Shown: piece by piece, positions 1-64,000 of the stretch
Position numbering within the stretch: the first letter of the stretch is position 1
Layout of the letters: every line of letters starts with the position of its first letter
Origin: an uncultured Chlorobiaceae bacterium
Lineage (GTDB): Bacteria > Bacteroidota > Chlorobiia > Chlorobiales > Chlorobiaceae
Length of the DNA stretch: 64,000 bases
Reading direction: 5' to 3'
NCBI GenBank assembly: GCA_903824045.1
Contig: CAIJVD010000024.1
Coordinates: 1-64,000 of the forward strand
Notes under the pieces: generated by a model
Seen by the model: only the letters and a program-made list of their open reading frames with translations
Databases searched by the model: none
What the model was told of the DNA's origin: nothing
Position numbers and translations under genes: made by a program

Positions 1-381
1 CTTGAAACAAGAGGGTGAAAACCGGAAAACCGTAACCGGAGGATACTCGATTCTTGGTTGTTCGGCACCTTTTTCAAGCGCAAGAGATACGCTGTGTGGA
101 ACCTGGGTGGTCATCTCGTGAAAGGAGAGTGCCGAAACCAGGCAAAGTACACCATTCGGAACCCTCAGTGCAACGGTGACAAGATCAGGATATTCGAGCT
201 GCTTCCACCCTTTGAGTTGGTAAAGCCCTCGAGAAAGCTCCTCAAGCTCACCGCTGTCACGAAGACTGTAAAGCGTCCGGGGATGAATACCAAGACTGAT
301 CGCTTCCCGGGTACGGATGAGGCCTCCCTTGGCAAGAATAAGAGCTTTGGCCTTATCTGCAACTGTACTTTGTTGTGACAT
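1..381 (-). CDS. AbiEi-type antitoxin / winged-helix regulator, partial (3' end outside window)
   Basis: The frame is open from an ATG at 381 down to base 1 (127 codons) and continues past the window edge. The N-terminal part reads as the AbiEi antitoxin N-terminal domain: a helical stretch (AKALILAKGGLIRTREA), a helix-turn-helix around residues 20-45 (GIHPRTLYSLRDSGELEELS), then the typical RGLYQL wing and a VTVALRVPNGVLCLVSALSFHE stretch as in 'type IV toxin-antitoxin AbiEi family antitoxin' proteins. In that family the protein represses its own operon and offsets a nucleotidyltransferase toxin (AbiEii) encoded directly downstream; that position lies left of base 1, so the toxin cannot be checked here. 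An imperfect inverted repeat just upstream fits autoregulation. Family call is by motif recognition; orphan AbiEi-like regulators without toxin also exist. Confidence 0.75.
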   Translation of the reverse strand, partial: MSQQSTVADKAKALILAKGGLIRTREAISLGIHPRTLYSLRDSGELEELSRGLYQLKGWKQLEYPDLVTVALRVPNGVLCLVSALSFHEMTTQVPHSVSLALEKGAEQPRIEYPPVTVFRFSPSCFK

Positions 382-400
382 TTTTCATACGGATAGAAAT

Positions 401-426
401 ACCATACATTATGCATAAGTATAGGT
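401..426 (-). promoter_or_regulatory. Imperfect inverted repeat, candidate AbiEi operator
   Basis: A 26-base imperfect palindrome is centred on the perfect 10-mer TTATGCATAA (410-419), flanked by ACCATAC on one side and GTATAGGT on the other, which pair with a one-base slip. It lies 20 bases upstream of the antitoxin start codon in an AT-rich stretch. AbiEi proteins are known to bind inverted repeats in their own promoter, so autorepression is the likely role. This is inference from position and symmetry. Confidence 0.45.
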
Positions 427-643
427 ATATTTATCCTAACCAACAATAGACAAGAGAAGTATCGAAAAAGACTGAGGTAAATTTATACCACTCGTTCCTC
501 GAGCTTTCAGCGACTTTTGAGCTGTTCACTGCAAATTGCCTGAACAGGCTGAACAACATAGTATTGTTATTGCAAAACCGTATCGTTACAAGTGGAGCCA
601 AGGTCTCCCGTCACAGTATCATGAACCTCAACTTTAAGCACTG

Positions 644-1432
644 ATGCTTTTCAGAGTCATGTCCGACATCCATAACGAGTTCTGTCGGGAAGAGAGCAGC
701 GAGGACTGGCAGGTTCCGGAACTTGCCGAAGACAATGAATCCGTGCTCATCCTTGCTGGAGATATCGGGCTGCTGAGCAGAAAACAGACATGGTTCGGTT
801 TTCTTTCGCAGTGCTCAAAGCAGTTCAGAGACGTTTTTGTCATTGAAGGCAATCACGAATGGTATCACGGCAACATCGAGAAGCACTCCTGGCAGAACGC
901 CTTCGCCGAGCATGGATTTCACAACGTACATACCGGTCAGCTTATCCTGGAAGAGGAGAAAATCGCCATCATCGGGACAACTCTCTTGACAGACTTTTTT
1001 GGCGGCAATCCAATCACCATGTTTGATGTCAGTCAGGGCCTCAATGACTATCGGCTGATTAAAGTCGGAGCCGATTATCACCGGTTACGGCCGGAGTACC
1101 TTCTCGCTCTTCATCACAAGCAGAAAAAAAGGCTTTTTGAAGATGTCGATCACTATACGGGACTCGGATACACCGTGATTGTGGTCACCCATCATCACCC
1201 CTCACTACAAGGAATCGCCCCTGGTTACCGAAACGACCTCCTGAATGCGGCATATGTGTCAGACCTTGAAAAAGAGGTGCTCTCCCATAAAATAGCCTAC
1301 TGGATCTGTGGTCACTGCCATACAGCCATTGAGTATTCAATCGGCGAGACCAGAGTGATCTGCAACCCCAAAGGATATCCTCACGAATACGGCAACGGTT
1401 TCGATCCGCTCAAAACGCTGAACGTTCAGTGA
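644..1432 (+). CDS. Metallophosphoesterase (calcineurin-like)
   Basis: A 262-residue calcineurin-like phosphoesterase. All five metal-binding blocks are visible: SDIHNEF (residues 7-13, D-x-H), GDIGLL (about 40), GNHEWYH (about 69), HHHPS (about 183) and GHCHT (about 225). Such proteins hold a dinuclear metal centre and cleave phosphomono- or diesters; the sequence does not reveal the substrate. The ATG at 644 is preferred because the family begins a few residues before the D-x-H block; an in-frame ATG at 659 would start right on that block. The gene stands alone, with no operon partner, between an antitoxin gene and tRNA-Val. A second, unrelated-looking metallophosphoesterase lies at 47.9-48.8 kb. 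Confidence 0.85.
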   Translation: MLFRVMSDIHNEFCREESSEDWQVPELAEDNESVLILAGDIGLLSRKQTWFGFLSQCSKQFRDVFVIEGNHEWYHGNIEKHSWQNAFAEHGFHNVHTGQLILEEEKIAIIGTTLLTDFFGGNPITMFDVSQGLNDYRLIKVGADYHRLRPEYLLALHHKQKKRLFEDVDHYTGLGYTVIVVTHHHPSLQGIAPGYRNDLLNAAYVSDLEKEVLSHKIAYWICGHCHTAIEYSIGETRVICNPKGYPHEYGNGFDPLKTLNVQ

Positions 1433-1729
1433 TTTAGCATGCGGAGATTGTAGCAGCTATCGCCCCCTTTTATAAGATTAGCCTCCCTCGGGCTAAAGAA
1501 GCCAATAACGTTCGGGCCATTTGGCACCGGAAAATGCCAGAAACCTGAACAAAAAGATTGTAGAGGTAGCGCAGGCATTACGCATACAAGCGCAATACTC
1601 AATTATGCAATGAGTTACCTGGTTTTTTCAGGAGAAGTAAAAAAACTCGTATAACAATGGCGTAACAAAACCATTGGAAAACGGAGTTAACTATGATAAA
1701 ATCGAAGTATTTCAGCGGTATAAGGGAGA
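1433..1729. other. Gene-free stretch between metallophosphoesterase and tRNA-Val terminator
   Basis: No credible coding frame. There is a weak hairpin (TTAGCC at 1478-1483 with GGCTAA at 1491-1496) that could end the phosphoesterase transcript but lacks a T tract. A 31-codon frame beginning with ATG at 1693 behind GGAG runs through the terminator and the tRNA 3' end and is not believable as a gene. No other structure is seen. Confidence 0.5.
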
Positions 1730-1763
1730 AAAGAAAAAGTCCTGTAAGTTGTTTACTTACAGG
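1730..1763 (-). terminator. Rho-independent terminator of tRNA-Val
   Basis: A perfect 8-bp stem (CCTGTAAG at 1741-1748 with CTTACAGG at 1756-1763) and 7-base loop. Read on the minus strand it is followed by a U-rich run (ACTTTTTCTT), so it terminates the tRNA transcript about 16 bases past the tRNA 3' end. Confidence 0.8.
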
Positions 1764-1778
1764 CTTTTATGTGGGATG

Positions 1779-1852
1779 TGGGCGATAGAAGATTCGAACT
1801 TCCGACCTCTACAGTGTCAATGTAGCGCTCTAACCAACTGAGCTAATCGCCC
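1779..1852 (-). tRNA. tRNA-Val (anticodon GAC)
   Basis: The minus strand folds into a complete cloverleaf: acceptor stem GGGCGAT/ATCGCCC, D arm GCTC-AGTTGGTTA-GAGC, anticodon stem CTACA/TGTAG with loop TTGACAC, five-base variable loop and T arm with TTCGAAT. The anticodon GAC reads GUC/GUU valine codons. The discriminator base is A, and the next bases are CAT, so CCA is not encoded and must be added after transcription. It has its own promoter and terminator. Confidence 0.97.
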
Positions 1853-1868
1853 TCTTTGAAAGGCTGTA

Positions 1869-1897
1869 AATATAGGCTTTCATTTATCAAAAAGCAA
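1869..1897 (-). promoter_or_regulatory. Sigma70-like promoter of tRNA-Val
   Basis: On the minus strand TTGCTT (1892-1897) and TATATT (1869-1874) are separated by exactly 17 bases. The expected transcription start, near 1862, is about ten bases before the tRNA 5' end. It lies between clpX and the tRNA, so the tRNA need not depend on clpX transcription. Confidence 0.55.
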
Positions 1898-1922
1898 AGA
1901 GAAGCGCTGGTAAACATGCACT

Positions 1923-3230
1923 TTATGCAGTTTTTTTCCGTTTCCTGGTTCCGGAGATGTATTCAGGGGCCGCTTTGTTCTCGATCGTGTCGGCGGTGAT
2001 GATGCATTTCTTTACGCCGGTCATCGTGGGAAGCTCGAACATGATGTCGATCATGACGTTTTCGAGCACGGAGCGAAGGGCTCTGGCACCCGTGCCGCGT
2101 TCAATGGCGATGGCGACAATAGAGTCAAGCGCCGCTTCGGTAAACTCAAGCTCGACGCCGTCCATTTCAAACAGCTTTTTGTACTGCTTGGTTATGGCGT
2201 TTCTTGGTTCTACAAGGATGTTTCGCAAGGCTTTGTCGTCGAGCAGGTCAAGCGAGGAGATTACCGGGAGGCGGCCGATGAATTCGGGGATGAGACCGTA
2301 TTCGTGGAGGTCGTCCTGGGTGACAAACCTGAGTATTTCGGGATCGTATCCGGTCTGCTTGTTTTTGACTTTGGAACCAAATCCCATTGAGGATTTCGAT
2401 ATCCGCTTGGCAATAATCCTGTCAAGCCCTTCAAATGCTCCTCCACAGATGAAGAGGATGTTCTTGGTGTTGATGTTGATCAGCTGCTGCTCCGGGTGCT
2501 TTCTGCCACCTTTAGGAGGCACACCGACAACCGCGCCTTCAAGAATCTTAAGCAGGGCCTGCTGAACTCCCTCACCGGAAACATCCCTGGTAATGGAGAC
2601 GTTGGCGGATTTTCTGGCAATTTTATCGATCTCGTCGACATAGATGATCCCTCGCTCTGCCCTGTCGAGATTGAAATCAGAGGCGTGGAGCAGGCGGGCA
2701 AGAATGGTTTCAACATCGTCTCCGACATATCCCGCTTCGGTGAGGGATGTAGCATCAACGATTGAGAAGGGTACTTCGAGCAGGTTGGCAAGCGTCTGGG
2801 CAAGAAGTGTCTTGCCTGTACCGGTCGGCCCCATAAGCAGGATGTTGCTCTTCTCGATGACGACTTCATCATCATCATGCATCCACTCCTGCGACTCGAT
2901 TCTCTTGTAGTGATTATAGACGGCAACCGAGAGCGATTTCTTGGCGATCTCCTGACCGACAACGTAGTTATCAAGCGAATCCATGATAGCCTTTGGACTC
3001 ACCAGGCGGGGCTGGAACGGCTCGTCAGCCACACGATCGGGCTGCTGAATCGCGCTAAGCTCCTTTCGAAGGATCTCAAATGAGGTTTTTATGCATCGGT
3101 CGCAGATGAAGGCTCTCGGACCGGCAACCATACTGTTGACTTCCTGGGCGCTTCTGCCGCAGAATGAGCAGAATACTTCAGGGTTGTCGGTTCGGTTCTT
3201 GCCTTTTGCAGGTTCTTTTTCTCTCGTCAT
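1923..3230 (-). CDS. clpX: ATP-dependent Clp protease ATP-binding subunit ClpX
   Basis: A full-length ClpX (435 residues), the AAA+ unfoldase that feeds tagged or specific substrates to ClpP. Visible features in order: C4 zinc-binding domain with Cys21, 24, 43 and 46; Walker A GPTGTGKT (134-141); GYVG pore loop (167-170); Walker B IIYVDE (195-200); an RKHPEQ loop; and the SMGFG segment corresponding to the IGF loop that docks on ClpP, here with Met for Ile. The C-terminal small AAA+ domain is complete. clpP is not in the window, so the usual clpP-clpX pairing is broken here. It is followed by tRNA-Val and preceded, 40 bases upstream on the same strand, by a DUF4404 gene that may share its transcript. 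Confidence 0.98.
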
Positions 3231-3270
3231 GTAACAATCGTGCCTTCAATAATATTGGTAAGTTAGCCCG

Positions 3271-3540
3271 TCAGAATCCCATCCTGGCAAGACTTTCGAG
3301 GAGATGCTGAATGGTCATGCTCAGCTTGGGGTGGTCAGCCTCGAAATGGCTGACGGCCTCATTCATCCGTTCAACAAGGGAGTCATGTTCAAGAGCCGTT
3401 GCGGGCTTTTCGACGACAAGTTTCGCAATATCCTCGCGGAGCGTAGAGAGAACAGCTCTTGTGGTTTCGTCAAGAGAGTTCACCTGTTCAAGCTCCTTGT
3501 GAAGCGCTTCAAGCTGCTCGCGGAGTTTCTGCTGTTCCAT
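3271..3540 (-). CDS. DUF4404 family small protein
   Basis: An 89-residue, highly charged, mostly helical protein (LREQLEALHKELEQVNSLD at the N-terminus, later EADHPKLSMTIQHLLESLARMGF). The pattern matches DUF4404, a family of roughly 85-residue proteins of unknown function. The first 30 residues have heptad-like leucines and could form a coiled coil. No signal peptide or membrane segment. A GGG-containing ribosome-binding site (AAGGGCAT) precedes the ATG. It sits between gltD and clpX on the same strand, with 40 bases to clpX, so cotranscription with clpX is likely. No function is assigned. Confidence 0.75.
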   Translation of the reverse strand: MEQQKLREQLEALHKELEQVNSLDETTRAVLSTLREDIAKLVVEKPATALEHDSLVERMNEAVSHFEADHPKLSMTIQHLLESLARMGF

Positions 3541-3607
3541 ATGCCCTTCGGGTTAAAACAAGTTGCCGGTTGATCTAAAGGTATAACGCTTCAAGAGTGC
3601 CAATCGT

Positions 3608-5083
3608 TTACGGTAGACTGGTTGCTCCCATCAGAAAACGGTCACACTCACGCGCGGCGGCACGGCCTTCATGAATTGCCCATACGACAAGGCTCTGACC
3701 GCGGCGCGCATCGCCGGCAGCAAAGATCTTTTCGCGGCTGGTCAGGTAGGTTTTGTCGGTTGCCCTGATGTTGGAACGCTCGTCACGCTGAACCTGGAGC
3801 TGCTGCAGAAGATTCTCCTCCGGTCCGATGAAGCCCATGGCAAGCAGCACGAGATCCGCAGGAATGATCTGTTCGGTGCCTGCAACCGGCAGCGGAAGGA
3901 AACGTCCCTCTTTCTTGGTCCACTCTACCTTGGAGACTTCGACGGCCTTGAGTGCACCGTTCTGGCCATCAAGAAACTTCTTGGTCATCATGGAGTACTT
4001 TCTCGGATCCTCGCCCTGCACCTCGGCGGCTTCCTCCTGGCCGTAATCGACCTTGAAGGTTTTGGGCCACTCGGGCCAGGGATTGTCCGGCTGGCGCTCG
4101 AGGGGAGGTTTCGGCATGATCTCGAGCTGGATGACGCTCTTGCATCCCTGACGCAGGGAGGTTGCCACGCAGTCTGTGCCGGTATCACCGCCACCGATGA
4201 CGACAACACTCTTGCCGGCTGCAGAAAGCGTCGGGGCATTGCCGTCAAGCACTGATTTTGTGCTTGAACGCAGAAAATCCATCGCAAAGTGAATGCCGGA
4301 GAACTCCCGGCCCTCGGCATCGAGGTCACGGGGTTTGGTTGCGCCTGTGCAGAGCACGACGGCATCAAACTCTTCAAGCAGCTTGTCGGCAGGATAGTCC
4401 ACACCAACCTCGGTGCTCTCCATGAAGATAACGCCCTCACTCGCCATCAGGTCGATACGACGCTGAAGAACCTTTTTCTTGTCGAGCTTCATGTTCGGGA
4501 TTCCATACATCATGAGACCGCCGAAACGGTCATCACGCTCAAAAACCGTCACGCTATGACCTGCCTTGTTGAGCTGGTCGGCACAGGCAAGACCCGAAGG
4601 GCCTGAGCCCACGACAGCAACCCGTTTGCCGGTGCGGTGTGCGATAGTTTTAGGCTCGACCCACCCTTCAGCAAAGGCGTGCTCGATAATCGAGTACTCG
4701 ATGTTCTTGATGGTGACGGGGGGTTCAATGATGCCGAGCACGCAGGAGCCTTCGCAAGGGGCCGGACAGACCCGCCCGGTAAACTCGGGAAAATTGTTGG
4801 TCTTGGTCAGGCGATCGTATGCCTCATGCCAGAAGCCGTTATAGACATAGTCATTCCACTCGGGAATGAGATTGTGGATGGGGCACCCGCTCGTCATGCC
4901 ACTGAGCATGAAACCGGTGTGGCAGTAAGGGGTTCCGCAGTCCATACAGCGGGCACCCTGCTTCTGCAGATCTTCAGCAGCCATCTCGAGATGAAATTCC
5001 TGCCAGTCCTTTATCCTTTCCAGAGGCTCCCTGTCAAGAGGCAACGCTCTCTGGTACTCCATAAAACCTTTAACTTTGCCCAT
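3608..5083 (-). CDS. gltD: Glutamate synthase (NADPH) small subunit
   Basis: A 491-residue beta subunit of bacterial GOGAT. It oxidises NAD(P)H through FAD and passes electrons to the large subunit via iron-sulfur clusters. Seen: the N-terminal cysteine cluster (Cys46, 49, 54, 67 and further CPAPCEGSC near 106-114), FAD dinucleotide fold [13 protein letters not shown] (about 155-167), NADPH fold [13 protein letters not shown], and the C-terminal FAD motif with [16 protein letters not shown]. It lies 50 bases downstream of gltB on the same strand, the standard gltBD pair, giving the main route for incorporating ammonia-derived glutamine nitrogen into glutamate. Confidence 0.97.
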
Positions 5084-5133
5084 ATCAATATTTTAATCTT
5101 TTCCGAAGGGGGCGACAGCGCCCCTCTCCACTG

Positions 5134-9735
<4,602 letters not shown>

Positions 9736-9846
9736 ATTATTTTAGGCACAACTTTTCGAATAGTTTCAAAAAAAAGGCAATTGGCAACCCGAAGTGCAGA
9801 ATATAAGCTTATTAACAAAATAATCCGCGATCCGAAATCTCGAGCT

Positions 9847-10590
9847 TCACGCTTTTGCCTGGCTTGCGACAGCCTCAACGGCTTTCTTCAGGGCATCCTG
9901 GTCGCCAAGGTAATAACTTTTGAGAGGTTTCAGGTTATCGTCAAGCTCATAGACCAGCGGAATACCCGTAGGAATATTGAGACCGACGATGTCCTCCTCC
10001 GAGATGTTGTCGAGATACTTGACAAGCGCACGAAGCGAATTGCCATGAGCTGCGATGATGACCCTCTTCCCCTCGCGAATCTGAGGGGCTATCGTCTCAT
10101 GCCAGAGAGGCAGGAACCTCTCCACGGTATCCTTGAGGCATTCGCTCAGCGGAAGCTGCTCTTCGCTCAGGGCGGCATAACGCGGATCGGAACCGGGATA
10201 GCGCTCATCGTTTTTCTCCAGCGCCGGCGGCGGGGTATCATAGCTTCTTCTCCATACCAGAACCTGCTCGTCACCATACTTCTGGGCAGTCTCGCTCTTG
10301 TTGAGACCCTGCAGGGCTCCGTAGTGCCGTTCATTGAGCCTCCAGCTCTTGAAAACGGGAATCCACATAAGATCCATCGCATCAAGCGCACTCCAGAGCG
10401 TCCTTATGGCACGCTTCAAAACAGAGGTATAGGCGACGTCAAACACAAAACCGGCCTCGTGAAGCAGTCGGCCAGCTTCCGCAGCCTCCTTGCGTCCCTG
10501 CTCAGACAGGTCGATATCATACCAGCCTGTAAAACGGTTTTCACGGTTCCACTGACTTTCACCATGACGTAGCAAGACCAGTTTGATCAT
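9847..10590 (-). CDS. gpmA: 2,3-bisphosphoglycerate-dependent phosphoglycerate mutase
   Basis: A 247-residue cofactor-dependent mutase interconverting 3- and 2-phosphoglycerate, the standard length. The phosphorylated histidine is in LRHGESQWN near the N-terminus; the second catalytic histidine is in [27 protein letters not shown] and [12 protein letters not shown] are typical of the family. A longer frame reaches 10629, but the ATG at 10590 has AGGGGG seven bases upstream and matches the family start ([12 protein letters not shown]), so the shorter form is chosen. It is upstream of gltB on the same strand with 111 bases between, so it is probably a separate unit. Confidence 0.96.
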
Positions 10591-10877
10591 ATCGCCCCCT
10601 GTAAGGATGATTATTATTAATAAGGCCAAAAATAAAACTTCTCAACTTAATTGGCCGGCAATTTAATATTCTCTGCCTCTTTTCTCAAACTTCATCCTGC
10701 CTGGAGAGTGCAAGAATTGTCAGAATTCAGCAGATTGAAGCAGCGTGAGGGTTTTTATGAGAATTGTAGGTAGATTTATATAACGAAATATAATATCTTA
10801 AATAATTTTCTTTTTGCACTGTATACCGGAAGGCCTGTTGCCGGTCACCTGTCCTCTGGGGTAAAGAGGGTCTGTAA

Positions 10878-12164
10878 ATGCTATCTATACCGATAAAAAA
10901 GACAATGAACGTAGACAATTTCAGGTTACAATTAGGCGGAAAAGAGTATGTGCCCATCATTATCGGTGGGATGGGTGTCAATATTTCGACAACAGAACTT
11001 GCTCTTTCAGCCGAAAGGCTCGGTGGAATAGGCCATATTTCCGATGCCCTCGTCACCTATGTCTGCGACAGGATATTCAAGACCTCCTACGTCAGCCGGA
11101 AGAGAAAACAGTACGCAGCACACAGCGACAATCCCGACAAGTCGGCCGAGCTCTTCGACCTGGAGGAGATTGCTGAAGCACAAAAAAAATATATCGAACA
11201 TACCATCTCGCAGAAGAGCGGCAAGGGCGCCATTTTTCTGAACTGCATGGAAAAACTGACCATGAACAGTTCGGTTGAGACCTTGAAAGTCCGCCTGAAT
11301 TCTGCGATGGATGCCGGCATCGACGGCCTCACCCTCGCAGCCGGCCTCAACCTCCGCACCCTTGACCTCATCCAGGATCACCCGAGGTTTCGCGATGTGC
11401 AGATCGGCATCATCATCTCCTCGGTCAGGGCGCTTGCCATTTTCCTGAAACGCGCCGTGCGGCTTAACCGCTTACCGGACTACATCATCGTCGAAGGCCC
11501 TCTTGCCGGCGGCCACCTCGGCTTCGGGCCGGGCGACTGGCAGAGCTTCGACCTGCAGACCATTTTCACAGAGGTTGTGGAGTTCCTGAAAAAGGAGGGC
11601 CTCAACATTCCTGTCATACCTGCAGGCGGCATTTTCACCGGCACGGACGCTGTTGACTATCTCAAGCAGGGCGCAGGAGCAGTGCAGGTTGCAACGCGCT
11701 TCACCATTGCAAAAGAGGCCGGACTCCCCTCGTCGGTCAAGCAGGAGTACCTCAATGCAGAGGAGAAGGATATCGTCGTCAATATGGCATCCACGACCGG
11801 CTACCCGATGAGAATGCTCGTCAACTCCCCCACGCTCCGCTATGCCATCAAGCCGAATTGCGAGGGCCTGGGCTACCTGCTTGAAAACGGCGGCAAATGC
11901 ACCTACATCGATGCCTACTACCAGTCGATCGCCGAGAGAAAAGAGGGTGAACCGCTCGTTGTCAAGGAGAAAACATGCCTCTGCACCGGCATGGCAAATT
12001 ATGACTGCTGGACATGCGGCCACACCACCTACCGCCTCAAGGAGACGACCAACCGTCTTGAGGGTGGCGTATGGCAGCTGCCCGACGCCAAAGATATTTT
12101 TCTGGACTACCAGTTCAGCAGCGACCACTCCATCCGCCTGCCGGAACTGGAAAGTGTATCGTAA
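10878..12164 (+). CDS. Nitronate monooxygenase / 2-nitropropane dioxygenase family flavoprotein
   Basis: A 428-residue NAD(P)H-dependent flavin oxidoreductase of the nitronate monooxygenase (NPD) family, a FMN-binding TIM barrel. Seen: PIIIGGMGVNIS at the start of the barrel, IVEGPLAGGHLGFG (catalytic-loop motif with the GGHLG of the family), VIPAGGIFTG and GAGAVQVATRF (phosphate-binding strands). The C-terminal extension carries a compact cysteine group (CLCTGMANYDCWTCG, residues about 368-382) that could bind a metal; this is not part of the core family. The start is supported by AGAGGG seven bases upstream. The substrate is unknown, and 'nitronate' activity should not be assumed. Next gene downstream after 148 bases is a membrane protein on the same strand. 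Confidence 0.85.
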   Translation: MLSIPIKKTMNVDNFRLQLGGKEYVPIIIGGMGVNISTTELALSAERLGGIGHISDALVTYVCDRIFKTSYVSRKRKQYAAHSDNPDKSAELFDLEEIAEAQKKYIEHTISQKSGKGAIFLNCMEKLTMNSSVETLKVRLNSAMDAGIDGLTLAAGLNLRTLDLIQDHPRFRDVQIGIIISSVRALAIFLKRAVRLNRLPDYIIVEGPLAGGHLGFGPGDWQSFDLQTIFTEVVEFLKKEGLNIPVIPAGGIFTGTDAVDYLKQGAGAVQVATRFTIAKEAGLPSSVKQEYLNAEEKDIVVNMASTTGYPMRMLVNSPTLRYAIKPNCEGLGYLLENGGKCTYIDAYYQSIAERKEGEPLVVKEKTCLCTGMANYDCWTCGHTTYRLKETTNRLEGGVWQLPDAKDIFLDYQFSSDHSIRLPELESVS

Positions 12165-12312
12165 CGTTTGCATGAGAGAAGAGCTCCGCAGTCGGCCCGA
12201 CTTTTTGGTGGCGGCTGAAGGAACTGCCTGATTCACCGCCATAAGCCCCGATCTGTCGGAAGAGCCTGGCGCATCGAACCAGAGAAACCGGATACAACCT
12301 GCTCTGCCGACA

Positions 12313-13320
12313 ATGAAACGAAAAACGATCCTTTCGGCATACACCGCGATTCTTGCATCAGCACTGCTTCTTGCGGTATTCACCTTCAATCAGGTCCATG
12401 CCGCATTCACAGTACTCGAAACACTCCAGCCCCATGCAGGGCAGGCTTTTCTGCTGTTTTTTGCAATAACGATCCTTCTTGCTGTTGCCGCTTCCGCCCG
12501 TTTTCTATGGGCCCCGAAAAAAACGGGACTCCCCGATCATGAAAACTCGAAAGAGATGGCGTCGTACCTCACCTATATGGGCGGCCATATGCGCCTGCAC
12601 CCCATGCACCCTGACCCCAAAAAAAAGGATAGGGACCTTCGCTGGGTGCGCACCAACCTCAAGCTTGCCGAGGTAGACGCCCTCAACACGACGAAACAGA
12701 TCGCCACGAAAAACTTTTTTGTCGGGGCCTTCGCACAGAACACCTCATACGGAACGACAACGTCGCTGTTGAACAATATCAGGGTGCTGTGGTCCATTTA
12801 CACCATACATAACCGCGAGCAGCATCTCAGGGAGTTCATCTCGCTTGTGCGTGCCGTCTATAGGTGCCTCCCGCTGTCCGACTTCAGGAAAGAGGAGATC
12901 CCGGCCCATATTCAGCCCATCATTCAGTCCGCCTTCAGCAACACGCTCTCGTCGCTGCTCCCGGCGGGCAACCTCCTGACCCCCTTCTTCCTCAATCTCT
13001 TCCTGGCCGGGGCAACAAATACCTACCTCACCTGCCTGGCAGGCATCATTGCAACGCGCCACTGTCAGATCATGACCGAAGAAGACAAAAAGGCGATCAT
13101 ACAGCAGAGCATCTTCGAAGCCTCGTTCATGCTGAAGGAGATCGTACGGGAGTGCAATCCGATTCTCTCGGTAACGGTAAGCAAGGCCGTTAAAAAAGCG
13201 GGCATCGAAAGCCTCGACACCATGCACTCACCTTCCGCCGAAAGCGGGCTGGCTCAAGGCATCGTCTCCCATCTGGCGAGCTCACTGAAGAGCATTATCC
13301 TGGAGACGGCCAAAGAGTAA
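12313..13320 (+). CDS. Membrane protein, DUF697-like (function unknown)
   Basis: A 335-residue protein with two N-terminal hydrophobic segments (about residues 7-25 and 44-66), a basic, charged linker (HPDPKKKDRDLRWVR) and a long mainly helical cytoplasmic or membrane-associated part. The region around NNIRVLWSIYTIHN ... LVRAVYRCL ... LAGATNTYLTCLAGIIATRHC resembles the DUF697/YcjF layout, where a conserved 'LWRNLRLIREIA' helix is followed by a C-terminal 'GLLTARLG' helix. That resemblance is by eye and moderate. No catalytic motif. It ends two bases from the convergent tadA stop codon. Confidence 0.6.
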   Translation: MKRKTILSAYTAILASALLLAVFTFNQVHAAFTVLETLQPHAGQAFLLFFAITILLAVAASARFLWAPKKTGLPDHENSKEMASYLTYMGGHMRLHPMHPDPKKKDRDLRWVRTNLKLAEVDALNTTKQIATKNFFVGAFAQNTSYGTTTSLLNNIRVLWSIYTIHNREQHLREFISLVRAVYRCLPLSDFRKEEIPAHIQPIIQSAFSNTLSSLLPAGNLLTPFFLNLFLAGATNTYLTCLAGIIATRHCQIMTEEDKKAIIQQSIFEASFMLKEIVRECNPILSVTVSKAVKKAGIESLDTMHSPSAESGLAQGIVSHLASSLKSIILETAKE

Positions 13321-13322
13321 GC

Positions 13323-13784
13323 CTATCCCTTCTGGCGAAGTTCCCTGAAAAAATCCTGAAGCAGGCTGCGGCACTTGTTCTCCATGATGCCGCCGAACAC
13401 TTCTGGCTGATGGTTAAGCTCCTTGCATCCGGTAACGTTCAGTACCGTACCGGAGGCACCCATTTTGGGGTCGTAGGCGCCGAATATCACCCGACCGACC
13501 TTGGCATTGACAATGGCGCCTGCACACATCGGGCAGGGCTCCAGAGTGACGGCAAGGGTACACTCTTCGAGATACTTGTTGCCGAGGGTCGCCATTGCAG
13601 AGGTAAGGGCAATCATCTCTGCATGCGCTGTGGCATCGGAGAGCGACTCGACCTGGTTGTGCCCCCTTCCGACCACGTGGCCGTTGCTGTCGAGCACTAC
13701 CGCCCCCACAGGAACCTCCTTGCGCTCGAAAGCCTTTATCGCCTCACGGAAAGCGAGCTCCATGCAGTAGGTAAAATCCATCAT
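13323..13784 (-). CDS. tadA: tRNA-specific adenosine deaminase (A34 to inosine)
   Basis: A 153-residue cytidine-deaminase-fold enzyme. The zinc site is complete: HAE in ATAHAEMIAL (His and catalytic Glu) and PCPMCAGAI (two Cys). Length and the NQVESLSDATAHAEM context fit TadA, which deaminates the wobble adenosine of tRNA-Arg(ACG); guanine deaminase is the main alternative in this fold. Convergent with the upstream membrane protein gene (two-base gap) and divergent from sucC. Confidence 0.88.
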   Translation of the reverse strand: MMDFTYCMELAFREAIKAFERKEVPVGAVVLDSNGHVVGRGHNQVESLSDATAHAEMIALTSAMATLGNKYLEECTLAVTLEPCPMCAGAIVNAKVGRVIFGAYDPKMGASGTVLNVTGCKELNHQPEVFGGIMENKCRSLLQDFFRELRQKG

Positions 13785-13823
13785 TCTTTTTGTATAAATG
13801 TTATCGAGATGGCGGTTGAGGTT

Positions 13824-13851
13824 TTACCGTAACCGTAATTTTCACTATAAT
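13824..13851 (+). promoter_or_regulatory. Possible promoter of sucC
   Basis: A perfect TATAAT at 13846-13851 with a poor -35 candidate (TTACCG at 13824-13829) 16 bases upstream, in the divergent tadA/sucC gap. The -10 is convincing; the -35 is not. Confidence 0.35.
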
Positions 13852-13925
13852 ATGTTTCTTGCGCAATTTTCAGTCTCCCTGCTTTGTGCTTGCGAACTGT
13901 AGTCAGTAACCCAAGACCCAACAAT

Positions 13926-15104
13926 ATGAACATTCATGAATATCAAGGCAAGGATATCCTGAGAAAATTCGGGGTTGCCGTGCCGAGAGGAATTGTGGCT
14001 TATTCGCCGGAGGAAGCCAAAACGGCGGCTGAGCAGCTTTTTGAGGAGCTGGGATGTGCGGTCGTTGTCGTAAAGGCCCAGATCCATGCCGGAGGCCGCG
14101 GAAAGGCTGGCGGTGTGAAGCTCGCAAAGTCTCCGGAAGAGGCGTTCGATATCGCTCAGCAGATGATAGGCCTGACACTGGTCACGCACCAGACCGGCCC
14201 GGAAGGCAAGGAAGTGCACCGGCTGCTTATTGAGCAGGGCATGAACATCGAAAAGGAGTTCTACGTCGGCATCACCCTTGACCGCTCCACCTCTCAGAAC
14301 GTCCTGATGGTCTCCACCGAAGGCGGCATGGAGATCGAGAAGGTTGCCGAAGAGACGCCCGAGAAGCTCCTGAAACTCCAGGTTGATCCACGCTTTGGCC
14401 TCCTGGGATTCCAGGCACGCGAAGCGGCATTCTTCCTCGGCCTTGAGGGAGAGCAGTTCCGCAACGCGGTCAACTTCATCTCCTCCCTCTATAACGCTTA
14501 CCTCTCGATTGATGCAGCCATTGCGGAGATCAACCCGCTGGTGGTCACCAAAGAGGGCAAGGTGTTTGCACTTGACGCCAAAATCAACTTTGACGATAAC
14601 GCTCTCTTCCGCCACAAGGAGTTCATTGAACTTCGTGACATCAGCGAGGAGGACCCCTTTGAAGTTGAAGCATCCAAATCCAATCTCAACTATGTCCGTC
14701 TTGACGGCAATGTCGGCTGCATGGTCAACGGCGCCGGTCTTGCCATGGCAACCATGGACATGATCCAGCTTGCTGGCGGAAAACCGGCCAACTTCCTTGA
14801 CGTCGGCGGCTCAGCGAGCCCTCAGACGGTAGAAGAGGGCTTCAAGATCATCCTCAGCGACAAGAATGTCAAGGCAATTCTGGTGAACATTTTCGGCGGC
14901 ATCGTCCGCTGCGACCGTGTAGCAGGTGGCATTATCGAGGCAGCAAGGAAGATCGGGCTTCACCTCCCGGTTATCGTCCGCCTCGAAGGCACCAACGCGC
15001 CGATCGCCCAGAAAATGCTTGATGAATCCGGACTGAACCTTATCTCGGCCAACGGACTGCGTGATGCTGCGCAGAAGGTCAACCAGGCGCTTGCTGCCTC
15101 CTGA
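13926..15104 (+). CDS. sucC: Succinyl-CoA ligase (ADP-forming) beta subunit
   Basis: A 392-residue ATP-grasp subunit of succinyl-CoA synthetase. In green sulfur bacteria this enzyme runs toward succinyl-CoA in the reductive TCA cycle used for CO2 fixation. Seen: the classic start [27 protein letters not shown] (nucleotide site), [36 protein letters not shown] and [13 protein letters not shown] (CoA/power-helix region). A longer frame begins at 13884, but the family start is the ATG at 13926. sucD is not adjacent: the gene is followed by a strong terminator and then bciB, so the usual sucCD pairing is absent here. Confidence 0.97.
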
Positions 15105-15146
15105 CCCCCACACCGACCGTTCATGTTCTAACTATACCAAATCACT

Positions 15147-15180
15147 CACCCTGCACTCAACATGCAGGGTGTTTTTTTTT
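15147..15180 (+). terminator. Rho-independent terminator of sucC
   Basis: Stem CACCCTGCA (15147-15155) with TGCAGGGTG (15163-15171), 7-base loop, followed by nine T. Classic intrinsic terminator; the next gene's most likely start codon is only nine bases beyond the T run. Confidence 0.9.
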
Positions 15181-15188
15181 CTGCACAC

Positions 15189-16388
15189 ATGGCATCTTCA
15201 CTCTGCAGCTCATGCGGCCTCTGCTCTAACCGATTATGGCCAACAAAAGAGAGCCTTGAAAGCTGTGTCTTCAACACCGGCTGGCTCGGAGAGCATGAGA
15301 GGGCGCTCTTCGGCAGAGAGAGGGAGCCCCAGAACCCCATGGAAGCAAGGTTCGGCATCACCCGCTCCCGCTTCATCGCCCGTCTCCGCAAACCGGAGGA
15401 AGGTGCGCAGTGGTCGGGAATCATAACCCGCATGGCGGCAAAAGCGCTCGAAGCCGGAATTGTGGAAGGGGTGGTTACCCTCCACCACAATAAAGATAAT
15501 TACTTCCGTCCGGTGCCGGTGCTGGCCATGAGTGAAGAGGATGCCCTCAAGGCAAAAGGGAGCATCCCTGTTCTCTCGCCGGTGCTTGCCTCCCTCGACC
15601 AGGCAGCAAAAAAAGGACTCAAGCGGATACTCGTCATCGGTGCGGCATGCCATCTCCATGCGCTTCGCGACTTTCAGCGGCGCTCGCACCATCTGCGGGA
15701 GATGGAGATCTACACCATCGGCATTCCATGCGTCGACAACGCACAACCGAACCGCTTGACCTGGATGCTCGAACGGATCTCACGTTCGCCGCAAACCGTC
15801 CGCCATCTGGAGTTCATGGCTGACTTCAGGGTCCACCTCCGCCACCTCGACGGCCATATCGAAAAAATCCCCTACTTCAGCCTTCCCGAAGAGCTCTCGA
15901 ACCCGGAGATCTTTCCGCCCTCCTGCATGAGCTGCTTCGACTACATGAACAGCCTCTCCGACATTACCGTCGGATACCTTGCCGCGCCTTTCGGAAAGCA
16001 AAAGAACCTCCAATGGGTGCTGGTCCGGACTGAAAAGGGCGAGCAACTCGAAAGGCTTCTTGATGGTGAGCTGGAGCGGTTCGGGGAGTCCGGAGAGTGG
16101 GAGTGTGCAAAATTTGTATCCTCTACAGCAAGAAGAGCGGTCGAAAGCATGAAACCAACCGGGAAGAGCTACAGCCCGAAACCGAGAATCCCTCTCTTCA
16201 TCGGCAACCTGCTCTCGGCTATCATCTCCAGCATCGGACCGAAAGGGATCGGGTTTGCCCATTTCTCGGTAGACCACCACCTCATCCGGCACTACTATTT
16301 CGTCAAGTACCGCTACCCCCACCTGCTGGAAGGTCTGGTGCCGAAACACGCCTACAGCATACTGAAGGAGTACGGCCTGGAACCATAA
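15189..16388 (+). CDS. bciB: Ferredoxin-type 8-vinyl reductase of (bacterio)chlorophyll synthesis
   Basis: A roughly 400-residue member of the F420-hydrogenase beta-subunit (FrhB/FpoF) family. The length, the N-terminal CSSCGLC iron-sulfur motif (residues 6-12), NRLWPTKESLESCVFNTGWLG, the central VIGAACHLHALRDF and IGIPCVDN segments, and FPPSCMSCFDYMNSLSDITVGY match BciB, the 3,8-divinyl (proto)chlorophyllide 8-vinyl reductase of many green sulfur bacteria and cyanobacteria. It uses FAD and two [4Fe-4S] clusters with ferredoxin. The related plant enzyme is 7-hydroxymethyl chlorophyll a reductase. The frame is open from ATG 15162, but that codon lies inside the sucC terminator hairpin; ATG 15189 just after it is chosen. 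Neither has a clear ribosome-binding site. Confidence 0.85.
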   Translation: MASSLCSSCGLCSNRLWPTKESLESCVFNTGWLGEHERALFGREREPQNPMEARFGITRSRFIARLRKPEEGAQWSGIITRMAAKALEAGIVEGVVTLHHNKDNYFRPVPVLAMSEEDALKAKGSIPVLSPVLASLDQAAKKGLKRILVIGAACHLHALRDFQRRSHHLREMEIYTIGIPCVDNAQPNRLTWMLERISRSPQTVRHLEFMADFRVHLRHLDGHIEKIPYFSLPEELSNPEIFPPSCMSCFDYMNSLSDITVGYLAAPFGKQKNLQWVLVRTEKGEQLERLLDGELERFGESGEWECAKFVSSTARRAVESMKPTGKSYSPKPRIPLFIGNLLSAIISSIGPKGIGFAHFSVDHHLIRHYYFVKYRYPHLLEGLVPKHAYSILKEYGLEP

Positions 16389-16407
16389 GCCCGCAAAGGC
16401 CCTGCAT

Positions 16408-16443
16408 ATAAAAAAAGCGAAGCGGCATCACCTGCCGCTTCGC
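16408..16443 (-). terminator. Terminator of the tolC-macA-macB operon
   Basis: A perfect 12-bp stem (16415-16426 with 16432-16443, AGCGAAGCGGCA/TGCCGCTTCGCT) and five-base loop. The uridine run appears on the minus strand (rc of 16408-16415), so it stops leftward transcription from macB; on the plus strand no T tract follows, so its effect on bciB is less certain. Confidence 0.85.
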
Positions 16444-16638
16444 TTGTAAAGATCAACAGCCTGCCCGATCCCTGCCTATCAATCATCGTTCACCATGGCG
16501 GCTCAAGTTCATCATCATGCCGCACAAAACCGGGAGAAGAGCTGCTGTTAACCTCCATCCATCACCAACACACAACACATCGGTTCAACAAGTCATACGA
16601 CATCACCTGCAGATTCATGCGCAAAAAAATAAAATATT

Positions 16639-18612
16639 CTACTCGTAACGCAGCGCCTCGACAGGCTTGAGTTCAGCCGCTTTGCGTGCAGGCCAAAGCC
16701 CGAAAAACATGCCGGTCATGGCGGAAAATACGGTTGCAAGCACAATCGATATTATGGAGGTCTTTACTGCCCATCCGGCAAAAAACGAGAGAATCAGGGA
16801 GATACCGACACCCAGAACTATACCGATGAAGCCTCCGCTGATGGTCATGCTTACCGATTCGACGAGGAACTGGAGCATGATGTCATTCCTGCATGCGCCA
16901 ATGGCCTTTCGGAGCCCGATCTCGCGGGTTCTCTCGGTCACAGAGACCAGCATGATGTTCATGATGCCGATCCCGCCAACAACAAGCGAGATGGCAGCAA
17001 TGGCACCAAGCAGAAGGCTCATGGTTTCGGTAGTACTGCTGAGCATCTGCTGAATTTCAGTCATATCGCGGATATTGAAAGAGTCGTCATCCGCCTTCAG
17101 ACGGTGCCGCTTGCGTATCTGGCTACTGATAATATCTTTTGCCTGGCCAATCAGACCTGGTGAGGTAACCTCCACAAAAATCCCGCTGAGATAGGTCCTG
17201 CCAAGCACGCGGTACATCGCCGTGGTAACGGGTATTATAGCGACGTCGTCCTCATCCTGCTGTCCGGAAAACCCTTTGGCCGGCGCTATTCCGATAACGG
17301 TAAAGTTTATCCTGTTTATTTTGATGGTCTTGCCGATCGGATTGGTGTTATCAAAAAGCTGCTTGACAACCGTAACGCCTATGATAGCAACCTTCTCCCT
17401 CTGCTGTATCTCCTCCCGGGTAAACCACCTCCCCACTGTCGGGGTTACCGCACGCATGGTCCCGTAATCGTAACCTACTCCCGAAAGACTCGTACTCCAG
17501 TTCTTGTTGCCGTAAACGATCCGGCCAGCGCCGTTGACCACACCGGCAGCATTTTTGACCAGATCACGCCGCGAGGCGATCTCATCCACATCGGGGAAGG
17601 TAAACCGGGCGACGGCACCAGCACCCTGGGCAGCTCCCCTGATTTTGGCAGACCCCGCTCTTACCGAAAGCATGTTCGAACCCATCGACTTGAGCTGTTC
17701 CTCCATTGAAGCCTTGGCTCCCTCGCCAAGCGCCATCATGGCAATCACCGAAGCAACTCCGACAAGAATGCCGAGTACGGAAAGAAATGAACGCATCTTG
17801 TTGGCAAGGATGGCCTGAAAGGCCTGGGCCATGAATACAGAGTAACGTCCGTCCTGCCAGATGGCGACATTTCGGGCCGCATGTGCATCAAAACTCATAT
17901 CCCCGGAAACTGCTGCCGAGAGAGCTGCCCCCGGCCTGCGCTCGTCACTGACAATGACACCGTCCCTCATGGTAATGACGCGCCCCGCATAGGCGGCTAT
18001 TTCGTTCTCGTGCGTTACCATAATAACAGTCTTGCCCTCTTCATTCAGCCCTTTGAGGATCTTCATGATCTCGGCTGAATTTTTCGAGTCGAGGTTTCCT
18101 GTCGGCTCATCGGCAAAAATAATCAGCGGATCGCGCACCAGCGCCCTGGCAATTGCCACGCGCTGCTGCTCACCGCCTGAAAGCTGGTTAGGAGTATGGT
18201 CAATCCTTTTTTCAAGGCCCACCTGAGCAAGGCGCGCAATCGCCTCCTTGCGGAAATGCCCCTTGATGCCGCTGTAGATGTATGGAAGTCTGACATTGTC
18301 GACGATGTTCATCCGTTTGAGCAGATGGAACTGCTGGAAAACGAAGCCCGCGACATTGTTGCGCAGCCCGGCCTGCTCATCTTCGGAGAGTGTATTGACA
18401 TTCTGGCCGAGAATCCTGTACTCTCCGCTGTCGGGATTGTCCAGAAGGCCCAAAATCTGGAGCAGGGAGGACTTGCCGGAGCCAGAAGGACCCATGATGG
18501 CCACAAACTCCCCCCGCTCTATCGTCACGGAAACGCCGCGCAGAGCCTGCACTGTGCTGTCCCCGATCTGGTATGTCCGGTGCACATCGATGACCTCAAG
18601 CAACCCGCTCAC
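16639..18612 (-). CDS. macB: MacB-type ABC transporter, fused ATPase and permease
   Basis: A 657-residue fusion typical of MacB. The ATPase half (about 1-230) has Walker [10 protein letters not shown], signature [15 protein letters not shown] and Walker [11 protein letters not shown]. The permease half has one membrane segment near 265-285, a large periplasmic MacB_PCD domain and three C-terminal segments ([43 protein letters not shown] is the FtsX signature region). MacB is a mechanotransmission exporter that works with a periplasmic adaptor and TolC; it does not itself carry substrate through the membrane. The start is GTG, overlapping the macA stop codon by four bases. Substrates could be peptides, lipids or macrolide-like compounds; the sequence does not say. 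Confidence 0.92.
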
Positions 18613-19577
18613 TGCTGTCTCGGCCGCCTCTGCGGCGTAAATGGATTGGCACCTCCTTTGTTTTTCGGAAGCACATAGGTCGTATCGGGAAGCAGCACAA
18701 CGGCGCTCTCCGAGAGCCCTTCGAGTATCTCGATGTTCCTCCCATCCTGCAGGCCTGTCTTCACCGGGCTGTATCGATGCCCCTTTTCGGCGGTGCTGTC
18801 CTTCTCAAGCACAACGGTTTTTCCCTTTTTATTCTGCACTGCCGAAAGCGGCAGGAGGAGAATGCCCCTTTTCTCCTCGACAATGATTCTGATATTGGCG
18901 CTCATGCCGGAGCGGAAAACGTCAGGGATGCGGTCGGGAATGACATCGACGTTGTAGATGTTGACATTGTTCTGCAGATGCGACTCGTAGTAGATGTGAT
19001 CAACGACTCCATTGACCCTGATTTCCGGATAGGCATCAAGTCCTATAACGGCTTTCTGGCCAATCTTCACCCTGCCAATATCGGTCTCGTCAACAAACGC
19101 CTTCACGATAAGGCGATCTGAAAGCACAAAAAGCGAGTCGCTTGCCGTCACAGTCTGACCACGCTCGACGCTGCGCACAATAACTTGGCCGCTCATCGGG
19201 GCAATAACGGAAGTCTCCTTGTAGACATTTGACCAGTAAGCCTGTTCGCTCTTCCCCTGAACCCTTGCGGCATCGAGCAGTGCTGCCCGTTCGGTCGAGC
19301 TGAGCTTTGCCAGCACAGCCCCCTTCTTCACCAGCTGCCCTTCGGCGACAAGAATCTCCTCTATTCTTCCACCCACCGATGACTGGATCTTGACCCGGTT
19401 CTGTGGCTCAACTGCACCCGTCGTCGATACCGATGAGCTTATCTCTCCCCTGAAAGGACGAATTTCCGTATACCGCTTCTCGCTGGAACCGCTCCCCTTG
19501 AACACAAAGAATCCTGCAACCCCCAGAACCACCACCGAAACGATCACACCCCATATAAGCTTACCCCTTTTCTGCAT
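18609..19577 (-). CDS. macA: MacA/HlyD-type periplasmic adaptor
   Basis: A 322-residue membrane-fusion protein: N-terminal membrane anchor ([20 protein letters not shown]), biotinyl-lipoyl half motifs ([33 protein letters not shown] and [20 protein letters not shown]), and beta-barrel and membrane-proximal domains. The hairpin between the lipoyl halves is short (about 30 residues), much shorter than in E. coli MacA. The start at 19577 is fixed by AAAGGAGG eight bases upstream; it overlaps the end of the tolC-like gene by 17 bases. The stop codon overlaps the macB GTG. The three genes therefore form one translationally coupled exporter operon. Confidence 0.92.
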
Positions 19578-20835
19578 CAAGCCCGCCTCCTTTTGCCTGT
19601 ATCCATTGAGCCTCGGCAATCAGAAGATTGGCCTCGGCATTAAGAAAACTCTTCTTTGCATTGACCAGATTGTTCTCGATAATCACCCAGTCATTGAAGG
19701 TGATAAGCCCGTTCGAGTACTGAGCATTGGCAATAGCAGAACGCTCAACTGCAGCATCGAGATATTTTTTCTGCACCCCGACCATCTGGCGTGCATCCTG
19801 AAAGGTTTTCCAGCTGGCTTCAAGAGTATCGAGAATCTGCAGATAACCGCTTTTCTCCTCTGCACTCTGCTGATGCAGCACTGCCGTAGCCCTGGAAACC
19901 CTCGCCCTTCCGCTTCCCCCTTCATAGATAGGCACAGAGAGCGTCAGCCCGGCACTCCAGTCGAGGGCATCGAACGGCCATCGGTCGACCGAACTCCTCG
20001 CCACACTTGAGCTGAGATAGAGCTGCGGTGAAAACGCGCTTTTTGAAGCTTCAAGATCGTAGCGGGCCGCCTTGCTTCTTGCATCGAGCTGCTGAAAAAG
20101 CGGACTGTTTTTGGCCAGCAGTTCAAGATCAGGCCTCTCCAGAGAAGGGTCGGCGACAAGATATGTCCCCTTGACCCTGAAGGGTGTGCGGGCATCGCGG
20201 CCAAGCGCAGAAGAGAGTTTCGCCTGTGCAAGAAAAAGGCTGCGCTCTGCCTGCGAAACCTCGAACTCTGCCTGCGCCAGATCAGCCTGGGCCTGACGAA
20301 GCGAACCGACATGCTCACGGCCACCCTGATACCGAAGATTGATCATGCGTACATTCTTCTGCCGCCTGTCGGCAATCTCGCGGGTAAGCCCGACAAGATC
20401 CTGGGCTTTGAGGAGCTCGGTAAAGGCCGAACGAAGGGCAAAGCGAACATTGGCCGAAACAGCGCTATAATTGAACTGTGCGGCCTTGACTGACTCAGCA
20501 TTGCTTGCAACCTGGTTCGATGTTTTGTGACCGTCAAAAAGAAGCTGCTGTGCTGAGAACGACCATGAGTAAAAAGAAGATGAGCCACTCCCGGAGCTTG
20601 AACTCCCATCACGCGCTGCGTTGAAGGCGGTAGTAAGCCTGGGAAGAAGCGCCCCACCGGTAATCTGCTTGTCGGCCTCGGTCGCCTGCAGGATGGCAAG
20701 CGCAGAGTATAGATCGGGGTGTGCTGAACGGGTTTCAGTGACGCACTGACCCCAGCTTACCAACTCATCAGCCCTTAAGGGAGTTGGTGCAAAGAGCGAG
20801 AGCAGCAGTGCAACCGATAATATTCGTCCTTTCAT
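19561..20835 (-). CDS. TolC-family outer membrane efflux protein
   Basis: A 424-residue outer-membrane factor. The start MKGRILSVALLLSLFAPTPLRA is a clear signal peptide with probable cleavage after ADA-like residues near 23. Long amphipathic helices rich in Ala, Gln and Asn (VGLTREIADRRQKNVRMI, QADLAQAEFEVSQAERSLFLAQAKLSSALG, ANAQYSNGLITFNDWV) are the duplicated TolC helical hairpins, and ...GLTLSVPIYEGG is the typical beta-strand motif before the second repeat. A longer frame to 21015 would invade the upstream SDR gene and is rejected. First gene of the exporter operon with macA and macB. Confidence 0.92.
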   Translation of the reverse strand: MKGRILSVALLLSLFAPTPLRADELVSWGQCVTETRSAHPDLYSALAILQATEADKQITGGALLPRLTTAFNAARDGSSSSGSGSSSFYSWSFSAQQLLFDGHKTSNQVASNAESVKAAQFNYSAVSANVRFALRSAFTELLKAQDLVGLTREIADRRQKNVRMINLRYQGGREHVGSLRQAQADLAQAEFEVSQAERSLFLAQAKLSSALGRDARTPFRVKGTYLVADPSLERPDLELLAKNSPLFQQLDARSKAARYDLEASKSAFSPQLYLSSSVARSSVDRWPFDALDWSAGLTLSVPIYEGGSGRARVSRATAVLHQQSAEEKSGYLQILDTLEASWKTFQDARQMVGVQKKYLDAAVERSAIANAQYSNGLITFNDWVIIENNLVNAKKSFLNAEANLLIAEAQWIQAKGGGLDAEKG

Positions 20836-20930
20836 TGCGATATAGTCTCCATATCCTTGCATAAGAGATGAGCAAACTCCCCCGGCAGCGTCACTCTGTT
20901 TGACGACCATTCGGGCAAAACCTTGCACCA

Positions 20931-21722
20931 TTAAGAGTTCCCGCTTGAAAAAAAATCCTTTCGGCGCAGAGAACCGAAAAGCATGCGAAAGATCATCTTC
21001 CGTTTCGTCAAACACTTGATGCAGTCGTACTGCCTCTTGCTTGCAAGCATACCCTCAGCCAGACGTGCAGAAACGGTCTCAACATCGTCCGCCACCTTGT
21101 TGAAAAATCTCTTCTCCCCTTCCGGATCCGGCGCACCGGCAACTGTTTCGAAGAGCATGTCGGTAATCACCATGCCGGGGCTGAGCACTCCGATCTTGAC
21201 ACTCCCCCCCTTCGCCTCGGTTGCAAATGCCTTCGTAAAGTAATGAAGGGCGCTTTTCGAGGTGCCGTAAACGCTCAATCCCTCCTTGATGAACCCCTCG
21301 CTACCAAGCCCCTCCATGTTGAAGATGTTTCCGAAGCCCTGCCCGCTCATGCCGCTGTATGCCGCAACCGTTCCGTTGATGATGCCAAGAAGATTGACAT
21401 CAATGACCTTTTGGATCTCGCGGTCGTCGAGCTCCCAAAGCATCCTGCGGGAGTGCCCGATCCCCGCATTGTTCACCCAGATGTCGACCGCCCCGAACCG
21501 CTGGGAGGCCTCCTGGAACAGCTTCTCCATGGCCGACCGGTCGGCGACGCTTCCCTCCACGCCATGCACCCGAGCCCCGAAACCGGCGAGCGACTGTAGC
21601 GCCTCATCGAGACGCTCGTGACGGCTCCCGTTTATGGTGACCCTGTGGCCCCTCAAAAGAAACGCTCTTGCAAGCCCGAGACCAATCCCCCTTGTACTGC
21701 CTGTTATAACGATACTCTTCAT
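20931..21722 (-). CDS. Short-chain dehydrogenase, chlorophyll b reductase (NYC1/NOL)-like
   Basis: A 263-residue classical SDR: cofactor motif TGSTRGIG (7-14), NNAG (about 89-92), catalytic YGTSK (Tyr-x-x-x-Lys, about 152-156) and LSPGMVITDML. NIFNMEGLGSEG...YGTSK resembles the FNMDGAGS...YGATK segment of plant and green-algal NYC1/NOL chlorophyll b reductases more than general SDRs. Those enzymes reduce the 7-formyl group of chlorophyll b. Chlorophyll b is not expected here, so the substrate, perhaps a related tetrapyrrole or something else, is open. The C-terminal 40 residues are basic (KCLTKRKMIFRMLFGSLRRKDF) and could touch the membrane. It precedes the tolC-macAB operon by 95 bases on the same strand. 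Confidence 0.8.
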   Translation of the reverse strand: MKSIVITGSTRGIGLGLARAFLLRGHRVTINGSRHERLDEALQSLAGFGARVHGVEGSVADRSAMEKLFQEASQRFGAVDIWVNNAGIGHSRRMLWELDDREIQKVIDVNLLGIINGTVAAYSGMSGQGFGNIFNMEGLGSEGFIKEGLSVYGTSKSALHYFTKAFATEAKGGSVKIGVLSPGMVITDMLFETVAGAPDPEGEKRFFNKVADDVETVSARLAEGMLASKRQYDCIKCLTKRKMIFRMLFGSLRRKDFFSSGNS

Positions 21723-22179
21723 GGATAGCTGTTTTTTTTACCAATCGCTACCTTCTCAATCGTAACTGAATATATGACCTTATCCAATAATCATCAGCCA
21801 TTAATCAGCCGGTTTTTATACTGCAAAATAATCAGCGCCTCAAAAGCAGTGCCGGGGAAACAGGATTATTGTGTTATTGTGGGCATTCATGTTCTGTGGT
21901 TGACAGACCCGGCTACCAACCTGCCGCTCCTCTGGAGCTTAATACACCCTGAACGCATGGACAGCAACAGAGTTGCGGAGCATGGAGACAGGCCAATCGA
22001 GATCGGGGCTGTACACACAGGGACCTCTCTTCGATGGCAAAATCATTCTGAACGGAAGCCGGGCATCGTCAAAAGCGAAAGGAGAAGAAATGACCCGCAT
22101 GAAGCTTTCATGAAATATTGTATCTTTGGCCGGTATAAAATTTTATAACGATCCGTTTTTTCTCCAGGGCCCCGCCACC
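21723..22179. other. Divergent intergenic region (SDR / ABC-F)
   Basis: 457 bases without a convincing gene. An open frame 21774-22148 (124 codons) has no recognisable domain, no ribosome-binding site and atypical composition, and is not called. A TATAAA box at 22132-22137 upstream of the ABC-F gene may be its -10. No repeat or RNA structure recognised. Confidence 0.5.
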
Positions 22180-24138
22180 ATGCTCGAAGCACGAAACCTC
22201 TCTATGACCGTCGGAACGAAGGAGCTCCTCCTCGAAACCTCCTTCCGCGTTGGCGACAGGGACCATGTGGCCCTGGTCGGCCTCAACGGCACCGGAAAGT
22301 CCACACTCCTCCGCCATATCAGCGGAACGACTTACGACAGCGGCCTCATGACCAGCGGACAGCTGCTCAAATCCGCAGAAACCACCATCGGCTACCTCCC
22401 TCAGGAGATAAATTTTGAGGCGGATCTTGAAAAAACCGCACTGCAGTACTCTCTTCTGGCAAATGAACGGCTCTGCCAGCTCTCGGAGAAAATAACCCGT
22501 ATGGAACATGAGCTGGCGCTTCCCGAGCAGGACTACGAGAGCGAAGCCTACCATCAGCTGATTGAGCGCTTCAGTGACGCCATGCATGAGTACGAGCACC
22601 TTGGCGGCTACACCATGCAGTCCGATGCCGAAAAGGTGCTGGCAGGACTCGGATTCAGCGAAATCGATTTTCACAAGAAGGTCAAGGCCTTTTCGGGCGG
22701 CTGGCAGATGCGTCTGCACCTCACCAAGCTGCTGCTCCAGAACCCTACGCTTCTCCTGCTCGACGAGCCGACCAACCACCTCGACATCGATTCGCTCCGC
22801 TGGCTGGAGAACTACCTTGTCAACTACGAGCACAGCTATATTATCGTCTCGCACGACCGCTTCTTCCTCGACAAGCTGACCACCAAAACCCTCGAAATCG
22901 CCTTCTCCCGGATACACGAGTACAAGGGCAACTACAGCTACTATGAGAAGGAGAAGGCCGAACGCTACGAACTCCTGATGGGCAAATATGCCAACGACCT
23001 CAAGAAGATGGAGGAGCTGAAGGCCTTTGTCGACCGATTCCGCTACAAGGCAACCAAGGCACGCCAGGCCCAGAGCCGTCTGAAGCAGATGGAAAAGCTC
23101 GAAAGCCAGCTCGAGTCACCCGAAGAGGATCTGTCGCGCATCTCGTTCCGCTTTCCGAAAGCCATGCCATCCGGCCGTGAGGTGATGCGCCTTGATGGGG
23201 TGAAGAAAGCCTACGACCTGCCCGACGGCACAAAAAAACAGGTGCTCAACGGCATTAACCTTGAGGTAATGCGCGGCGACCGGATTGCCATTGTCGGCTC
23301 GAACGGCGCGGGAAAGAGCACCTTCTGCAAGATCATTGCCGGTCAGCTCGACTTCGACGGAAAGCTCACTATGGGCCACAACGTCTCCCTTAACTACTTC
23401 AGCCAGCACCAGACCGAGAGTCTCTCCCCTGAAAAAAGCATGTATAATGAGATGCTCGATGCCGCGCCAAACTCGGAGGCACAGAAAAAGGTTCGCGACA
23501 TTCTCGGATGCTTCCTCTTCAGCGGCGACGCGGTCAACAAGAAGATCAAGGTGCTCTCCGGCGGAGAAAAATCAAGAGTCGCCCTTGCCAAAATCCTCCT
23601 GCAGGCCTCGAACCTCTTGATCATGGATGAGCCGACCAACCATCTCGACATGCGCAGCAAAGAGATGCTGATCGACTCGCTCGAAAACTACGACGGCACC
23701 CTCCTGCTCGTCAGCCACGACCGCTACTTCCTCGACAGCCTGGTCAACAAGGTGATCGAGATCAAGAACGGCTCAATGCAGCTCTACCTCGATACCTACG
23801 CCGAATATCTCGAAAAGGCCGAGAAAGCCCTCGAAGCCGAAAAGCTGCAGGAGGCCGCAGCGCGCCAGAAGCCCCAGGCCGCCGCTCCGAAAAGCAGCAC
23901 CAAAAGCGAAGAGAGCAAAAAGAGTACTCCCGCTAAAAAGGATCGACGGAAAATCGAGGAGATCGAGCAGAAGATCAACCGCCTCGAGCAGCAGAAGGAG
24001 AAGCTGGAGGCCATCATGGCAAACGAGGATTTCTATAAAAAGAGCCAGGAGGAGACCACCAAAACCCTCGACAGCTACCACGCCCTCTCTTCAGAGCTCA
24101 ACCAGCTCTTTGCAGAGTGGGAGAAGGCCAGCTCCTGA
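22180..24138 (+). CDS. ABC-F family ATPase (Uup/EttA-like)
   Basis: A 652-residue soluble protein with two ABC ATPase domains and no membrane segment. First domain: Walker A GLNGTGKS (about 34-41), signature SGGWQMRL, Walker [13 protein letters not shown]. Linker region 230-320 is helical and basic ([20 protein letters not shown]), the P-site tRNA interaction motif of ABC-F proteins. Second domain: [29 protein letters not shown]. The C-terminus (about 560-652) is a Lys/Glu-rich coiled coil, as in Uup, which can bind nucleic acid. ABC-F proteins act on the ribosome. The frame is open to 22126, but the start [12 protein letters not shown] at 22180 fits the family. Confidence 0.9.
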
Positions 24139-24147
24139 GGATTTCGA

Positions 24148-24163
24148 TCCCGACATGTCGGGA
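24148..24163. repeat. 16-bp perfect palindrome after the ABC-F gene
   Basis: TCCCGACATGTCGGGA is a perfect palindrome ten bases past the ABC-F stop codon. Related elements occur at 26804-26820 (TCCCGA, 5-base loop, TCGGGA) and, inside the neighbouring oxidoreductase gene, around 24694-24710. No T tract follows, so it is more likely a dispersed repeat than a terminator. Confidence 0.5.
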
Positions 24164-24207
24164 CGAACGAAGTCATCAAGTTGCGGAACAGATTTATAGC
24201 GGTACCC

Positions 24208-25344
24208 TCACACCTTTACCCACTGGTGCAGCCTGTCCGAATCCATCCCCGCATGAATAACCTTCTGGATCATCAGACCGTCGGAAAAACCGGCCGCATC
24301 ATGGATGGTCTTCTCCCTTTTGCCGAGCGCCTTGACAATCCGGTGGGCAAGAAAGGCGAAGCCGACGGCAAAAATCCCGTGCACAGCGAGGGAGGAGTGA
24401 CGGATCTTCTCCTGCAACACCAGTTCATCCCAGGGCAGCATCGGATCAACCTGCTTCCATCGGGGAGCGTCAATCAGGCTCCGCCCCCCGGTTGCATCAG
24501 TGTTCGCAACCTCCCAGAGCCGTCCTGCGCCGTCAAGGCGGATAGTCTTCATACTCCCGACTACCTCGAAAGAGAACCAGGTGTAGGCCCCGACCGTGGT
24601 CACATGCATGAGCGAGGAGCTGCCGAGAGCGACCGATGAGGCGCCGAACTTCATCATCATGGCGAAATGGTCGTCCGACGTCACCGGAAGCAGCCGCCCC
24701 GACGAGTCGGGACGGAATGGAATGCTGGTTGCGAGGTTGCAGGAGACCTCGGCTATCTCCCCGACAAGAAAGCGGTTCAGATCAATCAGGTGAGAGCCGA
24801 TAGCGCCAAGCGCCCCACCGCCACGCTCTGCATCGCACCACCACGACCAGGGCTGGTCGGGCCGGTTACGGCTGGCAAGGTTAACCACTGCCCTCGTCTC
24901 ATAAACCTTTCCTATCTCACCGCCATCAATCATCTGCTTCATCGTCCGCACCGCAGGATGAAAGCGCAATTGATGATCAAGAAGCGCAAAGCCTGGAGCG
25001 CTGGTCGCCGCATCAAGCATTGAAGTCGCATCAGGGACGTTCAGCGCGAAGGGCTTTTCGCAGAGCACGCTCTTGCCACTCTCCAGCACCCCTTTCACCA
25101 TCTCCGAATGGAGGAAGGGCGGTGTGGTAACGCAGACGAGATCAAGGTCGCACTGAAGCATTTCGCGCCAGTCCGCAAACCCATCCTTGATGGAAAACAT
25201 CTGCATGAACCGCTGGCGATGCTTTTCGGTCGGGCTTGCCACGGCCGCAAGCTCAACATTATCGATCAGTGAAAATGCGGGAGCCTGGGCAATGCGAGCC
25301 CAGCCGCTTCCGAGAAACCCTATTTTTATTTTTTTCTGCGTCAT
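24208..25344 (-). CDS. Gfo/Idh/MocA family NAD(P)-dependent oxidoreductase
   Basis: A 378-residue sugar-type dehydrogenase. The N-terminal Rossmann fold begins [20 protein letters not shown] (GxGxxG-like), followed by [14 protein letters not shown]. The family signature EKPFAL (Glu-Lys-Pro, catalytic Lys) is in [11 protein letters not shown], around residue 98, and the C-terminal alpha/beta domain has [12 protein letters not shown]. Members act on sugars, inositols or cofactor-like ring compounds, including biliverdin; the substrate cannot be read from the sequence. The segment [11 protein letters not shown] near residue 210 is encoded partly by a copy of a short palindrome found elsewhere in this region. 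Convergent with the ABC-F gene. Confidence 0.85.
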
Positions 25345-25621
25345 TCCCTCAAGATATAGTCATATTTTTCAACCTGTTGCAAAGATAGAACTTCGCGAAC
25401 ACCTCGAAACATCATTCAGGATGCCGTGTTTTCAGGATAACAGAATCCCTTCGATTTCGCCTCAAGACACATCCCCAAGGCTGAAGATATACTAAAATTT
25501 TTAGGGAGTAAAACAAAACTCGCGCATTATTTAAGGCAGGAATCCGATTCCCCTCAGAAAACGCCACCCCTCGCATCCCGAACGTCAATTCAAGGCGCAT
25601 CAGGGGCCTATAGCGAGATTT
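25345..25621. other. Intergenic region upstream of Gfo/Idh gene and downstream of RAYT
   Basis: About 280 bases between two minus-strand genes. It should contain the oxidoreductase promoter (AT-rich around 25340-25390 and 25490-25530). No gene, RNA or terminator is recognised. Confidence 0.4.
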
Positions 25622-25697
25622 AGAGAGCGATTTAGGGGACGCTCTCTACAAACTCGACTTAAGAGATTTAGGGGACGCTCTCTACAAACTCGACTTA
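25622..25697. repeat. REP-like hairpin and 36-bp-period direct repeat beside the RAYT gene
   Basis: Two direct copies of a 33-base unit lie at 25629-25661 and 25665-25697, period 36. With 25622-25629 (AGAGAGCG) as left arm and 25640-25647 (CGCTCTCT) as right arm, the first copy folds into an 8-bp hairpin with a 10-base loop; the second copy keeps only the right half. On the minus strand the foot of the hairpin reads GTAG, the tetranucleotide recognised by REP-associated transposases. The last three bases of the second copy are the RAYT stop codon. Confidence 0.7.
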
Positions 25698-26666
25698 TCG
25701 GTGATGCCGCTTCACAATTTTTTCCACGGCGGCACCAGATATTCCAAGCAAACGCGCCGCTCCGGCATAACTCATCCCAAGCTCCTGCACATACTCCAGC
25801 GCCAGCTTTTTCCTCAACGCCGAACACTCCCGCATTCGACACCCTCCCTGCAATGATTGTAACATTATACCAGTCTCCTCACAAGCTCTTGCTAATCGTT
25901 CGGCAGCTTCAAGCTCCTTGGATGCCGCCGGAAGTCGCGCTTTTACTGAATCTTCAGCTTCAACAAGAATCTCGCGAACAAAATCTCCGCCACCCAAAAT
26001 CCGCTCATCACTGAACTGCTTCTCCCCACGCTTTCTCAGCGATTTCACCTCCGACCATCCCCCTATCGAACGAATCAGCCCTCCCCCGATCAGTTCCGGT
26101 TGACAACCAAGTCCGCTCTCGGATGTTACAAACTCCAGGTACGCGTTCCTGGCTGATGATGCTCGCTGTCCAAAATATCCAAGCACATACTCTCTATCCT
26201 GCCAATCATGCTGAATCCTGTTCATCACTGTTGCATGACCGCTCCACCGATAACGCTCAAGCTCTGCAATTGAACCAACAATCCCTGCTCGCACTGGGTT
26301 GAGGTGAATGTAGCTGACCAGCCTGAGAAAGTAGGGCTCTTCTTCGCAGACAATCGATTTATACCTGTTCTGGAAAAGATAGCCATGCCTCTTGTGCCTG
26401 CGGTTGTAACCTGATGCATAAACGGTTAACAGCTTGCGCATGAAGGTTGACAAACCAGCTGCTCCGCTTCTCAGCAGAATATGCGCATGATTGGTCATAA
26501 GCGCCCATGCGTATATTTTTGTTCCGGTTACGGCAGATACGTTCCCCATCCGGGAAACAAAAAATGCTCGATCAGCATCGTCGGAAACAATGCTCTTCCC
26601 TTCAATCCCCCGCACCATAACGTGATGCAAGGTGCCCGGCGCATCCAGTCTCGGCCCTCTTGGCAT
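25695..26666 (-). CDS. REP-associated tyrosine transposase (RAYT)
   Basis: A 323-residue single-strand HUH endonuclease of the IS200/IS605-related Y1 'TnpREP' family. The HUH pair is His60-Ala-His62 in MTNHAHILLR. Tyrosines at 83 and 87 (TVYASGYNRRH) are the candidates for the nucleophile, followed by RHGYLFQNRYKSI and the SYIHLNPVRAGIV segment typical of the family. Compared with short RAYTs it has a C-terminal extension with a helix-turn-helix near 295-320 (MSYAGAARLLGISGAAVEKIV). These proteins cut and join REP hairpins, are usually single-copy and not flanked by inverted repeats; the hairpin at the stop codon fits this. The gene appears intact. Confidence 0.92.
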   Translation of the reverse strand: MPRGPRLDAPGTLHHVMVRGIEGKSIVSDDADRAFFVSRMGNVSAVTGTKIYAWALMTNHAHILLRSGAAGLSTFMRKLLTVYASGYNRRHKRHGYLFQNRYKSIVCEEEPYFLRLVSYIHLNPVRAGIVGSIAELERYRWSGHATVMNRIQHDWQDREYVLGYFGQRASSARNAYLEFVTSESGLGCQPELIGGGLIRSIGGWSEVKSLRKRGEKQFSDERILGGGDFVREILVEAEDSVKARLPAASKELEAAERLARACEETGIMLQSLQGGCRMRECSALRKKLALEYVQELGMSYAGAARLLGISGAAVEKIVKRHHR

Positions 26667-26803
26667 GGCTGTATCTGATCAGGATTTAAATATTAATAAT
26701 TATCGAAATATTACACCACAAATACAAATACCAATCAATAAGTTTAGTTAGTCGCCAACGTCCCCGTTATTCCGGGAAATAGGAGAAAGAGATTCCTCAC
26801 CCA

Positions 26804-26820
26804 TCCCGATGAGGTCGGGA
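26804..26820. repeat. Short interrupted palindrome (TCCCGA...TCGGGA)
   Basis: TCCCGA at 26804-26809 pairs with TCGGGA at 26815-26820 across a 5-base loop (TGAGG). It has the same arms as the palindrome at 24148-24163 and sits between the RAYT gene and the hemN terminator. Confidence 0.4.
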
Positions 26821-26854
26821 AGGATAAGGAATGAGATGAAAAAAGGGGGGACAT

Positions 26855-26884
26855 AAAAAAAGGTGACCGAAATCACCTTTTTTT
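26855..26884 (-). terminator. Terminator of hemN (bidirectional shape)
   Basis: A perfect 12-bp stem including the A/T tracts (26855-26866 with 26873-26884; core AGGTGA/TCACCT) and a 6-base loop, 28 bases past the hemN stop codon. Runs of A and T on both sides mean it could act in either direction; leftward termination of hemN before the RAYT gene is the obvious role. Confidence 0.88.
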
Positions 26885-26911
26885 ATTGCTCATCAAACCG
26901 AAAAATGCAGG

Positions 26912-28330
26912 TCAGCTAACCTTGCCGGCTTTTGCCAGACGGGCTTTTTCAATGTAGGCTTTCTGGATATCACGTGACACGTTGTAGGCCTTGGAGAGGC
27001 TGTCGGAAGCCCAGAGCCTGGCATCGAATGCCATGCAGATGTTTCGGAGGAAGGGAATGCCGACCTCGGTAACGCGAACACTTTTGTCGCCGAGTACGAC
27101 CAGACCGTCACTCTCCATATCCTCAAGGCGGTAGAGTGCGATATCGAGTTCGTCGGTGTAGAGCTTAGGATCCGCCCAGGAGGTCTGCTGCTTGCACATC
27201 AGGTTGAGAATATGACGGCGGAGCACAAGATCTTCGTCAGTAAGCAGGTGGCCGCGGTGGAGCGGGAAGCGGCCTTCGTTCACTGCCTTGATGTAAGAGG
27301 TGTCGTCGCGCTCGTTCTGCGCAAAGGCGTACCAGGTGTCGCTGATGGAGGATGAACCGAGAGCGAGCATCATCTGGGTGGTGTTCTCGGTATAGCCCAT
27401 GAAGTTCCGGTGCAGGGTGCCGTTTTTGGCCGCAATGTAGAGCGCATCTCCCTCAATGGCAAAATGGTCCATGCCGATCTCATGATAGCCGATAGACTCG
27501 AGCATCGCACTCCCCTTGTCGTAGAGCTCCTGCTTGACGTCGCCGACCGGAAGATCCTCCTCCTTGAACTTCCTCTGGCCTTCATACATGTGTGGGTTAT
27601 GGCCGTAGGCATAAAACGCAAGCCTGTCGGGCTTCAGCTCCATGACCTTCTGGATGGTGTCGGTAATGGTGGCAAGGGTCTGCTTTGGCAGGCCGTAGAC
27701 AAGGTCGAAATTGATTGAGGTAAAGCCGATCTGGCGGGCAAGGTCGATCTTCTCCTTGACCAGTTCGAATGACTGGATGCGGTTGATCTCCTCTTGAACA
27801 ATCGGATCAAAATCCTGGATACCGAAACTCATGCGGCGAAAGCCGACATTGTAAAGGGCTTCGAGATGCTCCTTCGATGTTGAGCGCGGATTGGTCTCGA
27901 AGCTGAATATGTAGTCGTCCATCCTGTTAACGTTCTTGCAGATACCGTCAATAAGGCGGGTCAGGTTTTCCGGACTGAAAAAGGTTGGTGTACCGCCACC
28001 GATGTGCAGCTCCTTGACATTGAGCCTGCCCGGAAAAACATCGGTGTACATCTTCCACTCTTTAAGCAGAGCCTCAAGATAGGGGGTCTCGTAAGAGTGA
28101 TCCTGGGTGCGGTGAGCGTTACAGCCGCAGAAGTAACAGTGGTTCTCACAGTAGGGAATATGAATGTACAGACTGATTCCTGTGGTCTCGTTGCTGTCAT
28201 TGAAACCTTTGACCATAGCCTCTTTCCACTCCTCCTGGGTGACGCCGTCGGTGCTCCATGAGGGGATTGTCGGGTAACTGGTGTAACGAGGACCGGGGTT
28301 GCTGTACTTGACTGCGAGATTAGTTGCCAT
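26912..28330 (-). CDS. hemN: Oxygen-independent coproporphyrinogen III oxidase
   Basis: A 472-residue radical SAM enzyme that decarboxylates two propionates of coproporphyrinogen III to vinyl groups, an obligatory step to haem and chlorophylls in an anaerobe. The cluster motif is [10 protein letters not shown] (Cys-x3-Cys-x2-Cys-x-Cys), and the substrate region starts [10 protein letters not shown], as in true HemN rather than HemW. Other marks: [50 protein letters not shown] and the C-terminal HemN domain. The frame reaches 28369, but [15 protein letters not shown] at 28330 has GAGGA upstream and is the family start. Divergent from purE. Confidence 0.97.
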
Positions 28331-28458
28331 TGCTGTCTTCCTCAACAAGTAATAATTGTTTAAATTCACACTCCCGAAAATACATAAAACTCGGCAATTT
28401 CATAAATGAATAGCCGCTAATCATGCGGCTCCAGAGCTTTAGCCAACTCTCTTTTTCT

Positions 28459-28974
28459 ATGAAAAACAGCAACACGCCCCTTGTCGGAATCCTCATGGGT
28501 TCCGATTCCGATTTCGACATCATGAAAGAGGCCTCCCTGGTGCTCGACGAGTTCCAGATTGCCTCAGAGATTTCGGTCATTTCGGCCCACAGAACACCGC
28601 AGGATCTCGAACAGTACGCCTCATCGGCCATGGAGCGCGGGCTCCGGGTCATCATCGCCGGAGCGGGTGGGGCAGCACACCTGCCCGGCGTTACTGCAGC
28701 CATGACGGTACTTCCGGTTATCGGCGTGCCTATTTTCAGCCAGAAACTCAGCGGCCAGGACGCTCTCTACGCCATCGTGCAGATGCCGGCAGGCATTCCA
28801 GTGGCAACCGTCGGCATCGACAACGCACGCAACGCCGCCCTGCTTGCCGTCCAGATGCTTGCTCTTGGAGACAAGGCCCTTACGGCAGCACTGATCGAGT
28901 TCCGCAAAAAGCTTGCCGATGCATCCCGCCAGAAAACCGGCAAGATCCGCGAAAGGCTGCATGCAAAAAGCTGA
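28459..28974 (+). CDS. purE: N5-carboxyaminoimidazole ribonucleotide mutase
   Basis: A 171-residue class I PurE of purine synthesis, converting N5-CAIR to CAIR. Motifs: [16 protein letters not shown] (phosphate and substrate loop), [14 protein letters not shown] (the His of the SAHRTP motif), [19 protein letters not shown] and [33 protein letters not shown], all class I signatures. Start at ATG 28459 by family comparison; the frame is open to 28423. purK is not adjacent. Its end overlaps the following cupin gene by 14 bases, so the two are likely cotranscribed. Confidence 0.97.
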
Positions 28975-29461
28975 GTTCTGGATCAACCGGCTGCATCTCC
29001 AGCCGCACCCTGAGGGCGGCTACTACCGTGAGACCTACCGAAGCCGGGGTAGATACTCTTTCCCAGACACGAAAGTCTTCGACGGGCCCCGATCCTGGGC
29101 GACCTCTATCTACTATCTGCTTGAGGGAGATGAGCGATCGAAGCTCCACCGGATTCACTCCGACGAGCTCTGGTTCTTCCATGCCGGATCACCGCTCACG
29201 GTCTACATCTTTGAGGAAAATGGTGAGCATCGTTCATTCACGCTCGGCGCCTCACCCGATGAAGGGCAGGTGCTCCAGGAAACAGTGCCTGCAGAGAGCT
29301 GGTTTGGAGCCACTCTGGAAACCCCTGAAAAAGGAGAGTATGCGCTGGTGAGCTGTGTTGTCGCGCCGGGCTTTGACTTCAAAGACTTTGCCTTTGCCGA
29401 CAGAGAGGCGCTGCAGAAAAAATTCACCCGGTACACCCCGCTTATTGAGTACCTAACCTGA
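28961..29461 (+). CDS. Cupin, DUF985 family
   Basis: A 166-residue RmlC-like cupin of the DUF985 type: [23 protein letters not shown] at the N-terminus, [31 protein letters not shown] with the His/Glu ligands, and WFGATLE...[17 protein letters not shown]. Structures of the family are dimeric jelly-rolls; function is not established, although sugar epimerase-like and metal-binding roles have been suggested. Start at 28961 (AAAGG seven bases upstream) overlaps purE by 14 bases; the longer frame from 28913 would overlap far more. Confidence 0.9.
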
Positions 29462-29701
29462 ACAGCTTTCCCCCCGATCCGTCAGGGTAGAGGTAGATCA
29501 TGCGGGGATACCGGGTAAAAAACGTATCCATCGACCGGACTTCGCGAGGCTGAATGCCACACCGCCCAACCGGAGAGCGAGTTAATAATCATCTTCTCCC
29601 GTACCCTCAATTATACATCTTTTTTTCGCCTAAAACACAAAAAAAAACATGCATTTATTTTTTTATCGGCAAATAAGATTCATCTTCATCCGCTTCAACA
29701 G

Positions 29702-32700
29702 CTACCAGCTCTTGCGAAGAGCCGCAATCAGCAGATACGCCCTGCTTCCGTAACCCTCAAGGCCAGCCATCACTCCGGCTTTCAATGTATATTCAACGGT
29801 GGATTGCTTCAGGCTGCGGCTGCTGAAACCCAGCGATCCGCCAAGCCTCACCCTCTCTCTCGATACACTATAAGTCCAGCCGGCACCCTCAAAGCTCACC
29901 TGTGGAGAGGCCTCGAAAAGCCGCTCGGCATGCAGCTCCAGAGAGGGGCTGACACTCCATCCTTCCGGAATAAGGGTAGCGGCCACCCCTGTACGGCAAC
30001 GAACTCCGTTCATCGGCTGCTGGTGTGCCACTCCGTCCGGGGTTTCCACAGAGAAACCGCCGAGCCGATGCATGATGAGCTGTACCGTTGGCTCGACTGA
30101 AAACGTGTCGCTCAGCTTCACCCTGCGCCCCCCTTCCAGCGAAGCGTTGTATCCCCACATTGCGGCGCTCCCTTTGGCTCGATCTGTCCCGAAACGGGCA
30201 TAGATAGAGTAGCGGACCGCCTGCGCGCTTCCTTCGAGATACCATCCTCCCGACTCCCCGACCCCTGTATACCCTCCGATGCTCATGATAAAAAGATCTG
30301 CCTCCCCTGCACTCTCGCCGCTCGAGCCCCGGATCTCCGACTGAAGGATCCCTGTACCAACATAGAGTCCCATAGGGTGATGCCCGGCTCCGGATCCTGA
30401 TGCACCCAGCTCACACCCCGCCTGCAAGGTACCGCTGTATCCGTCTGCCTTGACGGTAACCGAGCCGCTTTCCACTCCTGTAATGAAGCGGCTGCCGGTC
30501 GTGCGACTCCACCATCTGCCCTGCCCTTGTATTGAGATCCGCTCATGGAAACCAGGCACCGAATCATCCCCGAGAGCCTCGGCCATCGGCCCGATGCCAC
30601 CCAGGATCCGCTGCGAATCCGGGACCGGAGGAGCTTCGGGGGAGAGAACATCACTGCCTCCCTTAATCTGCAAGTACCAGTCGCTGCCATACTCCACAAG
30701 CCGAGCCTCTGCTCCCGACACTGTCGAATCGGAAGGATCGAGCGCGAATGCATCAGCGGTGCTTGTTCCGTTGACCTTCACCAGCAGCAGCCCTTTGGAG
30801 GAGGTCATCCTGATTGTTCCGTCCGGGGAGATATTGCGAATCCTGAGGAGGGTCCGGCCCGAAACGCTTCCCCCTGAGGTTCCTTCAGCCCCGACAACCA
30901 GCAGGTCAAGCTGTTCAGGATTGCTGTCACTCCACCCTCCGAGCGCCATATCGAGCCCAATCGCCCCACCACTGCCGACGTAGCTTCCCGTAACCGTCAC
31001 ATGGTCCCCTGCCGAGCCGTTGCGCAGATCAAGCAGCCCGGCGTTCTCGAGATTGCCAGCGATCTCGTAGCGCCCCACAGAACCTGCTTTGGCTCGCAGC
31101 GTCGAACCCGCCTCGATCATGAAAGAGAGCTGCTGGCCGTTTGATGAGGCAAGCTGGATTGGACTGACGGCATCAAGCAGCACGTCACTCCGGTTGACAA
31201 CCTCGATCCGCTCCCACCCTGACGATGCAGCCGGAATCAAGCCCTCCCATCCCGACAAAACAAGCCGGTCTCCCGATATCTCACCGCCCTCCCCACCAGC
31301 AACACCCCCTCCGATTGACGCACTCCCCTGCAACGTCAGGGTGTCGTCACCCGCCCCCATCACCACACTCCCGGTTACCCTTGCCCTGCCGCTCATGAGC
31401 AGTTGGTCGTCATTATCCCCCATATCGATAGTGCCTGTCACCGATGCTGAATCCTCAAGGATCAGGGTGTCACTGCCTGCGCCCAGTGAGAGGTGCCCGA
31501 GAAGAGCGCCGTTTCCTGCCACCCTGACCTTATCAGCTGACTGAGGGCCCTCCACAAAACTCCCCCTTGCCCCGAAACTCCCCGAACGCACCGAATACCC
31601 GAGGCCACTCCCCTTGGTGTCCACACCCGATAGCGTGCCGGTGACAAGCAGATTCATTGGGCCCTCAGCCATAATGGCGGCCGCTGCTCCATGAGCCTCG
31701 GCACTGAGCTCGCCAGCTATTGTCAGTGGGTCATCTGGCGTTGCGCCATGCACTCCGCCCCCCAGGACATAGAGCCCGGCGGCTGAATAACTCCCTGCGA
31801 TGGCCGTAACGCTGCCCGCAAGGGCTCCGCCGATACCCAGAGAGCCCGACTCGACGTAGAGGGCATAGGCATCCGAACTCCCCGCAGAAGCTGAAATACG
31901 CGCTCCAGCGGCAATATCTCCGGTAATGGAAAGCCCTGTCCCTGCATGAAGGGCGTAAGCGGCCGCCTCTCTCTCTACTGTAGCACTGATCTGGCCGGCA
32001 ATATCGCCAATGACCGAAATCGTTGTCACTGCCTCCAGACCTGATGCGCCAGAAAGAGCGGCAGAGGCTTTGATACTCCCGGTTGCAGAGAGTCCCCCAT
32101 AGAGGGTAATCGCACTGCCGCGAACGGCCATAGCCCCGCTGTATCCTGCAGTGGCTGATATGCTCCCTCGAATACCCTCCTCGCGGCCACGTTGGCCTAT
32201 AACGATCGCTCCTCCGGAAGAGAGAGCATAGACCGAGCTGTCATAGCTGTTTTCCGTATTGAGCGCTGTCGCCTCAATGCTCCCTGTTGAGGCAATACCC
32301 CCTGCAATAGAGATGCCTGTTGATTCAGAAGCATTGCCGGTTGCTATGCCATAGACCGAGCCGCCATGACTTGAGCTTGCGGTAAGGGCACCAAGAACTG
32401 CACCGCTTATACTCACGCCTGTCGTAGCGAACATGCCGTAGGCATACTTCCCTCCTGAAGTTGCCGTTACCGAGGCTGACTCCCCAATAGAGCCGTCAAT
32501 CTCGATCGTTGTCGCCGAAAAGATGCCATAGGCGCGAGTTCCTTCGGCTGTTGCAAGCAGAGTGCCCCTACCGGTAATACCGCCATATACCTGCACGGCG
32601 TTGCCGCTGATAGCATAGGCTTCATCCAGCCCCGCCCTGGCAATCACGGATCCCCCGATTCCCACCTTCCCCTCACTCTTGCCAATAGCGACAGATCCGG

Positions 32701-34219
32701 ATGAATAGAGCCCGCAGACCAAGGAGCCTGTCCTGTTCAGCGCTTCCGCCCTGATGCTCCCGGTTTCAGTGATTCCCCCCGAAATATCGAGAGCTGTGGT
32801 CGTATCTCCGCCGGCATAGATCCCATAGACTCTTCCCGCGCTTGCGGCTGATATCGCCGTAACCTCTCCGCTGACCGATCCGCCAATCCGGACTCCCTTC
32901 GCGCCCTGAATCGCATAAGCCCCGCCGTTCTGTGCAGTCGCACCAACCCTGCCGCTCTTGGCAATATCCCTGGTGAGGGTGACGCTCGAAGAGGAAAACA
33001 TGCCGGACGCATCAGTCGTCCCGGCGGTTCCGACTATTGAACCCTCAACACTGCCCGTCATGAGAAGATCTCCTCCTTCGGCATAGATCGCACGGGCTCT
33101 CGAGCTCCCGGATGAGGCAACGAGGGATGCGCCTGAGGTGAGCGTTCCGGTTATTGAGAGTGACGTTCCCGAGTGCAGGGCGTATGCACCGCCGCCACTA
33201 CCTGTCGTTGCGCTGACACTCCCTCCGATATCGCCGATGAGAGAAAGGACTGCATCGGCCTCAATCCCCTCAGCACTCTCCGCTCCGGCAGAAACCGTAA
33301 CGCTTCCGCCTGCCGGGATCCCTCCGTAGAGTGTCACTGTTTTGGCGTGGATCCCGCGAGCGTTATCCTTCGCCGCCCTGGCTTTTACTGTTCCGCTTAT
33401 GCCGGTAGTGCCGCCACTCTGACCAATGGCAATCTCCCCACCGGAAAAGAGGGCGTAGACATTGCTTGCGCTGCTGTTATCCACATTGAGCGCTGTAGCC
33501 GTAATGCTCCCCGCAGAGGTGAGTCCCCCTCCGATGCTCAACAATGCCGTCTCGGCCGTACCGCTCCTGATGGCGTAAACCGTCCCTTCGGTTGTTGCAT
33601 TTGCTGTTACGGAGCCGCTGAACGGGCCTGAAAGAGTGATGTTGCCTACGGAATAGAGGCCGTAAACACCATGCGGGGCCTCTGCAAAAACCGATGCTCC
33701 TGTTGCAAACGCCCCGTCAAGAGTGAGCGTTTTGCCGGCATAGAGAGCGTAGGCCGTTGCGCCGGTCGAGCTGTTGGTAAGATGAGAGCCGAAATCCCCT
33801 GTCAGGACAAGATTGGTCGCCGAGTAGAGCGCAGAACTTGCCGTACTGCTGCTCTGAACTCCGATGGTCAAGAGTGCGTCGGAAAGCGCGAGGCCGATAT
33901 CGCTCTGCACCCTCATGGTTCTGGTATTTGCCGCAGAGGTTGTCAGGCTGAGTCTTACGGGAACCGAACCGTTATTGATCGTAAAGGAAACCGGTCTGGT
34001 AATAATCGAAAGGGTTGAGAGGAGATCGATAACCGGGCCGGAGGTCGTCAAGACGATGCTGCGAGGCAGGGCGGGATCGCTATTGGCATTGATAATGGCC
34101 TGACGCAGGCTCCCGGTCCCGCTGTCAGCGGTATTGATGACTTTTTGAACCCCGCCCTCCACTCTGGCGGCACAAAAAGCCAGCAACAGGAGCAAGAGCG
34201 TTGATGTCCGTCGTTTCAT
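29702..34219 (-). CDS. Giant repeat-rich autotransporter adhesin-like protein
   Basis: A 1505-residue type V secreted protein. Order: signal peptide (1-22, KRR then LLLLLLAFCA); DSGTGSLRQAIINAN (32-46), a start motif common in beta-helical outer-membrane proteins; a passenger of about 20 imperfect 40-residue units around 150-850, each with a YALxSG-type turn, an IxGxI strand and a SGSVxAxA strand; three VTGxxxMGxGDDxLxL units (905-972); an autotransporter-associated region (1000-1170); and a C-terminal beta-barrel from about 1240 ending in the aromatic residue Trp (LLIAALRKSW). The passenger should form a long beta-solenoid outside the cell. Residues 228-408 and 637-817 align without gaps at an offset of exactly 409. 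Ser/Thr/Gly/Ala-rich and cysteine-poor. Ligand unknown; cell aggregation or surface attachment is a reasonable guess. Confidence 0.9.
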   Translation of the reverse strand: MKRRTSTLLLLLLAFCAARVEGGVQKVINTADSGTGSLRQAIINANSDPALPRSIVLTTSGPVIDLLSTLSIITRPVSFTINNGSVPVRLSLTTSAANTRTMRVQSDIGLALSDALLTIGVQSSSTASSALYSATNLVLTGDFGSHLTNSSTGATAYALYAGKTLTLDGAFATGASVFAEAPHGVYGLYSVGNITLSGPFSGSVTANATTEGTVYAIRSGTAETALLSIGGGLTSAGSITATALNVDNSSASNVYALFSGGEIAIGQSGGTTGISGTVKARAAKDNARGIHAKTVTLYGGIPAGGSVTVSAGAESAEGIEADAVLSLIGDIGGSVSATTGSGGGAYALHSGTSLSITGTLTSGASLVASSGSSRARAIYAEGGDLLMTGSVEGSIVGTAGTTDASGMFSSSSVTLTRDIAKSGRVGATAQNGGAYAIQGAKGVRIGGSVSGEVTAISAASAGRVYGIYAGGDTTTALDISGGITETGSIRAEALNRTGSLVCGLYSSGSVAIGKSEGKVGIGGSVIARAGLDEAYAISGNAVQVYGGITGRGTLLATAEGTRAYGIFSATTIEIDGSIGESASVTATSGGKYAYGMFATTGVSISGAVLGALTASSSHGGSVYGIATGNASESTGISIAGGIASTGSIEATALNTENSYDSSVYALSSGGAIVIGQRGREEGIRGSISATAGYSGAMAVRGSAITLYGGLSATGSIKASAALSGASGLEAVTTISVIGDIAGQISATVEREAAAYALHAGTGLSITGDIAAGARISASAGSSDAYALYVESGSLGIGGALAGSVTAIAGSYSAAGLYVLGGGVHGATPDDPLTIAGELSAEAHGAAAAIMAEGPMNLLVTGTLSGVDTKGSGLGYSVRSGSFGARGSFVEGPQSADKVRVAGNGALLGHLSLGAGSDTLILEDSASVTGTIDMGDNDDQLLMSGRARVTGSVVMGAGDDTLTLQGSASIGGGVAGGEGGEISGDRLVLSGWEGLIPAASSGWERIEVVNRSDVLLDAVSPIQLASSNGQQLSFMIEAGSTLRAKAGSVGRYEIAGNLENAGLLDLRNGSAGDHVTVTGSYVGSGGAIGLDMALGGWSDSNPEQLDLLVVGAEGTSGGSVSGRTLLRIRNISPDGTIRMTSSKGLLLVKVNGTSTADAFALDPSDSTVSGAEARLVEYGSDWYLQIKGGSDVLSPEAPPVPDSQRILGGIGPMAEALGDDSVPGFHERISIQGQGRWWSRTTGSRFITGVESGSVTVKADGYSGTLQAGCELGASGSGAGHHPMGLYVGTGILQSEIRGSSGESAGEADLFIMSIGGYTGVGESGGWYLEGSAQAVRYSIYARFGTDRAKGSAAMWGYNASLEGGRRVKLSDTFSVEPTVQLIMHRLGGFSVETPDGVAHQQPMNGVRCRTGVAATLIPEGWSVSPSLELHAERLFEASPQVSFEGAGWTYSVSRERVRLGGSLGFSSRSLKQSTVEYTLKAGVMAGLEGYGSRAYLLIAALRKSW
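31769..32311 (-). repeat. Autotransporter internal duplication, copy 2
   Basis: Codes for residues 637-817. It matches residues 228-408 in register, including ATALN, YALSSGGAIVIGQ, ITLYGG, IGDI and YALHAGTGLSITG at identical spacing. Confidence 0.7.
32996..33538 (-). repeat. Autotransporter internal duplication, copy 1
   Basis: Codes for residues 228-408, the counterpart of copy 2, with ATALN, YALFSGGEIAIGQ, VTLYGG, IGDI and YALHSGTSLSITG at the same spacing. A third, partial relative lies between them (residues about 478-547). Confidence 0.7.
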
Positions 34220-34451
34220 GGGAGTAACGATTACGTCGGAGCAACGTGCAGGCCGAAAACCACAAGCCTGACGTTTATACGCCTAATTTACGCATTTCCC
34301 CTTAACAGAAACAACTTCCGCCATGCAAAGAAGAAAAAAAGTAATTGTGCAAGCGAATGGAATTAAACCTCTTTTTTATTACATTCCGGAGTTTACCAGA
34401 TCGATTTTATCCTGTCGCTGCAGCGGCGCATCAAAGAGAAACTGAACCGTT

Positions 34452-35750
34452 ATGAAAAAAAGGGTCGTCATAGTAGGAGGTGGATTTGCAGGGATCAATG
34501 CCGCCAAAATACTCGGCAACAGAGGGGATATCGAGATAACGCTCATTGACCGGAAAAACTACCACCTCTTCCAGCCGCTTCTCTATCAGGTCGCCATGGC
34601 CGCTCTCGGCGAGGGCGACATTGCCGCTCCACTCAGGAACATGCTTGCAGACTACCAGAACATTACCGTCTTCAAAGGAATCGTCACCGGTGTTGATGTC
34701 GAGAACAAAATTGTCCATACCGATTTCAGGGAGATACCCTACGACTACCTTATCCTTGCCTGCGGAGTCCAGCACCACTACTTCGGCCACAACGAGTGGG
34801 AGGAGAATGCTCCCGGCCTCAAAACCCTTGCCCAGGCAAAAGAGATTCGCCGCCGGGTGATGGAGGCCTATGAAAAGGCGGAACGCACCACCGACCCGGT
34901 AGAGCGCAAGAAACTGCTGACCTTCGTCATCGTTGGCGGCGGACCGACCGGAGTGGAACTTGCCGGTTCGATCGGAGAGATGAGCCGATACACCCTCTCG
35001 AAGTTCTATCGCAACATCGACCCCAAGCTGACAAGGATCTTCATCGTCGAGGCTGCACCGAGAATACTCGGATCCTTTGCGCCAGAACTGGCAAGCAAGG
35101 CGACACGTTCACTTGAAAAACTCGGCGTACAGGTCTGGACCAGCAGCATGGTCAGCGAGGTCGACGAAAACGGTGTGCAGATCGGCAACGAGCGCATTGA
35201 AGCCGCCACAGTGCTCTGGGCGGCAGGCGTCACAGCCATAGGCATCGGCAAAACCATGGGGGTTGAACTCGACCGCATCGGAAGGATCATCGTCGGAGAG
35301 GATCTCAGCATTCCTTCGCACCCGGAGATCTTTGTGGGCGGTGACCTCGCTCACTTCAGCCTCGAAAACGGCAACGCACTCCCCGGCCTTGCCCCTGTGG
35401 CACTGCAACAGGGACGTGCTATCGGCAAAAACATCCTCTGCGATCTCAAATCAAAATCAAGAAAAGCATTCCGCTACATGGACAAGGGCCAGATGGCCAC
35501 CATCGGCAAAAACAAGGCGATTGTCCAGTTTGGCGGCATCAAGTTCGACGGCATCGCAGCTTGGTTTACCTGGCTTCTGGTGCACATCTACTTCCTCACC
35601 AGCTTCCGCCACCGCGTCTTTGTGCTCCTGCAGTGGGGATGGTCGTACTTCACCTTCAGCTACGGCGCTCGCCTGATCGTCAACAAGGAGTGGCGCTTCT
35701 ACCCTGACGCCATCAGAAAGGCGGTCTGCTCCGACGGAGAGGAGGGGTGA
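34452..35750 (+). CDS. ndh: Type II NADH:quinone dehydrogenase (NDH-2) family
   Basis: A 432-residue membrane-associated flavoprotein that would oxidise NAD(P)H and reduce quinone without pumping protons. Two dinucleotide folds are present: FAD site KRVVIVGGGFAGINAAKIL (2-20) and NAD site FVIVGGGPTGVELAGSIGEM (about 158-177). The second FAD motif is VGGDLAHF near 298, and PLLYQVAMAALGEGDIA is the NDH-2 signature. The hydrophobic segment AAWFTWLLVHIYFLTSFRHRVFVLLQWGWSYF (about 370-400) is the usual amphipathic membrane anchor. Sulfide:quinone reductase is related but lacks this arrangement. A small membrane protein gene overlaps its stop codon. Confidence 0.92.
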   Translation: MKKRVVIVGGGFAGINAAKILGNRGDIEITLIDRKNYHLFQPLLYQVAMAALGEGDIAAPLRNMLADYQNITVFKGIVTGVDVENKIVHTDFREIPYDYLILACGVQHHYFGHNEWEENAPGLKTLAQAKEIRRRVMEAYEKAERTTDPVERKKLLTFVIVGGGPTGVELAGSIGEMSRYTLSKFYRNIDPKLTRIFIVEAAPRILGSFAPELASKATRSLEKLGVQVWTSSMVSEVDENGVQIGNERIEAATVLWAAGVTAIGIGKTMGVELDRIGRIIVGEDLSIPSHPEIFVGGDLAHFSLENGNALPGLAPVALQQGRAIGKNILCDLKSKSRKAFRYMDKGQMATIGKNKAIVQFGGIKFDGIAAWFTWLLVHIYFLTSFRHRVFVLLQWGWSYFTFSYGARLIVNKEWRFYPDAIRKAVCSDGEEG

Positions 35751-35956
35751 TGAAGAGTAAATTCACAGCCCCGATGATCACCGGCTCCATGCTCGCAGCA
35801 GCCTTCATCGGCATCTCTCTCTACCTCCTCCTCTATCCACTCCCTGCCGCCATGGCAGGGAACCGTGACCTCCGCCTCTACGCCATGCTCATCGGCGCCT
35901 ACGGAATATGGCGAGCCATCCGCGTCTGGCTTGCGTGGAAAGAAGAAGAGCAATGA
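35747..35956 (+). CDS. Small two-helix membrane protein
   Basis: A 69-residue protein with two hydrophobic helices (ITGSMLAAAFIGISLYLLLYPL and LYAMLIGAYGIWRAIRVWLAW) joined by a short loop, and a charged EEEQ end. Its ATG overlaps the ndh stop codon (ATGA), so it is translationally coupled to the NADH dehydrogenase. It has no motif of a named family that I recognise; a role in anchoring or stabilising NDH-2 is only suggested by the context. Confidence 0.8.
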   Translation: MMKSKFTAPMITGSMLAAAFIGISLYLLLYPLPAAMAGNRDLRLYAMLIGAYGIWRAIRVWLAWKEEEQ

Positions 35957-36269
35957 AGAAAGAAAAGTAAGCGCAATGCCACCTTCGCCCGCCAAAAACC
36001 GCTCACACACTCTCTCTCGAGCCATTATCCGACTTGCTCATACGTTAAAATCCTCTCTGCTTCGCGGCAAATCCATACGATTCTGTGAGTAGGGATATCA
36101 TGAGTGCAGGGAAAATGTCAGCTGATTTCAACCGAAGAGTAGCACTTCAGGTTCGCTGAAATTATTTTTTTATGTAGATTCACCTTGCCATTATCCTCTC
36201 CGGCTGAAAAGAAGGATTGGAGCGAAATGGATATCAGCAAATACTATCCCGAGAGGAAGAGAGAAGAGC
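35957..36269. other. Intergenic region upstream of argD-like gene
   Basis: 313 bases. No terminator of the ndh pair is obvious. Near the 3' end a 24-codon frame (36227-36301) begins ATGGATATC behind GGAGCGA and runs across the start codon of the aminotransferase in another frame; it may be a leader peptide or chance. Otherwise nothing is recognised. Confidence 0.4.
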
Positions 36270-37463
36270 ATGACACAACTGCCCGTCACCAGAGAGAGTG
36301 AACAGAAGCTTTTTTTCCATAACTATGCCCGGCTGCCCATAGCGGTAACCCACGGCGAAGGGGTCTGGCTTGTCGGCGACAGCGGCACCCGCTATCTTGA
36401 CATGATCTCCGGCATCGGCGTCAATGCACTGGGCTATGGCGACCCTCGCCTCCTGAAGGCGATAACCGATCAGGCCGCAAAACTGATCCACGCCTCTAAC
36501 CTCTTCATGATGCAGCCACAGTTCGAGCTTGCCGCAAAACTGCTTGAACTTTCGGGACTCTCAAAAGTATTCTTCGCCAACAGCGGCACGGAAGCAATTG
36601 AGGCAGCAATCAAGATGGCAAGGAAGTGGGCCGCCCAATCCGGAAACACCGAAAAGAAAGAGGTTCTCTCTCTGAGCAACTGCTTTCACGGAAGGACCTA
36701 CGGGGCCATGTCACTGACGGCAAAAGCCAAATATAGCGACGGGTTTGAGCCCTTGCTGCCCGAAACCGGCATGATCGCATTCAATGACATAGCCGATCTT
36801 GAGGCGAAGGTTTCCGGCAAGACCGCCGCCGTATTCATCGAGGCTGTTCAGGGCGAGGGCGGTATACATCAGGTCTCCCAACAGTTCATCGACCGGCTGA
36901 AGGAGCTTCGTCTGAAGCATAACTTCCTGATTGTAGCCGACGAAATTCAGGCTGGATGCGGAAGAACCGGGAAGTTTTTCAGCTATGAGCATCTTCAGGC
37001 CGATCCCGACCTTGTCTGTCTGGCCAAGCCCCTTGGCGGCGGGCTGCCGCTCTCCGCAGTGATCGGCAGCGAAAAGGTGGCCGATGTGCTGAGCTACGGC
37101 AACCACGGCACCACCTTCGGCGGCAACCCTGTGGCCTGCGCTGCCGGTCTGGCGATGATCGAGGCGATCCATGAGGATCAGCTCATGCACAATGCCAAAA
37201 CCGTAGGCGACTATATCAGAAAAGAGCTGGAGAAAATGGCCGTAAAGCACAGCCAGATCCTCGATATCCGGCAGTACGGGCTGATGATAGGAGTGACGGT
37301 GCAGAGGGAGGCAAAATACTATGTCGAAAAGGCACTTGAGCGGCATGTGCTAGTCAATGCAACAAGCGTGAACGTCATCAGACTTCTTCCACCGCTTACA
37401 ATTACCAGGGAAGAGGCTCAACAATGCCTGGACACACTCGATGAAATTTTCACAAAAGAATAA
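36270..37463 (+). CDS. argD: Acetylornithine aminotransferase (class III PLP)
   Basis: A 397-residue class III PLP aminotransferase. ArgD converts N-acetylglutamate semialdehyde to N-acetylornithine in arginine synthesis and often also serves lysine synthesis. Seen: [39 protein letters not shown] (PLP phosphate), [43 protein letters not shown] (Asp that pairs with the pyridine N), [16 protein letters not shown] (Schiff-base Lys) and [15 protein letters not shown]. Length and motifs fit ArgD, but the family includes ornithine and 4-aminobutyrate enzymes and no other arg gene is nearby. Its 3' end overlaps the start of the DUF3098 gene. Confidence 0.88.
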
Positions 37464-37686
37464 GGCGCAGAATACGCAGGAGAAGAGTGTTGCCATGCCT
37501 CTCGGAAGAATCAACTACATACTGATTCTCATCGGGTCCGGCTTAATTGCCGCAAGCTTCGCCATGATGTACCTGGAGCGATCGGTCGATGGTGTATTCG
37601 CCCTCTTCATAAGCCCGGTACTCCTGATAGCTGCCTACGTCGGAATCGCGTTTGCAATCCTCTACCGCCCAAAGCAAAAAGGATAA
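37441..37686 (+). CDS. DUF3098 family membrane protein
   Basis: An 81-residue protein with two hydrophobic helices ([22 protein letters not shown] and [21 protein letters not shown]) and a basic tail. The order [11 protein letters not shown] ... [22 protein letters not shown] matches DUF3098, found in Bacteroidota and Chlorobiota. Function unknown. The frame begins at ATG 37441, overlapping argD by 23 bases; an in-frame ATG at 37495, with AGGAG upstream at a long distance, would give the family core MPLGRINY and is equally possible. The stop codon lies inside the stem of the following terminator. Confidence 0.8.
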
Positions 37687-37710
37687 CGTTGCCGTTATCC
37701 TTTTTGCTTT
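37671..37710. terminator. Bidirectional terminator between DUF3098 gene and tonB
   Basis: A perfect 18-bp stem (37671-37688 with 37693-37710) with loop TTGC; core GGATAACG/CGTTATCC flanked by AAAGCAAAAA and TTTTTGCTTT. It can stop transcription from both convergent units. The upper stem contains the last codons and TAA of the DUF3098 gene. Confidence 0.92.
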
Positions 37711-37781
37711 AACCTGTAAAGCCGACCTCTGAAAAGCTGCAGCAGAATCACCTGTTTGCCCATCGCTCCTCTAAAACCCCC

Positions 37782-38579
37782 TCAGTCGAGCTTGAAAGTG
37801 ATCGGCACGGTGAGCCATACTCTTATGGGGCTTCCGTTCTGGATGCCGGGATAGTATTTCGACTCCATGACGGATTTCAGCGACACGGCATCAAACACCT
37901 CGCAGTCTGCCGGAACACGCTTCATGACCTTAGCCTTGAGGGGCTTGCCATCTTCGCCGATAAGCACAGCGACGAAAACCCTGCCTGTGATGCCTGCAAT
38001 TCTGGCCATCTCAGGATATTTTGGCTCTCTTTTATCAAGAAAACCAGGCGTTTTTTCACACGGCACGAACATCGGAGTTTCATCTCCCGATACGCCCGAT
38101 CCTGCACCATGTGACTGAATGGCCTGCTTCAGCTCCTTCTGGGTGGCGACCGTCTGCTGGAGAGGAACCTCGCTCTGATTTACCTGTTTGATTTTCCCCA
38201 CATTGGGCGGCGGCGCGGTCGATGAGGTCGGCGTTACTGGCGGCGGCTCCGCAGCGCTGAGCGGCGGGGGAGGTGGCAGCTGGGTTACGCTGGTAACGAC
38301 CTCATAGCACTCGACCATCGGCTTGTCATCCTTGCCAAAAAGGCCGCCAAGAGCGGAAAGACGATGCCAATTGGAGGTCACTATCCAGAAACAGCTCAAC
38401 ATGGCAACAGCAATAATGACGCCATGAGTGAGGAAAAGATGTGCCTGGCGGCGCAGGACAAGATTGCCGTAGTGCAAATTCCTCAACCGGTCCGTATCAA
38501 GAAACTCATCGACAAAAGACCACGACAGCGCTCTTTCGGCAAACGTTTCCTTGTGAATTTTCTCAAAATCTGAAGACAC
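37782..38579 (-). CDS. tonB: TonB-family energy transducer
   Basis: A 265-residue periplasm-spanning TonB. One N-terminal membrane helix (LFLTHGVIIAVAMLSCFWIVT, about 48-68), a proline-rich spacer (PPPPPLSAAEPPPVTP and later TAPPPN, about 100-125) and a C-terminal TonB box-binding domain (GFLDKREPKYPEMARIAGITGRVFVAVLIGEDGKP ... SKYYPGIQNGSPIRVWLTVPITF). It would transmit proton-motive force to outer-membrane receptors. The start is GTG, with AAAGGAG upstream. Last gene of an exbB-exbD-exbD-tonB unit; no TonB-dependent receptor lies in the window. Confidence 0.93.
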   Translation of the reverse strand: MSSDFEKIHKETFAERALSWSFVDEFLDTDRLRNLHYGNLVLRRQAHLFLTHGVIIAVAMLSCFWIVTSNWHRLSALGGLFGKDDKPMVECYEVVTSVTQLPPPPPLSAAEPPPVTPTSSTAPPPNVGKIKQVNQSEVPLQQTVATQKELKQAIQSHGAGSGVSGDETPMFVPCEKTPGFLDKREPKYPEMARIAGITGRVFVAVLIGEDGKPLKAKVMKRVPADCEVFDAVSLKSVMESKYYPGIQNGSPIRVWLTVPITFKLD

Positions 38580-38610
38580 CTTCTCGCACTCCTTTGCCGG
38601 TTATTGGAGA

Positions 38611-39135
38611 TTAAACGGCTCTTTTTATTTCCTGTGCATCCTGGTCGGTAAAGTCATCGAGACTGAACCGGTCAATTTTCATAAGGTTGAGCTCGTCGAT
38701 GATGTCGATAAGCTGCTTGTATTTCGCCTTGTCGCTGATTTTGACGACGATGACGGTTTTCTGGTTCGAACTCGCCTGCTGCTTCAAAAGCTGGCGGAGC
38801 GGTTTGCTGAGGGCAAGCTGAGGAGTGTCAGCATTGTCATAGAGCGGAATCCTTTTTGGCGACTGATTGGCAATCGAGCAGTAGGCCATGCCGTCACCGG
38901 CGATTCTCAGCGTCAGGACATTGTTCTCGGCAACCTTCACCTCCGTTTTTTCAGGCGGAAGGTTGATCTCCATGGTGTTGGATTTCGAGAAGGTGGTGGT
39001 CAGCATAAAAAAGGTCAACAACAGGAACGCAACGTCAACCATCGGGGTCATGTCGAGACGGAACCCGATCCGTTTCGAGTGCTTCCGGCCTTTTTTCCTG
39101 CCGCGGCCGCCGCCGGGTGTATCTACCATCCCCAT
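38611..39135 (-). CDS. exbD: ExbD/TolR-type biopolymer transport protein (second copy)
   Basis: A 174-residue ExbD. After a very basic N-terminus ([18 protein letters not shown]), the single membrane helix carries the proton-relay aspartate in [22 protein letters not shown], followed by a periplasmic domain. Start ATG overlaps the stop codon of the upstream exbD (TGATG) with GGGAGG upstream, so translation is coupled. With ExbB and TonB it forms the proton-driven motor. Confidence 0.93.
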
Positions 39136-39668
39136 CAGTGCGCCTCCCTTTCAAGAACGGTGACCATATTGAAGGTCAGGAGATTCGCCTTTTTGTAGGT
39201 CTTGATGACGTAGTTCACCGCCTCAAAACCGGCGCCGATATCGGCCTTGATGACCGGTCGAAGCTTCTGGTCGGCAAAACGGGCCATGACGACATATTTA
39301 TCGAGCTCGTCACGACTGACCGTAAAGCTTTCTGCCAGACGGAACTGTTTCAGCGAATCCTGCACGGCGGATCCGGAATATCCGGCGGCCTGCAGCTTCT
39401 GCTTCACAATGGAGTTGAATATCTTCTCCCTCGTCTGCTGGGAAGAGACACCCATGTAAAAGGTGTTCTGAGGGCTCACCGTCACCGTCATGACATCCGA
39501 CTCGGGCAGCTTCAGCAACGAATGCGATGCGGGAAGGTCGATACGCACGACCTCCGGTGGACGAAATTTCGTGGTCAGCATGAAAAACGTCAACAAAAGG
39601 AACGCGACATCGACCATCGGCGTCATATCGAGACGGAACCCTACCCTTTTTGCCTTGATTCTCGACAT
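39135..39668 (-). CDS. exbD: ExbD/TolR-type biopolymer transport protein (first copy)
   Basis: A 177-residue ExbD sharing the membrane helix motif [22 protein letters not shown] with its neighbour, but with a different periplasmic domain ([15 protein letters not shown]...). Having two tandem ExbDs in one operon is common in Bacteroidota/Chlorobiota relatives and may give a heteromeric stator. It starts six bases after the exbB stop codon. Confidence 0.93.
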
Positions 39669-39674
39669 GAGCAG

Positions 39675-40421
39675 TTATTCCGATTTACCTGTTCCGAGTG
39701 TCTGGATGATATAAAACGCAGCCTCATCGATCGTATAGCTGAAACGATCGACCTTGTTGGTAAAGACATTGTAGGCAACGATACCCATGATGCCGCCGAC
39801 AATACCGAGCGCCGTATTGAAGAGCGCCTCGGAGATGCCCAGTGAGAGCTGAACTGCATCAGGTGCTCCGCTCGTAGCCATCGCGGCAAAAGCGCGGATC
39901 ATGCCGAGAGTCGTGCCCAGAAGCCCGACCATCGTCGAAATGGAAGCGATGGTAGAGATGGCTACAAGGTTTTTCTCCAGGAGAGGCATCTCCATCGTGG
40001 TAGCCTCCTCAACAGCCTTCTCCATCTCGCTGATCTTTTTCTCGCGGTCGGTGATGTTGAAGTGAGCAAACCTCTTGTATCTCTCCAGCACCGTTCTGAG
40101 CACCACGGCAAGCGAGCTCTCGTGCTCGTCGCATTTGGCAATGGCCTGGTCGATGCGCCCGCCATCGATATCCTGCTTGAGCTCCCTGACGAATTCCGGG
40201 ATGTTACCCTTGCCGGCAGCCTTGTTGAGAGCAATAATGCGCTCGACAGTGTAGGCGATAACCATCAGGATAAGGGCCATCAGCACCGAGACAACAGGGC
40301 CGCCCTTCCAGACTGCATGAAACATGGATCCCGGAGGGGTGGTGCCCATCCATACATAAAATCCAAACGATACAATGTAGGTGGCCGCGATAAGCATGCC
40401 AGTGAAAAAACCCTGTTTCAT
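39675..40421 (-). CDS. exbB: MotA/TolQ/ExbB proton channel protein
   Basis: A 248-residue ExbB/TolQ with three or four hydrophobic segments: residues 7-25, VSVLMALILMVIAYTVERIIAL (45-66), and the conserved pair in the C-terminal half (AISTIASISTMVGLLGTTLGMIRAFAAM and LGISEALFNTALGIVGGIMGIVAYNVF). The segment TIASISTMVGLLGTTLGMI is the family's channel signature. First gene of the exb-tonB operon; divergent from dnaG across a 296-base gap that must hold both promoters. Confidence 0.94.
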   Translation of the reverse strand: MKQGFFTGMLIAATYIVSFGFYVWMGTTPPGSMFHAVWKGGPVVSVLMALILMVIAYTVERIIALNKAAGKGNIPEFVRELKQDIDGGRIDQAIAKCDEHESSLAVVLRTVLERYKRFAHFNITDREKKISEMEKAVEEATTMEMPLLEKNLVAISTIASISTMVGLLGTTLGMIRAFAAMATSGAPDAVQLSLGISEALFNTALGIVGGIMGIVAYNVFTNKVDRFSYTIDEAAFYIIQTLGTGKSE

Positions 40422-40717
40422 AGACTACAATTTATTTTGACTGTCGCTACGAGTCCCAATGGAGGCTCCGAGCCGCCATGTGATTTGCTATACTCGGGAG
40501 CATAGCGTAACATAACGGATACCGTGACCGGCTGAGGTAACGGGCTGAGCGCCTGCAGTATAGTAACCATAGACAGGACAGCAGATTGCAAGGCAATTAA
40601 AAAACAATGATCAGTCAGGAATTTAGTAAATAAGGTTGTGATTTTTCAACAGTAATCGAATTCCGCACACGAAAAGCACCTCTTTCACCCATTTTATGGT
40701 AATCACACTTCAGGAAA

Positions 40718-42625
40718 ATGATTCCGCATTCAGCAATCGATGATATACGCCAGGCTGCAGATATTGTCGATATCATCTCTGACTACCTGACGCTTCAGCC
40801 CTCTGGACGCAACTACAAGGCGCTCTCCCCGTTCACACAGGAGAAAACCCCCTCATTTGTCGTATCCCCCGACAAGCAGATATACAAGTGCTTCTCAACA
40901 GGCAAGGGCGGCAATGTCTTCTCCTTTGTCATGGAGATGGAAAAGGTCTCCTTCCCCGAAGCGGTAGAACTTGTCGCGAAGCGCGCAGGAATAGATATCA
41001 GCCGGTTTACAGAGAACAAGCGCCAGGAAAACCCCCAGGAACAGAGCTGGACCGAGACCCTCCGCTGGGCAGCAAAGCTCTTCCACAAAACGCTTCAGAG
41101 TGAAGCCGGAAAACAGGGGTTCGATTATCTCACCGGGGAGCGCGGCGTATCGGAAAAAACCATTCGAAGCTTCGGCATCGGCTATGCCCCTGAGGCATGG
41201 GAGCACCTGCTCGGCGAGGCAAAAAAAGCATCCATTCCCTCAGAGCACCTTGCCGACCTCGGCCTCATAACCCACAACAAGCAGCGGAAATCATGGTATG
41301 ACACCTTTCGCAGCCGGGTGATCTTCCCCGTTTTTTCAGTAGGCGGGCAGGTTGTCGGATTCGGCGGTCGAACCATGAAGAGCGACCCCAATACCCCGAA
41401 ATACCTGAACTCCCCGGAGAGCCGGATGTTCGAAAAATCGAAATTGCTCTACGGCCTTCACGTCGCCAAGCAGGAGATCCGGCGTGCGGAATCGGCACTG
41501 CTTGTCGAGGGATACATGGATGTCATCGCCCTTCACCAGGCCGGGATCACCAATGCTGTGGCCTCATGCGGCACGTCACTCACCCGCTACCAGGCAAAAA
41601 TCCTGCAGAAATATACCTCAAACGTGCTCTTCATCTACGACGCCGACAAGGCCGGCCTGAAATCGATGATGAGCGGCATCGACACCCTGCTCGGCGAAGG
41701 GCTCTCGCCCTCTGTCCTCATGCTTCCTTCAGGCGATGATCCCGACAGTTTTGTGCGCAGGGAGGGACGCGACGGCTTCCTGAACTACGTCGAAGGGAAT
41801 CGCCTCTCGTTTCTCGAGTTCCAGATCCGGTATTTTACCGAGTCAGGCGAGTTCAGCCGGCCGGAACAGAAGTCGAAAGCGATCCGTGCGATGACCCACA
41901 CCATAGCAGAGATACCCGACAGGATCCGCCAGGAGCTCTACCTCCAGGAGCTCTCTGAAAAGCTCGGCGTCAGCCTCCCGGCACTCCGGGAGCTGATCGG
42001 CGAGGAGCATGCCGGGCAGAGGATGAAAGAGTCCAGAGAAGAGCGCGGCGCACTGAACCAGGCGCCTAAAGCCGCCCAAAAAGCTTCACCGGAAACCATA
42101 TCGGTCCTTGAAAAAACATTTCTGAAAGCGTTGCTCGAAAGCACCGGCTACGGCAACGTGGTTCTGGAGTTCGCCGCATCACACGAAGAGATGCTTGAAC
42201 TCTCACATCCCGAAGCAAAGCGGATTTTCTCCCATATGATCCGCCGCTACCATGAGATTGCCGGCAATCCTGATGAGCGTATCGACATTGCGACCGAAAT
42301 CAGCCTTTTCAGCACCCCTGAATCGAGAGACCTCGCCTCCGGACTGCTGATGGACCAGCCAGTCAGCAGCAAATGGCATGAGCTCATCGACCAGCAAGCC
42401 GAAAATGCAAAGCGCTGCCTTGCCATGTTCCTCGATGCCTTCAAGAACCTGATTCTCGAGCCGCTGCTCCGCCGAAAGAGTGAAGTCACCGAAAACATCC
42501 GCCTTGAAAACGATACCGAGCGGGAGATCGAACTCTCCAGGGAAAAGATAGAGCTGGACCGGAAAATCCGGAAAACCTCGAAAGAGCTTAGCGCAATGAT
42601 CACCAGCATTCTCGAAAACTCCTGA
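40718..42625 (+). CDS. dnaG: DNA primase
   Basis: A 635-residue DnaG that makes RNA primers for replication. The N-terminal 'CHC2' domain is present in shape (LSPFTQEKTPSF, YKCFSTGKGGNVFSF), but three of the four zinc ligands are replaced: Ser37 and Thr40 for Cys and His, Thr61 for the last Cys; only Cys58 remains. The catalytic Toprim domain is intact with LLVEGYMDVIALHQAG and YDADKAGLKS (acidic triad). The C-terminal 200 residues form the helicase-interaction domain. Loss of the zinc site is shared by Bacteroidota/Chlorobiota primases, so it does not mean a pseudogene. A terminator follows. Confidence 0.96.
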   Translation: MIPHSAIDDIRQAADIVDIISDYLTLQPSGRNYKALSPFTQEKTPSFVVSPDKQIYKCFSTGKGGNVFSFVMEMEKVSFPEAVELVAKRAGIDISRFTENKRQENPQEQSWTETLRWAAKLFHKTLQSEAGKQGFDYLTGERGVSEKTIRSFGIGYAPEAWEHLLGEAKKASIPSEHLADLGLITHNKQRKSWYDTFRSRVIFPVFSVGGQVVGFGGRTMKSDPNTPKYLNSPESRMFEKSKLLYGLHVAKQEIRRAESALLVEGYMDVIALHQAGITNAVASCGTSLTRYQAKILQKYTSNVLFIYDADKAGLKSMMSGIDTLLGEGLSPSVLMLPSGDDPDSFVRREGRDGFLNYVEGNRLSFLEFQIRYFTESGEFSRPEQKSKAIRAMTHTIAEIPDRIRQELYLQELSEKLGVSLPALRELIGEEHAGQRMKESREERGALNQAPKAAQKASPETISVLEKTFLKALLESTGYGNVVLEFAASHEEMLELSHPEAKRIFSHMIRRYHEIAGNPDERIDIATEISLFSTPESRDLASGLLMDQPVSSKWHELIDQQAENAKRCLAMFLDAFKNLILEPLLRRKSEVTENIRLENDTEREIELSREKIELDRKIRKTSKELSAMITSILENS

Positions 42626-42651
42626 CTCCCGCCCACTCTTCCCTTCTCACC

Positions 42652-42688
42652 AATAAAAAAGCCGCCCAACACAGGCGGCTTTTTTATT
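42652..42688. terminator. Bidirectional terminator between dnaG and glyA
   Basis: GCCGCC (42661-42666) pairs with GGCGGC (42674-42679), extended by AATAAAAAA on the left and TTTTTTATT on the right; 7-base loop. It serves both convergent genes. Confidence 0.92.
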
Positions 42689-42709
42689 AACTCGGAATCG
42701 ATAAGGTAA

Positions 42710-44032
42710 TCACTCGGTCGGGCCGTAGCCAACAAGCGGGTTGCGAAGGCAGAGCGCCTTGACCTCCTCCCTGACACCGTGGCAGATAGCAGTGACGTCG
42801 GCCTTCTCGGCAGAGATGATGACGCGGTCAATAAGGCCAGCGATGGCGATGCTGTCAGCTTCGTTCATCCCCCTGGTGGTCATTGCCGGAGTGCCGATAC
42901 GAATGCCGCTGGTCACGAAGGGCGACTTGTCATCGAACGGAACCATATTCTTGTTGACCGTGATGCCAGCTTCGTGCAGAAGGTTCTCGGCAACCTTGCC
43001 GGTAACGTTCTTGTTGCGCAGGTCAAGCAGCATGAGATGGTTTTTCGTGCCGCCGCTGACAATATTGTAGCCGAGCTCGACAAACCGGTCAGCCATAGCC
43101 GCGGCATTTTTGCGAACCTGCACGGCATACTCCCTGAACTCGGGCTTCAATGCCTCGCCGAACGCAACCGCCTTGCCGGCGATGACGTGCATCAAGGGAC
43201 CGCCCTGGATACCAGGCATAACCTCGGCATCAATCACCTCACTCATCATTTTCAGGCGCGAGCCGGTTTTGGTCTTGATGGTAATGCCCATCGGATTCTC
43301 AAAGTCGGACCCCATCATGATCATGCCGCCCCTTGGGCCGCGAAGGGTCTTGTGGGTCGTGGTGGTAACAAAATGGCAGTGCGGCATCGGATCGCCAAGC
43401 AGGCCCGCGGCGATGAGACCGGCAGGATGGGCGATATCGGCCATCAGAAACGCGCCAACCTTGTCGGCAATCGCCCTGAACGCCTTGAGGTCGAATCCCT
43501 GGGAGTAGGCACTCGCGCCGGCGATAATAAGCTTCGGGCGAACCTTCAGGGCGAGCTCCTCAACCTTGTTCATATCAATACAGCCGGTCTCGCGGTCAAC
43601 CCCGTAGGAGTGGGCGTCAAAAAGCTGGCCGGAAAAGTTGACATGGCTGCCGTGAGTGAGGTGACCTCCGTGTGAAAGATCGAGACCCATGATGGGGTCG
43701 CCGGGCTTCAGTACCGCAAAGAGCACGGCCATGTTGGCGCTCGAACCGGAGTGCGGCTGCACGTTGACATAGTCGCATCCGAAGAGCTTCTTTGCCCGGT
43801 CCCTTGCAAGGTTTTCGGCCACATCCACAAATTCGCATCCGCCGTAGTAGCGCTTTCCGGGATAGCCCTCGGCATATTTGTTGGTCATCAGCGATCCGCA
43901 GGCCTGCATGACTGCCCTGCTGGTGAAGTTTTCAGAAGCAATAAGCTCAAGGGTTTCAGTCTGCCGCGTCGTTTCGGCTGCAATTGCTGCAAAGACCTCT
44001 TTATCCTGCAACTGAAGGATGTCGGTATCCAT
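42710..44032 (-). CDS. glyA: Serine hydroxymethyltransferase
   Basis: A 440-residue PLP enzyme interconverting serine and glycine with tetrahydrofolate. Motifs: [69 protein letters not shown] and the lysine motif [15 protein letters not shown]. The frame reaches 44146, but the ATG at 44032 ([14 protein letters not shown]) matches the family and has AAGGAA runs upstream. It lies 86 bases downstream of ribBA on the same strand; cotranscription is possible. No glycine riboswitch is seen upstream. Confidence 0.97.
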
Positions 44033-44118
44033 CGCGAGTCGTTCCTTTTCCTTTCGGAGATTTACTTGTTGGTATGTGTTCTGCCTGTAAAGTGTATCAA
44101 AAAAAGAGTCCTCTCCGC

Positions 44119-45351
44119 TTACAGCTTTTTGCCGGAGCAGGAGCAACCAATCATATGGCCGAGCTTGTCACGTTTGGTATCCAGATAGCCCTGGTTGATT
44201 GCATTCGGGGCGATCTCAAGCGGAATGCGCTCAACAATTTCAAGCCCGTAGCCCTCCAGACCGACAACTTTTTTCGGGTTGTTGGTAAGGATTTTCATCT
44301 TGTGGATGCCGAGATCCTTGAGAATCTGGGCGCCGATACCGTAGTCGCGCAGATCGGCCTTGAAGCCGAGTTTTTCGTTGGCCTCGACGGTATCGAGCCC
44401 CTCATCCTGGAGATTGTATGCTTTAAGCTTGTTGATCAGGCCGATCCCCCGGCCCTCCTGCATGAGATAGACAAGCACGCCGCGACCCTCTTTTTCGATC
44501 ATGGCAAGCGCCGAGGCGAGCTGGAGACCGCAATCGCATCGAAGTGAGGCAAAGGTGTCGCCGGTGGCGCACTGAGAGTGTACCCTGACAAGTACCGGCT
44601 CGTCAGTCGTGACATCCCCCTTCACAAAAGCCATGTGGTTCTGCTGGTCGGTAAATGATTCGTAGGCAATCAGGCGGAAAACACCGTAAGCGGTCGGAAG
44701 AGTAGACTCCACCGCACGGCTGACGAGCTTGTTGCGCTGCATCTGGTATGCGACAAGCTCCTTGATGGTAATCAGTTTGAGCCCGAACTTCTCCTTGATC
44801 TTGATCAGTTCGGGAAGGCGGGCCATGCTGCCGTCATCATGAAGGATCTCGCAGAGCAAACCGACAGGGCTGCAACCGGCGAGCCGGGCAAGATCGACGG
44901 CGGCTTCGGTGTGACCGACACGGCGCAGAACGCCTCCGGTCATGGCGCGGAGAGGGAAAATATGGCCCGGGCGGGAAAAATCATCAGCCGTGCAGGAGGG
45001 GTCGCCGAGCATCTTGATGGTCGTCGCCCGGTCAAAGGCGGAGATGCCGGTCGTCACTCCTTCGGCAACCGCATCGACCGATACGGTAAAATTGGTTTCG
45101 TGCTGGGAAGTGTTGCGCTGGACCATCGGGTCAAGCTGAAGCTCCTTTGCTCGCTCCATGGTAACGGCAACGCAGAGAAGACCCCTTGCCTCACGGGTGA
45201 TAAAATTCACCATTTCGGTGGTCACCATGTCGGCCGCGGCAATAAAATCGCCCTCGTCCTCACGGTCCTCGTCGTCAATGACGATGACCAGCTTGCCCTG
45301 GCGGATATCTTCGAGCGCGGCTTCGATTGAATCGAAAATCTTCTTGTCCAT
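44119..45351 (-). CDS. ribBA: Bifunctional 3,4-DHBP synthase / GTP cyclohydrolase II
   Basis: A 410-residue fusion for the two committed steps of riboflavin synthesis. The RibB half (1-205) has [30 protein letters not shown] and [12 protein letters not shown]; the RibA half (about 210-410) has the zinc cysteines in [18 protein letters not shown] and the catalytic [17 protein letters not shown]. Both halves keep their key residues, unlike fusions with one dead domain. The frame extends to 45465, but [13 protein letters not shown] at 45351 is the family start. No FMN riboswitch is recognised upstream. Confidence 0.97.
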
Positions 45352-45579
45352 ATGCGTGGTTACACCCTTTTTCGGAACTGAAATTACTCGAAAACACCTG
45401 TAATGTAAAAAAATTCCCGTTCCATTTTCACGGCTCAATAAAAGAAGAACAGGCAGCCAAAACACTCAGCTTTGAGAAGCAGGTGCATTTTTGTATTATG
45501 CACCGGTTTCATATGAAGAGGTGAATTATTACCTTTACATCTGCCATATCCCGAAGCTTTCCTAAACTATAGAGACTGC

Positions 45580-47436
45580 ATGACCACACAAGCTTCCGAC
45601 CTGACGCAGGAGGTTGTTGAACTTGCCCGGAAATTCCCGAAAGAGCGCCTTCTGCAGGCAAAACAGCACGGGTTTTCTGATTTTCAGCTTGCCAACATCT
45701 TCAATACCACCGAACCCGCCATCCGCGCCCTCAGAAAACATCATGGCGTAGAGTCTGTCTTCAAGACCGTCGACACCTGCGCAGCGGAGTTCGATGCAAA
45801 AACACCCTACCACTACTCGACCTACGAAGTTGAGAATGAGTCCGTTTCCTCCGACCGCAAAAAGGTCATTATTCTCGGCGGTGGCCCAAACCGTATAGGA
45901 CAGGGCATCGAGTTCGATTACTGTTGTGTCCAGGCGGTCTTTGCCCTCCGGGAGGCAGGCTATGAGACCATCATGGTCAACTGCAACCCCGAAACTGTCT
46001 CTACCGACTACGACATTGCCGACAAGCTCTACTTTGAGCCCCTCACCTTCGAAGATACCATCCGCATCATTGAGCACGAAAAGCCTCTTGGCGTCATCGT
46101 CAGCTTCGGCGGCCAGACCCCGCTGAAACTCTCGACAAAGCTGCATGAAGCCGGCGTCACCATTCTTGGCACCTCCTCCGAGGGAATTGATCTGGCCGAA
46201 GACCGCAAAAAGTTCGGAGCGCTGCTCGAACGGCTCAACATTCCTCACCCCGAATACGGCACGGCCATCAGCTTTGAAGAGGCACAGGCTATCACCCGCA
46301 GAATCGGCTACCCCGCTCTCGTCCGCCCGAGCTACGTTCTCGGCGGCAGGGCCATGAAAATCATCTACAGTGACGACTCGCTCAAGGAGTATGTCGACCA
46401 GGCGCTCTTCATCACCGAGAAGTACCCGCTCCTGATCGACCGCTTCCTCGAAACCGCTGTCGAGTTCGATATCGACGCCATCGCCGACACCACGGACTGC
46501 GTCATCAGCGGCATCATGCAGCACGTCGAGGCGGCCGGCATTCACAGCGGCGACTCGACCTCCATTCTGCCCTACCACAACATCAGCCCGAAGGCCATTG
46601 CGACCATGAAGGCCCATACCCGAACCCTTGCGACCAACCTCAAGGTAGTGGGTCTGATGAACATTCAGTATGCCGTGCAGAACGACAGCGTCTTTGTTAT
46701 AGAGGTAAACCCGAGAGCGAGCCGCACGGTCCCCTTCGTCGGCAAGGCGACCGCCATACCGGTTGTCAAAATCGCCACCCGCGTCATGCTCGGCGAAAAG
46801 CTCAGCGACCTGCGAAAGGAGTACGACCTGAAGGATTGCGACGAGCTCGGCCTGAAACACATGGCCATCAAGGAGCCCGTATTCCCCTTCTCGAAGTTCG
46901 TCAAGTCAGGCGTCTACCTTGGCCCGGAAATGCGCTCGACCGGTGAAGCCATGAGTCTTGCCAACGAGTTCCCCGAAGCATTCGCCAAAGCCTATCAGGC
47001 GGCTAACATGCATCTGCCTCTCTCCGGAGCGGTCTTCATCAGCGTCAACGACCAGGACAAGAACCAGCGCATTATCGCTATCTGTGAAGCGCTCTACCGC
47101 ATGGACTTCGACCTGATTGCAACCGAAGGCACCTACAACTTCCTGAAGGAACACAACATCGAGTGCAAGAAGGTATACAAGGTAGGTGAGGAGGGGCGTC
47201 CCAACATCTTCGACATCATCAAGCACGGCAAGATCAACTTTGTCATCAACACGCCGAGAGGCGAAAAGGCGCTGCATGACGAGGAGGCTATCGGTGCCGC
47301 ATCGGTGCTGAGCAATGTGCCCTTCGTCACCACCATCGAAGCGGCCGAAGCATCAGTCCAGGCTATTGACTGTATCCGCCACCAGGAGTTTGGCGTTAAA
47401 AGCTTACAGGAGTACGCGACCTACCGCAACAGATAA
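45580..47436 (+). CDS. carB: Carbamoyl-phosphate synthase large subunit, C-terminal half (split CarB)
   Basis: 618 residues against about 1070 for undivided CarB. It begins within the oligomerisation domain (LLQAKQHGFSDFQLANIF, equivalent to about residue 400), then carries the complete second ATP-grasp unit (KVIILGGGPNRIGQGIEFDYCCVQA, NCNPETVSTDYD, VRPSYVLGGRAMKIIY, FVIEVNPRASRT), the carbamate-phosphorylating half, and the C-terminal MGS-like allosteric domain (FISVNDQDKNQRIIAICEAL ... FVINTPRGEK). The N-terminal half, which activates bicarbonate, must be encoded elsewhere. Split carB genes are known from some archaea, Aquificales and green sulfur bacteria. The start ATG at 45580 has no broken upstream frame, so this is not a truncation. 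Confidence 0.93.
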   Translation: MTTQASDLTQEVVELARKFPKERLLQAKQHGFSDFQLANIFNTTEPAIRALRKHHGVESVFKTVDTCAAEFDAKTPYHYSTYEVENESVSSDRKKVIILGGGPNRIGQGIEFDYCCVQAVFALREAGYETIMVNCNPETVSTDYDIADKLYFEPLTFEDTIRIIEHEKPLGVIVSFGGQTPLKLSTKLHEAGVTILGTSSEGIDLAEDRKKFGALLERLNIPHPEYGTAISFEEAQAITRRIGYPALVRPSYVLGGRAMKIIYSDDSLKEYVDQALFITEKYPLLIDRFLETAVEFDIDAIADTTDCVISGIMQHVEAAGIHSGDSTSILPYHNISPKAIATMKAHTRTLATNLKVVGLMNIQYAVQNDSVFVIEVNPRASRTVPFVGKATAIPVVKIATRVMLGEKLSDLRKEYDLKDCDELGLKHMAIKEPVFPFSKFVKSGVYLGPEMRSTGEAMSLANEFPEAFAKAYQAANMHLPLSGAVFISVNDQDKNQRIIAICEALYRMDFDLIATEGTYNFLKEHNIECKKVYKVGEEGRPNIFDIIKHGKINFVINTPRGEKALHDEEAIGAASVLSNVPFVTTIEAAEASVQAIDCIRHQEFGVKSLQEYATYRNR

Positions 47437-47448
47437 AACGGAGAAACC

Positions 47449-47919
47449 ATGTCTGAAGCACCGCTTAAACAGCTCGACGAGTCCATTGCCCTTGAGCTGA
47501 ACCTTGCAAAGCTCTACACACTGTTCCACGACAGCCTCTCGGAAGACGAGGATTTCTGGTGGCAGCTCGCCATGGAGGAGAGAGGCCATGCCGCCCTCCT
47601 GCAGCAGGAGAAAAAGCAGCCGCAACCGACTGAGTTCTTTCCTGAAGGGCTGATTGACTTGAACCTGGACGAGCTGGTGAATGCCAACCAGCAGGTCACA
47701 AAACTGATCGGACAGTTCAGTGTAGTGCCACCATCCCGCTCCGAGGCATTCAAGGCGGCGCTCCACATGGAAGAGGCTGCGGGCGAATACCACTACCAGC
47801 AGTTTCTCGACAATCCATCAAACTCCTATTCAGCAAATATCTTCAAACAGCTGAATCAGGAAGACCGGGATCACGCCGAACGCATAAAGCTCTATATAAA
47901 GCACAACCATATCGTGTAG
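47449..47919 (+). CDS. Ferritin-like diiron protein (rubrerythrin family)
   Basis: A 156-residue four-helix protein. Diiron ligands are spaced as in the ferritin/rubrerythrin superfamily: Glu in ALELNLAKLY (16), EERGHA (Glu-x-x-His, about 45-49), a second pair with EAAGEYHYQQF (about 105-115) and EDRDHAERI (about 142-150). No rubredoxin domain, so it cannot be a full rubrerythrin peroxidase. A role in oxygen or peroxide protection or iron handling is likely in an anaerobe. It starts 12 bases after carB, with GGAG upstream, and probably shares its transcript; the functional link to CarB is not apparent. Confidence 0.82.
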   Translation: MSEAPLKQLDESIALELNLAKLYTLFHDSLSEDEDFWWQLAMEERGHAALLQQEKKQPQPTEFFPEGLIDLNLDELVNANQQVTKLIGQFSVVPPSRSEAFKAALHMEEAAGEYHYQQFLDNPSNSYSANIFKQLNQEDRDHAERIKLYIKHNHIV

Positions 47920-47937
47920 CCCGCAGCTTCCCGCCAC

Positions 47938-48804
47938 TCATACTACAGCCGTAAACCGCTGCCGGAATTCCCCCCCCTGCCCGATGATGAGCTCACTGTA
48001 CTGCATCGGGCTGTACTTGAAACTTCCCCCGTTGAAAAAGCTCAGGCCGTTGACCTCATAGGACTGAAACCGGTGAAAATGTCCGTGCAGCACGAGCTTT
48101 GCATCGATGGCTTTCATAACCTCGAAAAACTCGTCGCGGTTCTTCAGCTCCATTGTCCAGTCAAACGCCTGATCAATGAGTGAATCGGTTCCGTATACCT
48201 TGAAAGCATGGTGGCAGAGGCCGATGACGAAACAGTCGGCCAGTGAGTCGGAGACCTCCGGGAGCTTGAGCGCCCGAAGCTGACCCGGAGTGATCCACCC
48301 CCTCGCCCCGAGCGGGTTTTCGGCTGGATACCACGGGTAGACGGTGTTGAGTGCGGTAATGGCGATCCTCAGCGACTGGTAGTTGATGATTTTCACAAAA
48401 GGAAATGCAGCATCGGTACGCTCCTCTCCGGTAATCAGCTCCTGAAAAAACTCGCAAAAACTGGCAAGTTTGCGCTCAAACGCCTTTTTTCTTACCCGCG
48501 GAAGAGGGTTCAGCGCATTATAAAAACGCATTTCCTCCTCAAGATTGATCAAATCGTGATTGCCTGCAACAACCGTCGTCTTCTCCCAGTGATAGAGTCC
48601 GTGCGCCTTGAGTTTATCGCGTACAAGCTCCCATTCCCGCTGGTCTGCGTTATGGCTAAGATCCCCTGAAATAACGACATGATCGAACCCGTCGGCATTA
48701 AAATGTTCCAGCATACGATCAAGATGCTCAAGCTGGCGGATATCCTGCGGACCGGAAATATGAAGGTCCGACAGGTGTGCAATCTTTACTTCTTTAGTAA
48801 TCAA
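47938..48804 (-). CDS. Metallophosphoesterase (calcineurin-like)
   Basis: A 288-residue phosphoesterase with the five metal blocks: LSDLHIS (about 11-17), VISGDLSHNAD, VVAGNHDL, LCHHAF and LHGHFHRFQ. YEVNGLSFFNGGSFKYSP near the end suggests a product-binding strand typical of 3',5'-cAMP phosphodiesterase-like members, but the substrate is unknown. No ATG is available: the likely start is TTG at 48804 (MITKEVKIAHLSD), or GTG at 48837 for a slightly longer protein. Convergent with the ferritin-like gene (18-base gap) and divergent from glgP. Confidence 0.87.
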   Translation of the reverse strand: MITKEVKIAHLSDLHISGPQDIRQLEHLDRMLEHFNADGFDHVVISGDLSHNADQREWELVRDKLKAHGLYHWEKTTVVAGNHDLINLEEEMRFYNALNPLPRVRKKAFERKLASFCEFFQELITGEERTDAAFPFVKIINYQSLRIAITALNTVYPWYPAENPLGARGWITPGQLRALKLPEVSDSLADCFVIGLCHHAFKVYGTDSLIDQAFDWTMELKNRDEFFEVMKAIDAKLVLHGHFHRFQSYEVNGLSFFNGGSFKYSPMQYSELIIGQGGEFRQRFTAVV

Positions 48805-48949
48805 TTCTTTATGTTTGCGGTTTTTTATGCGAAAACACTAAATTGTGCGATGTTTTATTCATCCCGCACGGATCGTAAGTCGAAAGAATATCGATACTGC
48901 TTACTCTTCAACCTGCTGCTGCAAAGCATACACCACCCCTGAATCAATT

Positions 48950-51070
48950 ATGCAAAAAAAAATATTCGCACTTAAGGAACTGACCAAAAATCTCTGGTGG
49001 TCGTGGGACACCGAGGCCAAACAGCTCTTCGAGGAGCTCTCCCCTCTGCTCTGGGAGAGAAACAATCACAACCCGGTAGAACTGCTTCGTCATATATCCA
49101 ATGATGAGTTGATAGCACGCTGTCATTGCAAATATGCTGAAAAACTTGATCGTGTCTATGCCCGTTACCAGGCTTATCTTAACGAAAAGAATACCTGGGC
49201 TGCACTTAACGCCCCCGAGCTTGTCGCAAACCCGGTAGCCTACTTCAGTGCCGAATTCGGCATCCATGAGAGCGTCAGAATCTACTCCGGTGGACTCGGC
49301 GTGCTTGCCGGCGACCACATCAAATCAGCCAGCGACCTCGGTCTCAACTTTATCGGCATCACCCTGTTCTACAAAGAGGGTTACTTCCGCCAGCACCTCA
49401 ACCACGACGGCTGGCAGATGGAGGACTACCCCCTGCAGTACCCCGAAAATCTTCCCGTAGAAAAAGTTACCGGACCTGACGGAAAGGACCTCATCATCAC
49501 CGTCAATATCGCCCAGAGTGAAGTCTATGCACAGGCATGGCGTCTCAAGGTTGGCCGGGCAACGCTCTTTCTGCTCGACACCAATATCCCGGCAAACGAA
49601 TCCCACTACCGCGACATCTGCTGCAGAGTCTACGGCGGCGACCAGAATATGCGCATCAACCAGGAGATTATTCTTGGTATCGGCGGCGCAAAGCTGCTCG
49701 ACAAGCTTGGCCTCCAGCCGAAGGTCTACCACATGAACGAGGGACACTCGGCATTTCTGACCCTCGAGCTGCTTGCCAAGGAGATTGCCAAGGGAGCAAC
49801 AGAGACGGCCGCTATGGCAACAGTCCGGTCACGCTGCGTCTTCACGACACACACGCCCGTTCCGGCCGGTCACGACCGCTTCTCCCGCGACATGATGCAC
49901 TACACCTTCGACAAGTACCTGACCAGCATCGGCATGGAGTTTGATGACCTGATGAAGCTCGGCTCCGAAGATCCAAAGAACATCCACGGGCTCTTCACCA
50001 TGACCGTACTTGCCCTGAACCTTTCACGTGCGGCTAACGGCGTCTCGAAACTCCACGGCCAGGTTTCGCGCGAAATGTGGCAGCACCTCTATTCCGACAA
50101 AAAAGTATCCGAGGTGCCCATCGGCCACATCACCAATGGTATCCATACCAGCAGCTGGTCGTGCGGCCTGACCGACACCTTCTGGAAAAACTACACCGGA
50201 AGCGTTGACGAGATGACCCTGTCGCGTGAAAATGCTGAAGCTGCGCTTGCAAAAGTGAGTGACGACGAGATCTGGTCGCTGCGCTACAGCCTGAAACGCA
50301 ATCTTATCGACTTTATCTACCGCTACCTGGCAAACCAGCTTTTTCACCAGCACACCCACTCATTCTACAACGAATACGATGTGATGCGCTCGGCAAAAAA
50401 CACACTCTCCCCCGACGTGCTCACCATCGGATTTGCTCGCCGCTTTGCTACCTACAAGCGCGCACCGCTGATCTTCAGTGATCTCGACCGCCTCAACAGG
50501 ATCATCAACCATCCGACCAGGCCAGTACAGATTGTCTTTGCAGGAAAAGCGCATCCGCATGACGATGCAGGCAAGGACTATATCCGCCAGATCGTCGAGC
50601 ACTCACGCCGGCCGCAGTTTACCGGCAAGGTCATCTTCCTTGAGAACTACAATCTCGGTGTTGCAAAACGGATGGTTTCGGGCGTCGACGTCTGGCTCAA
50701 CACCCCGGTCAGGCCGATGGAGGCAAGCGGAACTTCAGGTGAAAAAAATGTGCTGCACGGCGGACTCAATTTCAGCGTCCTCGACGGCTGGTGGCCTGAA
50801 GCCTACAACGGCGATAACGGCTGGTCAATCGGCAACGGCGAAGCCTTCGAGAATTACGAGGAGCAGGACCGGTTTGATGCCCAGCAGCTCTACGCTACCC
50901 TGGAAAACCAGATCATTCCGACATTCTACGAACGCAACGAGCACAACATCCCGACAAGGTGGATCAAGAAGATCCGCAATGCGATCACCACAATCGCACC
51001 GCAGTACAACACCCACAGGATGGTCAGGGACTACGCGCTTCGCTACTATCTGAACCAGGAAGAGAAGTAA
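48950..51070 (+). CDS. glgP: Alpha-glucan (glycogen) phosphorylase, GT35
   Basis: A 706-residue GT35 phosphorylase of the shorter bacterial/archaeal type (E. coli GlgP is about 815). It releases glucose 1-phosphate from glycogen or maltodextrin, and green sulfur bacteria store glycogen. The N-terminal DUF3417-type region begins ALKELTKNLWWSWD; then YFSAEFGIHESVRIYSGGLGVLAGDH, KVYHMNEGHSAFLTLELL, FTTHTPVPAGHDRF, TIGFARRFATYKRAPLIF, and the PLP/glucose site MEASGTSGEKNVLHGGLNFSVLDGWW. The frame is open to 48845, but MQKKIFALKELTKN at 48950 is the family start. Alone on its strand; a large hairpin follows. Confidence 0.96.
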   Translation: MQKKIFALKELTKNLWWSWDTEAKQLFEELSPLLWERNNHNPVELLRHISNDELIARCHCKYAEKLDRVYARYQAYLNEKNTWAALNAPELVANPVAYFSAEFGIHESVRIYSGGLGVLAGDHIKSASDLGLNFIGITLFYKEGYFRQHLNHDGWQMEDYPLQYPENLPVEKVTGPDGKDLIITVNIAQSEVYAQAWRLKVGRATLFLLDTNIPANESHYRDICCRVYGGDQNMRINQEIILGIGGAKLLDKLGLQPKVYHMNEGHSAFLTLELLAKEIAKGATETAAMATVRSRCVFTTHTPVPAGHDRFSRDMMHYTFDKYLTSIGMEFDDLMKLGSEDPKNIHGLFTMTVLALNLSRAANGVSKLHGQVSREMWQHLYSDKKVSEVPIGHITNGIHTSSWSCGLTDTFWKNYTGSVDEMTLSRENAEAALAKVSDDEIWSLRYSLKRNLIDFIYRYLANQLFHQHTHSFYNEYDVMRSAKNTLSPDVLTIGFARRFATYKRAPLIFSDLDRLNRIINHPTRPVQIVFAGKAHPHDDAGKDYIRQIVEHSRRPQFTGKVIFLENYNLGVAKRMVSGVDVWLNTPVRPMEASGTSGEKNVLHGGLNFSVLDGWWPEAYNGDNGWSIGNGEAFENYEEQDRFDAQQLYATLENQIIPTFYERNEHNIPTRWIKKIRNAITTIAPQYNTHRMVRDYALRYYLNQEEK

Positions 51071-51094
51071 ATCCGAAAACAGCCTCGCATCTCA

Positions 51095-51133
51095 TCGACC
51101 CCTGAACGGCAACACTGCCCGTTCAGGGGTCGA
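51095..51133. repeat. 15-bp perfect inverted repeat between glgP and pyrD
   Basis: Arms 51095-51109 and 51119-51133 (TCGACCCCTGAACGG and its complement) with a 9-base loop, 24 bases past the glgP stop codon. No T tract follows in either direction, so a simple intrinsic terminator is not certain; a transcript-stabilising hairpin or a protein site is possible. Confidence 0.7.
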
Positions 51134-51171
51134 ATGGCTACAACAATACCAATGCTTTTGAAAGCGGCACC

Positions 51172-52113
51172 ATGACCCAACACGGAACCGACCTGAAAGC
51201 CACCGCTGCTTCTGTATCCCTCGGACGGGGACTCGAGCTGCGCTCCCCCGTAATTCTCGCATCCGGCACCGTCTCTTACGGAGAGGAGCTAAGTCAGCTT
51301 ACCGATCTCTCCCGGATTGGAGGCATAGTCACCAAGGCAATCTCACTCGAACCCCGCACAGGCAATCCGCCGCGCCGCATCGCTGAAACTCCTTCGGGAA
51401 TGATCAACGCCATCGGCCTTGCCAACGTCGGCCTTGAGCGCTTTATTGCCGAAAAAGCACCCTTTCTTCGCACGCTTGATACCGCCGTCATTGTCAATAT
51501 CGCCGGCCGGTCGATCGACGAATACCTCGAGGTCGTCTCACGGCTCGACCAGGTCGAAGGGCTTGACGGATACGAAATCAACCTCTCATGCCCGAACGTC
51601 AAGGGAGAGTGCATGATCATGGGCGTCAGCCGCGATGCCACCTTCGAGATCGTCTCGGAACTGCGACGCATCACCTCCCGCCACCTCATGATCAAGCTGA
51701 CGCCGAACGTCACCTCAATCAGCTCCATAGCCCTCGCGGCTGAAGAGGCCGGGGCCGACTCCGTCTCCTTGATCAACACCGTAGTCGGCATGGCGGTCGA
51801 CTACAAAACCCGTAAACCCCTCCTGAAAAACGTAACCGGAGGACTCTCCGGCCCGGCCATCAAGCCTATCGCCCTGGCAAAGGTCTGGGAGGTCTACAAT
51901 GCAGTCAAAATACCCGTCGTCGGCATGGGCGGCATTTCCAGCTTCAGTGATGCGATGGAATTCCTCGTCACGGGAGCGCGCGCCGTGCAGATCGGAACGA
52001 TGAACTTTGTCTATCCCGATATCGGCGAAAAGGTTGCAGATGCAATAGAATCGCACTTCTCTGCACCCGGAGCACTGCCCATCGGCAGCTACACTGGAAG
52101 CCTGATACTCTGA
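51172..52113 (+). CDS. pyrD: Dihydroorotate dehydrogenase, class 1 (B type)
   Basis: A 313-residue soluble class 1 enzyme that oxidises dihydroorotate to orotate. Motifs: GLELRSPVILASGTVSYGEEL, TKAISLEPRTGNPPRRIAETPSGMINAIGLANVG, YEINLSCPNVKGECMIMG (with the catalytic Cys of NLSCPN), KLTPNVTSI, SLINTVVGMAVD, GGLSGPAIKPIALAKVWE and GMGGISSFSDAMEFLVTGARAVQIGT. This is the class 1B pattern, which normally pairs with the iron-sulfur flavoprotein PyrK for NAD; pyrK is not next to it. The start has no clear ribosome-binding site. Confidence 0.96.
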   Translation: MTQHGTDLKATAASVSLGRGLELRSPVILASGTVSYGEELSQLTDLSRIGGIVTKAISLEPRTGNPPRRIAETPSGMINAIGLANVGLERFIAEKAPFLRTLDTAVIVNIAGRSIDEYLEVVSRLDQVEGLDGYEINLSCPNVKGECMIMGVSRDATFEIVSELRRITSRHLMIKLTPNVTSISSIALAAEEAGADSVSLINTVVGMAVDYKTRKPLLKNVTGGLSGPAIKPIALAKVWEVYNAVKIPVVGMGGISSFSDAMEFLVTGARAVQIGTMNFVYPDIGEKVADAIESHFSAPGALPIGSYTGSLIL

Positions 52114-52181
52114 AGTCGTAGAGCCGGCAATCATTGAAACCCGTGAGTGCTGTTCACTAAACCAATTAATCTTCTCCTCTT

Positions 52182-52655
52182 ATGCGTATTGGAATAGGTA
52201 TCGATGTACACCCCTTTGAAGAGGGGCGCAGACTGGTGATCGGCGGCGTTCATATTCCCGGAAGCCGAGGGCTTGAAGGCCACAGTGATGCGGACGTCTT
52301 GCTTCACGCCGTCAGTGACGCCTTGCTCGGCGCCGCGGCACTTGGCGACATCGGGCTGCACTTTCCGAACACGAGCATGGAGTTCAAGGATATCGACAGC
52401 ATGATCCTGCTTCGACATGTCGGCAAGCTGCTCGAAAAAAACGGATATACAACGGTGAATGTCGACGCCATGCTGCTGCTCGAAGCGCCGAAAATCGCCG
52501 CCTACGTTACCGATATGCGCAAAAATATCGCCCGCGCGCTTGGTCTTGAAATCGGCGCAGTATCGGTCAAGGCGACCACCAACGAAAAGCTCGGCTACAT
52601 AGGCCGCGAGGAAGGGGCCGCCGCACACGCCGTATGCATTATCAAGCAGCTCTAA
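52182..52655 (+). CDS. ispF: 2-C-methyl-D-erythritol 2,4-cyclodiphosphate synthase
   Basis: A 157-residue IspF of the MEP isoprenoid pathway, which supplies chlorosome carotenoids, quinones and the farnesyl tail of bacteriochlorophyll c. Zinc-binding DVH in [15 protein letters not shown] (8-10), [38 protein letters not shown] and the C-terminal [22 protein letters not shown] are diagnostic. Its stop codon shares four bases (CTAA) with the stop of the convergent permease gene. Confidence 0.97.
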
Positions 52656-53926
52656 GCGCCAACATCACCTCTCAGAATACTCACCGGAAGATACCTTGTG
52701 GCCTTTCTGGCGGGGCTCATCGATGAAACTACGGCGATAATAAGGCCGAAGAGGATCACAATCAGATGAGCCTCAGGGGTTTCGATAAGGTTGATCTTGT
52801 CGCTTTTCAGCACCCCGGCGGTACTTGCCTCAAAACGGATGGCAGAGACGAAATGGCAGATGATATGGCCGGCAGGGCTGCCAATAGCCACGCCGAGCAG
52901 GCCGATCATCAACCCCTCGAGCATGAATATCCTGGTAATGACCGCGCTCTGCACGCCCATCGAACGCATGATGGCAATATCCTTGAGCTTCTGCAGTACC
53001 ACGGTTGTCATGACTGACGACACTCCAAGACCGGCAACGAGAAAAACAAACCCGACAAGGAGCAACGTGATGACGGCGTTGCGGTTATAGAACTCGATGA
53101 CGTTCCGGTTCGACTCCTCCCACCCCTCGCTTTTATAGCCACTGAGCGACTGCACCTGGGCTGCGGTCCGGGCTGCACGTTCAACATTGGCAATCCTCAG
53201 GCCAATACCCGTAACCGAGTTTGCAGCAATGCCCTCTATTCGCTGTGCAAGAGCAAGATTGAGATAGGCTTCGCGCTCATCCTTGGCATTGAATCCGCTG
53301 CTGAAGCGACCCACCACCGTCACCGGATACTCCTCGCTTTTCTTGGTTACCAGCACAATCCGGGAGTGGTAGCCCGCATTGAGTTTTTTTGCAAGCAGAT
53401 CGCCGACAAGAATGCCGTTTGGCGTAAAAGCAAGCTCTTCAAGGGCGTTTTTTTCCAGAAGGTTCTTTTTCAAACCGGCGATATCCCCTTCGAGCCTGGG
53501 CATGACACCACGCCCGACACAGGGGGTGAAACGGGTCTTGTTTCGAGCGATGAGCTTGGTGAGAACAAAGGGCGATATGCTTCGCAGCTCCTTCACCGGC
53601 TTGATGCTCTCGACCACCTCGGAGTAGTTCTTGATCACCTCAACCTCCTCGGGAGTGGTATTTCTGGTTACCATTGACACCATACTCTCACTCCGGCCGA
53701 TAACGTTTTCGGGTATGCGAGGCAGAACCCGTTCCGCCTTGACCAGTATGTGAGGAGAGGTATCGATCACCTTTTCGATGACATTCGACGATGAGCCGCG
53801 CGAAACGGCGATGGTGGTCACCAGCATTGCTGAGCCTACAGCCACGCCAAGTGCGGTAAGAATTGTCTGGCGTTTCCGCTCCCTGAGATGCACAAAGGCG
53901 AAGTGCGCCTGATCCCTGAAATTCAT
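52652..53926 (-). CDS. ABC transporter permease, FtsX/MacB type
   Basis: A 424-residue permease with one N-terminal helix ([27 protein letters not shown]), a periplasmic MacB_PCD-like domain (residues about 50-280) and three C-terminal helices ([34 protein letters not shown] is the FtsX signature region; [22 protein letters not shown] near the end). LolC/E-type lipoprotein release and MacB-type export are both possible. The ATPase and adaptor that should accompany it are not adjacent. It is convergent with ispF. Confidence 0.9.
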
Positions 53927-54110
53927 CGAACAATCCTCATTTCAGACGGCGCCACAAAGCACTCCGCCATGGTAATTATTCCACCCGACGTTAGAAAAAT
54001 CACACAAAAAATCTATTTTGATTGCCATAAGGCACCGGAAACGAATCACCTGACAAATAAGTAAATTCGGCCATTAAAAACTAACCAGGGCATTGAAGGA
54101 GAGCATAACT

Positions 54111-55316
54111 GTGAAAAAAATCGGAATACTGACCAGCGGCGGCGATTGCGGAGGGCTCAACGCGGTGCTTAAAGGCGCTGCAATGATGGCTCTTTCAAAA
54201 GAGCTTGAACTCTATATCATACCAAACGGCTACGCCGGCCTCTACAACCTTATCGACCAGGAGCAGATCGTCCGTCTCGACATCGAACGTCTCGACAGGT
54301 TCGATGCCAGCTTTGCCGGATCAGAAGCAGGCCACTCAAGGGTCAAGATCAAGGCGATCAGCAACCCGGAAAAGTACAATCGCATCAAGGCAGGCATGAA
54401 GAAATTCGCTCTTGACGCGCTCGTCATCAGCGGCGGTGACGATTCCGGCAGCGTCATGGTCGACCTCAACCAGAACGGCATTCAGTGCATTCACGCGCCG
54501 AAAACCATGGACCTCGACCTTCAGACCTACTCGGTCGGCGGCGACTCGACCATCAACCGCATCGCCCAGTTCGTGCACGACCTGAAGACAACCGGCAAAA
54601 CCCACAACCGGGTGCTGGTCACCGAAGTATTCGGCCGTTATGCAGGCCACACGGCCTTCCGCAGCGGCATCGCAGCTGAAGCCGACTGCATCCTGATCCC
54701 GGAAATTCCGGCAGACTGGGATACGGTATACGAACACCTCAAGGAGCGCTTCACCCGCAGGATCCGCCACAGCGACGTCCACAGCGGCACCTACACCATC
54801 GTAGTCGCTGAAGGACTGAAAAACGCCGACGGCACCGATATCGTTGACGAATCGGCCGGTGTCGACGCCTTCGGTCACAAGAAACTTGCCGGTGCAGGCA
54901 AGTTCACCTGCCAGCAGATCCAGAAGAGAATGAAGGCCGATCCCGACATGCCGCTCTTCATGAAGGAGACCGGAATGTTTGTCGAAGGGATCTACGAAAT
55001 CCCGGAAGTCCGTGAAGTCCATCCGGGCCACCTTGTCCGCTCGGGCAACTCCTCGGCTTACGACATCAACTTCGGCTTTGAGGCTGGTGCGGCGGCTATC
55101 CTTCTGCTCCTCGACGGCAAGACCGGCGTAACGATCTCGAAAGTCAAAGGCCGCAAGATCGAATACATCGAGTCCAGCAAGGCGATCGTGCAGCGCCATG
55201 TCGATCTCGACCATGTCTCGCTCTACGAGTCGCTCGGCATCTGCTTCGGACGCAACGAGGGCGAATACGAGCCTATTCTGCGAGAAGTGGACGGCGTCTA
55301 CGACAGGATCTACTGA
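54111..55316 (+). CDS. pfkA: 6-phosphofructokinase, pyrophosphate-type signature
   Basis: A 401-residue PFK. The start is GTG at 54111, nine bases after AAGGAG; a longer frame from TTG 54093 includes that ribosome-binding site and is rejected. KIGILTSGGDCGGLNAVL is the N-terminal phosphate-binding loop. At the two positions that separate ATP from PPi enzymes it has Asp (GGDDSG, residues 108-113) and Lys (APKTMD, residues 129-134) instead of the Gly-Gly of ATP-PFKs. The catalytic TIDND is altered to TMDLD, and EVFGRYAGHTAF replaces MGRxAGxxA. The protein should phosphorylate fructose 6-phosphate, probably with PPi and reversibly, but the altered loop makes the call tentative. A terminator follows. 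Confidence 0.9.
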   Translation: MKKIGILTSGGDCGGLNAVLKGAAMMALSKELELYIIPNGYAGLYNLIDQEQIVRLDIERLDRFDASFAGSEAGHSRVKIKAISNPEKYNRIKAGMKKFALDALVISGGDDSGSVMVDLNQNGIQCIHAPKTMDLDLQTYSVGGDSTINRIAQFVHDLKTTGKTHNRVLVTEVFGRYAGHTAFRSGIAAEADCILIPEIPADWDTVYEHLKERFTRRIRHSDVHSGTYTIVVAEGLKNADGTDIVDESAGVDAFGHKKLAGAGKFTCQQIQKRMKADPDMPLFMKETGMFVEGIYEIPEVREVHPGHLVRSGNSSAYDINFGFEAGAAAILLLLDGKTGVTISKVKGRKIEYIESSKAIVQRHVDLDHVSLYESLGICFGRNEGEYEPILREVDGVYDRIY

Positions 55317-55334
55317 CCCTGTTACTCTTTCCTG

Positions 55335-55368
55335 AAAAAAACCCCGCCAGAAATCGCGGGGTTTTTTT
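55335..55368 (+). terminator. Terminator of the phosphofructokinase gene
   Basis: CCCCGC (55342-55347) pairs with GCGGGG (55356-55361) over an 8-base loop; A tract before, seven T after. Nineteen bases past the stop codon. Confidence 0.92.
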
Positions 55369-55484
55369 GTATCCCCTCTTCTGCCTCATAAAAAAAGCCG
55401 GAGTGCTTTCAAAAATCTCAAAACAGACTATCTTTGAAGATTGTACCGGTTATGCCCTAACGCTATAAATTCAACTCCCGCACC

Positions 55485-56396
55485 ATGAACAAGACTGCCA
55501 AAATCTGGATGAACGGCGAGCTCATCGACTGGAGTGACGCAAAGATACACATCCTGTCGCATGTCATCCATTACGGTTCATCCACCTTCGAAGGAATCCG
55601 CTGCTACGAGACCGCAAAGGGATCAGCCGTGCTCTTTCTTGACGAACACATACGTCGCCTCAGGGACTCTTCGAAAATATACCGGATCGAGATCCCCTAC
55701 TCCGAAAAGGAGCTGAAAGAGGCCGTCATCAGCACCATACATGCCAACAGCCACAAAGCCTGCTATATCCGTCCGCTGGTATACCGTGGCCAGGGCGCCG
55801 TGGGCGTCAACCCTCACCGCGCTTCTATTGAGGTTGCCGTCGCCACATGGGAGTGGGGCACCTACCTTGGCGAGGATGTGCTTGAAACCGGCGTCGACGT
55901 GCGCGTCTCCTCATGGACCAGGCCTGCACCAAACACGCTGCCGTCATGGGCAAAAGCCGGAGGAAACTACCTCAACTCGCAGCTCATCAAGATGGAAGCC
56001 GTCATGGACGACTACGCCGAAGGGCTGGCACTCGACTCGAACGGCTATGTTTCCGAAGGAAGCGGCGAAAACATCTTCGTGGTGCGCGACAACATCATCT
56101 ACACACCGATGTCGGCCCAGTCGATCCTCCCCGGCTTCACCCGCTACGCGGTCATGCATATCGCCAAAGAGCTCGGATACGAGGTTCGCGAAACGCTTAT
56201 TCCCCGCGAGGCGCTCTATGTTGCAGACGAGGTCTTCCTCACCGGCACAGCTGCCGAGATCACCCCGGTCAGAAGCATCGACAAATACCCGATTGGCAAC
56301 GAAAGGCGCGGCCCCGTTACCGAAGCGCTTCAGCACAACTATCTGCAGATCGTCCAGACCGGCGTCGATCCCTACAACTGGCTGACATTTATCTGA
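55485..56396 (+). CDS. ilvE: Branched-chain amino acid aminotransferase
   Basis: A 303-residue class IV PLP aminotransferase for the last step of valine, leucine and isoleucine synthesis. Motifs: WMNGELIDWSDAKIHILSHVIHYGSSTFEGIRCY, HIRRLRDSSKIY, IRPLVYRGQGAVGV, AKAGGNYLNSQLIKMEA (the PLP lysine region), EGSGENIFVV, PMSAQSILPGFTRYAV and EVFLTGTAAEITPV. D-amino acid transaminases and aminodeoxychorismate lyases are the relatives, but length and the GGNYxNS pattern are IlvE-type. Sixteen bases separate it from holB on the same strand. Confidence 0.95.
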   Translation: MNKTAKIWMNGELIDWSDAKIHILSHVIHYGSSTFEGIRCYETAKGSAVLFLDEHIRRLRDSSKIYRIEIPYSEKELKEAVISTIHANSHKACYIRPLVYRGQGAVGVNPHRASIEVAVATWEWGTYLGEDVLETGVDVRVSSWTRPAPNTLPSWAKAGGNYLNSQLIKMEAVMDDYAEGLALDSNGYVSEGSGENIFVVRDNIIYTPMSAQSILPGFTRYAVMHIAKELGYEVRETLIPREALYVADEVFLTGTAAEITPVRSIDKYPIGNERRGPVTEALQHNYLQIVQTGVDPYNWLTFI

Positions 56397-56412
56397 GACC
56401 GGCAGAACAGCC

Positions 56413-57573
56413 ATGAGCTGGAAAAGCATTATCGGCCAGAAACCGCAGATCCGCGTCCTGCAGAATGCCCTTGAAACAGGACGTTTCGCTCATGCATACC
56501 TCTTTACCGGCCCGGAAGGGTCGGGCAAGGAGTCTCTGGCCTTCGAAATCGCCGCCATACTCAACTGCCGCTCCGGCGGAAGCGGCGGTTCTTGCGGCAG
56601 CTGCCCCGACTGCCTGCAGATAAAAGAGTTCATGCACCAGAACGTGGAGTATCTCTTTCCTGTAGAATCGGCACTCCTCGATCCCGGTGACCTTGCAAAA
56701 AAAGAGAACAAGCGGTTCCTGGACGCAAAGGAGCGCTATGACGCTCTGATTGAAGAGAAGAAGCTCAACCCCTCCTTCACCCCCGCCATGGAGCGATCGA
56801 TGGGAATTCTCACCGAGCAGGTCGTCGCCCTTCAGCATAAGGCAACCTTCATGCCCGGCGAGGGAAGCAAAAAGATTTTCATCATTTCGCAGGCCGAACG
56901 GCTCCACCCTTCGGCGGCAAACAAGCTGCTGAAACTGCTTGAGGAGCCTCCGCCGCACGTCCTCTTCATTCTTGTCTCGTCGCGTCCCGACTCCGTACTG
57001 CCGACCATCCGCTCGCGCTGCCAGGTTGTGAAGTTTTCGAAAGTGACAGCTCTGGAGTTGAGACGCTGGCTCCAGGAGAATCGCCCGGAGATCATCGACC
57101 CTGAACTGAGCTTCATCATCAGTTTTTCGAGAGGAAACCTCCGTCTTGCTTGGGAGCTGATCAACAACCAGGACAGCAGCCGCGCCGAATCCCCGACCAT
57201 CGTGCTGCGCAACCAGGCGCTCGACTACCTGCGCAAGGTGCTCACGCCAAGCCGTTTCCACGAAGCCATACAGGCCGCCGAGGAGCACGCAAAAAACCTT
57301 TCACGCAGCGAGCTCACCCTCTTTATCGGCGCGCTCCTCCTCTTCTTCCAGGACGTCACTCACCGCCGGATCGACCCGGCATTCGAGGGGCTCAACAACC
57401 CCGACATCACCGACTCGGTCGACCGCTTTGCAAAAAACTTCCCCGCAGCCGACTTCCTCCTGATCTCAACCGCAGCCGAAGAGGCCATCCGCTCGATCGA
57501 ACGCAACGCCAGCCCCCTGCTCGTCATGGCCGGGCTAAGCGCAGAGCTGAAAGGATTGCTCGCAAGAGGGTAA
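56413..57573 (+). CDS. holB: DNA polymerase III subunit delta'
   Basis: A 386-residue AAA+ clamp-loader subunit. Domain order: MSWKSIIGQKPQIRVLQNALETGRFAHAYLFTGPEGSGKES (P-loop, here able to bind nucleotide, unlike E. coli HolB), a zinc-binding cysteine group CGSCPDC (about 56-65), an inserted charged segment (95-130), SNKLLKLLEEPPPHVLFIL-type motif (AANKLLKLLEEPPPHV) and the arginine-finger motif RSRCQVV. The C-terminal collar domain is helical. DnaX is longer and has a second SRC pattern, so delta' is preferred. Confidence 0.9.
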   Translation: MSWKSIIGQKPQIRVLQNALETGRFAHAYLFTGPEGSGKESLAFEIAAILNCRSGGSGGSCGSCPDCLQIKEFMHQNVEYLFPVESALLDPGDLAKKENKRFLDAKERYDALIEEKKLNPSFTPAMERSMGILTEQVVALQHKATFMPGEGSKKIFIISQAERLHPSAANKLLKLLEEPPPHVLFILVSSRPDSVLPTIRSRCQVVKFSKVTALELRRWLQENRPEIIDPELSFIISFSRGNLRLAWELINNQDSSRAESPTIVLRNQALDYLRKVLTPSRFHEAIQAAEEHAKNLSRSELTLFIGALLLFFQDVTHRRIDPAFEGLNNPDITDSVDRFAKNFPAADFLLISTAAEEAIRSIERNASPLLVMAGLSAELKGLLARG

Positions 57574-57599
57574 AGGGAAGAGCCGGGAGAAAAGCGCCA

Positions 57600-57650
57600 G
57601 TGGACATTGTGGACGAAGAAATTGTGGACAAAAGTCCACCAGCGTCCACC
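57600..57650. repeat. GTGGAC direct and inverted repeats after holB
   Basis: Three GTGGAC units (two as ATTGTGGAC at 57606-57614 and 57621-57629, 15 bases apart) are followed by two GTCCAC-type units. GTGGAC (57624-57629) and GTCCAC (57634-57639) form a perfect hairpin with loop AAAA. It may terminate holB or be a small repeat array. Confidence 0.5.
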
Positions 57651-57688
57651 CTCTTTCTTATCCACCAGCGCTCTCCCCTTCACTGAAT

Positions 57689-58774
57689 TCAGAGTTCTAT
57701 CAGCTCTTTGGTGAAGCGCTGAAGAGGAGTGGCTCCATCCGGGCCCATCAGAACCGTATCCTCAATGCGCACGCCAAACTTTCCTTCCAGGTAGATCCCC
57801 GGCTCGATGGTGAAGACCATCTTCTCCTGCAACAGATGCTCCCCTTTCGGGCTGATACGCGGTTCCTCGTGCACGTCGAGCCCAACGCCGTGTCCAAGCC
57901 CGTGACCAAAGGCTTCGCCGTAACCACGCACTGCTATGTAGCCGCGAACGATACCATCAAGCTCACTGGCCGTCATGCCACAGCGTGCCGAAGCGATGCC
58001 AAGCTCGTTAGCCTCACGAACGATCGAGTAAACAGCCCTTGCCTCATCCGGCAGACGACCGAGGACCACGGTTCTTGTCTGGTCGGAGGCATACCCCTCA
58101 TAGACGCAGCCCATATCAATGACAATAAGCTCGGAGGGCTTGAAAAAGGCAGATGTCGGTCGGGCATGGGGCATCGCGGAACGGGGACCGCTGGCCACAA
58201 TGGGATCAAAGGAGTCTTTTTCAGCCCCGAGCTTCCGGTGCTGGAAGGAGATCTCCGCGGCGATATCGAGTTCCGTTGTCGAAGTTGAAATCAGCGGCAG
58301 CACACCTTTAAGCACCTCTTCGCTGATCTCGGCAGCCTTGCGCATCCGGGCGAGCTCGATCTCATGCTTGAGCATCCTGAACTCGTCAAAAAAAGAGTCC
58401 ACCGGCACCACAATCTGTCGGCCATGAAGAAGCTCGACAATCCTGGTCGCCTCGTGCCAGGTAACATTGTCCGACTGCAGGCCGACAATCTTGCCGAGGG
58501 GAAAGCGCCCGGAAAGGAGCTCTGAGGAAAACCCCTCAGCAGTGATGACTGTTTCAGCCGCTTCAACCTCCCGTGCCGCCTGCTCGCGGTAACGGAAATC
58601 TGTGAAAAGCCAGCTCCGTTCTCTGGTCACAAGGAGTCGCGCACTTGATCCGCTGAAACCGGTCATCCAGCGGATAACCGAGAGATCGGTCACAATGCAG
58701 GCGTCAAGCGCCCTGCTCATCATTTTCTCAAGGACCAGCCGACGGGCCACCTCCCTGCTGGAGTTCAATTGCAT
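57689..58774 (-). CDS. M24 family aminopeptidase (Xaa-Pro type)
   Basis: A 361-residue creatinase/prolidase-fold protein: N-terminal domain (1-130; [29 protein letters not shown] is typical of PepQ/PepP N-domains), then the pita-bread catalytic domain with the two-metal ligands in [18 protein letters not shown] (two Asp), [15 protein letters not shown] (His), [11 protein letters not shown] (Glu) and VRIEDTV (Glu). It should remove N-terminal residues before proline or split Xaa-Pro dipeptides. Convergent with holB and divergent from trpD. Confidence 0.92.
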
Positions 58775-58866
58775 GCAATCACCGCGTTAAATTGAGATGT
58801 ATAATCAATGCTCATTATTACTTACATTTACGAATATTCACTCTCATTTGCCAATACCCTGAATCC

Positions 58867-59922
58867 ATGCTGCATAAAAATTTACTGCAAAAGCTCCTCC
58901 AGGAAGAACATTTTTCTCAGGATGAGATGACCTTCTGCATGGACAGCATCATGGACGGGCGCTTTTCCGATATCGTCATAGCCGCCACGCTCGCCCTCAT
59001 CCAGAAAAACGGGGTCACCCCCCCTGAAGCCGCCGGGGCCTACTACAGCCTTATGGCAAAGGCCGGCAAGATCACCCTCGATCCTGACGCCGTCGATACC
59101 TGCGGCACCGGCGGTGACCATGCAGGCACCTTCAACATCTCAACAACAGCTTCGATTATTGCCTGCAGCGCAGGGGTGCCGATAGCCAAGCACGGAAACC
59201 GTTCGGTAACCAGCAGCTGCGGCAGCGCCGACGTGCTCGAGGCTCTCGGATTCGCCATCGACCTGCCGCCGGAAGCGACACAGGAGCTTTTTCAGGAGAC
59301 CGGATTTTCCTTCCTCTTTGCCCCGCTCTACCACCCCTCGATGAAACGGGTTGCCCACATCCGCAGGGAGCTCGGCATACGGACAATCTTCAATATTCTC
59401 GGCCCCCTGATCAATCCTGCCGGCGCAAAGCGGCAGCTTGTCGGCGTCTTCAACCGCGAGCTCATGGAACTCTATACCGAAGTGCTGCTCCGGACAGGTA
59501 CCCGCCATGCAATGGTTGTCCACTCCATGACCCAGGAGGGTCTGGCCCTCGATGAGCCGAGCCTCAACGGGCCGACAGAGGTCATAGAAATCAGGAACGG
59601 ATCGACGGCCCGTCACACCTTTTATCCTGAAAATTTCGGTCTGGAACACCATCCGCTCTCGGCAATTCAGGGCGGAGATGCAGAAAAAAATGCCAATATC
59701 ATCAGGGCCATCCTCGACGGAAGCGCATCCCGGGCGCAGCTTGACGCCGCCATCTACACCACGGCAATGGCCTGTCACGTCTCCGGAAAAGCCTCAAGCA
59801 TCGCCGAAGGGTTCACGATGGCAAGAGATGCTCTCGAAAGCGGTCGGGCAGAGAAGCACTTCGCAAGAATCTTGCAGATAAACCTAAGCCTCGCAAAGAA
59901 ATACGGGAATGGAGAAAACTAA
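58867..59922 (+). CDS. trpD: Anthranilate phosphoribosyltransferase
   Basis: A 351-residue TrpD, the second step of tryptophan synthesis. Motifs: [20 protein letters not shown] (PRPP loop), [57 protein letters not shown] and [15 protein letters not shown]. Start at 58867 by family comparison ([12 protein letters not shown]); the open frame begins at 58792. No other trp gene is beside it, so the trp pathway is scattered here, and no leader peptide or attenuator is seen. Confidence 0.96.
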
Positions 59923-59978
59923 ATGCTTATCTTTGTGCCAAAAAACATGTATACTGTCTGCCTTGATGTTTTGATGAA

Positions 59979-60989
59979 GTGAGCACCCCAATGACCATGA
60001 ACACACGCGACACGCTGAGCCCTGAAACAGAGGGAAGCATAAGCGAAAAGCTTCAACGCTCCGGAGTGAGCAGTGCCCGGCAGAAGGTTATACGGACAGC
60101 GCTTGAAAATGTCAACAAGCCCGGCTTCCGCATAGACCCCTCCGCCATTGTGCCGCTGATGAAACCCGTCACCTGGTTTCCTCCAATGTGGGCGTTTGCC
60201 TGCGGCGTGGTTTCAACAGGTCAGGACGTTGCAGCGAACTGGTCCATTCTTCTCAGGGGCGTGCTGCTTGCCGGACCGCTCATGTGCGCCATGTCGCAGA
60301 CAATGAACGACTACTTCGATCGCGAGGTCGATGCCATCAACGAACCTGAACGCCCGATCCCTGCCGGAAAAATATCAAAACAGGCAAGCTGGCTGATCAC
60401 CTTCGGCCTCATCATCAGCGGATTCCTGGTCGCCCTCTCCATCCATCCATACGTCGTTGTCATAGCCTTTGTCGGCGTGCTCATGTCGCACGCCTATTCC
60501 GGCCCGCCCATCCGTGCCAAACGAAACGGATGGTTCGGCAACCTTATTGTCGGGCTTGCCTATGAAGGGGTCGCCTGGCTGACCGGCAGCTTCGCCATCA
60601 CTCAAGGGGTGCCGTCGACGGAGACCATCGCCCTTGCCATAATCTTCTCCCTCGGAGCGCACGGCATCATGACCCTCAACGACTTCAAGTCGATCGTCGG
60701 CGACAAGATCCGTGAGGTTGCCTCCATTCCGGTTCAGCTCGGCGAGCGGAGAGCCGCCATTCTTGCCTCGGTGCTCATGGACGCCGCCCAGCTTGCGGCC
60801 CTGGCCATCCTTGTGTCAAAAGGGGCCATAACAACAACAATCATCGGCCTCGCCCTCCTCGCCGCCCAGCTTCCGATGCAGAAAATTCTCATCGAGAATC
60901 CGGAGAAAAAGGCGATCTGGTACAACTCATTCGGCACACTGCTCTACGTCCTCTCCATGATGGTCTGCGCAGTCGGCATCCGGCCATAA
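59979..60989 (+). CDS. bchG: Bacteriochlorophyll a synthase (UbiA prenyltransferase)
   Basis: A 336-residue UbiA-superfamily prenyltransferase with eight or nine membrane helices that attaches the isoprenoid tail to a (bacterio)chlorophyllide. [21 protein letters not shown] and the Asp-rich prenyl-diphosphate motif [21 protein letters not shown] are typical of BchG; the second motif is [10 protein letters not shown]. Green sulfur bacteria carry three paralogues: ChlG (Chl a), BchG (BChl a) and BchK (BChl c). BchG is favoured by the strong match to the [13 protein letters not shown] start of proteobacterial BchG, but ChlG cannot be excluded by eye. The start could be GTG 59979, ATG 59991 or ATG 59997; the first 55 residues are a hydrophilic extension. 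Confidence 0.85.
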
Positions 60990-61074
60990 CGACTTCATCC
61001 GGCATAATACTTTTCCGGTTTACAAAACTATTGTTATATTCAGATTCGTTTTTTTAACACCAATTGATAGCACC

Positions 61075-61293
61075 ATGCCCAAAGTCTGCCTGCTGACCGG
61101 TAAAAAACCTATATACGGCAATACGGTATCCCATGCGAACAACCATGTCCGCACCCGTTTTGAGCCTAACCTTCATACCAAGAGAGTCTGGATAGAGGAA
61201 GAGAAGCGTTTCGTCAAGGTCAAGCTCTCGGCAAAAGCCATGAAGATCATTGCCAAGACCGGAACCGCCGAACTCGCAAAACTGCTGAAGTAA
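61075..61293 (+). CDS. rpmB: 50S ribosomal protein L28
   Basis: A 72-residue L28: [39 protein letters not shown] is unmistakable, with the C-terminal [14 protein letters not shown]. It lacks the two paired Cys motifs of zinc-binding L28 forms (only Cys5 is present). It is followed by a terminator 54 bases past its stop codon and not by rpmG, the common neighbour. Confidence 0.97.
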
Positions 61294-61347
61294 CAGCAGT
61301 CACAACCCGGCTCTTAACGATCGGTCTACTCTCAATATCTTGCCAAG

Positions 61348-61377
61348 GCCCAATCATCAACGGTTGGGCTTTTTTTT
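61348..61377 (+). terminator. Terminator of rpmB
   Basis: GCCCAA (61348-61353) pairs with TTGGGC (61364-61369) over a 10-base loop, followed by eight T. The start codon of rnhA lies five bases past the T run. Confidence 0.85.
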
Positions 61378-61381
61378 GTCG

Positions 61382-61822
61382 ATGCAGAAAAGAATAATCA
61401 TATACACAGACGGCGCGTGCAGCGGCAATCCCGGCCCGGGTGGCTGGGGAGCGCTTTTAATGTACGAATCGGCGACCCGTGAAATTTCGGGCTATGAGCC
61501 CGCCACGACCAATAACCGGATGGAGCTTTCTGCGGCGATCGAAGGGATGGAAGCCCTCAAGGAGCCCTGCAGGGTGGAGATCTACAGCGACTCCAGCTAC
61601 CTGGTCAACGCCATCAACGAAGGGTGGCTGAAACGGTGGGTCAAGAACAACTGGAAAACTGCGGCAAAGAAAAATGTGGAGAATATCGACCTTTGGCAAA
61701 AAATACTGAAGTTGATTAGATTGCACGAGGTGACCTTCCACAAGGTGAAGGGCCACAGCGACAACCCCTACAACAACCGATGCGATACCCTGGCCCGTGA
61801 GGCCATCAAGAACCACCCTTAA
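61382..61822 (+). CDS. rnhA: Ribonuclease HI
   Basis: A 146-residue RNase HI, which degrades RNA in RNA-DNA hybrids. The DEDD residues are visible: IYTDGACSGNPGPGGW (Asp), NRMELSAAIEGMEAL (Glu), IYSDSSYLVNAI (Asp) and NNRCDTLAREA (Asp). HKVKGHSDNPYNN has the conserved His. An upstream frame starting at 61340 runs through the rpmB terminator; MQKRIIIYTDGA at 61382 is the normal family start, yet it has no ribosome-binding site because the T run of the terminator is directly before it. Two bases separate it from the next gene. Confidence 0.96.
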   Translation: MQKRIIIYTDGACSGNPGPGGWGALLMYESATREISGYEPATTNNRMELSAAIEGMEALKEPCRVEIYSDSSYLVNAINEGWLKRWVKNNWKTAAKKNVENIDLWQKILKLIRLHEVTFHKVKGHSDNPYNNRCDTLAREAIKNHP

Positions 61823-61824
61823 CC

Positions 61825-62868
61825 ATGCGATCAATGCAGAGGAATGCCCCTACAGAAGCCGCACCGGAAAAACGCTCCCTGAAAAAAGGATCCGGGCTTT
61901 TCTTTTCGATCACGAGCATCCTCACGCTCTGCTTTTTTGGCATTGTCATCTGGGTCAACTGGCCCAAGGCCCGCATTCAGCCTGAACCACTGAGCCCTGA
62001 ACTCCGAAGCGTTGTCGACCGCATACCCGAACGCTCGGACGCCCTGATCTACATCGGCTTCAAGGATATCCGCGAGAGCCGCTTCTGGAAGGAGGTCGTG
62101 CCCGACTCCCTCAAAAAAGCCCCGCTCTTTGAAGCAAAAGGACGGCTTGACCAGCTCATGAAAGCTGCCTCAATCAATCCCATGCAGGACGTTGACACGC
62201 TTCTGGTGAGCTTTCGCCAGCATGGATACCGGCAGCAGCAATTTCTCGGCGTGGCATGGGGCCCGTTTTCAAAATCACTTCCGGAATCATTCCTGAAAGC
62301 CCACAGCCGAAGCACCGAAACCATCGGCGGCCACAAATGCTACGCGCTTGACAGCACCCTCTGGGTCTGCCCCGTCAGCCCCCGTCAGATCGCGCTGTCG
62401 AGCAGCAAGACAATGCTCGGGGAGTACCTTGTACCACAAGGAAGCTTCTTCAAGCGCGACTCACTCTCCACCGCACTCATCGACAAGGCGGTCTACAAAT
62501 CGCACCTCTGGTTTGCTCTCCCCTCAGCCGCATGGACCACGAGCGCCCTGCAGAGCCTCACCTCATCCAACAAGGACATGAAGAACCTGGGCAACCTCAA
62601 CAGGATCCAGCACCTGGCGCTCTCAATGAAGTTCAATGAGGGAATCGAAGCCGAAAGCGAATGGGTCTACAATACACGGAGGGCGGCATACTTCGCTTCG
62701 ACCTTTCTCTGGGGTGCTGTAAAAATTTCGGAAATCTCGAGTTCACGAACGAGCGATCAGGCCAAACAGCTGCTGAAAAACCTTGAGATCCAGCAGAACC
62801 TTGAATCCGTAGTCGTTCACACCCGGCTCCCCATTGAGCTTTTTCTGCAGGCCAAAAACCGGAAGTAG
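61825..62868 (+). CDS. Unknown protein with one N-terminal membrane anchor
   Basis: A 347-residue protein I do not recognise. A basic, hydrophilic N-terminus (residues 1-23) precedes one hydrophobic helix (GLFFSITSILTLCFFGIVIWVN, about 24-45), so the remaining 300 residues would be periplasmic. That part resembles repeated alpha/beta substructures: RIPERSDALIYIGFKDIRESRFWKEVV, and later LSTALIDKAVYKSHLWFALPSAAW, as in proteins that report on beta-strand pairs (a DUF3352-like pattern), but no motif is decisive. Two cysteines (CYALDSTLWVC, 8 residues apart) could form a disulfide. It follows rnhA by two bases and is probably cotranscribed with it. Confidence 0.75.
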   Translation: MRSMQRNAPTEAAPEKRSLKKGSGLFFSITSILTLCFFGIVIWVNWPKARIQPEPLSPELRSVVDRIPERSDALIYIGFKDIRESRFWKEVVPDSLKKAPLFEAKGRLDQLMKAASINPMQDVDTLLVSFRQHGYRQQQFLGVAWGPFSKSLPESFLKAHSRSTETIGGHKCYALDSTLWVCPVSPRQIALSSSKTMLGEYLVPQGSFFKRDSLSTALIDKAVYKSHLWFALPSAAWTTSALQSLTSSNKDMKNLGNLNRIQHLALSMKFNEGIEAESEWVYNTRRAAYFASTFLWGAVKISEISSSRTSDQAKQLLKNLEIQQNLESVVVHTRLPIELFLQAKNRK

Positions 62869-62886
62869 CAAGCCCTTCCGCCTGGA

Positions 62887-63867
62887 TCACTCCTCACCCG
62901 AGAGAAAACAGAGCTTCTTCCCCTTCCAGAGTACGCGCACCTGCCTGCCTGCCATGACCACCCTGCCGGGCTGCGTGCCCAGAAGATCGACAAGCTTCTG
63001 CAATCCTTGAGCATCAACCGGCGCACCCATCTCCATGAGCGCCCGCTTGAAAATCTCTTTCTGCTCGAAAACACTCAGACGGCGCAATGCATCCACCTCA
63101 AGCGTCCCCTCCCGGAGCGAAAGCCCCGGCTCCTGTTCGATCAGCCTCCCGAAATAGAGCTCCAGAAACAGCTCAAGCTCACCCGCCTGCTCGGAGAGGC
63201 GCTGGAGAGAGACCATCAGCTTCCCCTTGAAGCGCTCCTCGATAAGCGGGATGATGCGGTTGCGGATGAAATTACGGTCATGGTCATCAGCGAGGTTGCT
63301 GCTGTCCGTTCTGAAGGCAATGGCTCGCTCTTTCAGATAGCCGGAGATATCCCTCTTGCTGATGAGCAGCATCGGGCGGATAACCCTGCCGTTGCGCGCC
63401 CGAATACCTTTGAGGCCGGGAAGGGAGACCCCCCGGAAAAGGTTGAAGAGCATCGTCTCGGCATTGTCGCTGATATGATGGCCAGTGGCGACTGCTGTAT
63501 AGCCGAGCTCCAGCTGTAGCCGCTCAAAATAACGGTAGCGAAGCACCCTGGCCGTCTCCTCAATGGATCGCTTCAAGAGGGTTGCCTGTTGACGGGTATC
63601 AAACCGCTCAACATGGCACTCCAAACCAAGCGCGCGGGCATGGCTCACCACGAAGGCCTCATCGGCATCGCTCTCTGCGGCACGAAGCTGAAAGTTGCAG
63701 TGCGCAACCGCAATCCCGAGGTGCAGAACCGGCTGAACGGCCGAGAAAAGGGCGAGCATGGCCATGGAGTCCGGCCCCCCGGAGAGTGCCACAAGGACGC
63801 GATCTCCCTCCAGGCAGAGCCCGGCTTTCCTGATCTCTCTGAGAAACTTTTTTTCCAGCGCGTTCAA
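62887..63867 (-). CDS. tilS: tRNA(Ile)-lysidine synthetase
   Basis: A 326-residue TilS, which modifies C34 of tRNA-Ile(CAU) to lysidine so that it reads AUA. The P-loop SGGPDSMAML (about 30-39), GHHISDNAETMLFNLFRGVSLPGLKGI and RDISGYLKERAIAFRTDSSN are diagnostic. The C-terminal region after 210 is shorter than in E. coli TilS (about 430), as in Gram-positive-like short forms. The start is TTG at 63867, four bases after GGGGAG. Convergent with the unknown anchored protein gene. Confidence 0.93.
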   Translation of the reverse strand: MNALEKKFLREIRKAGLCLEGDRVLVALSGGPDSMAMLALFSAVQPVLHLGIAVAHCNFQLRAAESDADEAFVVSHARALGLECHVERFDTRQQATLLKRSIEETARVLRYRYFERLQLELGYTAVATGHHISDNAETMLFNLFRGVSLPGLKGIRARNGRVIRPMLLISKRDISGYLKERAIAFRTDSSNLADDHDRNFIRNRIIPLIEERFKGKLMVSLQRLSEQAGELELFLELYFGRLIEQEPGLSLREGTLEVDALRRLSVFEQKEIFKRALMEMGAPVDAQGLQKLVDLLGTQPGRVVMAGRQVRVLWKGKKLCFLSGEE

Positions 63868-64000
63868 CTGGCTCCCCGGTTTATGGCAATAATCGTCACG
63901 ACGGCATGCATTCGAATAGAGAAAAAGAGAAAAAGGCCGTTCCTGTTTTTTTTCAGGTACAAGATAAATAAATTATGCCGCACGCATCCGAATAGATAAT
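63868..64000. other. Right edge, upstream of tilS
   Basis: 133 bases with an AT-rich stretch suitable for the tilS promoter. No gene or structured element is recognised before the window ends. Confidence 0.4.

What the first reader, a model, noticed from the sequence alone, without database searches (positions are those of the whole stretch)
25622..26666. RAYT with a GTAG-footed REP-like hairpin fused to its stop codon
The transposase gene ends inside a 33-base direct repeat whose neighbouring copy (period 36) completes an 8-bp hairpin. On the transposase strand the hairpin starts GTAG, the tetranucleotide that TnpREP proteins recognise in gamma-proteobacterial REPs. The protein also has an HTH-bearing C-terminal extension not found in the short RAYTs. 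This predicts a dispersed REP family in this phylum using the same GTAG rule.
Basis: partly seen in the sequence, partly recalled or inferred. Interest (0 to 1): 0.6.

Follow-up and report, generated by a model that had tools for sequence, protein, structure and literature searches.

The report
Transposon end, not GTAG hairpin
The repeat at the end of this Chlorobium transposase gene is the doubled right end of a small mobile element whose ends also lie scattered, without the gene, through the genome; it does not follow the GTAG hairpin rule of enterobacterial and pseudomonad REP sequences.

Summary
In detail: a 323-aa Y1 (HUH) transposase on the minus strand ends inside a 36-bp tandem repeat (33 bases identical), and an 8-bp hairpin is present. 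In 22 complete relatives from 12 Chlorobium genomes, left and right ends match each other within an element (12.7 of 16 inner bases; 6.6 across elements; 0 of 20,000 shuffles) and diverge together with the transposase. Only GGGACG is shared by all. GTAG stands in 2 of 34 end units of this genome, both in the window, and the end itself does not fold. The gene fits the known TIRYT/TIRtron group (TnpA-Y1 subclass 2.1), not GTAG-RAYTs. The predicted dispersed family does exist, in another form: 34 end units here against 1 for the reversed pattern, about 28 without a transposase, often head-to-tail and just 3' of genes. In one relative (G021) a hairpin version of the end reached 29 copies with no transposase in the assembly. 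How the ends spread is inferred; no clean empty site was found.

The parts
25695..26666 (-). tnpA: 323-aa Y1/HUH transposase (TIRYT-like)
   Evidence: ORF; PF01797 E 4.7e-8; dN/dS 0.07-0.20 against seven relatives (0.12-0.20 for the four nearest)
26481..26492 (-). HUH motif NHAH (residues 59-62)
   Evidence: N59, H60, H62 invariant in the alignment of 31
26310..26312 (-). presumed catalytic Tyr119 in YIHLNP
   Evidence: Y119-P124 invariant in the alignment of 31
25701..25832 (-). C-terminal helix-turn-helix-like region (residues 279-322)
   Evidence: HTH_23 sub-threshold; predicted helices
26739..26765 (-). left TIR GGGGACGTTGGCGACTAACTAAACTTA, 98 nt upstream of the ATG
25671..25697 (+). right TIR, proximal copy GGGGACGCTCTCTACAAACTCGACTTA; contains the stop codon
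25635..25661 (+). right TIR, distal tandem copy (36 bp outward)
   Evidence: not shared by other copies

Best explanation
A TIRYT element (TIRtron): a Y1/HUH transposase gene between two terminal inverted repeats that start GGGGACG and continue with about 20 element-specific bases. Shown: the element anatomy, matched ends, ends that diverge together with the transposase, purifying selection on the gene, several divergent copies at different places in many Chlorobium genomes with many truncated remnants, and solo copies of the end in this genome and relatives. Inferred: the transposase recognises the inner TIR bases as single-stranded DNA, nicks at the GGGG/flank border with Tyr119, and moves the element or just one end. 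The tandem right end and the shorter outward duplications ('stutter') at many solo ends are read as by-products of repeated nicking and joining or copying at that border. The solo ends of this genome match the 82%-identical paralogue on contig C13 (GTTCACAAC type) better than the window copy, so that paralogue is the likelier source.
For: Matched left/right ends in 22 elements, 0 of 20,000 shuffles as good; TIR similarity follows protein similarity, Mantel rho 0.47, 0 of 5000 permutations; GGGGACG TIRs also flank relatives in records named Desulfobacteraceae, Desulfosudis and Nitrospirae, two with 26-27 perfect bases; dN/dS 0.07-0.20; catalytic residues invariant; fold nearest to TnpAREP and IS608/ISDra2 transposases; 34 end units against 1 control in this genome and 29 against 0 of a variant in G021; head-to-tail pairs spaced 36, 38, 38, 38, 42, 60 and 85 bp; solo ends absent from the aligned orthologous intergenic regions of other species; copies up to 17 matches per genome, many truncated.
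Against: No clean empty site: species are about 80-90% identical in DNA at best, intergenic regions are too diverged, and the loci tried were rearranged. The window copy's own ends have drifted (9 of 16 inner bases match), so this copy may no longer move. No two copies in this genome are recent duplicates (82% identity). No movement was observed.
Confidence: 0.75

Rival explanations
1. A GTAG-type RAYT with a REP family: the transposase recognises GTAG at the foot of a hairpin and has spread it through the genome.
For: Same protein superfamily and fold; GTAG and a hairpin are present in the window; a dispersed unit family exists.
Against: GTAG in 1 of 26 right ends and 0 of 36 left ends; 2 of 34 units in the genome, both in the window. 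Units do not fold. No other copy of the window repeat. FQ replaces W-Q/E in the guide-recognition region (PMC6006769). NCBIfam REP_Tyr_transpos scores 60.6, below its cut-off of 80.
Confidence: 0.04
2. The solo ends are dead remnants: whole elements inserted and the rest was deleted, leaving one end by chance.
For: Truncated copies and fragments are common in the genus.
Against: About 20 loci keep a near-consensus end with no exact GGGACG partner end in the 1-2 kb stretches read and, genome-wide, no transposase remnant beyond the three Y1 genes detected; bias to one orientation relative to the upstream gene (13 against 3); in G021 18 identical copies with no transposase.
Confidence: 0.2
3. A domesticated DNA-binding or regulatory system: the transposase is kept for a host function and the ends at gene 3' borders are binding or RNA-processing sites.
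For: Purifying selection; low copy number and old copies in this genome; most classifiable solo ends lie just 3' of a gene with GGGG first.
Against: Patchy presence (32 of 61 genomes searched), many decayed copies, species-specific ends; solo ends missing in the orthologous regions aligned. Gene-end position is also where tolerated insertions accumulate.
Confidence: 0.12

Closest known systems
TIRYT / TIRtron (Di Nocera et al. 2013, PMC3733652)
   Same: Y1 transposase between TIRs rather than GTAG REPs; TIRs can overlap the gene ends; TIR families scattered as singles, dimers or groups in some genomes; ends start GGGGWS.
   Different: Ends here read GGGGACGY rather than GGGGWSAS; no Chlorobium example is named in the text; solo units here are mostly head-to-tail or single and not self-complementary (except in G021).
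TnpA-Y1 subclass 2.1 (Quentin et al. 2018, PMC6006769)
   Same: HUH core, FQ motif, Y[IV]HLNP motif, C-terminal HTH_23-like domain, no GTAG REP beside the gene.
   Different: Longer (323 aa against a median of 238); matched TIRs and solo ends shown here for this lineage, which that paper left for further analysis.
RAYT / TnpAREP with REPs (E. coli, Pseudomonas, Stenotrophomonas)
   Same: Superfamily and fold; short units scattered near gene 3' ends.
   Different: No GTAG guide, no conserved hairpin, C-terminal HTH, inverted ends.
IS200/IS605 (IS608, ISDra2)
   Same: HUH-Y1 catalytic domain.
   Different: No subterminal hairpins in the ends; element-specific TIRs; Y motif ends in NP, not Q. TnpB was not searched for.

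Membership tests
TIRYT / TnpA-Y1 subclass 2.1 | HUH and Y---NP motifs | tested here: met
   NHAH and YIHLNP; N, both H and Y invariant in the alignment of 31
TIRYT / TnpA-Y1 subclass 2.1 | C-terminal HTH domain | tested here: met
   HTH_23 E 4.5e-4 but below the gathering score; helical C-terminus in the model
TIRYT / TnpA-Y1 subclass 2.1 | gene flanked by matched terminal inverted repeats | tested here: met
   (22 elements); the window copy's own ends have diverged
TIRYT / TnpA-Y1 subclass 2.1 | TIR motif GGGGWSAS (seen in most, not all, described examples) | tested here: inconclusive
   GGGGACGY here: the first six letters fit, then G instead of A; the paralogue on C35 has GGGGTCAG, which fits
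RAYT with GTAG REPs | GTAG/GTGG at the foot of flanking hairpins | tested here: not met
   in the window AG of GTAG is inside the stem
RAYT with GTAG REPs | cognate REP family in the genome | tested here: not met
   The exact unit occurs only in the window; the dispersed family is a non-palindromic end without GTAG
RAYT with GTAG REPs | NCBIfam REP_Tyr_transpos cut-off | tested here: not met
   60.6 against 80 bits
IS200/IS605 | subterminal hairpins in both ends | tested here: not met
   End units have no or marginal structure in DNA folding, except the G021 and CCTGAA types
active insertion sequence | empty sites or observed transposition | tested here: inconclusive
   Species-specific presence, but loci too diverged or rearranged

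The most novel reading that the evidence does not exclude
Chlorobium shows how REP-like repeats can arise from transposon ends: a non-palindromic TIR is spread as solo, head-to-tail units by the element's transposase, and in G021 a few base changes made it a self-complementary hairpin (GGGGACACTCATGACTGAGTGTACTT) that was amplified to 29 copies, partly as inverted dimers like REPINs, with no transposase left in the assembly and without any GTAG guide.
Probability: 0.3. Interest if true: 0.6.

Novelty: new member of a known kind. Interest (0 to 1): 0.4.

Why it matters
Where REP sequences come from and how TIRYTs work are open: the 2013 and 2018 surveys left both for later. One genus here offers many elements whose ends diverge with their transposases, solo ends in various states, and one hairpin family that looks derived from such an end. 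This makes the step from transposon end to REP testable, and corrects the idea that GTAG recognition extends to this group.

Tried and rejected
Exact search for the 28-mer of the repeat: only the window. A pattern with TTAGGGGACGT showed pairs elsewhere in this genome and led to the dispersed family. MITE hypothesis: no inverted exact GGGACG partner beside the solo ends in this genome, so not ordinary two-ended MITEs; inverted dimers do occur in G021. Relation to CGTC-tagged REPs (reported in Chlorobi, PMC3733652): those are hairpins with a CGTC foot and 4-5-nt loops; the ends here are not hairpins, so the CGTC in CGTCCCC is not taken as the same thing. Empty sites: attempted for five solo loci, the rpoD-downstream element (shared by G007, G015 and G000; rearranged in G026) and two elements of G015; none clean. 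Sequence search of solved structures with protein and profile: no Y1 match; the fold search did find TnpAREP.

Full report
What is there. The window lies in a Chlorobium genome (G000, 2.09 Mb, 37 contigs; named relatives, nearest by this protein Chlorobium ferrooxidans with 86% identity). On the minus strand, 25695-26666 encodes a 323-aa protein with a Y1 transposase domain and a weak C-terminal HTH_23 match. The stop codon lies in the proximal of two 36-bp tandem units. The hairpin is as described, but one arm is outside the repeat, and two of the four GTAG bases are paired.

The repeat is a transposon end. Upstream of the ATG, at 26739-26765, is the inverted partner GGGGACGTTGGCGACTAACTAAACTTA; the right end reads GGGGACGCTCTCTACAAACTCGACTTA twice. 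The assignment rests on the family. Relatives were found in 32 of 61 genomes, up to 17 matches per genome. In 22 copies with both ends readable, from 12 Chlorobium genomes, the 16 bases after GGGACG match between left and right end at 12.7 positions on average, against 6.6 for ends of different elements; no shuffle of 20,000 came near. Protein similarity and TIR similarity rise together (Mantel rho 0.47, 0 of 5000). TIRs of the same start flank relatives from records named Desulfobacteraceae, Desulfosudis and Nitrospirae. The window copy is among the least matched (9 of 16), so its ends have drifted although its gene is under purifying selection (dN/dS 0.07-0.20).

GTAG. The position that reads GTAG in the window reads GTTG, GTCG, GTCA, GTTA, ATCA, TTTA, TTCA and more in other copies: GTAG in 1 of 26 right ends and 0 of 36 left ends. 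The end unit alone does not fold. The rule is refuted for this family.

Dispersed copies. The exact repeat is unique to the window. The generalised end, GGGGACGYTCNNNACNANNTNNACTT with at most 2 mismatches, hits this genome 34 times against 1 for the reversed pattern; 6 hits belong to the two complete elements (window and C13), 28 are solo (at most 3 mismatches: 37 against 6). The pattern was written from right ends of complete elements plus the C6 hits. Most solo units are the GTTCACAAC type of the C13 paralogue (82% identical protein); seven are a GTTCCTGA-like type whose cognate transposase was not found here. Similarity ends after about 27-28 nt. Units are single or head-to-tail, spaced 36, 38, 38, 38, 42, 60 and 85 bp (36 being the window and 85 the C13 element), and several show shorter outward duplications of flank plus partial end, for example AACTTAGGGGAC twice at C23:93937. 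With mechanically called ORFs of at least 90 aa, 13 of 16 classifiable solo loci have the GGGG side next to the 3' end of the upstream gene. Orthologous intergenic regions aligned from other species lack the units. Other species carry their own versions; G021 has 29 units of a hairpin version, 18 identical, several as inverted dimers, and no Y1 transposase in a 96%-complete assembly.

Function. The model is nearest to E. coli TnpAREP bound to a REP (4er8) and to IS608/ISDra2 transposases; the HUH and Tyr residues are invariant. Shown: anatomy, matched ends, co-divergence, selection, solo ends. Inferred: single-strand nicking at the GGGG border by Tyr119, recognition through inner TIR bases, one-ended or trans-mobilised spread of solo ends, and tandem or stuttered ends as by-products.

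Known kinds. Di Nocera et al. 2013 (PMC3733652) named TIRYTs, Y1 transposases between TIRs, some with scattered TIR families. Quentin et al. 2018 (PMC6006769) placed most of them in subclass 2.1, with HTH_23-like tails and no REPs. In E. coli TnpAREP the GTAG motif is essential, less strictly so in other RAYTs (PMC8266576). This element fits the TIRYT description; neither text names a Chlorobium TIRYT, but only main texts were read. New here are the link between end and transposase divergence, the head-to-tail solo ends, and a possible end-to-REP conversion in G021.

Limits. No strain-level comparison and no clean empty site; several loci were rearranged. MAG assemblies break at these repeats, so copy numbers are lower bounds. 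Solo-end counts rest on a pattern and its reversed control.

Noticed in passing
L202-L215, L221 (G021): REP-like hairpin GGGGACACTCATGACTGAGTGTACTT in 29 copies, many at contig ends, some as inverted dimers, in a genome without a Y1 transposase.
   Followed up: partly
L098 (G000:C7:1500-8600), L216 (G007:C42:91500-108000): Several end-like units in one orientation, 1-7 kb apart, with shared flanks and Rfam group II intron matches; a repeat array of unclear nature.
   Followed up: partly
L007 (G000:C35:69474-70007): A third, distant Y1 gene flanked by a 23-bp perfect inverted repeat GGGGTCAGGTCTTGTATTTTGAC, which fits GGGGWSAS.
   Followed up: no
L022, L051, L055: Elements lying inside or next to fragments of other copies of the same transposase (nested insertions).
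   Followed up: no
L222, L223 (G026), L231, L232, L233: Element just downstream of a conserved gene (probably rpoD) shared by three species; in G026 the same element and right flank sit beside a near-identical terminator elsewhere, pointing to rearrangement at the terminator.
   Followed up: partly
L037 against L246: In G015 the element replaces most of a histidine kinase gene that is intact in G007.
   Followed up: no

Follow-up and report, generated by a model that had tools for sequence, protein, structure and literature searches.

The window analysed here is a stretch of 64,000 nucleotides from an uncultured Chlorobiaceae bacterium, and one large gene occupies its positions 29702..34219, read on the minus strand from an ATG at 34219 to a stop at 29702. 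The initial annotation of an open reading frame of 1505 residues at this place proved to be real, and the frame is intact; orthologous frames, including that of C. ferrooxidans, are 1520 and 1515 aa long. The gene lies between two neighbours on the plus strand. On the right, a divergent gene for an NDH-2-type NADH dehydrogenase (34452..35750) carries Pyr_redox_2 and NDH2_C domains and matches NDH-2 structures; on the left, a convergent gene encodes a DUF985 cupin (28913..29461; PF06172, 170 bits), supported by synteny. Past the NDH2 gene lie argD and TonB/ExbD genes, and past the cupin lies hemN. A gene resembling a REP-associated tyrosine transposase (25695-26666, minus strand) is found between a GFO/IDH gene and hemN, which are separated by about 60-200 bp in most other genomes examined.

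The encoded chain has the order of parts of a classical autotransporter (all features within the gene are on the minus strand). It opens with a putative Sec-type signal peptide at residues about 1-22 (MKRRTSTLLLLLLAFCAARVEG; 34154..34219), whose sequence appears typical by eye. The C-terminal part comprises an AC_1 autochaperone domain (PF18883, residues 1069-1169; 30713..31015; 35.3 bits, cut-off 27.1), a linker helix predicted by AlphaFold2 (residues 1201-1219; 30563..30619) and a PF03797 beta-barrel (residues 1237-1466; 29822..30511; 60 bits, cut-off 26), the predicted strands of which continue to residue 1504. The last residue of the chain is the aromatic W, relatives end in W or F, and TamB is present in the same genome. 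With the whole protein as query, hmmscan returned no Pfam or NCBIfam match, even at E 1; the PF03797 and AC_1 matches were seen after the protein was cut into three pieces. Since both domains then score over their cut-offs, the whole-protein negative is a filter effect, and annotation pipelines may miss repeat-rich autotransporters of this kind. An AlphaFold2 model of residues 860-1505, built with six sequences (mean pLDDT 78, pTM 0.49), contains 12 long barrel strands and the helix 1201-1219. Foldseek matched this model to EspP, EstA, AIDA-I, BrkA, Hbp and NalP, with a TMt of 0.85 and an rmsd of 2.9 for the AIDA-I transport unit (4mee), and a profile of the C-terminal part also matched Hbp and BrkA by sequence. 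The two Pfam domains, the helix and the AIDA-I match bear out the proposed autotransporter identity, and the C-terminal barrel on which that proposal depended is present. This architecture, like the block copy, the orthologues, their conserved site and the purifying selection described below, is read from sequence, and we infer from it that the passenger would be exported and displayed on the cell surface.

The passenger begins with an N-terminal solenoid cap (residues 24-127; 33839..34150), which the model gives with low confidence (pLDDT about 45-65) and which is conserved in C. ferrooxidans. It is followed by 24 predicted beta-solenoid rungs (residues 128-873; 31601..33838), supported by a rung table, the AlphaFold2 model and an identity peak at 29 residues. 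In the hand-cut table, 15 of the 24 rungs measure 29-30 aa, three mid rungs 33 aa and three long rungs 37-41 aa; the remaining three, at the array ends, are of other length. The repeat unit is therefore not about 40 residues, as first proposed, a length that only the three long rungs approach or reach. Rungs are about 30% identical at any lag and their consensus alternates small and hydrophobic residues; therefore, a beta-solenoid fold is likely for the passenger. The model of residues 24-880 agrees with this fold (three strands per rung, pLDDT 86, pTM 0.86), from an alignment of two sequences only. AlphaFold2 is known to give confident yet unrealistic solenoids for perfect repeats (PMC11795689), a concern that the low likeness among the rungs would lessen but not remove. 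Of the structure anticipated earlier, the solenoid and the 12 long barrel strands were both predicted, but the passenger model found no significant match among solved structures with Foldseek, and a direct PDB sequence search with the whole protein gave nothing useful. Analysis of the passenger pieces with hmmscan detected no Pfam adhesin domain or family; likewise, no enzyme domain or known binding domain was found, and no insert of enzyme-domain size interrupts the rungs. Nearer to the barrel, residues about 897-980 (31280..31531) form short 21-aa rungs with an RTX-like G-x-G-x-D motif, visible as an offset-21 diagonal. Their profile matches the Ca2+-dependent beta-helical antifreeze region of MpAFP (3p4g, E 2.6e-6), although the likeness is confined to this short segment.

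Within the array, the strongest self-diagonal of the protein joins two blocks at an offset of 409 residues. Copy A (residues 222-408; 32996..33556, rungs 4-9) and copy C (residues 631-817; 31769..32329, rungs 17-22) align over 187 residues without a gap, with 90/187 identical (48%) and a BLOSUM62 score of 440; the runner-up among the self-diagonals scores 177, and five shuffles of the whole protein reached 47-60. The offset, equal to 13 rungs, also has the highest identity autocorrelation in the array (0.291), followed by 29 (0.165) and then 250, 247, 438 and 159 (median 0.106). The ungapped 409 register of the initial annotation, and the stronger diagonal which it predicted for a self-comparison, are thus both upheld. 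Its sequence landmarks were placed correctly except for YALH, which lies at 346/755, one residue before the stated place and at the same offset. A register of this kind could also arise by convergence of unrelated rungs under the same structural rules, without any block copy, as all rungs share the consensus and are about 30% identical at any lag. However, the identity of A and C reaches 48% over a long ungapped stretch, and the rungs correspond in order: 4, 6, 7, 8 and 9 are the reciprocal best matches of 17, 19, 20, 21 and 22, and rung 5 has rung 13 as its best and rung 18 as its second-best match. When the rung order was permuted freely, 0 of 20,000 permutations reached the observed six-rung diagonal, and the same result (0/20,000) was obtained with the long and mid rungs fixed in place, so that none of 40,000 permutations matched it. 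Together with the A/C clade in the tree described below, the permutation test refutes a convergent origin, to which we assign a practically negligible probability. The sequence comparison instead indicates that several rungs were duplicated together as one block, in agreement with the earlier proposal of a several-unit duplication. At the DNA level, A and C are only 55% identical (34% at third codon positions), and their identical residues share 32 identical codons, where 27.6 would be expected from codon usage; the copying event is therefore old. Tandem Repeats Finder detected no array in the window, because the copies are too old at the DNA level.

A single block of 180 residues is nevertheless not the whole story. 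The window protein contains three superunits (starts at 214, 464 and 622), each opening with a pair of one long and one mid rung, and the A to B spacing is common to orthologues. The third partial relative noted earlier at offset 250 is real and corresponds to the long/mid pair of superunit B (residues 464-533; 32621..32830), detected with a pair HMM at 107.8 bits. With the pair profile, pairs start at residues 242/492 in C. ferrooxidans, at 237/487 in genome G028 and at 240/490/706/951 in genome G042, where the contig breaks inside the array. The pairs thus number three in the window protein, two each in C. ferrooxidans and G028, and four in the broken G042 contig. The A to B spacing is exactly 250 in 4/4 orthologues compared (window, C. 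ferrooxidans, G028 and G042). In the tree, the A and C blocks fall together in one clade, separate from a clade of B blocks (100/99); of the two extra copies in G042, at least D groups with the B blocks, and the other (C) is unplaced. These relationships indicate that A and B are old and common to the orthologues, and that C derives from A. The block at offset 409 was not found in C. ferrooxidans or G028, nor in any orthologue found. It might have existed in the ancestor and been lost from the C. ferrooxidans group, rather than gained in the window lineage. Copy A, copy C and the A block of C. ferrooxidans are equidistant (90, 92 and 89 identities over 187 residues; site patterns 27/26/29), and neither the tree nor AU tests order copy C relative to the split from C. 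ferrooxidans, the result being a star. The equidistance implies that C was made about the time of the lineage split, or before it with later loss. Loss of an ancestral C is nearly an even prospect in our view, yet it falls slightly behind, as no orthologue found carries a C-type block at that place and a single gain is simpler than gain plus loss.

The orthologues also share their genomic site. The autotransporter gene lies between the cupin and NDH2 genes in the window, C. ferrooxidans, G028 and G019, the last from a second genus; in G042 it adjoins NDH2 and the contig ends before the cupin. Thus, five species from two genera carry the gene at the conserved site. In the further 20 genomes examined, an empty gap of 104-221 bp separates the cupin and NDH2 genes, and the NDH2 gene itself is present in 84/86 Chlorobiaceae genomes. 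The pattern reflects either many losses of an ancestral gene or the arrival of a gene at the same site on more than one occasion. For the pair C. ferrooxidans and G028, dN/dS is 0.27 across the whole gene and 0.31 across the passenger, which indicates purifying selection on these close orthologues; the gene is therefore maintained. Synonymous divergence between the same two loci (L033/L034) is uneven, being about 0.11 in the passenger and AC part, 0.31 in the barrel and 0.43 in the adjoining NDH2 gene, a pattern that would fit a more recent exchange of the passenger. A few kb away from the autotransporter gene of C. ferrooxidans lies a tandem array of 102-bp units (12 copies, 89% match; L033:1-1219).

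Relatives of the window protein occur in 29/86 Chlorobiaceae genomes. A scan of genome contigs with the single protein yielded no relatives; an alignment of the conserved C-terminal part then found five loci, one of them in C. ferrooxidans, and the C-terminal profile revealed no relative outside Chlorobiaceae among 394 Bacteroidota genomes. Large autotransporters had been thought to be seldom described in green sulfur bacteria. As far as titles and abstracts show, the literature searched contains no relevant link between Chlorobium and autotransporters, and a survey of autotransporters describes classical members from Proteobacteria, Chlamydiales and Fusobacteria. The implied rarity does not hold, since PF03797 proteins of any kind score over the cut-off in 47/86 Chlorobiaceae genomes, about 25 of the passing ORFs have at least 1000 aa, and the longest has 3977 aa. 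The genome of the window organism itself encodes a second PF03797 autotransporter (contig C25:1189-1938; L031; 667-aa open frame, 65 bits), which is absent from the matches of the window gene's barrel and whole-protein searches. Two giant ORFs of 3526 and 2797 aa (L051 and L052), with several large tandem arrays, are distant kin of the window passenger. Strong block diagonals were also observed elsewhere in the family, at 245 residues in C. ferrooxidans, 461 in G042 (62% identical over 420 aa), 95 in G079, 99 in G043 and 138 in G010 (93% over 270 aa); a 414-bp array with 5.6 copies is present in G010.

Compared with known systems, the protein resembles type Va autotransporters such as AIDA-I and Ag43 in its PF03797 12-strand barrel, AC_1 domain, linker helix and long predicted beta-solenoid without enzyme domain. 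It differs from them in rung length (29-30 aa, with rungs of 33 and 37-41 aa at periodic places), in a passenger that matches no Pfam family or solved fold, and in having relatives in no family other than Chlorobiaceae within the sampled Bacteroidota genomes. A known adhesin family, as expected for self-associating autotransporters (AIDA-I/Ag43/TibA), was not detected by Pfam in the passenger pieces. The protein is also unlike an RTX protein of type I secretion, in which a long array of RTX nonapeptides makes up the main body: only a short stretch is RTX-like, and the export domain is a PF03797 barrel. The C. ferrooxidans DSM 13031 orthologue (L053, the 1520-aa open frame) occupies the same site with 47-48% identity and the same A to B spacing, but is without the C block and has its own strongest self-diagonal at 245. 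Replication of multi-rung blocks in passengers is already known, with BigE of Ralstonia as the extreme case (PMC3419190). Like BigE, the window passenger was enlarged by replication of a multi-rung block on top of smaller repeats; however, BigE contains eight copies in 10,429 aa, and the window protein one 187-aa block copy and a partial third relative. The window protein is thus a further case of a known autotransporter type, and block growth is usual for repeat proteins.

In the mechanism that we propose, the chain would cross the inner membrane by Sec, the C-terminal 12-stranded barrel would insert in the outer membrane, and the passenger would pass out through it. The AC_1 domain would then nucleate folding of the 24-rung, ~29-residue beta-solenoid standing on the cell surface, where the pairs of long and mid rungs every few rungs would bear extra polar loops. 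Blocks of several rungs would have been copied in register, altering both how long the stalk is and how many loop pairs it carries; in the window lineage an A-type block is present once more, 409 residues downstream, as C. We consider this explanation as a whole quite probable: a classical type Va autotransporter with a solenoid passenger and a role as adhesin or spacer.

By analogy, the role of the passenger would most likely be that of an adhesin or spacer stalk. Among the characterised solenoid autotransporters that lack an enzyme domain, the majority are adhesins (AIDA-I, Ag43, pertactin), which speaks against a non-adhesive spacer, shield or calcium-dependent surface layer component. The RTX-like short rungs near the membrane and the lack of a known binding domain agree with such a component, and we hold it to be unlikely, though a serious candidate. 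It is also tempting to speculate that the protein helps photoferrotrophic Chlorobium to adhere to Fe(III) minerals or to stay clear of them. A Cyc2-like cytochrome-porin is encoded in 4/5 genomes with the gene at the site and in 18/81 others (Fisher p 0.014), but the test lacks independence, since three of these four genomes are closely related. Moreover, Chlorobium sp. N1 (G030) has a Cyc2-like gene but an empty site (L072), and the wider family shows no association (p 0.80). The association with photoferrotrophy is thus weak, and we regard a mineral role as very unlikely. Cyc2-like homologues occur in 22/86 genomes of the family, all of one genus. The copy in the window's own genome (contig C32:6415-7644; L093; ARQTGQTCAACH) gave no match to NCBIfam and is presumably Cyc2-like, judged from its motif; the organism may therefore oxidise Fe(II).

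More broadly, green sulfur bacteria commonly encode classical autotransporters, whose passengers lengthen through duplication of blocks of complete rungs; the block sizes seen are 28-30, 57-60, 95, 99, 138, 245-250, 409 and 461 residues. One could imagine that a Chlorobiaceae-specific solenoid family tunes its reach and its loop-borne binding sites quickly by block copying, and that the copy at the NDH2 site serves contact with minerals or partner cells in photoferrotrophs; we offer this as a speculation that would be correct only with considerable luck. The four orthologues at one site, three of which are close relatives, constitute a natural series for the gain and loss of solenoid blocks.
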